23,342 nt of DNA from a virus, in the IMG/VR virus record IMGVR_UViG_3300037585_004453, positions 1 through 23,342 of that record; one strand, written 5' to 3'. Below, one piece after another: positions 1 through 23,342 of this stretch. The translations under genes and the position numbers were made by a program. Position 1 is the stretch's first letter, and each line of letters opens with the position of its first letter. The notes beneath the pieces are model-generated. The model searched no databases, was not told where the DNA came from, and saw only the letters and a list, made by a program, of their open reading frames with translations.

Positions 1-2
1 TT

Positions 3-1574
3 GTAGGTGGGTTAGAAAAACTTGAAACTCACGCCACAGATTATCCAAATAGAATTCATATGCATACAGGAGCACCAGTAGGACCAGTTTCATTTGCTCC
101 TGCAGGTATACAAGAACCAACTGATAGGTCAGATCGAACGGACTTTAGAGGTTCTAAATCATATAACATGTGGAAAAAACATATTGATAAAGTAGTTAAT
201 ACGTTAGGGTGGAAATTTGTAGATTGGAGCGGTGAAGATAAGAAAAATATAATAGATACATCTAAAAAAGAACCAAAAAAGCAAGAAAGATCCAAATATG
301 CAGCAGCTGGAATAAAAGCTGATGTAAAAGATGTAAAGAAACGAGAAAAACAAGCAAAAAAGCTATCAGAAGGACTTTTATTAGAAGGCGGAGCTTATGG
401 TCATATGTCACATCCCTTTGATGATAAAGGTTTAACGTTTGGAGACTTCAAAGAAATTATAAAAATATCACTTCAAGGTAATTTGGATCTTGAACAAGGA
501 GCGACTGAAAAAACTGACGGACAAAATTTATTTATAACTTGGGACGGTAAGTTAAAAGCAGCAAGAAACGGTGGAGATCTTAAAAAAGGTGGAATGGATG
601 CTAAGGCAGTAGCAAAGAAGTTTGCTGGTAGAGGTAATATAGAGAAGGCATTTACATATGCAATGAAAGATCTTTCGAAAGCAATTGGCAGTTTAAGTGA
701 TAAACAAAAAGAAAAAATATTTGATGGTGGAAATAATTGGGTAAATATGGAAATCATGTACCCAGCATCATCAAACGTAATAATGTATGATGCACCATAC
801 TTACAATTTCATAATGTTCTAAAATATAAAGATGGAACTGCAATTGGAGCGGTTTCAGATGGAGCAAGAATACTTGCTGGAATGATTCAACAAGTAAATC
901 AAAACGTACAAAAGAATTTTAGTGTAATTGGACCAAAAATATTAAAAGTTAAACCACATCAAGATTTCTCAGCAAAACAATCTTACTTTCTTGCAAAAAT
1001 AAAAAAGTTAATGTCACCGTATAATATGAAAGACACATCAACATTTGCAGAATACCATCAAGCTTGGTGGGAAGAATATGTAATTAAAAATTTAGGCGAT
1101 TTAAGCAATGAAGTAAAATGGCCACTTATTCGTAGATGGGCATTCTCAGAGAAATCGTTTAGATTGAATGCAAAAAATATTCCATATCCAGATATTCTTG
1201 AAAAAGCTAAACAAATCGATAAACAAAAGCATCAAGCACAAGTAAAAAAGAATATGTTGCCATTTGAAAAATTATTCTTCGAACTTGGAGCGGAAGTACT
1301 AAAGAATGTTGAAAATTTCCTAGCTGCAAACCCAGATAAAGCAATTCAAAATATCAGAAAGCAAGTAGCTGCAGCTGTTAAGCACGTTCGTAAAGGAGGT
1401 GATCTAAAAAACATTAACAAGCTGAAAGCTCAATTGGAAAAAATTCAAGGTATTGGTGGATTCAAAACGATAGTACCATCAGAGGGATTAGTATTTATAT
1501 ATAAGGGAAACACTTATAAATTGACGGGTGCATTCGCTCCAATAAATCAAATTACTGGAATGTTATACTTCTAG
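3..1574 (+). CDS. Nucleotidyltransferase/ligase-like protein, 5'-truncated
   Basis: The reading frame is open from the window edge, with no in-frame stop before the first ATG at 60. That Met is therefore probably internal and the gene is cut by the window. Numbering from it (504 residues), a KTDG motif at 151-154 is followed by ARNGG near 168, NMEIMYP at 229-235, EGLVF at 475-479 and TYKLTG at 485-490. Order and spacing resemble motifs I, III, IV and V of covalent nucleotidyltransferases (RNA/DNA ligases, capping enzymes), with Lys151 as the candidate nucleotidyl-lysine. The N-terminal third is lysine-rich and probably helical. Similar proteins occur in other T4-like phages, mostly as hypotheticals. 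What is seen: the motifs. What is inferred: that it is an active ligase or adenylyltransferase. No classical ligase C-terminal domain follows motif V, so it may be a degenerate or novel member. Confidence 0.55.
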   Translation, partial: VGGLEKLETHATDYPNRIHMHTGAPVGPVSFAPAGIQEPTDRSDRTDFRGSKSYNMWKKHIDKVVNTLGWKFVDWSGEDKKNIIDTSKKEPKKQERSKYAAAGIKADVKDVKKREKQAKKLSEGLLLEGGAYGHMSHPFDDKGLTFGDFKEIIKISLQGNLDLEQGATEKTDGQNLFITWDGKLKAARNGGDLKKGGMDAKAVAKKFAGRGNIEKAFTYAMKDLSKAIGSLSDKQKEKIFDGGNNWVNMEIMYPASSNVIMYDAPYLQFHNVLKYKDGTAIGAVSDGARILAGMIQQVNQNVQKNFSVIGPKILKVKPHQDFSAKQSYFLAKIKKLMSPYNMKDTSTFAEYHQAWWEEYVIKNLGDLSNEVKWPLIRRWAFSEKSFRLNAKNIPYPDILEKAKQIDKQKHQAQVKKNMLPFEKLFFELGAEVLKNVENFLAANPDKAIQNIRKQVAAAVKHVRKGGDLKNINKLKAQLEKIQGIGGFKTIVPSEGLVFIYKGNTYKLTGAFAPINQITGMLYF

Positions 1575-1575
1575 A

Positions 1576-1583
1576 TATTTATA
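1576..1583 (+). promoter_or_regulatory. TATTTATA late-promoter-like box
   Basis: GATATTTATA lies in the 22-nt gap between the first gene's stop and the next ATG at 1597. It is one copy of an octamer recurring before many genes here and is the reverse complement of the T4 late box. A start about 7 nt downstream would leave a very short leader carrying AGGG. Confidence 0.45.
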
Positions 1584-1596
1584 TAGGGAAAATTAT

Positions 1597-2280
1597 ATGG
1601 CTAAACAATCACAAATAAAATTAGATAACATGTTGAAAAGTATCAGTGAAGCAACTGTAACTGGTGCTGGATCAACTGGTACTGGTATTCTAACTGGTGA
1701 TGCTTGGCCTGATGGTATATATGTTAAAGCAGGAAGGAGAAAAATTTTATCTCCATCTGGATTGATGAGAGGTATGACGCAAATGGATTTTCCATTAGCT
1801 GATGCCATATATGATAATGATGAAGAATATGCAGGCGAACTTAGAGATGATACACCTCCACTAAGCCCAGTTCAAAGAGTTTGGAGAGGAACTGGACCAA
1901 ATAAATATCAAATTCCACCTGAGAGTTTGAACGGAACACATCTAGCAAATGGTAAAGAAGAAAACTGGTGGTGGGCTGGTCACATATCACCAGACAGTGC
2001 ACCAGAACAAGGAACACCAGAAAAATCTGGAAGAGACGGTGATAGATTCACATCAGATTATTTAAGAGTACAAGATAAAAATACATCCATACATAAATTG
2101 GATAAAAAGAAAAGATATCATAGCGGCACTATTGTAAAAAGTCAAGCTCCTGTAAAGAAATACGCAGATAGAGTATCTTTCAATAAATCAAAACTAAAAA
2201 ATCAACCTAAGGACTGGTGGAATCTTGGAGGCAAAGGTCCTATGCAGGATGGAAAAATAAAATTAAAAGATTTAATTTAA
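1597..2280 (+). CDS. Unknown phage protein, 227 aa
   Basis: Not recognised. The predicted protein is soluble, with no membrane segment or signal. The N-terminus (MAKQSQIKLDNMLKSI) looks helical, followed by a Gly/Thr-rich turn region. A tryptophan-rich patch (NWWWAGH) lies near residues 123-129, and the C-terminus is basic and lysine-rich, ending KIKLKDLI. The start is supported by an AGGG-containing leader 8-12 nt upstream and a promoter-like octamer just before it. It sits between a ligase-like gene and a small glycine-rich protein, upstream of terL. That position suggests a head, packaging or accessory role, but nothing in the sequence fixes it. Confidence 0.7.
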   Translation: MAKQSQIKLDNMLKSISEATVTGAGSTGTGILTGDAWPDGIYVKAGRRKILSPSGLMRGMTQMDFPLADAIYDNDEEYAGELRDDTPPLSPVQRVWRGTGPNKYQIPPESLNGTHLANGKEENWWWAGHISPDSAPEQGTPEKSGRDGDRFTSDYLRVQDKNTSIHKLDKKKRYHSGTIVKSQAPVKKYADRVSFNKSKLKNQPKDWWNLGGKGPMQDGKIKLKDLI

Positions 2281-2291
2281 GGAGAACATAA

Positions 2292-2591
2292 ATGGGAAGA
2301 GTAGATTCATACAACGCTAATAATGCTACAAGTCAAGTTGGAGTGCAAAGTCGGTTAGGTGGCACATCAAGAGTACACACGATAGCTGCTTCAACACAAT
2401 TTGATTTATCTGGTTCAGACGCAGGTAATCATGGATTCTTGCAAGATGTTGCATCAGCTAATACAAAATATCACTTTTGCGATGGATCCATACTGGCAGG
2501 TAATCTGTTAGCAGTAGATACAGTATATGAATATGAGTTAAGTAAAATTGTAACTCATAGTGGAACACAAGTAGTAGTATTCTGGAAGTAA
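2292..2591 (+). CDS. Small Gly/Ser-rich protein, possible virion decoration protein
   Basis: 99 residues with an excellent SD (AAGGAGAACATAAATG), 11 nt after the previous stop. The protein is rich in Gly, Ser, Asn, Ala and Thr. A disordered N-terminus is followed by alternating hydrophobic/polar stretches typical of small beta-rich proteins, ending IVTHSGTQVVVFWK. It has one Cys and no signal or membrane segment. The composition resembles small capsid-decoration or tail-accessory proteins of marine phages, and its ending recalls that of the protein at 10551. This is an inference from composition; no family was recognised. Confidence 0.65.
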   Translation: MGRVDSYNANNATSQVGVQSRLGGTSRVHTIAASTQFDLSGSDAGNHGFLQDVASANTKYHFCDGSILAGNLLAVDTVYEYELSKIVTHSGTQVVVFWK

Positions 2592-2595
2592 AAAT

Positions 2596-3174
2596 ATGAA
2601 AAAGGCTATATCAGAAGCCAAAGTTCAGCGTATGCGAAATCTTGTCACTGGCAAACACAACGCAAAAACTGGAACACAAATTGGTTATAAAAAGAAAGAA
2701 GAACGACATGTCGAGGGAGATGTGTGGGAAGAACGAGGAAAGACTTGGACTATAAAAAATGGTATCAAGCAAAACTTCACAAAACTTACTGAACTGCGAA
2801 AGTCGATTAGGACACCATTATGTTGTCCTGAATGTGGCAATCGCATGAAAAAACGGTTAGATAAAAAATTCTACAAACTTAGAAAGAAGTGCTTTGATTG
2901 CAATGTTGCAGACGAACATAAAATGAGATTGGAAGGAACATATGACCAATACGAACGTAAAACTATTGGCAATAAACTCGATACTATGTATGAAAATGTA
3001 AAAGATGTATTCAAAGAATATGTAGAGAGTGTGAACAAAGATTATATAACAGAGTCCGGACATAAGGAAGAATGGTTCGGAGGATTAACTAAAGAGCAAT
3101 ATCAACAAATGTCAGATGTTGAGTTGGAAAAATTAAAAACTAAGATAGATAATTATAAAAAAGGAAAAGAGTAA
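2596..3174 (+). CDS. Zinc-ribbon protein, 192 aa
   Basis: The central motif CCPECG (Cys76, Cys77, Cys80) and CFDC (Cys99-Cys102) form two CxxC knuckles 18 residues apart, a zinc ribbon. Before it lies a segment reading VEGDVWEERGKTWTIKNGIKQ, which looks like a small beta domain. After it comes a charged helical C-terminus ending YKKGKE. Proteins of this layout occur in T4-like marine phages without assigned function. The start overlaps an SD formed by the preceding gene's end (GGAAGTAAAAATATG). Likely roles are nucleic-acid binding or assisting a packaging or transcription complex. It could relate to a small terminase partner, but no gp16 similarity is visible. Confidence 0.7.
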   Translation: MKKAISEAKVQRMRNLVTGKHNAKTGTQIGYKKKEERHVEGDVWEERGKTWTIKNGIKQNFTKLTELRKSIRTPLCCPECGNRMKKRLDKKFYKLRKKCFDCNVADEHKMRLEGTYDQYERKTIGNKLDTMYENVKDVFKEYVESVNKDYITESGHKEEWFGGLTKEQYQQMSDVELEKLKTKIDNYKKGKE

Positions 3175-3176
3175 AC

Positions 3177-3467
3177 ATGAAAAAGTTATGGAAAGTACTA
3201 GCAGCTATAGGAGCTATTGTTGTTGGTATATTAGCAGTATCGTCAAAAGGTGATAAGAAACAATTCAAGAAAGATTTGAATAAAAATAAAAAGAAAATTG
3301 ACGATGTCAAGAAAAAATCATCTGCAGTAGAATCAAAAAAGAAAGAAACTAAGAAGAATATATCTAAGACAAAATCAAAAATAAAAAAGACTGCTTCTAA
3401 GAAAAAATCAACAACCTCAGCAAAAAATAAAGCCAAAAGCTTTAAGAAAAAATACGGAAAAAAATAA
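3177..3467 (+). CDS. Lysine-rich single-pass membrane protein, possible inner-membrane lysis protein
   Basis: 96 residues. An N-terminal hydrophobic helix (about residues 5-22, LWKVLAAIGAIVVGILAV) is followed by a tail made almost entirely of Lys, Ser, Thr, Asn and Ala, with no aromatic residues until the end (KKKYGKK). The SD is AAAGGAAAAGAG before ATG, 2 nt after the previous stop. Its stop overlaps the next gene's start by one base (TAATG), so the two are probably translationally coupled. A short N-terminal anchor with a long hydrophilic tail is the layout of an inner-membrane spanin. It also fits a small membrane effector or a DNA-binding, membrane-tethered peptide. Function is not assigned. 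Confidence 0.65.
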   Translation: MKKLWKVLAAIGAIVVGILAVSSKGDKKQFKKDLNKNKKKIDDVKKKSSAVESKKKETKKNISKTKSKIKKTASKKKSTTSAKNKAKSFKKKYGKK

Positions 3468-3847
3468 TGAAGAATATCTTAATTATAATGTTGAGTATGT
3501 TTTCTCTAAATCTATTTTCACAAGATACAGTAAGCATACCACAATCAGAGATAGATGAAATTATAGCTGTCATGGATACGTTGATGGAACAAGATTCAAT
3601 AAACAATATCCTTATAGAACAACAGCAATTACAGATACATAATTTCGAAACATTGATGAAGCAAGATAGTATGTTGCTAATGTACAAAACGCAGGAAATA
3701 TGTTTATTGAATGATCAAATTGATCTTTATAATAAGAGATTGAATCAAGTCGATAAGTGGTATAACAAAAGATGGGTTGGAACGATATTGGGAGTAGTCG
3801 GCACAGCAGCCATTATCCATGTGATCGACTATTCTTTGCCACGATAA
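3467..3847 (+). CDS. Secreted coiled-coil protein with C-terminal membrane segment, candidate spanin-like
   Basis: 126 residues. The N-terminal signal-like segment MKNILIIMLSMFSLNLFSQ would plausibly be cut before QDT; the LFSQ style is common in Bacteroidota exported proteins. A central helical region rich in Gln, Leu, Ile and Asp follows (about residues 22-98, likely coiled coil), then KWYNKRW and a second hydrophobic stretch (about 104-118, VGTILGVVGTAAIIHV). It has no lipobox. It starts inside the stop of the lysine-rich membrane protein. The pair, lying just before terL, resembles a two-gene envelope-disruption cassette in layout. That is inference only; no endolysin or holin is seen in the window. 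Confidence 0.65.
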   Translation: MKNILIIMLSMFSLNLFSQDTVSIPQSEIDEIIAVMDTLMEQDSINNILIEQQQLQIHNFETLMKQDSMLLMYKTQEICLLNDQIDLYNKRLNQVDKWYNKRWVGTILGVVGTAAIIHVIDYSLPR

Positions 3848-3872
3848 TATAATGTAAGGTAAATAAAATATA

Positions 3873-3880
3873 TATTTATA
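3873..3880 (+). promoter_or_regulatory. TATTTATA box directly before terL
   Basis: ATATATTTATATATAGT runs straight into the terL ATG. Only six bases separate the octamer from the start codon. If it acts as a -10-type element, transcription would begin at or beside the ATG, giving an essentially leaderless mRNA. Confidence 0.45.
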
Positions 3881-3886
3881 TATAGT

Positions 3887-5470
3887 ATGGCCAAACAAAA
3901 TCTCAAAAGTATAATATCATCTGAATACACTAAGTGTGCAAAGGATCCAGTATATTTCATGAAGAAATATTGTATGATCCAACATCCCACACGTGGAAAG
4001 ATACACTTTAATCTATACCAATTTCAAGAAAGAGCTCTGGACGAGTTTGCAAATAACGATTACAACATCATATTGAAATCTAGACAGTTAGGAATATCCA
4101 CCTTATCAGCTGGATATTCATTGTGGTCGATGATATTTAATCAAGACTTCAATGTGTTAGTAATTGCAACCAAACAAGAGGTGGCTAAAAATCTAGTTAC
4201 TAAAGTAAGAGTAATGCACGAATATTTACCTAGCTGGTTAAAAGGTAATACTATAGAGGATAATAAGTTAAGTCTCCGTTTTGCAAACGGATCTCAAATC
4301 AAAGCAGTATCAGCTGCAGGAGATGCAGGTAGATCGGAAGCATTATCATTACTCGTAATGGATGAAGCAGCTTTTATTGATAAGATTGGAGAGATATGGG
4401 CTTCTGCACAACAAACATTAGCAACTGGTGGTAAGTGTATTATATTATCAACACCAAATGGAACTGGAAATTTTTTCCACAAAACATGGGTGAAGGCTGA
4501 AGCAGATGAAAATAAATTCAATACTATAAGATTACATTGGACAGTACATCCAGAACGAAATCAAGATTGGAGAGATGAGCAGGATTCACTATTAGGTCCT
4601 AAAATGGCATCTCAAGAATGTGATTGTGATTTTATATCATCTGGTCATACCGTAGTAGAAGGAAATCTACTTCAATGGTTCAAAGAAACGTATCAATTGG
4701 ATCCACAAGAACGTAGAGGGATTGGTGGTGATTATTGGATCTGGGAATATCCAGATTATTCAAAGAATTATATGGTCGTTGCCGACGTCGCGAGAGGAGA
4801 TTCATCAGATTACTCTACATTTCATGTGATGGAGGTAGAGACTGTTTCCCAAGTAGCAGAGTTTAAGGGACAGCTATCGACTAAGGAATTTGGAAATATG
4901 TTAGTCAACGTTGCAACAGAATGGAACAATGCATTGTTAGTTGTAGAGAATGCAAACGTAGGTTGGGCAGCTATTCAAGTAGCTATTGATAGAGAATACA
5001 AGAATTTATACTATACATATAGAAACGATGGTGTTACTGACTTCGAGGTAGCTATGGATAAGGGATATGATCTAAAAAATAAGTCCCAAATGGTTCCAGG
5101 TTTCACAACATCAGCAAGAACTAGACCACTTTTGATATCGAAACTAGATATTTATTTCAGAGAAAAGGAATGTGTTGTCCGTTCTAAACGGTTGATAGAC
5201 GAGTTGTTTGTCTTCATTTGGAATGGTTCAAAAGCGGAGGCGCAACAAGGGTATAACGATGATTTGGTGATGGCATTTGCTATTGGTTTATACGTACGTG
5301 ATACAGCACTCAAGTTAAGACAACATGGTTTGGATCTAAATAGAGCAGCTCTTTCGTCGTTGGGCAACTCTAAAACTAAAAGTGTATACACATCAAACGA
5401 CAATTACGTTCCAGGACAGTGGGACACAAATATGGGAGATCATACTGAAGATCTCACTTGGTTATTATAG
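3887..5470 (+). CDS. terL: Terminase large subunit (T4 gp17 homologue)
   Basis: 527 residues. ATPase-nuclease motor that packages DNA through the portal and cuts concatemers. The ATPase domain (about 1-250) has a deviant Walker A, LKSRQLGIST at 63-72, in which the usual GK Lys is Ile70 and Lys64 stands at the front, as in lambda-type terminases. Walker B is LLVMDE with Asp159-Glu160, and the coupling motif is STPNGTG at 188-194. The C-terminal RNase H-like nuclease domain has Asp300 (VVADVARG), Glu354 (VVENANVG) and Asp459 (YNDDLVMA) as candidate metal ligands. Length is below the 610 residues of T4 gp17. There is no SD in front of the ATG, unlike portal immediately downstream, so initiation may be leaderless. 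Portal follows after 12 nt, a packaging-motor operon. Confidence 0.96.
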   Translation: MAKQNLKSIISSEYTKCAKDPVYFMKKYCMIQHPTRGKIHFNLYQFQERALDEFANNDYNIILKSRQLGISTLSAGYSLWSMIFNQDFNVLVIATKQEVAKNLVTKVRVMHEYLPSWLKGNTIEDNKLSLRFANGSQIKAVSAAGDAGRSEALSLLVMDEAAFIDKIGEIWASAQQTLATGGKCIILSTPNGTGNFFHKTWVKAEADENKFNTIRLHWTVHPERNQDWRDEQDSLLGPKMASQECDCDFISSGHTVVEGNLLQWFKETYQLDPQERRGIGGDYWIWEYPDYSKNYMVVADVARGDSSDYSTFHVMEVETVSQVAEFKGQLSTKEFGNMLVNVATEWNNALLVVENANVGWAAIQVAIDREYKNLYYTYRNDGVTDFEVAMDKGYDLKNKSQMVPGFTTSARTRPLLISKLDIYFREKECVVRSKRLIDELFVFIWNGSKAEAQQGYNDDLVMAFAIGLYVRDTALKLRQHGLDLNRAALSSLGNSKTKSVYTSNDNYVPGQWDTNMGDHTEDLTWLL

Positions 5471-5482
5471 GAGAAAAATAAA

Positions 5483-7351
5483 ATGGCGGATACTACGTTT
5501 TTCGGAAGGTTAAAAACATTATTCAATACTGGAACAATAATGCGTCGAGGATTAGACGGACGAGTTCGAGTAACGGATACAAATAAACTGCAATCGGTTG
5601 GAAATTTAGCAACTAATAAGATTGTAGATAGATATTCAAGATTGTTCGGATCTCAAACACAACAATCATCATTTGGTACAGCAGCAAACTTCCAATCGAT
5701 GAGACTACAATTATTTACAGACTATGAATCTATGGATGAGGATTCAATCATATCATCAGCTTTAGATATATATGCAGATGAATCTTCATTAAAGAATGAA
5801 TATCATGATGTTTTGAATATCGAATGTGAAAATGATGAAGTTCAAAAGGTATTACATAATTTATTCTATGATGTTCTCAATATAGAATTTAATCTCTGGC
5901 CGTGGATTCGTAACATGGTAAAATATGGTGATTTCTTTTTGAAATTAGACATAACAGAGAAGTTTGGAGTCACAAACGTCTCACCAGTTTCATCATATGA
6001 ATTATTCAGAGAAGAAGGATTCGATCCAAACGATCCTGAAGGAGTACGTTTTGTGCATGAAACCTTAATGGGAACTAACATGAGCTCATCCGGACAAAAT
6101 AAAACCCATTACGAGAATTATGAAATAGCTCACTTCAGACTATTGTCAGATACAAACTTTTTACCTTATGGTAAATCGATGATTGAAGCAGCTAGAAAGG
6201 TTTGGAAACAGTTAACTCTTATGGAAGACGCAATGTTAATCCATAGAGTAATGAGAGCTCCAGAAAGAAGAATATTCAAAATTGATATAGGTAATATACC
6301 ACCAAATGAAGTAGAAAACCACATGAACCAAGTTGTCAATAAGATGAAGAAGGTTCCATTTGTTGATAGACAAACAGGACAATATAATCTTAAATTCAAC
6401 ATGGAAAATATGTTAGAAGATTACTATCTTCCAATAAGAGGTGGACAATCAGGAACAGAAATAGACACATTATCTGGAATGGAATTCACTGGAATTGAAG
6501 ATATAGAGTATTTAAGGAATAGAATGCTAGCAGCACTTAAAATTCCGAAAGCATTCTTAGGATATGATGAGAATATCGAAGGAAAAGCAACTCTAGCAGC
6601 AGAGGATGTTCGATTTGCAAGAACGATAGAAAGAATTCAAAAGATTGTTGTATCAGAATTAACAAAAATTGCAATCGTTCACTTATATTCACAAGGATTT
6701 GATGATGAAAAATTAGTTGATTTTGAATTAACATTGACAAATCCATCAATGATATACGAACAAGAAAAGATTTCTCTTTGGAACGAAAAAGTAAGCCTTG
6801 CAGCATCGATAAAGTCAGATAAGATACTATCATCTGATTGGATATATGAAAATATTTGGGGAATGAGTAAAGAGGAGATAGAATCCCAGAATGAAGGATT
6901 AGCTAAGGATGCAAAGGAAACTCACAGGTTGACTCAACTAGAGGATGAAGGTAATGATCCACAAGTAACGCAAGAATCTTTTATAAATGGAGAGCCAAGA
7001 TATAAATCAGCTTTTGATTTGAGTGAATTAGAAGAAGACGAGCATGAAGAAGGAGCTTTAGGTAGACCAAAAGAAAGAACTAAATACAATACAGATAAGC
7101 ATGTACGAGATAGAGATCCAATTGGTAAAAAAGCTCGTGGAAAAGGAAGGGATGCTGATAGAACTGTAAAACATAAATATAAAAACGGAAGTGCACTAGC
7201 GCGAGAAGCTAAATTATCAACGGCAAAATCTATAAAAAATCGAATGCCAGCTGGTAAAACTAAAAATATAATAAAAGAAACGTTTAGCATTAAGCAGGAC
7301 CAAGTTGAACCTAGGTTATTGGACGAACGAAACTTAATAGACTTGGACTAA
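5483..7351 (+). CDS. gp20: Portal vertex protein (T4 gp20 homologue)
   Basis: 622 residues against 524 in T4. Forms the dodecameric ring at the capsid vertex, nucleates prohead assembly and docks terminase. The conserved body covers about residues 40-490, including SMDEDSIISSALDIYADES, the stem region around MEDAMLIHRVMRAPERRIFKID, and MLAALKIPKAFLGYDE with a following acidic helix. After about residue 500 there is a charged extension of roughly 120 residues, first acidic (LSELEEDEHEE) then strongly basic (GKKARGKGRDADRTVKHKYK). It begins with a strong SD (TAGGAGAAAAATAAAATG), 12 nt after terL. The tail may contact DNA or scaffold; this is inferred from charge alone. Confidence 0.95.
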   Translation: MADTTFFGRLKTLFNTGTIMRRGLDGRVRVTDTNKLQSVGNLATNKIVDRYSRLFGSQTQQSSFGTAANFQSMRLQLFTDYESMDEDSIISSALDIYADESSLKNEYHDVLNIECENDEVQKVLHNLFYDVLNIEFNLWPWIRNMVKYGDFFLKLDITEKFGVTNVSPVSSYELFREEGFDPNDPEGVRFVHETLMGTNMSSSGQNKTHYENYEIAHFRLLSDTNFLPYGKSMIEAARKVWKQLTLMEDAMLIHRVMRAPERRIFKIDIGNIPPNEVENHMNQVVNKMKKVPFVDRQTGQYNLKFNMENMLEDYYLPIRGGQSGTEIDTLSGMEFTGIEDIEYLRNRMLAALKIPKAFLGYDENIEGKATLAAEDVRFARTIERIQKIVVSELTKIAIVHLYSQGFDDEKLVDFELTLTNPSMIYEQEKISLWNEKVSLAASIKSDKILSSDWIYENIWGMSKEEIESQNEGLAKDAKETHRLTQLEDEGNDPQVTQESFINGEPRYKSAFDLSELEEDEHEEGALGRPKERTKYNTDKHVRDRDPIGKKARGKGRDADRTVKHKYKNGSALAREAKLSTAKSIKNRMPAGKTKNIIKETFSIKQDQVEPRLLDERNLIDLD

Positions 7352-7381
7352 ACTGACATAAAAGTGAGTCAAATACATATT

Positions 7382-7389
7382 TATTTATA
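7382..7389 (+). promoter_or_regulatory. TATTTATA late-promoter-like box
   Basis: TATTTATAGTATG lies in the 69-nt gap after portal, 31 nt before the next ATG at 7421. The context TTTATA...GTATG resembles the terL copy, but here an in-frame stop follows that ATG at once, so the real start is the later SD-led one. Confidence 0.5.
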
Positions 7390-7420
7390 GTATGTAGGTA
7401 CCAAAAATAGGAAAGAAATT

Positions 7421-8308
7421 ATGGCTAAATCAAAACATTCGAAAGTAAAAAATACAGGGATATTGTTTGAATTGCTAGCTCGCCAGCTGACTGCAGATAC
7501 ATTAAATGATGTGCAAAACCCAGCTGCAATAAAAATTATACGTGAATTTTTTGTAAAGAATACCGTATTAAAGAAAGAGCTACAATTATATCAGAGTCTA
7601 ATGAAACAGAAATTTGATAGTGAACCAAAAGCATCACAATTCATAGACGCTGTGTTAAATGAAAGACGTAAGCTTACTAACAAAACATTAGCTAATCAAA
7701 AATATAATCTGATTAAAGAAATTAAAAAGCATTATGATCTAGAAAAATTCGTTGCATCACCAGTCGCGAAGTACAAACAATATGCATCCGCATATAGATT
7801 ATTTGAATCATTATCTGATAGAGAGATTAACGATCCAAAAACAATTATGCAATGTAGAATAACATTAGCTGAGAGTATAATTACTCATCGTGCTAAAGAA
7901 AATAAGGCTAAGCAGTCGATTGTTGAAAAGTTCTCAAGTCATGATGAGGATACAAGATTATTGGCATATAGAATATTGGTAGATAAATTCAATAATAAAT
8001 ACAAAGGACTAACATCAGAACAGAAGACTCTTCTAGAGCAATATATCAATAATGTATCTAATAAAAAAACTCTCGCAGAATTCATAAACAAGAGAGCGAA
8101 TAGTTTGTATAAAGCATTAAGCTCTGAAAAGAAAAGAGTAAAAGATAAAATAGTTACAATCAAATTAAATGAAGTAATTAAACATCTAAAACCATTAACT
8201 ACAATAAAATCCATCAAGGATAAGCATATTCTTAACATGATGAGATATTATGATTTGAAAACGGAGCTAAAGAATGTCTCTACAAGACGAACTAGACAAG
8301 TTGTTTGA
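7421..8308 (+). CDS. Conserved T4-like phage protein of the portal-protease interval, 295 aa
   Basis: Mostly helical, basic protein starting MAKSKHSKVKNTGILFELLARQLTADTL, with no signal or membrane segment. The opening and the later LIKEIKKHYDLEKF and YKQYASAYRLFE segments resemble uncharacterised proteins I associate with marine T4-like phages at this position between gp20 and gp21. In T4 this slot holds small prohead-core genes 67 and 68, but this product is much larger and no direct homology can be claimed. The SD is AATAGGAAAGAAATT before ATG. Its 3' end overlaps the next gene by 35 nt, implying coupled translation. A role in head assembly is inferred from position. Confidence 0.75.
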   Translation: MAKSKHSKVKNTGILFELLARQLTADTLNDVQNPAAIKIIREFFVKNTVLKKELQLYQSLMKQKFDSEPKASQFIDAVLNERRKLTNKTLANQKYNLIKEIKKHYDLEKFVASPVAKYKQYASAYRLFESLSDREINDPKTIMQCRITLAESIITHRAKENKAKQSIVEKFSSHDEDTRLLAYRILVDKFNNKYKGLTSEQKTLLEQYINNVSNKKTLAEFINKRANSLYKALSSEKKRVKDKIVTIKLNEVIKHLKPLTTIKSIKDKHILNMMRYYDLKTELKNVSTRRTRQVV

Positions 8309-8759
8309 GGATTATCTTAAAGAAGATGAACTAGATGAAACAAGCACATCCGGAGCGACTCCAGGATACCAAACTCCATTTGCATTTGGTGATGATAGTG
8401 AAGGATCCAAAAAGAAACGAAAAAACTATTCTACCTCAAGCACTGGATATAAAGTAGTAGGAGAAAATAAAATGAAGCACTCAGATATTATCAAACATAC
8501 TTTAGGATTAAGTGAAGTAACGTATAAAACGTATAAGCAAGATGAGTCAATGTCTCAGAAGAAAAAGGTAAATCTTGCTATTAAAGAAATGAGTAGAAAG
8601 TTATACGAAATAGAACGAGCAGTTTCCCAAAATATAAAGTTAAAGACGGAAGTAGGTGTAGAAGGAAGATCTTATTGGAAAGCTACAAAGCAAAGATTGG
8701 GAAAGATTTCTGAACGTCTAGTTAAGATAGCAGGAAGTATTAGAGAGTTGGGATCGTAA
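8274..8759 (+). CDS. Unknown head-module protein with SGATPGYQTPFAFG motif
   Basis: 161 residues. An acidic N-terminus (LDKLFEDYLKEDELDE) leads into TSTSGATPGYQTPFAFG (residues 24-40), a Gly/Pro motif I associate with other phage structural-module proteins. A basic linker (KKKRKN) and a helical C-terminal half with EMSRKLYEIERAVSQN follow. The start lies inside the upstream gene and has its own SD (GGAGCTAAAGAATG). The end overlaps the following start by one base. Size and position are consistent with a prohead-core component, and IxE/LxE sequences that could be protease sites are present. That is suggestive only, since such tripeptides are common. Confidence 0.7.
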   Translation: MSLQDELDKLFEDYLKEDELDETSTSGATPGYQTPFAFGDDSEGSKKKRKNYSTSSTGYKVVGENKMKHSDIIKHTLGLSEVTYKTYKQDESMSQKKKVNLAIKEMSRKLYEIERAVSQNIKLKTEVGVEGRSYWKATKQRLGKISERLVKIAGSIRELGS

Positions 8760-9106
8760 TGAAACAGCTCGATGAAAAATTATCTTCAGCAGCTAAGGTA
8801 GCTATTGGTGCATTGATATATCAGCAAGTCAAAAAGATGAAGCAGAATATCAATTTGGCAAATAAAAAGGCAGATCTTGCTAATAGTGAGATTGAAAAGA
8901 AGGAAAAAGAAATAAACGACCTTCAAAAGCGATTACAGACGGTAGCATCAGCGGGAGAAGACTTAGGGAAAGCTATTATCAACAGGCCTAGCGGTGGATT
9001 TGAAAAATCTCAATTAGATCAGATACGAAAGATGATTAGAAAAGAGGTTGGAAGGATTCTTTTTGATATTTATAAACTAAGAAACGCGTGGGCAAATAGA
9101 TCCTAA
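8759..9106 (+). CDS. Small coiled-coil protein upstream of prohead protease
   Basis: 115 residues, starting within the previous stop codon (TAATG). Residues about 15-68 form a strong coiled-coil pattern (KKMKQNINLANKKADLAN, then SEIEKKEKEINDLQKR). A Gly-rich hinge (SAGEDLGKAIINRPSGG) and a basic amphipathic helix at the end follow. The initial hydrophobic run KVAIGALIY is too short for a certain membrane segment. It sits in the operon with two other unknown genes between portal and protease, so a scaffold or core role is plausible. The gene's end also carries a promoter-like octamer for the protease gene. Confidence 0.65.
   Translation: MKQLDEKLSSAAKVAIGALIYQQVKKMKQNINLANKKADLANSEIEKKEKEINDLQKRLQTVASAGEDLGKAIINRPSGGFEKSQLDQIRKMIRKEVGRILFDIYKLRNAWANRS
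9067..9074 (+). promoter_or_regulatory. TATTTATA box inside gene end, upstream of protease gene
   Basis: TTTTGATATTTATA is embedded in the last 40 bases of the preceding coding region (encoding FDIYK), 43 nt before the protease ATG. It matches the extended form TTTTGATATTTATA found before phoH, which argues that it is functional and not just codon-driven. Confidence 0.4.
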
Positions 9107-9117
9107 GGAGACGACAA

Positions 9118-9729
9118 ATGGCAAAAGAACTTTTAATAGATTATACAACATTCCAAATAACACCTCAGATGATTAAAGAATCTGAAGAAGCTAACGGAGG
9201 ACGTGTTATTGTACAAGGAGTGTTGCAAAGATCTGGAGCAAAAAATCAAAACGGAAGAGTTTATCCAAAAGATATTTTAGCTCGTGAAGTGGAAAATTAT
9301 AAAAAGGTTCAAATAGCTGAGAGAAGAGCTCTTGGAGAATTAGATCATCCAGAATCATCTGTAGTAAATTTACAAAATGTTTCACACAACGTACAAGATG
9401 TATGGTGGAAAGGAGATGATGTAGTAGGAAAAGTAGAGATTCTAGGAACACCGTCAGGAAATATACTAAAAGAATTACTAAAAGCAGGTATTAAATTAGG
9501 AATATCTAGTAGAGGGTTAGGATCAGTTAAATCAATAGGTGAAAACACGGTAGCGGTAGAAGATGATTTTGAATTGATATGTTGGGACTTTGTTTCAAAT
9601 CCTTCAACGCATGGAGCTTTTATGGCACCAGTAAATGAAGGTGTAAATAACCAAGCAAGTGAATGGGACGTATGTGATAAGTATTGCAAAACGAATTCAA
9701 TCATTCGTGATATATTAGGAGATCTATAA
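9118..9729 (+). CDS. gp21: Prohead core protease (T4 gp21 homologue)
   Basis: 203 residues against 212 in T4. Serine protease of the herpesvirus-assemblin-like fold that cleaves scaffold and capsid proteins after (I/L)xE during head maturation. The family signature NQNGRVYPKDIL is at 43-54. The catalytic His is expected at 77 (GELDHPESS) and the nucleophile Ser at 130 or 131 (LGISSRGLGSV). The strand with VGKVEILGTPSG lies between them, and the final conserved block is FELICWDFVSNPSTHGA. It has a strong SD (AAGGAGACGACAA) and a promoter-like octamer 43 nt upstream. Placed as in T4 between portal and scaffold, with extra small genes on both sides. Confidence 0.93.
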   Translation: MAKELLIDYTTFQITPQMIKESEEANGGRVIVQGVLQRSGAKNQNGRVYPKDILAREVENYKKVQIAERRALGELDHPESSVVNLQNVSHNVQDVWWKGDDVVGKVEILGTPSGNILKELLKAGIKLGISSRGLGSVKSIGENTVAVEDDFELICWDFVSNPSTHGAFMAPVNEGVNNQASEWDVCDKYCKTNSIIRDILGDL

Positions 9730-10019
9730 TGAGTAAATATGTAAATAAAAACGGTAAATTCAATCATGGAAAGTGGTTAAGAGAAAAATCAATACAAGGA
9801 TCGTTAAATGAAAACGCTGGTAGTGATTTTCAAAAGCAGTTTGAATTCAAAGCTGATGAGTTTATGGAAACTTACCTTACTCACTTCGAAATGATGGTAG
9901 ATGAAGATAAAATGCCGAGAAGTGAATTTAATAAATTAGACAAAATGTGGACGTCTTGTAAAAAAACAATGGAAAAAATGACCGATCAACTTAAAAAGAC
10001 ATCAACAAAGTACCTTTAG
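9729..10019 (+). CDS. Small unknown protein after the protease, 96 aa
   Basis: It begins within the protease stop (TAATG) with an SD inside the protease end (AGGAGATCTATAATG). The N-terminus is basic with KYVNKNGKFNHGKWLREKSI. The middle (about 30-58) is an acidic/aromatic helix, FQKQFEFKADEFMETYLTHF, and the C-terminus is lysine-rich (MTDQLKKTSTKYL). No known domain, signal or membrane segment. Tight coupling to the protease gene suggests a head-maturation accessory function, but no activity can be read from the sequence. Confidence 0.65.
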   Translation: MSKYVNKNGKFNHGKWLREKSIQGSLNENAGSDFQKQFEFKADEFMETYLTHFEMMVDEDKMPRSEFNKLDKMWTSCKKTMEKMTDQLKKTSTKYL

Positions 10020-10029
10020 GAGAAATATA

Positions 10030-10545
10030 ATGAAATTAAAAAAAATATACGAATCGTTTGAAAGCGATAGACCAAAAGTAACGAAGGAAGATAGAAAGGC
10101 TTTCTTAGAAAACATTAGCAATTTCTCCTCGTTCGGAAAAAATATCTATAGAGAAGCTTCTCTAAAAGAAACAGTACAATCTATCAAAGAATTAACGGAA
10201 ACAGCAGGACATATAGCTTTATCAGAAGGTGATGATTGGTTCGACAATATGTCAGTAAAAAGAGATATGACTGAAGTATCTCGAGCGACTAAATTATTTG
10301 AAAAAGCAGCAAAAGAAATGAGCGTTCTACAACAACGTACTGAATCTTTATATGAAGAGATAGGTATGAGATTATCTAAATATTTCGATATGAATGAAGC
10401 TACAGATCACATAGATGATACAGAAGCTGCAACTAAATTCGATGCAATGAAAGATAAAGATGTAGATAATGATGGTGAAGTAGACGATCAAGACTCTTAT
10501 TTACATCATAAATTAGGTGTAGTAGCAAAAAAATCGGATAAGTAA
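10030..10545 (+). CDS. Helical protein with a C-terminal EF-hand-type loop
   Basis: 171 residues with SD TAGGAGAAATATAATG. The body is helical (TVQSIKELTETAG; ATKLFEKAAKEM). Near the C-terminus is DVDNDGEVDDQD at 144-155, a full 12-residue EF-hand-like loop with acidic residues at positions 1, 3, 5, 9 and 12, Gly at 6 and Val at 8. It is followed by SYLHHKLGVVAKK, a helix as in a single EF-hand or dockerin-like half site. Similar DxDxDG tails appear in other marine T4-like phage proteins. Calcium binding is inferred from the motif. The position between protease and scaffold suggests a head or core component. Alternative: a purely structural loop. Confidence 0.7.
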   Translation: MKLKKIYESFESDRPKVTKEDRKAFLENISNFSSFGKNIYREASLKETVQSIKELTETAGHIALSEGDDWFDNMSVKRDMTEVSRATKLFEKAAKEMSVLQQRTESLYEEIGMRLSKYFDMNEATDHIDDTEAATKFDAMKDKDVDNDGEVDDQDSYLHHKLGVVAKKSDK

Positions 10546-10550
10546 ATTAA

Positions 10551-11147
10551 ATGGCACGTGTAACTAAATCTACGTTAAAAGGATATTTTCAAAAGGGAAG
10601 TATTCCATCTCAAACAGAGTTTGAGAGTTTAATTGATACGACAGCAGCACCAACATCAACATCTGTGGATTATGGTACTGGAGTTCAAGGGACTGGTGAT
10701 ACATACCAACTAGATATAGCAGAACTCAATGGCGAAAAAATCACAACGGTTATTATGGATCTTCAAGGGTTGAGTGGATCAGCTGCGGATAATGGAATTA
10801 TAGGAATAAGTGGATCAGACTCTAGCTATCTATTAAAGTGGGATACTGCGATTCATGGGAATCTATACAAAGTTGACTTAGGTTGTGGAGAAACCTTAGC
10901 TGGATCGGTGAATGATGTAGATCTTGCATTCTCAGCTTCAATTCAAAGTACATTTGCAACTGTGACTCAAAGTAATGCAGTAATACTTACTTCAGATTCA
11001 GCACGAGACTCAGGTGAGTTCAAAACTACATCAACTATAACGGGAGTGCCATCTACCGATGATTATATATACATGACGAATGGTACATCAGGAACTGCGG
11101 GTATATACACAGCAGGAAAACTTATTATAAAATTCTACGGAATATAG
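10551..11147 (+). CDS. Fibre- or decoration-like structural protein, 198 aa
   Basis: The N-terminus VTKSTLKGYFQKGSIPSQ followed by TEFESLID (residues 4-29) matches a short helical motif, seen in many phage virion proteins, of the type K..L...F..G..PT...F..LID. It usually precedes a beta-rich region. The rest (about 40-198) is Gly/Ser/Thr/Asp-rich with alternating hydrophobics, ending GIYTAGKLIIKFYGI, consistent with a small beta-sandwich fold. The start is only 5 nt after the previous stop, with weak SD similarity. A capsid-surface or head-fibre role is likely given the neighbouring head genes; a tail role is possible. Confidence 0.65.
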   Translation: MARVTKSTLKGYFQKGSIPSQTEFESLIDTTAAPTSTSVDYGTGVQGTGDTYQLDIAELNGEKITTVIMDLQGLSGSAADNGIIGISGSDSSYLLKWDTAIHGNLYKVDLGCGETLAGSVNDVDLAFSASIQSTFATVTQSNAVILTSDSARDSGEFKTTSTITGVPSTDDYIYMTNGTSGTAGIYTAGKLIIKFYGI

Positions 11148-11179
11148 TTGCAAAATCAAAAAATATTTCTTATATTTAG

Positions 11180-11187
11180 TATAAATA
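11180..11187 (+). promoter_or_regulatory. TATAAATA, canonical T4-like late box before the bS21 gene
   Basis: This is the only exact TATAAATA I found on the + strand. It lies 24 nt before the bS21 ATG. It overlaps AATAAATTTATT (11184-11195), a perfect palindrome, so the element could also act leftward. The surrounding 65 bases are extremely AT-rich and carry no SD. Confidence 0.4.
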
Positions 11188-11211
11188 AATTTATTAACAA
11201 AAATTGTACGT

Positions 11212-11565
11212 ATGCAAAAAGACAAAGGCAGTAGCCAAGATGGAAGGAGAGATAGTGGTCCTCCTCACAAAAATTTCAAAAAAGGATTTCGTAGACCAAG
11301 ACGTGGTAAACACGAATACTTCATACCAGGAGCACTTGGTATAAAGGTATTGGATGGTAATATTGAGCTAGCACTCAAAAAACTCAAAAAAGAGATGAAG
11401 GAAGCTGGAGTAATATCGGAGTATAGAGAACGTAGGTATTACACTAAAAAATCTCAAGTAAAGAGAGTTAAGATGGAAGAAGCTCAACGTTGGCAAAAGA
11501 AGCTTGATAGAGATAGAGCTAGATATGACAGGAATACAGTCTGGGATTTCAGAAAAATCCGATAA
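11212..11565 (+). CDS. rpsU: Ribosomal protein bS21 homologue with N-terminal extension
   Basis: 117 residues. Residues about 43-100 match bS21: KVLDGNIELALKKLKKEM, then KEAGVISEYRERRYY and KKSQVKRVKMEEAQR. This is the first helix, the AGV/L turn, the RRxxY block and the basic second helix of the family, which in E. coli is 71 residues. An added N-terminus of about 42 residues is basic and Arg/Gly/Pro-rich (KKGFRRPRRGKHEYFIPG), and about 17 extra residues follow the core. bS21 binds the 30S platform next to the anti-Shine-Dalgarno end of 16S rRNA. Phage-encoded bS21 is known from aquatic phages. No SD precedes the ATG (only AT-rich sequence), unlike most neighbouring genes. A terminator follows 17 nt after the stop. 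It probably replaces host bS21 on ribosomes; that effect is inferred. Confidence 0.87.
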   Translation: MQKDKGSSQDGRRDSGPPHKNFKKGFRRPRRGKHEYFIPGALGIKVLDGNIELALKKLKKEMKEAGVISEYRERRYYTKKSQVKRVKMEEAQRWQKKLDRDRARYDRNTVWDFRKIR

Positions 11566-11582
11566 TTATAGCTAAAATGAAG

Positions 11583-11612
11583 AAAAAGAGTAGAGAAATC
11601 TACTCTTTTTTT
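11583..11612 (+). terminator. Rho-independent terminator after bS21
   Basis: Stem AGAGTAGA (11587-11594) and TCTACTCT (11599-11606) with a GAAA tetraloop, extended by A-T pairs and followed by a run of T. It closes the protease-to-bS21 group and separates it from the scaffold gene. Confidence 0.88.
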
Positions 11613-11623
11613 ATATGTATATA

Positions 11624-11631
11624 TATTTATA
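11624..11631 (+). promoter_or_regulatory. TATTTATA box for the scaffold/capsid unit
   Basis: It lies 11 nt past the terminator's T run, preceded directly by ATATGTATATA (11613-11623), a second recurring motif. It gives a 5' leader of roughly 120 nt ahead of the scaffold ATG. Its position just after a terminator makes it one of the most convincing copies. Confidence 0.55.
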
Positions 11632-11638
11632 TGTGAAT

Positions 11639-11728
11639 ACACTATCAATGATATAGTGTCTAACGAAATCAACAATAATATTGTTAGATTTCTTAAACAA
11701 ATTCTATTATAGCTCATCAATAGCTATA
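11639..11728 (+). promoter_or_regulatory. Triple-hairpin 5' leader of the scaffold gene
   Basis: Three consecutive inverted repeats. ACACTAT/ATAGTGT (11639-11659, loop 7). GAAATC-AACAAT/ATTGTT-GATTTC (11665-11692, loop 3, one bulged A, 12 bp). TATAGCT/AGCTATA (11708-11728, loop 7). None is followed by a T run, so they are not terminators. The first begins 8 nt after the promoter-like octamer, so it would sit at the transcript's 5' end. A role in mRNA stability or control of the abundant scaffold and capsid message is inferred. Confidence 0.6.
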
Positions 11729-11760
11729 TTTCCAATTAAACATAATATAGGAGAAAAGTA

Positions 11761-12897
11761 ATGGACAAATTACTAAAAGAAGCAATCGCTGATGCTAAAG
11801 CTGTTAGAGAAACTGCTATAGCAAACGCAAAACTAGCTCTTGAAGAAGCGTTTACGCCAAAACTTCAATCTATGTTATCTGCAAAAATCCGTGAAGAAGA
11901 AGAAGAGGAAGTTGAAGATGTACCGGTTGAAGAACCAGTAGCTGAACCAGCTTTAGATTCTGAAGAAGAAGGGACTTACGAAGGAGAAGAAATGGAAATG
12001 TCTACTGGTGATGAAGAAGGCCACGAAGATGAAGAAATGGAAACTGCTGAAGAAGAAGAAATGGAAGCTCCAGCAATGGACGCAGCTGAAGAAGAAGGTG
12101 AAGAAATGGCACCGGAAATGGATGCGGCTGAAGAAGAAGAAGCTCCTGCAGACGATATGGAACTTGAAGCAATCATTAGAGAACTTGAAGATGAAATGGG
12201 AACTGAAGAAGAAATGGAAGATGAAGAACCAGTAGCAGAACAATCTGATTCATCAGGTGTTGGTAACGGCGACAATAAAGTTGTTGTAGCTGACGGCGAT
12301 GATGAAGAAAAAGCAGAGACTGAAACTTCACCTGGAAACACCATGGGATCTGAAGACGAAAACATGGACAAGATTTCTGAGAATGCAGAAGAAGGCGAAG
12401 AAGAACCAGTTGATCTAGAAGAAATCATCAAATCATTATCAGAAGACCAGTATACTGCTGGTGTAGATGACGGTGAAGCAGGTGAATCAGTAGAACAACC
12501 TGAGTCTCCAGTGGCAGAAGAAACTAAAAAACTGAAAGAAGCGTATGCTACTATCAGATTTATGAAAGATAAACTTTCTGAAGTTAATTTGCTAAACGCT
12601 AAACTATTATTTACAAACAAATTGTTTAGAAATAATGGTCTTGACGAAGGTCAAAAACTAAGAGTGATCGAAACTTTTGATAGAGCGGGATCAGTTAGAG
12701 AAGTAAAATTAGTTTACTCTACATTAGCTGAATCGCTTAAATACGATGCAAAAGCGACGAAGAAAGTTAAAAAAATTACAGAAGGTTTAGCATCAAAACC
12801 TTCAAAATCAACAAAACCTGCTGCTAAAGCAACACCTCTTAACGAAGGTAATGTAATGGCTGATAGGTTTAAGAAACTAGCTGGATTGATAAAATAA
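11761..12897 (+). CDS. gp22: Prohead core scaffolding protein (T4 gp22 homologue)
   Basis: 378 residues against 269 in T4. Forms the internal core around which the capsid assembles and is then degraded by the prohead protease. The N-terminal helix MDKLLKEAIADAKAVRETAI continues to about 45. A very acidic, low-complexity Glu/Ala/Met region (about 46-160) follows, then a mixed acidic linker. The conserved C-terminal part (about 255-325) includes VNLLNAKLLFTNKLFRNNGL and FDRAGSVREVKLVYSTLAES, and the end is MADRFKKLAGLIK, a motif shared with other T4-like core proteins. SD is AATATAGGAGAAAAGTA. The acidic repeat is nearly pure GAA/GAAGAA codons, which explains the large antisense and frame-shifted open frames there. 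Immediately precedes the capsid gene, as in T4. Confidence 0.88.
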   Translation: MDKLLKEAIADAKAVRETAIANAKLALEEAFTPKLQSMLSAKIREEEEEEVEDVPVEEPVAEPALDSEEEGTYEGEEMEMSTGDEEGHEDEEMETAEEEEMEAPAMDAAEEEGEEMAPEMDAAEEEEAPADDMELEAIIRELEDEMGTEEEMEDEEPVAEQSDSSGVGNGDNKVVVADGDDEEKAETETSPGNTMGSEDENMDKISENAEEGEEEPVDLEEIIKSLSEDQYTAGVDDGEAGESVEQPESPVAEETKKLKEAYATIRFMKDKLSEVNLLNAKLLFTNKLFRNNGLDEGQKLRVIETFDRAGSVREVKLVYSTLAESLKYDAKATKKVKKITEGLASKPSKSTKPAAKATPLNEGNVMADRFKKLAGLIK

Positions 12898-12930
12898 TAT
12901 CAACAGCTATAATTTATTAGGAGATAATAT

Positions 12931-14670
12931 ATGAACGTTTCAGGACTAATACAAGATGCTGGTAATACATACAACAAGCAACTTGACAAGACTCGTGCAT
13001 TAGTAGGAAAATGGGATAAGACCGGATTATTAGAAGGTATTGACCATGATTATGACAAGCACGGAATGGCCGTTCTTCTAGAAAACCAAGCTCGTCAATT
13101 GATTGATGAAGCTTCAACTGGTGGCAGAGGCACAGGCGCTTCTGGTTACGAGGAATGGTCGGGCGTTGCTCTTCCATTGGTAAGAAGAATTTTTGCCGAA
13201 ATCGCTGCAAAAGATTTTGTTAGCGTACAACCAATGAACTTACCATCAGGTCTAGTTTTCTGGTTAGATTTCAAATATGGTGGTTCAGTAGCTGGAGGAG
13301 CATTAAATGGTGCCTTCACTTTGAACGACACAACACAAACTCAAGCGGGTACTTTACATGGTACTACTGACGCTGCTGGTGATCCAACTGGTGGTTTATA
13401 TGGTGCAGGCTCGTACGGTTTTTCTATTAACAATATAGCAATTGATGACTTAGGTACAGTAGATGATCAATGTGCAACTGCAGCTGTAACTACAGCTCCA
13501 CAGTTATTCTCAGGATCTTCTGCTTTAGCTACTGACGCAGTATTTAACTGGGATTCAGATTTCTCTGCATCTTATCAATCTACACAAGGTGCAACAGGAA
13601 CTGGTGATGATACTATTAAGGTAATTAGAGTATTAGCATCTGATATCACTGATATGGACAAGGAAGGTATAAGAGCATTTGTTCTTAAATCTAACGGTAC
13701 TGGTGAAATCGCTGCTACTTTCCCTCAATTTACTAAATTAGTTGCTGCTGACGGTTCAGCTGGAACAACTCACGTACAGTTTGTTGTATCTGGTTCTATA
13801 ACTGGTGGTGAAACTGACTTAGGTATTGAATACCACAAAGCTCCAACTGATGTTAACAGAGGTGACTTTGAGCAAGATCAAGCAGGAACTCATGCAAATG
13901 CTGAAACTGACTTAGGTATTCCAGAAATTGATGTACAATTAAGAAGTGAAGCAATCGTTGCTAAGACTAGAAAGCTGAAAGCTGTATGGACTCCTGAGTT
14001 CGCACAAGACTTAAACGCTTACCACTCTATCGACGCTGAAGCTGAATTAACTTCTATGTTATCTGAGTACGTTTCTATGGAAATTGACTTAGAAATCTTA
14101 GACATGTTATTCAGAAATGCTTTAACTAAAGACTACTGGTCAGCTAAAATTGGTGAAACTTATGATGCTGGAACTTCAACATTCTCAGCAGCTGCTGCAG
14201 GACCTGAAGCTTATAATCAAGGTACTTGGTTCCAAACTTTAGGTACTAAGATCCAAAAAGTTTCTAATACTATTCACCAAAAAACTATGCGTGGTGGTGC
14301 AAACTTCTTAGTTTGTTCTCCAAAAGTTGCAACTATTCTAGAATCAATTCCAGGATATGCTGCTGATACTGATGGAAACAAATCTGACTTTGCAATGGGT
14401 GTTCAAAAAGTTGGTGCTCTTAATTCAAGATACCAAGTTTACAAAAACCCTTACATGTTAGAAAACCAAATCTTAATGGGCTTTAGAGGTGGACAATTCT
14501 TGGAAACAGGTGCTGTTTATGCTCCATATGTTCCATTGATTATGACTCCTCTAGTTTACGATCCGAAAAACTTCACTCCAAGAAAAGGTGTGATGACGCG
14601 TTATGCGAAAAAGATCGTTAGACCAGAATTCTATGGTGTTGTACAGATTAAAGGTTTAGACGCTATTTAA
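12931..14670 (+). CDS. gp23: Major capsid protein (T4 gp23 homologue)
   Basis: 579 residues against 521 in T4, HK97-type fold. The conserved N-terminal block is PLVRRIFAEIAAKDFVSVQP at about 83-102. It is preceded by QARQLIDE, where cleavage after Glu60 would fit the (I/L)xE specificity of the prohead protease and release a 60-residue propeptide. Later conserved regions include KTRKLKAVWTPEFAQDLNAY, the SMEIDLEILDMLFRNA segment, and the end block YAPYVPLIMTPLVYDPKNF with GVMTRYAKKIVRPEFYG. The middle (about 120-310) is Gly/Thr/Ala-rich and longer than in T4, likely an insertion exposed on the surface. SD is TTAGGAGATAATAT. A strong terminator follows 30 nt after the stop. Confidence 0.97.
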   Translation: MNVSGLIQDAGNTYNKQLDKTRALVGKWDKTGLLEGIDHDYDKHGMAVLLENQARQLIDEASTGGRGTGASGYEEWSGVALPLVRRIFAEIAAKDFVSVQPMNLPSGLVFWLDFKYGGSVAGGALNGAFTLNDTTQTQAGTLHGTTDAAGDPTGGLYGAGSYGFSINNIAIDDLGTVDDQCATAAVTTAPQLFSGSSALATDAVFNWDSDFSASYQSTQGATGTGDDTIKVIRVLASDITDMDKEGIRAFVLKSNGTGEIAATFPQFTKLVAADGSAGTTHVQFVVSGSITGGETDLGIEYHKAPTDVNRGDFEQDQAGTHANAETDLGIPEIDVQLRSEAIVAKTRKLKAVWTPEFAQDLNAYHSIDAEAELTSMLSEYVSMEIDLEILDMLFRNALTKDYWSAKIGETYDAGTSTFSAAAAGPEAYNQGTWFQTLGTKIQKVSNTIHQKTMRGGANFLVCSPKVATILESIPGYAADTDGNKSDFAMGVQKVGALNSRYQVYKNPYMLENQILMGFRGGQFLETGAVYAPYVPLIMTPLVYDPKNFTPRKGVMTRYAKKIVRPEFYGVVQIKGLDAI

Positions 14671-14700
14671 TAGTTAACTATTGATAATTGATTTATTAAG

Positions 14701-14728
14701 AGACCCGCCTAGTGCGGGTCTTTTTTTT
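14701..14728 (+). terminator. Strong rho-independent terminator after the capsid gene
   Basis: GACCCGC (14702-14708) pairs with GCGGGTC (14714-14720) around a CTAGT loop and is followed by eight T. It is the most GC-rich stem seen in the window's intergenic DNA. An open frame reading through it into phoH is not the true phoH start. Confidence 0.95.
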
Positions 14729-14751
14729 GCTTGTATATACGTATATTTTGA

Positions 14752-14759
14752 TATTTATA
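14752..14759 (+). promoter_or_regulatory. TATTTATA box for phoH
   Basis: TTTTGATATTTATAC lies 23 nt beyond the capsid terminator and 53 nt before the phoH ATG. A hairpin AAGGATA/TATCCTT (14763-14779, loop TAT) begins only 4 nt downstream, near the expected transcript start. Upstream is ATATACGTATAT (14735-14746), a perfect palindrome. Confidence 0.55.
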
Positions 14760-14812
14760 CTAAAGGATATATTATCCTTGTAATCCTAAACCCAAATAAT
14801 AGGAGAGTTCAC

Positions 14813-15490
14813 ATGGCAAAGTACAAATTCGCAAACGATCGTCCAAAAAACAACAAAAAAGGTTACAGATTCTTACTATCACTTAACGAAGAACAAAAAA
14901 AAGCAAAAGGAGAGATTTACCACAACACAATTTCAACAATTATCGGAAAAGCAGGTTCTGGAAAAACATTACTAGCGTGTCAAATTGCACTACATCAATT
15001 ACTTGAAAAACACATAACAAAAATAATAATAACAAGACCAACAGTGTCTAAAGAAGATATGGGACATCTACCTGGAAACATTAAAGAAAAGATGGATCCA
15101 TGGGTAGCTCCGATATATTCAAACATGTATCAGTTATTAAGAAAGGAAAGAATTGATAAAATGATTCAAGATGGGCAAATAGAAATAGTGCCGGTATCGT
15201 ATATGAGAGGTAGAACATTCTTAAACAGTTGTGTTATTGTTGATGAATGTCAGAATCTAGATAACCAACAAACCTTCATGATTGTGCAAAGAATCGGTAA
15301 AGGAAGTAGAATGATGTTCTGTGGAGATAGTGATCAGGTGGATTTGAAGCGACAGATGGATAGTGGATTAGCATTCTTGTCAAAAATTACAAATGTAGAA
15401 GGATTACATACGATTAAACTGTTAGAAAATCATAGACACCCAATACTAGATAATTTGATTCCAAAATATACTGAAAAGGGTATATCATAG
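14813..15490 (+). CDS. phoH: PhoH-like ATPase
   Basis: 225 residues, starting MAKYKFANDRP. This ATG is chosen over the in-frame ATG at 14681 because the longer frame runs through the capsid terminator, and only 14813 has an SD (TAGGAGAGTTCAC). Single P-loop domain: Walker A GKAGSGKT at 45-52, ITRPTVSKEDMGHLPGN at 73-89, Walker B VIVDEC with Asp144-Glu145, then MFCGDSDQVDL and a terminal ENHRHPILDNLIPKY. PhoH-family proteins are frequent auxiliary genes in marine phages. They are often linked to phosphate stress, though their biochemical role (RNA-related ATPase/helicase activity) is uncertain. It forms its own small transcription unit between capsid and neck genes. Confidence 0.93.
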   Translation: MAKYKFANDRPKNNKKGYRFLLSLNEEQKKAKGEIYHNTISTIIGKAGSGKTLLACQIALHQLLEKHITKIIITRPTVSKEDMGHLPGNIKEKMDPWVAPIYSNMYQLLRKERIDKMIQDGQIEIVPVSYMRGRTFLNSCVIVDECQNLDNQQTFMIVQRIGKGSRMMFCGDSDQVDLKRQMDSGLAFLSKITNVEGLHTIKLLENHRHPILDNLIPKYTEKGIS

Positions 15491-15491
15491 A

Positions 15492-15499
15492 TATTTATA
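15492..15499 (+). promoter_or_regulatory. TATTTATA box for the neck genes
   Basis: GATATTTATATATAC starts 2 nt after the phoH stop codon and lies 31 nt before the gp13 ATG. The leader carries AAAGGGAAG as SD. Confidence 0.5.
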
Positions 15500-15530
15500 T
15501 ATACACAAACTAGACTCTAAAGGGAAGTAT

Positions 15531-16682
15531 ATGGCAACTACAAGAATATGGGATGGAACAGCAACGTTCACTAGTGGATCGAGTACTCCATTCGGTTTAT
15601 ACGATTCAGATAGTGAATTTCAAACGGAAGCAGTATCAACAGCAAAATGGTGTTGCAAAAGAATGGGATATCCTATTGTAGATATTGAATTAAATCAAGA
15701 CGGATTATTTGCATGTTTCGAAGAAGCAGTATCAGAATATGGAGCGCAGATAAACTTTCTCAATATTAAAGATAATTTACTGCAAATGCGTGGATCATCA
15801 ACTGGAAATGAATTGTCAGGTAATAATATTACACCATCTTTAGCTAGAGTGATTGAATTATCACAAGGATATGGATCTGAAGCAGGTGTGGGTGGAAACA
15901 TTGATTATTTTAGTGGATCCATTTCTGTAACAAGTGGTAGTCAAGTATACGATCTTGATGATTCGTCAGTAACAACATACGAATCAGGAACACCTGGAAC
16001 AGATAGTATTGAAGTAAAAAGAGTATTTCACCAAGAGAGTCCAGCTATATCTAGATTCTTTGACCCATTCATGGGAACAGGACAAGGATCGCAAGCTATG
16101 TTAAATCAGTTTGGATTTGGAGGATCTGCAGCAACTAGCTTTTTAATGATGCCAATGAATGCAGATTTGTTAAGAATACAAGCAATTGAATTTAACGACC
16201 TCATTAGAAAATCAGCATATACGTTTGAATTGGTAAATAATAAATTGAAAGTATTCCCATCTCCGCAAGAAAACTATACAATGTATTTTCATTACATCAG
16301 AACAAGTCAAAGGAAACCAAGTGTATCAGGAGTTGGTAGTATAAGCGATTTTAGTGACATACCATACAACGCATTAACGTATAGTTCAATAAACGATGCG
16401 GGAAAACAGTGGATACGAAAATATGCATTAGCTAGTTCAAAAGAATTGCTAGGAACAATTAGAAGTAAATATGGATCCATTCCAATTCCAGGAGCTGAAA
16501 CCACTTTGGATGGAGATACTCTTAGGTCTGAAGCTGCGACTGAAAAGTCAGAGTTAATTGTTCAACTTAGAGAAGATTTAGAATTAGCATCAAAACGGAA
16601 TTTAATGGAACGTGAAAAGGAAATATCTGAATTCCAACAAGAACAACTTAACAGAGTTCCATTACATATATACATGGGGTAA
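15531..16682 (+). CDS. gp13: Neck protein (T4 gp13 homologue)
   Basis: 383 residues against 309 in T4. Head-completion/neck protein that binds under the portal after packaging. The N-terminal part reads WCCKRMGYPIVDIELNQ (about 41-57), then FACFEEAVSEYG, equivalent to the gp13 segment where the chain enters its first helices. The C-terminal part WIRKYALASSKELLGTIRSK, then PIPGAETTLDGDTL and a long charged helix ending in EREKEISEFQQEQ matches the gp13 C-terminal pattern. The central region (about 110-230) is Gly/Ser-rich and longer than in T4. Directly precedes gp14 and gp15, keeping the T4 order 13-14-15. Confidence 0.8.
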   Translation: MATTRIWDGTATFTSGSSTPFGLYDSDSEFQTEAVSTAKWCCKRMGYPIVDIELNQDGLFACFEEAVSEYGAQINFLNIKDNLLQMRGSSTGNELSGNNITPSLARVIELSQGYGSEAGVGGNIDYFSGSISVTSGSQVYDLDDSSVTTYESGTPGTDSIEVKRVFHQESPAISRFFDPFMGTGQGSQAMLNQFGFGGSAATSFLMMPMNADLLRIQAIEFNDLIRKSAYTFELVNNKLKVFPSPQENYTMYFHYIRTSQRKPSVSGVGSISDFSDIPYNALTYSSINDAGKQWIRKYALASSKELLGTIRSKYGSIPIPGAETTLDGDTLRSEAATEKSELIVQLREDLELASKRNLMEREKEISEFQQEQLNRVPLHIYMG

Positions 16683-16685
16683 TTT

Positions 16686-17291
16686 ATGGCTTTATTTGGA
16701 GGAGATAGAGATGTAGCACTTGTACGCACTCTTAATAGAGAGCTGCTAAATAATATCGTAGATACTACTATCGATATATTCAAGATATCCCTATATGATA
16801 CTAATACTAATTTATACGGTGAATCGTTAAGAAAAATATACAAACCAGGAGTTAGAGTAGCCAGTTTAATCACTCACGAAGACCAAGCATGGTCTTCAGA
16901 TGAATTCGGACCGGATATGACTCAAACCGCGATGTTTGCATTTCTAAAATATGAGTTAGAAACGGTAGCTGATGTAGTATTGGAAGTAGGTGATGTAATA
17001 GCTTGGGATGAAAAGTATTGGGAAGTGGATGGTGTAACTGAAAATCAATATTTTATGGGTAAACACGAAAAGACTACAACTGCAAAAGAAGATAGAAACA
17101 TTGGTGATATGGTAGTAGGAGATCCAGAATACGGAACACCGCTACAGATAGGAGGATATCAAGAAGTATTCGGATCTAGTTTATCTATAATAGTTAATAC
17201 TCACCAATCGAGACGAAGCAAGTTGAAGATAGAAGAAATACGAAATGGTTTCAATAGAACGACCAAGGGATTGGGGATTAGAGGAATATAA
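16686..17291 (+). CDS. gp14: Neck protein (T4 gp14 homologue)
   Basis: 201 residues against 256 in T4. Begins MALFGGDRDVALVRTLNREL, with LKYELETVADVVLEVGDVIAW and KYWEVDGVTENQYFMGKHEK in the middle. The latter resembles the gp14 stretch in which a GD-I/L-I segment is followed by an acidic/aromatic strand and a glycine turn. The SD lies in the end of gp13 (TGGGGTAATTT), 3 nt between genes. Its stop overlaps the gp15 start (TAATG). Identity rests mostly on order and the central motif, so it is less certain than its neighbours. It joins the finished head to the tail with gp13. Confidence 0.72.
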   Translation: MALFGGDRDVALVRTLNRELLNNIVDTTIDIFKISLYDTNTNLYGESLRKIYKPGVRVASLITHEDQAWSSDEFGPDMTQTAMFAFLKYELETVADVVLEVGDVIAWDEKYWEVDGVTENQYFMGKHEKTTTAKEDRNIGDMVVGDPEYGTPLQIGGYQEVFGSSLSIIVNTHQSRRSKLKIEEIRNGFNRTTKGLGIRGI

Positions 17292-19006
17292 TGTCAGATC
17301 GAAAGAGAGAAATAAGAGGATCAGCTATGGGAGCTGTAGTGACGGGAACTGACCCTCTAAATAAGTTAACAGGTGCACCTCAATCTAATATTGCAACTAA
17401 CCGTGGTGATCAAGTAAAACGGGATGATACTGTTAAGAATTATTATCTAGGTCTGTATGATATAGATGAATGTATTCAATATTATTTTGATAATATAATT
17501 CAACCGACGGTAGATGATGGCGATGAATACGTAAAAGTACCAATGATATACGGATCACCAGAAAGATGGGTATCTGTACAAGAAAATGGATATCTTAGAG
17601 ATCAACAAGGAAAACTGCAAATACCTGCGATTGTTTATAGAAGAACAAGTGTTGCAAAGAATAGAAATTTAAGTAACAAATTAGATGCTAATAACCCACA
17701 CTTTCACTATACATTTCAAAAACAATACAATAATAGAAACAGATATGATAACTTCGCAGTATTAAATGATATAAAACCAAGCACTGAAAATTATAACGTC
17801 GTAATACCAGATTTCGTCACATTAACGTATGAATGTATTATATGGACAGAATATGTAGAGCAAATGAATAAAATAGTTGAATCTATAAACTATGCAGAAG
17901 ATTCATATTGGGGAGATCCAGAAAAATTTAAGTTTAGAGCGTTAGTTGAAGATTTCTCATCGGAAACAGAATTAGCAGCAGATGTAGATAGAACAGTCAG
18001 AACAGCATTTACCATTAGTATGGAAGGATACATAATTCCAGATTCTATGAATAAAGCTCTTGCAGATCAAGAAGTAAAAACATTCGGACCAGTACAAACG
18101 GTATTTAATACTAGGGCTGTAGTTGAACAAGGTGGTCAGTTAATTGAAATTGAGGAAAGTCCTCCAACCACAATACCGGAAGAAGTTGTATTCGAGAATA
18201 ATTATGCAGTAGAATTTGATGGAGTAGATGATTGTATAAATCTCGGAAATAATGCACTAATAAAACCTACTGATAATCTGACATATTCTATTTGGGCAAA
18301 ACTGGCAGATTGGAGCGGACTTGGCCAACATCAGATAGTTGTACCGATAGGATGTGTTTCAACTGGAGGATGGAAGATAGAGCTCAGAGGAAGTTGGGCT
18401 CTAGGTGATGCCATCAAAGTTTCCAGTGATATACGAGTAACGGATACTGGTGCGGGATCAGGCGGATATCTACATACTATAGGTACCCTAGCACTTGACA
18501 GTCAATTTGATGTAAACGGATACTCCACAGCTTTAGCTGATAGTAATGGATGGCATCACTTTGCTATGAGTTATCAAAAGGCAACAGGAGTGCACGCATT
18601 ATACATGAATGGAGTACTAATAGGTCAAGGCCAAGCAGCAGCTGGAGCTGATATATCTTATCTTAATGCATCTGCGCAAGTAATGTTAGGAGGTGATTGG
18701 GCTTCTTCTACTTCTGTTGAATCGCCATTCGCTGGCCAGTTGGATGAAGTTGCTATATGGAATGACGTACTATCTGCAGATGAAATAGAAGCAATCTATA
18801 ATAATAAAGTTCCATTTGATCTTACATCTAATAATGGACTCTATGACAGTAGTGCATCATTACGAGGATATTGGAGAATGGGCGATCCTAGCGGAACCTG
18901 GTCTTTCCCAACGATCAAAGATGTACATACTGCACATCCATCATTTACGACTTACTTTGATGGAACTATGATTAACATGTCAGCAGATGATATTGTAACA
19001 ATTTGA
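17291..19006 (+). CDS. gp15: Tail-sheath stabiliser (T4 gp15 homologue) fused to a LamG-type domain
   Basis: 571 residues, twice T4 gp15 (272). Residues about 45-260 follow the gp15 pattern. DDGDEYVKVPMIYGSPERW corresponds to the early strand of T4 gp15, and FVTLTYECIIWTEYVEQMNKIVE with TISMEGYIIPD corresponds to its long helix and closing strand. gp15 forms the hexameric ring capping the sheath and tube. A Pro/Glu linker (IEIEESPPTTIPEE) leads to a second domain (about 303-530). It has VEFDGVDDCINLG, TYSIWAKL, NGWHHFAMSYQKATG, LYMNGVLIG and FAGQLDEVAIWNDVLSADEIEAIYNN, the concanavalin-A-like LamG family. Starts in the gp14 stop with SD GAGGA. The lectin domain is expected to project from the head-tail joint and bind glycans or other virion parts; this is inferred. 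Confidence 0.85.
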   Translation: MSDRKREIRGSAMGAVVTGTDPLNKLTGAPQSNIATNRGDQVKRDDTVKNYYLGLYDIDECIQYYFDNIIQPTVDDGDEYVKVPMIYGSPERWVSVQENGYLRDQQGKLQIPAIVYRRTSVAKNRNLSNKLDANNPHFHYTFQKQYNNRNRYDNFAVLNDIKPSTENYNVVIPDFVTLTYECIIWTEYVEQMNKIVESINYAEDSYWGDPEKFKFRALVEDFSSETELAADVDRTVRTAFTISMEGYIIPDSMNKALADQEVKTFGPVQTVFNTRAVVEQGGQLIEIEESPPTTIPEEVVFENNYAVEFDGVDDCINLGNNALIKPTDNLTYSIWAKLADWSGLGQHQIVVPIGCVSTGGWKIELRGSWALGDAIKVSSDIRVTDTGAGSGGYLHTIGTLALDSQFDVNGYSTALADSNGWHHFAMSYQKATGVHALYMNGVLIGQGQAAAGADISYLNASAQVMLGGDWASSTSVESPFAGQLDEVAIWNDVLSADEIEAIYNNKVPFDLTSNNGLYDSSASLRGYWRMGDPSGTWSFPTIKDVHTAHPSFTTYFDGTMINMSADDIVTI

Positions 19007-19035
19007 GATAATATATGATTTATGTAATATATAAT

Positions 19036-19236
19036 ATGGCTGATGTAGCAGCAATTGAATTCGATAAAATACAACAAGAAAGCCAAGATACTTTGAGGCT
19101 ATCAAACGATAAAACTAAAACCGTTCTTAAATTCAAAGGTGAAATGCCAGATTTTTTATCTGGTCTGCCACAGTACAATCATTCGGATATTTTATCATTG
19201 ATGAATACCGCAGAATGGACAACAAATCCTGAATAA
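19036..19236 (+). CDS. Small unknown acidic protein between gp15 and sheath
   Basis: 66 residues from the second ATG (MADVAAIEFDKI), or 73 from the ATG at 19015 (MIYVIYN...). I prefer 19036 because many genes here begin MA and the first seven residues look like leader sequence, but neither ATG has a good SD. The protein is soluble, with EFDKIQQESQDTLRLSNDKT, then a hydrophobic/proline part (MPDFLSGLPQYN). No known domain. It lies in the tail operon and may be a chaperone or minor tail factor; function unknown. Confidence 0.6.
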   Translation: MADVAAIEFDKIQQESQDTLRLSNDKTKTVLKFKGEMPDFLSGLPQYNHSDILSLMNTAEWTTNPE

Positions 19237-19262
19237 GATCAGGTGTTTGGTTCAACTGTTAT

Positions 19263-19273
19263 ATATGTATATA
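19263..19273 (+). promoter_or_regulatory. ATATGTATATA motif upstream of coiled-coil gene
   Basis: One of three copies seen in intergenic DNA (also 11613-11623 and 22888-22898), each upstream of a + strand gene. Here it is followed by CAATAAAAC and an SD. It may be a second promoter class, or the upstream part of the late promoter. Confidence 0.35.
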
Positions 19274-19302
19274 CAATAAAACTATAATAAGGGAGTTATA
19301 AA

Positions 19303-19584
19303 ATGGCAACAGAAGAAAAAAAGTTTGATTCAGAAGAATTAGCAAAGATTAAAGATTTACAAACAAAATATCAAACCATCACTGCTAAGATGGGACAATT
19401 AGAAGTAGATCGACTATTATTAGAACAAGCAATGCAAAGATTGGACAATTCAAAAGGTGAATTAACAGCAGAATATGAAGCTACTCAATCTGACGAAAAA
19501 CAATTCGTTTCAGATCTAAATGGTAAATATGGTGCAGGTAATGTTAATATCCAAACGGGTGTATTTACTCCAAACGAAGCTTAA
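19303..19584 (+). CDS. Small coiled-coil protein upstream of the sheath gene
   Basis: 93 residues with SD AAGGGAGTTATAAAATG. The whole central part (about 9-70) is a heptad-patterned helical hairpin (LAKIKDLQTKYQTI, LEVDRLLLEQAMQRL, ELTAEYEATQSDE), ending in a short Gly/Asn turn and VNIQTGVFTPNEA. The two-helix pattern resembles prefoldin-like proteins. It lies directly before the sheath gene and could serve as an assembly chaperone or virion component. This is inferred from shape and position. Confidence 0.75.
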   Translation: MATEEKKFDSEELAKIKDLQTKYQTITAKMGQLEVDRLLLEQAMQRLDNSKGELTAEYEATQSDEKQFVSDLNGKYGAGNVNIQTGVFTPNEA

Positions 19585-19611
19585 AATAATATGTTTTGAT
19601 TTACTTCTGCA

Positions 19612-19619
19612 TATTTATA
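19612..19619 (+). promoter_or_regulatory. TATTTATA box for the sheath gene
   Basis: The box lies inside GCATATTTATATGC (19609-19622), a hairpin-forming palindrome. GGTCGACGACC (19623-19633) follows, then the perfect 14-bp palindrome AATTATCGATAATT (19640-19653), abutting the SD AGAGGAG. The leader is therefore a chain of inverted repeats. Confidence 0.5.
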
Positions 19620-19668
19620 TGCGGTCGACGACCTATATAAATTATCGATAATTAGAGGAGTAAAAAAC

Positions 19669-22269
19669 ATGGCTGAAAGAATTGTAAGTCCTGGTGTATT
19701 CACCCGAGAAAAGGACCTTTCGTTTATACCACAAGGTGTTGCAGAAATAGGTGCAGCAGTAATTGGTACAACCCAAAAAGGCCCAGCGTTCTGGCCTACA
19801 CAAGTAACATCCTATACTGAATTTGAATCCAAATTTGGTGGATTGGAAAGAAACCCAACAACATACGTTCCACATACTGTAAGAGAATATTTCGAACAAG
19901 GTGGAAATGTAATGACTGTAGTAAGAGTGTTAAGTTCTGCAGATGTGACTGTAACAAGTCCATTAGTGCTTAAAATTAACAACAAACTACCAGTAGCTGC
20001 AGCAACTGCAGTAACTAATACTTTTTTAAGTAATAGTAAAACACAAAATGTAGTTGCGGTATTATATCCAACAGAACATGAGTTATCAACTAAAGAAATA
20101 GATCTTTCCGGATCTTACCTAACTCCAGCGGATGCTGTTTTAGCAGCTCCAGCTCTTGAAGCTAATACTCCATCAGCATCATTACAAAACTTCGTACTTA
20201 ATTTATCAGGATCTGGTAATATAGCTGCAGGAACTTCAGTACCAGCAAAAGTATCAGGATCAGGTGATGGAACTGCAGGTGCAGCAGGTAGATTATATGG
20301 AATATCAGCATCTTTATTATCATCAGATAATAACTCAATCGATACGGTATTAGGTACAAGTCCTAATTCAAATAAAGAAGCATATGTAAAATACTACAAT
20401 AAAAATTTCTCAACTATTGATGATGTTAAATCTAATTCCTTTACAATGACAAAAGCTGTAGATCACGTTTACGCTGACGGATATAAAGGAGCTACAACTC
20501 CATGGATCACAAACCAACACACTGGTTCAGCTGCGAATAACCTATTCAAATTACATCACTTAGGTCATGGTGAAACTACAAACTATGAGTTAAAAGTTTC
20601 AATACTAAACATGAAAGCGGCAAATGGTGGAACGGATACAAAATATCCAACGTTTGATTTACAAATTAGAACGATCAAACAAACTGGTTTACCATTTGAT
20701 ACACCATATACGTATGATGCAACAGATGATAATAGTGCAAACGTAATAGAGGAACATACTGGATTAACATTAGACCCAAGAGATGCAAATTATATTGCAA
20801 GAAGAATTGGTGATAGATACTACAAAATCAATGATGAAGGTAAAGTAATTGGTGTTAACACGTATCCAAATGTATCTAGATATGTAAGAGTAGAAGTATC
20901 CAATGGGGTAAGCACACAAGGAATACCAGTAACAGATGCTCCATTTGGATATAGAGCGATTGAACAAGCAATTCCAACAACAAACGATCTATACATGCCT
21001 TCAGCATCGTTTGTAACAAAACAAGAAGAAACTACAGACGTTTATGAACCGGGTGTATTCTACGGATTTAATTTCGATTTCGATGCAACTGATAATGTAA
21101 ACTACTTAGCGCCAATACCTTCAACGGCAAATGGTGTAGGAACAAATGTAGACTTCAACTTATCTAACATGCAAGGTCATGTATCAGCATCAGATGTATT
21201 GACAGGAAATGTAGCAAATGCTGGACATATGATCTCAATGGGATCTCAAACTCATCAACTGCAAAGAAGATTTATGGTTCCTTTCCAAGGTGGCCAAGAT
21301 GGAAAACACCCTGCACAGGTTTCTTTGACTGGTAAGAGTATGGGTACAACGAATACATTCGGAATGGACTTTACAGATTCTACATCAGAAGGAACAAAAG
21401 CATATAAAAAAGCAATAAATGCTTTATCAAACGCAGATGAATTTGACATCAACTTATTATCAATGCCAGGAATTATTACAGACAATTGTCCTGCAACGAT
21501 TACTCATGCGATCAATAAGACTGAACAAAGAGGTGATTGCTTCTTAATCTTTGATGTAGCAAAATATGACGATTCCCCAACACAAGTAGTATCAACAATT
21601 ATTGCAGATGCAGTAACAGACGCAGCTAATTATGATTCAAGCTATGCAGGTACTTACTTCCCATGGTTAATGTATAATGATGCGGTAAATAATATAGTAA
21701 CACCATTGCCACCATCAGCTATAATGCCAAGTGTATTCGCAGGAAATGATTCAGGCGGTGGAGAACCATGGTTCGCACCAGCTGGTCTTAATAGAGGACT
21801 ATTAACTGCAATCACTGAAGCAACTACAAGGTTAACTCACGGTGAAAGAGATACTTTATATGAAGGTAGAGTAAACCCAATTGCAACATTCCCTAATCAA
21901 GGAGTTTGTGTATGGGGTCAAAAAACTTTACAAAAGAAAAGATCAGCACTTGATAGAATTAACGTAAGAAGATTGTTAATAGCATTGAAAAAATTCATTG
22001 CATCGACTTCAAGATTCTTAGTATTCGAACAAAACACCGCAGCAACGAGAAATAGATTCTTAGGTACTGTTAATCCATACTTAGAAAGCGTACAACAAAG
22101 AAGCGGTTTACATGCATTCAAAGTAGTAATGGATGATACTAACAATACCCCAGATGTAGTAGATAGAAACAAATTAGTAGGTAATATAATGATCCAACCA
22201 ACAAGAACGGCAGAATTTATTGTATTAGACTTCACAGTATTACCAACAGGAGCTACTTTTCCAGAGTAA
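19669..22269 (+). CDS. gp18: Contractile tail sheath protein (T4 gp18 homologue)
   Basis: 866 residues, clearly longer than T4 gp18 (659). Conserved N-terminus: IVSPGVFTREKDLSFIPQ, then GAAVIGTTQKGPAFWPTQVT and YFEQGGNVMTVVRVL. Conserved C-terminal domain: INVRRLLIALKKFIASTSRF, FEQNTAATRNRFLGTVNPYL, and GNIMIQPTRTAEFIVLDFTV, the part that packs around the tube. The middle (about 150-480) is Gly/Ser/Thr/Asn-rich and explains the extra length, likely surface-exposed insertions. The start has SD AGAGGAGTAAAAAAC. Tube protein follows after 43 nt, behind its own promoter-like box, as expected for two highly expressed tail genes. Confidence 0.96.
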   Translation: MAERIVSPGVFTREKDLSFIPQGVAEIGAAVIGTTQKGPAFWPTQVTSYTEFESKFGGLERNPTTYVPHTVREYFEQGGNVMTVVRVLSSADVTVTSPLVLKINNKLPVAAATAVTNTFLSNSKTQNVVAVLYPTEHELSTKEIDLSGSYLTPADAVLAAPALEANTPSASLQNFVLNLSGSGNIAAGTSVPAKVSGSGDGTAGAAGRLYGISASLLSSDNNSIDTVLGTSPNSNKEAYVKYYNKNFSTIDDVKSNSFTMTKAVDHVYADGYKGATTPWITNQHTGSAANNLFKLHHLGHGETTNYELKVSILNMKAANGGTDTKYPTFDLQIRTIKQTGLPFDTPYTYDATDDNSANVIEEHTGLTLDPRDANYIARRIGDRYYKINDEGKVIGVNTYPNVSRYVRVEVSNGVSTQGIPVTDAPFGYRAIEQAIPTTNDLYMPSASFVTKQEETTDVYEPGVFYGFNFDFDATDNVNYLAPIPSTANGVGTNVDFNLSNMQGHVSASDVLTGNVANAGHMISMGSQTHQLQRRFMVPFQGGQDGKHPAQVSLTGKSMGTTNTFGMDFTDSTSEGTKAYKKAINALSNADEFDINLLSMPGIITDNCPATITHAINKTEQRGDCFLIFDVAKYDDSPTQVVSTIIADAVTDAANYDSSYAGTYFPWLMYNDAVNNIVTPLPPSAIMPSVFAGNDSGGGEPWFAPAGLNRGLLTAITEATTRLTHGERDTLYEGRVNPIATFPNQGVCVWGQKTLQKKRSALDRINVRRLLIALKKFIASTSRFLVFEQNTAATRNRFLGTVNPYLESVQQRSGLHAFKVVMDDTNNTPDVVDRNKLVGNIMIQPTRTAEFIVLDFTVLPTGATFPE

Positions 22270-22286
22270 AAACTGAGGAAGATAGA

Positions 22287-22294
22287 TATTTATA
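22287..22294 (+). promoter_or_regulatory. TATTTATA box for the tube gene
   Basis: GATATTTATAT lies in the short sheath-tube gap, 18 nt before the tube ATG, with the SD AGAGGAG between. It suggests that the tube is transcribed separately as well as with the sheath. Confidence 0.5.
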
Positions 22295-22312
22295 TTAAAG
22301 AGGAGAACTTAG

Positions 22313-22801
22313 ATGGCACAATTATTAGACTCAAATGAAATATTCTTTACACCCTTTGAACCAAAGGTTGCGAATAGGTTCATTATGTTTATTGAAGGTA
22401 TCCCAGCTTATCTTGTAAAGAAAGCATCAAGACCTACGGTAACATTTGAAGAGGTTGTATTAGATCACATCAACGTACAAAGAAAAATTAAAGGTAAAGC
22501 GACGTGGTCAGATGTAACTGTAGAATTATATGATCCGGTTGTTCCATCAGCTGCACAAGCTGTAATGGAGTGGGTTAGATTACACCACGAATCGGTAACA
22601 GGTAGAGCAGGATATTCAGATTTTTATAAAAAAGATGTAACTTTTAACATGCTAGGACCAGTAGGTGATAAAGTTGAAGAATGGACACTAAAAGGTGCTT
22701 ACATCGGAGAAGCAGGATTTGGTGAAATGGATTGGTCAACTCAAGATCCAATGTCAATCTCATTAACATTGAAATACGACTACGCAATACTACAATTCTA
22801 A
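22313..22801 (+). CDS. gp19: Tail tube protein (T4 gp19 homologue)
   Basis: 162 residues, essentially the T4 length (163). Polymerises into the inner tube inside the sheath. The family order is complete: PFEPKVANRFIMFIEGIPAY, KKASRPTVTFEEVVLDHIN, RKIKGKATWSDVTVELYDP, AAQAVMEWVRLHHE, and at the end EWTLKGAYIGEAGFGEMDW and LTLKYDYAILQF. SD is AGAGGAGAACTTAG. A terminator follows about 50 nt after the stop. Confidence 0.96.
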   Translation: MAQLLDSNEIFFTPFEPKVANRFIMFIEGIPAYLVKKASRPTVTFEEVVLDHINVQRKIKGKATWSDVTVELYDPVVPSAAQAVMEWVRLHHESVTGRAGYSDFYKKDVTFNMLGPVGDKVEEWTLKGAYIGEAGFGEMDWSTQDPMSISLTLKYDYAILQF

Positions 22802-22806
22802 AAAAC

Positions 22807-22814
22807 TATTTATA
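22807..22814 (+). promoter_or_regulatory. TATTTATA octamer just before a terminator
   Basis: It lies 6 nt after the tube stop and 37 nt before a terminator stem. TATAATTG (22811-22818) overlaps it and can pair with CAATTATA (22837-22844). If it is a promoter, it would give only a short RNA of about 55-60 nt; otherwise it belongs to the 3' end of the tube mRNA. Confidence 0.3.
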
Positions 22815-22850
22815 ATTGTACTCATGCAAAAGAACCCAATTATATAAAAG

Positions 22851-22877
22851 AAATGCCCAAAAACTTGGGCATTTTTT
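22851..22877 (+). terminator. Rho-independent terminator after the tube gene
   Basis: AAATGCCCAA (22851-22860) pairs with TTGGGCATTT (22865-22874) around AAAC and ends in a T run. It separates the tail genes from the baseplate gene. Confidence 0.92.
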
Positions 22878-22887
22878 GTATGCATAC

Positions 22888-22898
22888 ATATGTATATA
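22888..22898 (+). promoter_or_regulatory. ATATGTATATA motif before the baseplate gene
   Basis: It lies 11 nt after the terminator and overlaps the perfect palindrome ATACATATGTAT (22884-22895). There is no TATTTATA between here and the ATG, so this is the only promoter candidate for the following gene. Confidence 0.4.
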
Positions 22899-22928
22899 TA
22901 GAACAATATCAATAAAGGAGAATAAGTT

Positions 22929-23342
22929 ATGGCACAACACCAAATGACAGATGAAGAGTTAAAACAAAAACTCGTAGCAGATTCAATTCAATCAGAAACA
23001 TATAAATTTCCAACAGAGGAAGTTGAATTACCAAGTAAAGGACATTTCTACTCAGATGATAGTCCACTATCGATAGGAAAGATAGAAATGAAATATCCAA
23101 CAGCAAAAGAAGAGGATATTCTTACTTCACAAAATCTTATAAAAAATGGTACAGTAATTGACAAATTCATGCAGTCTATTATCGTATCAAAAATTAACTA
23201 CAATGATTTATTGATCGGTGATAAGAACTCTCTTATGATAGCGGGACGTATATTAGCATATGGCGCTGAGTATCCAATAGAATCAATATGCCCTGAATGT
23301 GGTACAAAATCTACTGAAGTAGTTAATTTATCTGAAGTAGAG
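22929..23342 (+). CDS. T4-type baseplate protein (gp26-like), 3'-truncated
   Basis: 138 codons are visible and the gene runs off the window. The start has SD AAAGGAGAATAAGTT. FPTEEVELPSKGHFY, GKIEMKYPTAKEEDILTSQN, then DKFMQSIIVSKINYNDLLIGDKNSL and ILAYGAEYPIESICPECG match the T4 baseplate protein family that includes the hub-assembly factor gp26. The CPECG at residues 124-128 suggests the first half of a zinc site whose second half would be beyond the edge. Placement after the tube gene fits a tail and baseplate operon. Which T4 baseplate gene it equals exactly cannot be told from a fragment. Confidence 0.72.
   Translation, partial: MAQHQMTDEELKQKLVADSIQSETYKFPTEEVELPSKGHFYSDDSPLSIGKIEMKYPTAKEEDILTSQNLIKNGTVIDKFMQSIIVSKINYNDLLIGDKNSLMIAGRILAYGAEYPIESICPECGTKSTEVVNLSEVE

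Follow-up and report, generated by a model that had tools for sequence, protein, structure and literature searches.

A bS21 gene in a T4-like virion block

The stretch of viral DNA analysed here, referred to as the window, is the IMG/VR record IMGVR_UViG_3300037585_004453 in its full length of 23,342 bases, and it contains a T4-like virion gene block. The gp20-type portal, gp21-type protease, gp23-type capsid and T4-type terminase that mark a T4-like myovirus are all present. TerL (3887..5470, + strand) is followed by the portal (start at 5483), the protease (start at 9118), an acidic protein at the scaffold position (11761-12897), the major capsid gene (MCP, 12931-14670) and PhoH (start at 14813), and the neck, sheath, tube and baseplate genes downstream of PhoH were assigned by position and partial matches. 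Two further proteins are encoded at 3177-3847, one lysine-rich and 96 aa long, the other 126 aa long and with a signal-like N-terminus.

The phage bS21 gene is located at 11212..11565 on the + strand, co-directional with the virion genes, and encodes 117 amino acids plus the stop. Its product matches PF01165 with an E-value of 2.1e-13 (50.2 bits as opposed to a curated cut-off of 27) and the PHROG ribosomal protein S21 with an E-value of 6e-9. The PF01165 match range comprises residues 44-93, the conserved bS21 core (11341..11490, +). This is preceded by a basic N-terminal arm of residues 1-41 (11212..11334, +), which contains an IPG motif (P39 G40) and is absent from Flavobacteriia bS21. A PDB search with this short protein returned proteobacterial bS21 proteins as the best matches (1.6e-7) and the bS21 of F. 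johnsoniae (7jil) with 6e-4, and a pattern-limited scan for cellular homologues found none. Directly after the gene lies a hairpin of 12 pairs (11583..11610, +), a possible terminator, with T following on both strands. Inside the bS21 frame, at 11242-11266, an SD-like GGAAGGAGAG stands ahead of the anti-SD-like CCTCCTC, with which it may form a hairpin.

The strength of a Shine-Dalgarno (SD) sequence was expressed as the predicted pairing energy (kcal/mol) of the leader with the 16S 3' tail, with -7 or better regarded as strong, which applies to 14 of the 26 scored starts of the window. The preliminary description had named nine starts with strong SDs, and all of them proved to be well placed, with energies of -8.2 (2292), -7.3 (5483), -8.2 (9118), -7.3 (11761), -7.3 (12931), -7.6 (14813), -8.7 (19669), -9.4 (22313) and -9.1 (22929). 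The SDs of the scaffold gene (11749..11753, +) and the major capsid gene (12919..12923, +) both read AGGAG. The description of an extended bS21 of 117 aa without an SD was likewise confirmed, as its leader (11180..11211, +) gives a hybrid energy of +0.8 kcal/mol with the 16S 3' tail, which means no pairing. bS21 is one of several SD-less genes of the window, alongside TerL (3887) and the gene starting at 19036; these are the three of the 26 starts with an energy above -1.

Upstream of bS21, a putative promoter of its own (11148..11178, +) consists of TTG, a spacer of 20 nt and TATATTTA, and is similar to the Bacteroidota promoter apart from one mismatch. Using motifs picked after sight of the leader sequences, TTG-N18-22-TATATT was found upstream of bS21 in 27 of 81 clusters of related phages as opposed to 20 of 363 other late genes with a gap, and TATTTATA upstream of 116 of these 363 genes (11.4 expected) as opposed to 20 of the 81 bS21 genes. 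Because the shares of the two motifs differ between bS21 and the other late genes, bS21 may have its own, host-like promoter, and TATTTATA is a candidate late promoter. Within the window, TATTTATA stands before many late genes (1576, 3873, 7382, 14752, 15492, 19612, 22287 and others), 12 times on the + strand.

Shine-Dalgarno use and bS21 types in related phages

Relatives were collected from IMG/VR with capsid queries, each query contributing its top 80 out of as many as about 600 matches, which makes the sample incomplete. With an iterated bS21 profile, which stopped growing, bS21 was found in 139 of 319 scanned sequences. A capsid gene and at least five genes were present in 249 loci. We counted 198 of these as informative, meaning that bS21 was seen or that at least 4.5 kb upstream of the capsid gene was present in the sequence, and dropped the remaining 51. 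The informative loci were grouped at 97% capsid identity into 146 clusters, 84 with and 62 without bS21, and a gene was called SD-led if an SD tetramer occurred at -17 to -4 from its start.

Clusters with bS21 upstream of the capsid gene have a median of 57% SD-led late-block genes and a median energy of -5.34, as opposed to 9% and -1.19 in clusters without it (Mann-Whitney U 39 of 5208, p 3e-24 treating clusters as independent). The GC content is equal in both groups (0.345 with and 0.342 without bS21). An SD tetramer precedes 595 of the 1099 same-strand genes of the bS21-bearing clusters compared with 10.6% after leader shuffling, the shuffled rate in bS21-less clusters being 2.8%, and a peak of tetramer positions at -13 to -9 is seen in the bS21 group only. 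Broken down by gene family, SDs were found before MCP in 72 of 80 clusters with bS21 and 5 of 58 without, before PhoH in 43/59 and 0/39, tube in 10/10 and 0/3, sheath in 8/12 and 0/3, protease in 34/66 and 3/62, portal in 8/48 and 0/55, and TerL in 1/38 and 2/45. The scaffold place (79/84 and 24/62) provides the weakest comparison, involving low-complexity proteins for which the bS21-less matches may be wrong. Judged by these family counts, which are high for MCP and tube and low for TerL and portal, the SDs belong to the genes of the most abundant virion proteins. As a host yardstick, 79 Flavobacteriia-type rpsU loci were used, in which the extended SD of the rpsU leader has a mean energy of -19.4, compared with +0.8 for the bS21 leader of the window, and the flanking host genes have SDs in 14 of 338 cases (-1.06). 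By their SD levels, the bS21-less phages resemble such host genes and the bS21 phages do not. A phage-borne bS18 partner was found in none of 23 long records. Two or three bS21 matches occur in six of 198 Bacteroidota-phylum genomes (G173, G195, G092, G143, G151 and G158).

Weak SD use despite the presence of bS21 was observed in L226, L131 (LR756508, 484 kb), L288 and L289. In three of these four phages, the typical arm features are missing or replaced by a variant. Of the 81 clusters whose bS21 leader could be scored, 78 have no SD there (mean energy 0.0; three further clusters were unscorable), and the three with an SD, Mel-JY01, L211 and L212, all belong to one clade.

A different type of phage bS21, compact and host-like, was found in L015 and yielded 80 further loci when used as a query. 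The 45 distinct compact proteins begin with MLIVKV or alike, their genes are mostly opposite in strand to their neighbours, and 69 of the 80 loci contain a gene homologous to a virion gene of the window. The median SD fraction of the 32 loci with at least six genes is 0, with 0.13 as the highest value in the table, and no SDs were found before TerL (0/38), portal (0/54), protease (0/59) or MCP (0/28; near-copies not removed). The assumption that any phage bS21 goes with SDs is ruled out by these phages, although their capsids are set apart in a distant clade of their own, so that the contrast is confounded by descent. The compact bS21 leaders are SD-free as well (0/45). The suggestion that the bS21 mRNA is translated independently of SDs therefore agrees with its SD-free leaders in the relatives, but SD-lessness is only partly special to bS21, since TerL is SD-poor in both groups, and together with the SD-poor portal and the compact bS21 this means that an SD-less bS21 leader alone is no proof of a switch.

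With regard to the protein, 48 residues precede the counterpart of F. johnsoniae residue 10 in the window and a median of 29 in the SD group. In host bS21 there are nine in 79 of 79 loci when the nearest ATG is taken as the start, and seven of these loci have additional ATGs upstream of it. By alignment column, 76 of 83 bS21 retain the arm glycine (G40 in the window, mostly within PG), and none of these 76 has a leader with an SD. The glycine is missing in Mel-JY01, L211 and L212, which have an SD before bS21, in the SD-poor L226 and L131, and in L043 and L218, which are SD-rich, so that the link between glycine and SDs, noticed after the fact, does not hold strictly; in L288 and L289, SD use is weak despite the glycine. 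In the AlphaFold model of the window bS21 (pTM 0.41), arm residues 1-30 have a pLDDT of about 51-54 and helices are predicted for residues 51-65, 67-73 and 80-109, which suggests that the arm is probably flexible. In place of F. johnsoniae Tyr54, the window encodes Arg93 (11488..11490, +), as indicated by the alignment and the PDB match to 7jil, with Trp94 next to it. Position 54 is occupied by Tyr in 38 of the 84 clusters, Phe in 7, Arg in 30 and other residues in 9, and is thus not aromatic in 39. The loss of Tyr54 was rejected as the switch, as the SD fraction is 0.55 in the 38 clusters with Tyr and 0.59 in the 30 with Arg. Because both types are alike in SD use, neither Tyr54 loss nor the C-terminal tail is tied to it, and as far as the sequence comparison goes, the feature common to the SD-using group is the N-terminal arm. 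Of the altered N-terminus and C-terminal tail initially put forward as the basis of the effect, only the former is retained.

A possible late translational switch and its alternatives

Bacteroidota ribosomes normally disregard the SD start signal because their anti-SD is hidden. The T4-like group of the window phage is related to Bacteroidota phages, and the window phage probably infects Bacteroidota. According to the available part of the F. johnsoniae study (PMC9976891), the anti-SD becomes free once bS21 contacts are lost, and ribosomes without bS21 or its C-terminal part favour SD-led mRNA. Such control of the anti-SD by bS21, together with an armed bS21, SDs on the virion genes and an SD-less bS21 gene, fits a late translational switch, and we propose that the arm-bearing bS21 is incorporated into host ribosomes, whose anti-SD thereby becomes usable for late mRNAs, a mechanism that we infer with a probability of about 0.5. 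Early in infection, host ribosomes would still hide the anti-SD, and initiation on the bS21 mRNA and on the early genes of the phage would take place without SDs. The phage bS21 would then take the place of host bS21 on the 30S subunits, where the arm and altered contacts could either keep the 16S tail from entering the pocket of the platform or hold the duplex of SD and anti-SD, and the exchanged ribosomes would prefer the SD-led late mRNAs of the phage over SD-less host mRNAs. As its gene has no SD, the phage bS21 would also escape the SD-based feedback of the host on bS21. The complete ordered sequence, in which SD-less early genes and bS21 are followed by SD-led virion genes in a phylum that hides the anti-SD, with the arm as the active element, has in our estimate slightly less than an even chance. 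The retention of Tyr54 in 38 of 84 clusters, and of Phe in 7, counts against the switch, as these residues should favour hiding of the anti-SD. The originally suggested pairing of SD-led late mRNAs with a special, SD-less phage bS21 is supported in the comparative tests, but does not extend to every phage bS21.

The alternative that survives best, although we consider it unlikely, is that the hosts of the arm-bearing phages use SDs anyway, whereas bS21-less and compact-bS21 phages infect SD-less Bacteroidia, in which case no switch is needed. The named capsid relatives are immuto (Flavobacterium), the Rhodothermus phage RM378, which is in line with this alternative, and Mel-JY01 (labelled Microcystis). 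In 50,697 phage records, three bS21 queries found no arm-bearing bS21 and thus no isolate of this group. The independent contrasts are few and the compact-bS21 capsids distant, and the non-late genes of the bS21 phages still have 20% SDs as opposed to 4% in bS21-less phages. However, an SD-using host predicts SD-led early genes as well, and within the genomes the SDs are unevenly distributed. Taking genes within 4 kb of late markers as late, SDs were found in 124 of 251 late and 218 of 1075 other genes when 11 long bS21-group records were pooled, with a higher late share in 11 of 11 records (Wilcoxon p 0.001). Nine of 12 records are significant alone, the twelfth (G006) having been left out of the pool because of too few other genes. 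Two of the 11 records, G002 and G001, the latter sharing the capsid of the window, break off next to the capsid gene without containing bS21 and were counted by kinship; without them, the counts are 109/230 and 187/992, with 9 of 9 records higher. The comparison of SD use across longer genomes thus favours the late genes throughout, but in G001, the virus of the window itself, the late excess is not significant (9/13 vs 12/25). In G033, only 8 of 122 genes in regions far from the markers are SD-led. In three bS21-less genomes, SDs precede 3 of 87 late and 15 of 394 other genes. The SD-free state of the bS21 gene itself also speaks against hosts that use SDs anyway, as do the Bacteroidota-type TTG-TAnnTTTG promoters in two bS21-bearing phages, Mel-JY01 (21 vs 0.72 expected) and G035 (7 vs 0.42 expected). 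Such promoters are near expectation in the other records, including G001 and the immuto-like G042. Since even G042 is at expectation, their absence says nothing about the host, and the promoter test was dropped as a general host marker, being uninformative in most records. Genes behind these promoters have an SD in 10 of 18 cases in Mel-JY01, against the picture of SD-less early genes, and in one of six in G035. Mel-JY01 (PP395634, L319-L322) is listed as a 'Microcystis phage', but its 21 Bacteroidota-type promoters and its capsid, akin to those of Flavobacterium phages, suggest that this host label may be wrong.

Less probable again is that bS21 and SD use are old lineage traits, kept or lost jointly for unrelated reasons, with bS21 being SD-less through its own short leader, as the SD-poor TerL and portal and the SD-less compact bS21 genes (0/45) could indicate. 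The bS21 state is strongly clustered on the capsid tree, where five changes are needed and four are forced. This leaves only 4-5 independent contrasts, with which a sign test cannot be significant, and the independent-pair tests are all non-significant. All four bS21-less clades are SD-poor, three of them below their bS21-bearing sisters: the Mel-JY01 group has -4.70 compared with -1.21 in its sister, L288/L289 have -2.71 compared with an SD-less sister clade, and the immuto clade is set against SD-rich neighbours, whereas L131 (-2.39) and its bS21-less sister (-2.47) show no difference. That three of four clades lost their SDs along with bS21, and that SDs concentrate within genomes on late, abundant proteins, argues against joint inheritance without a functional link. 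Equally improbable is the explanation that the phage removes or outcompetes host bS21, its own bS21 merely keeping the ribosomes working while the SDs take advantage of ribosomes without bS21, a state known from F. johnsoniae: the preference of ribosomes with absent or C-terminally truncated bS21 for SD-led mRNA in the available text (PMC9976891) and the presence of SDs with both Tyr54 and Arg54 types, by which the residue itself may not matter, are consistent with it, but compact-bS21 phages should gain equally and yet use no SDs.

Phage bS21 occurs commonly, and only proposals have so far been made about its use. The switch via the arm-bearing bS21 would make this proposal concrete, with a cis signal, the virion-gene SDs, that comes and goes with a trans factor, the arm-bearing bS21, and with the compact-bS21 phages as a contrast group. 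It would also offer a natural tool for asking why Bacteroidota gave up SD-based initiation and whether one exchangeable protein restores it.

Comparison with known systems

The bS21 of pelagiphage HTVC008M is likewise phage-borne and enters ribosomes, those of E. coli, but the host of this phage is alphaproteobacterial; according to the available part of the report, purified E. coli ribosomes carrying it are nearly inactive, so that its entry into ribosomes speaks for the proposed switch and their inactivity against it, and the term 'Shine-Dalgarno' is absent from that text (PMC6375957). Flavobacterium phage immuto (NC_055915), with a capsid protein 51.6% identical to that of the window, has the same order of TerL, portal, protease, MCP and PhoH, but unlike in the window no bS21 was found in its late block, and none of its late genes has an SD (0/21). 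The autoregulated rpsU of F. johnsoniae is similar to the proposed phage role in that bS21 controls the pairing between 16S tail and SD, as described in the accessible sections (PMC9976891). It differs in that host genes of this type carry the extended SD (mean -19.4, 79 loci) that the phage bS21 gene does not have.

The closest proposal is that of Chen et al. (2022), in whose available text phage bS21 was already suggested to favour late phage mRNA in Bacteroidetes (PMC9723584). A word search of this text found no SD survey of phage genes, and a literature search, judged by titles, found no report on SD use in Bacteroidetes phages. As in the window, TerL, portal, protease and MCP of a T4-like block lie beside bS21 in those phages, and their bS21 is proposed to replace host bS21, as suggested here for the window phage (PMC9723584, available part). 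In their features, rather than by a genome-by-genome match, the compact-bS21 phages resemble those of Chen et al. According to the same text, bS21 in the phages of Chen et al. is encoded opposite to the virion genes, whereas it is co-directional here, and position 54 is aromatic in all 61 of their phage bS21, whereas the window has Arg with a Trp one residue on (PMC9723584). The further traits by which the phage described here differs from those in the available account are the N-terminal arm and the SD-led late genes (PMC9723584).
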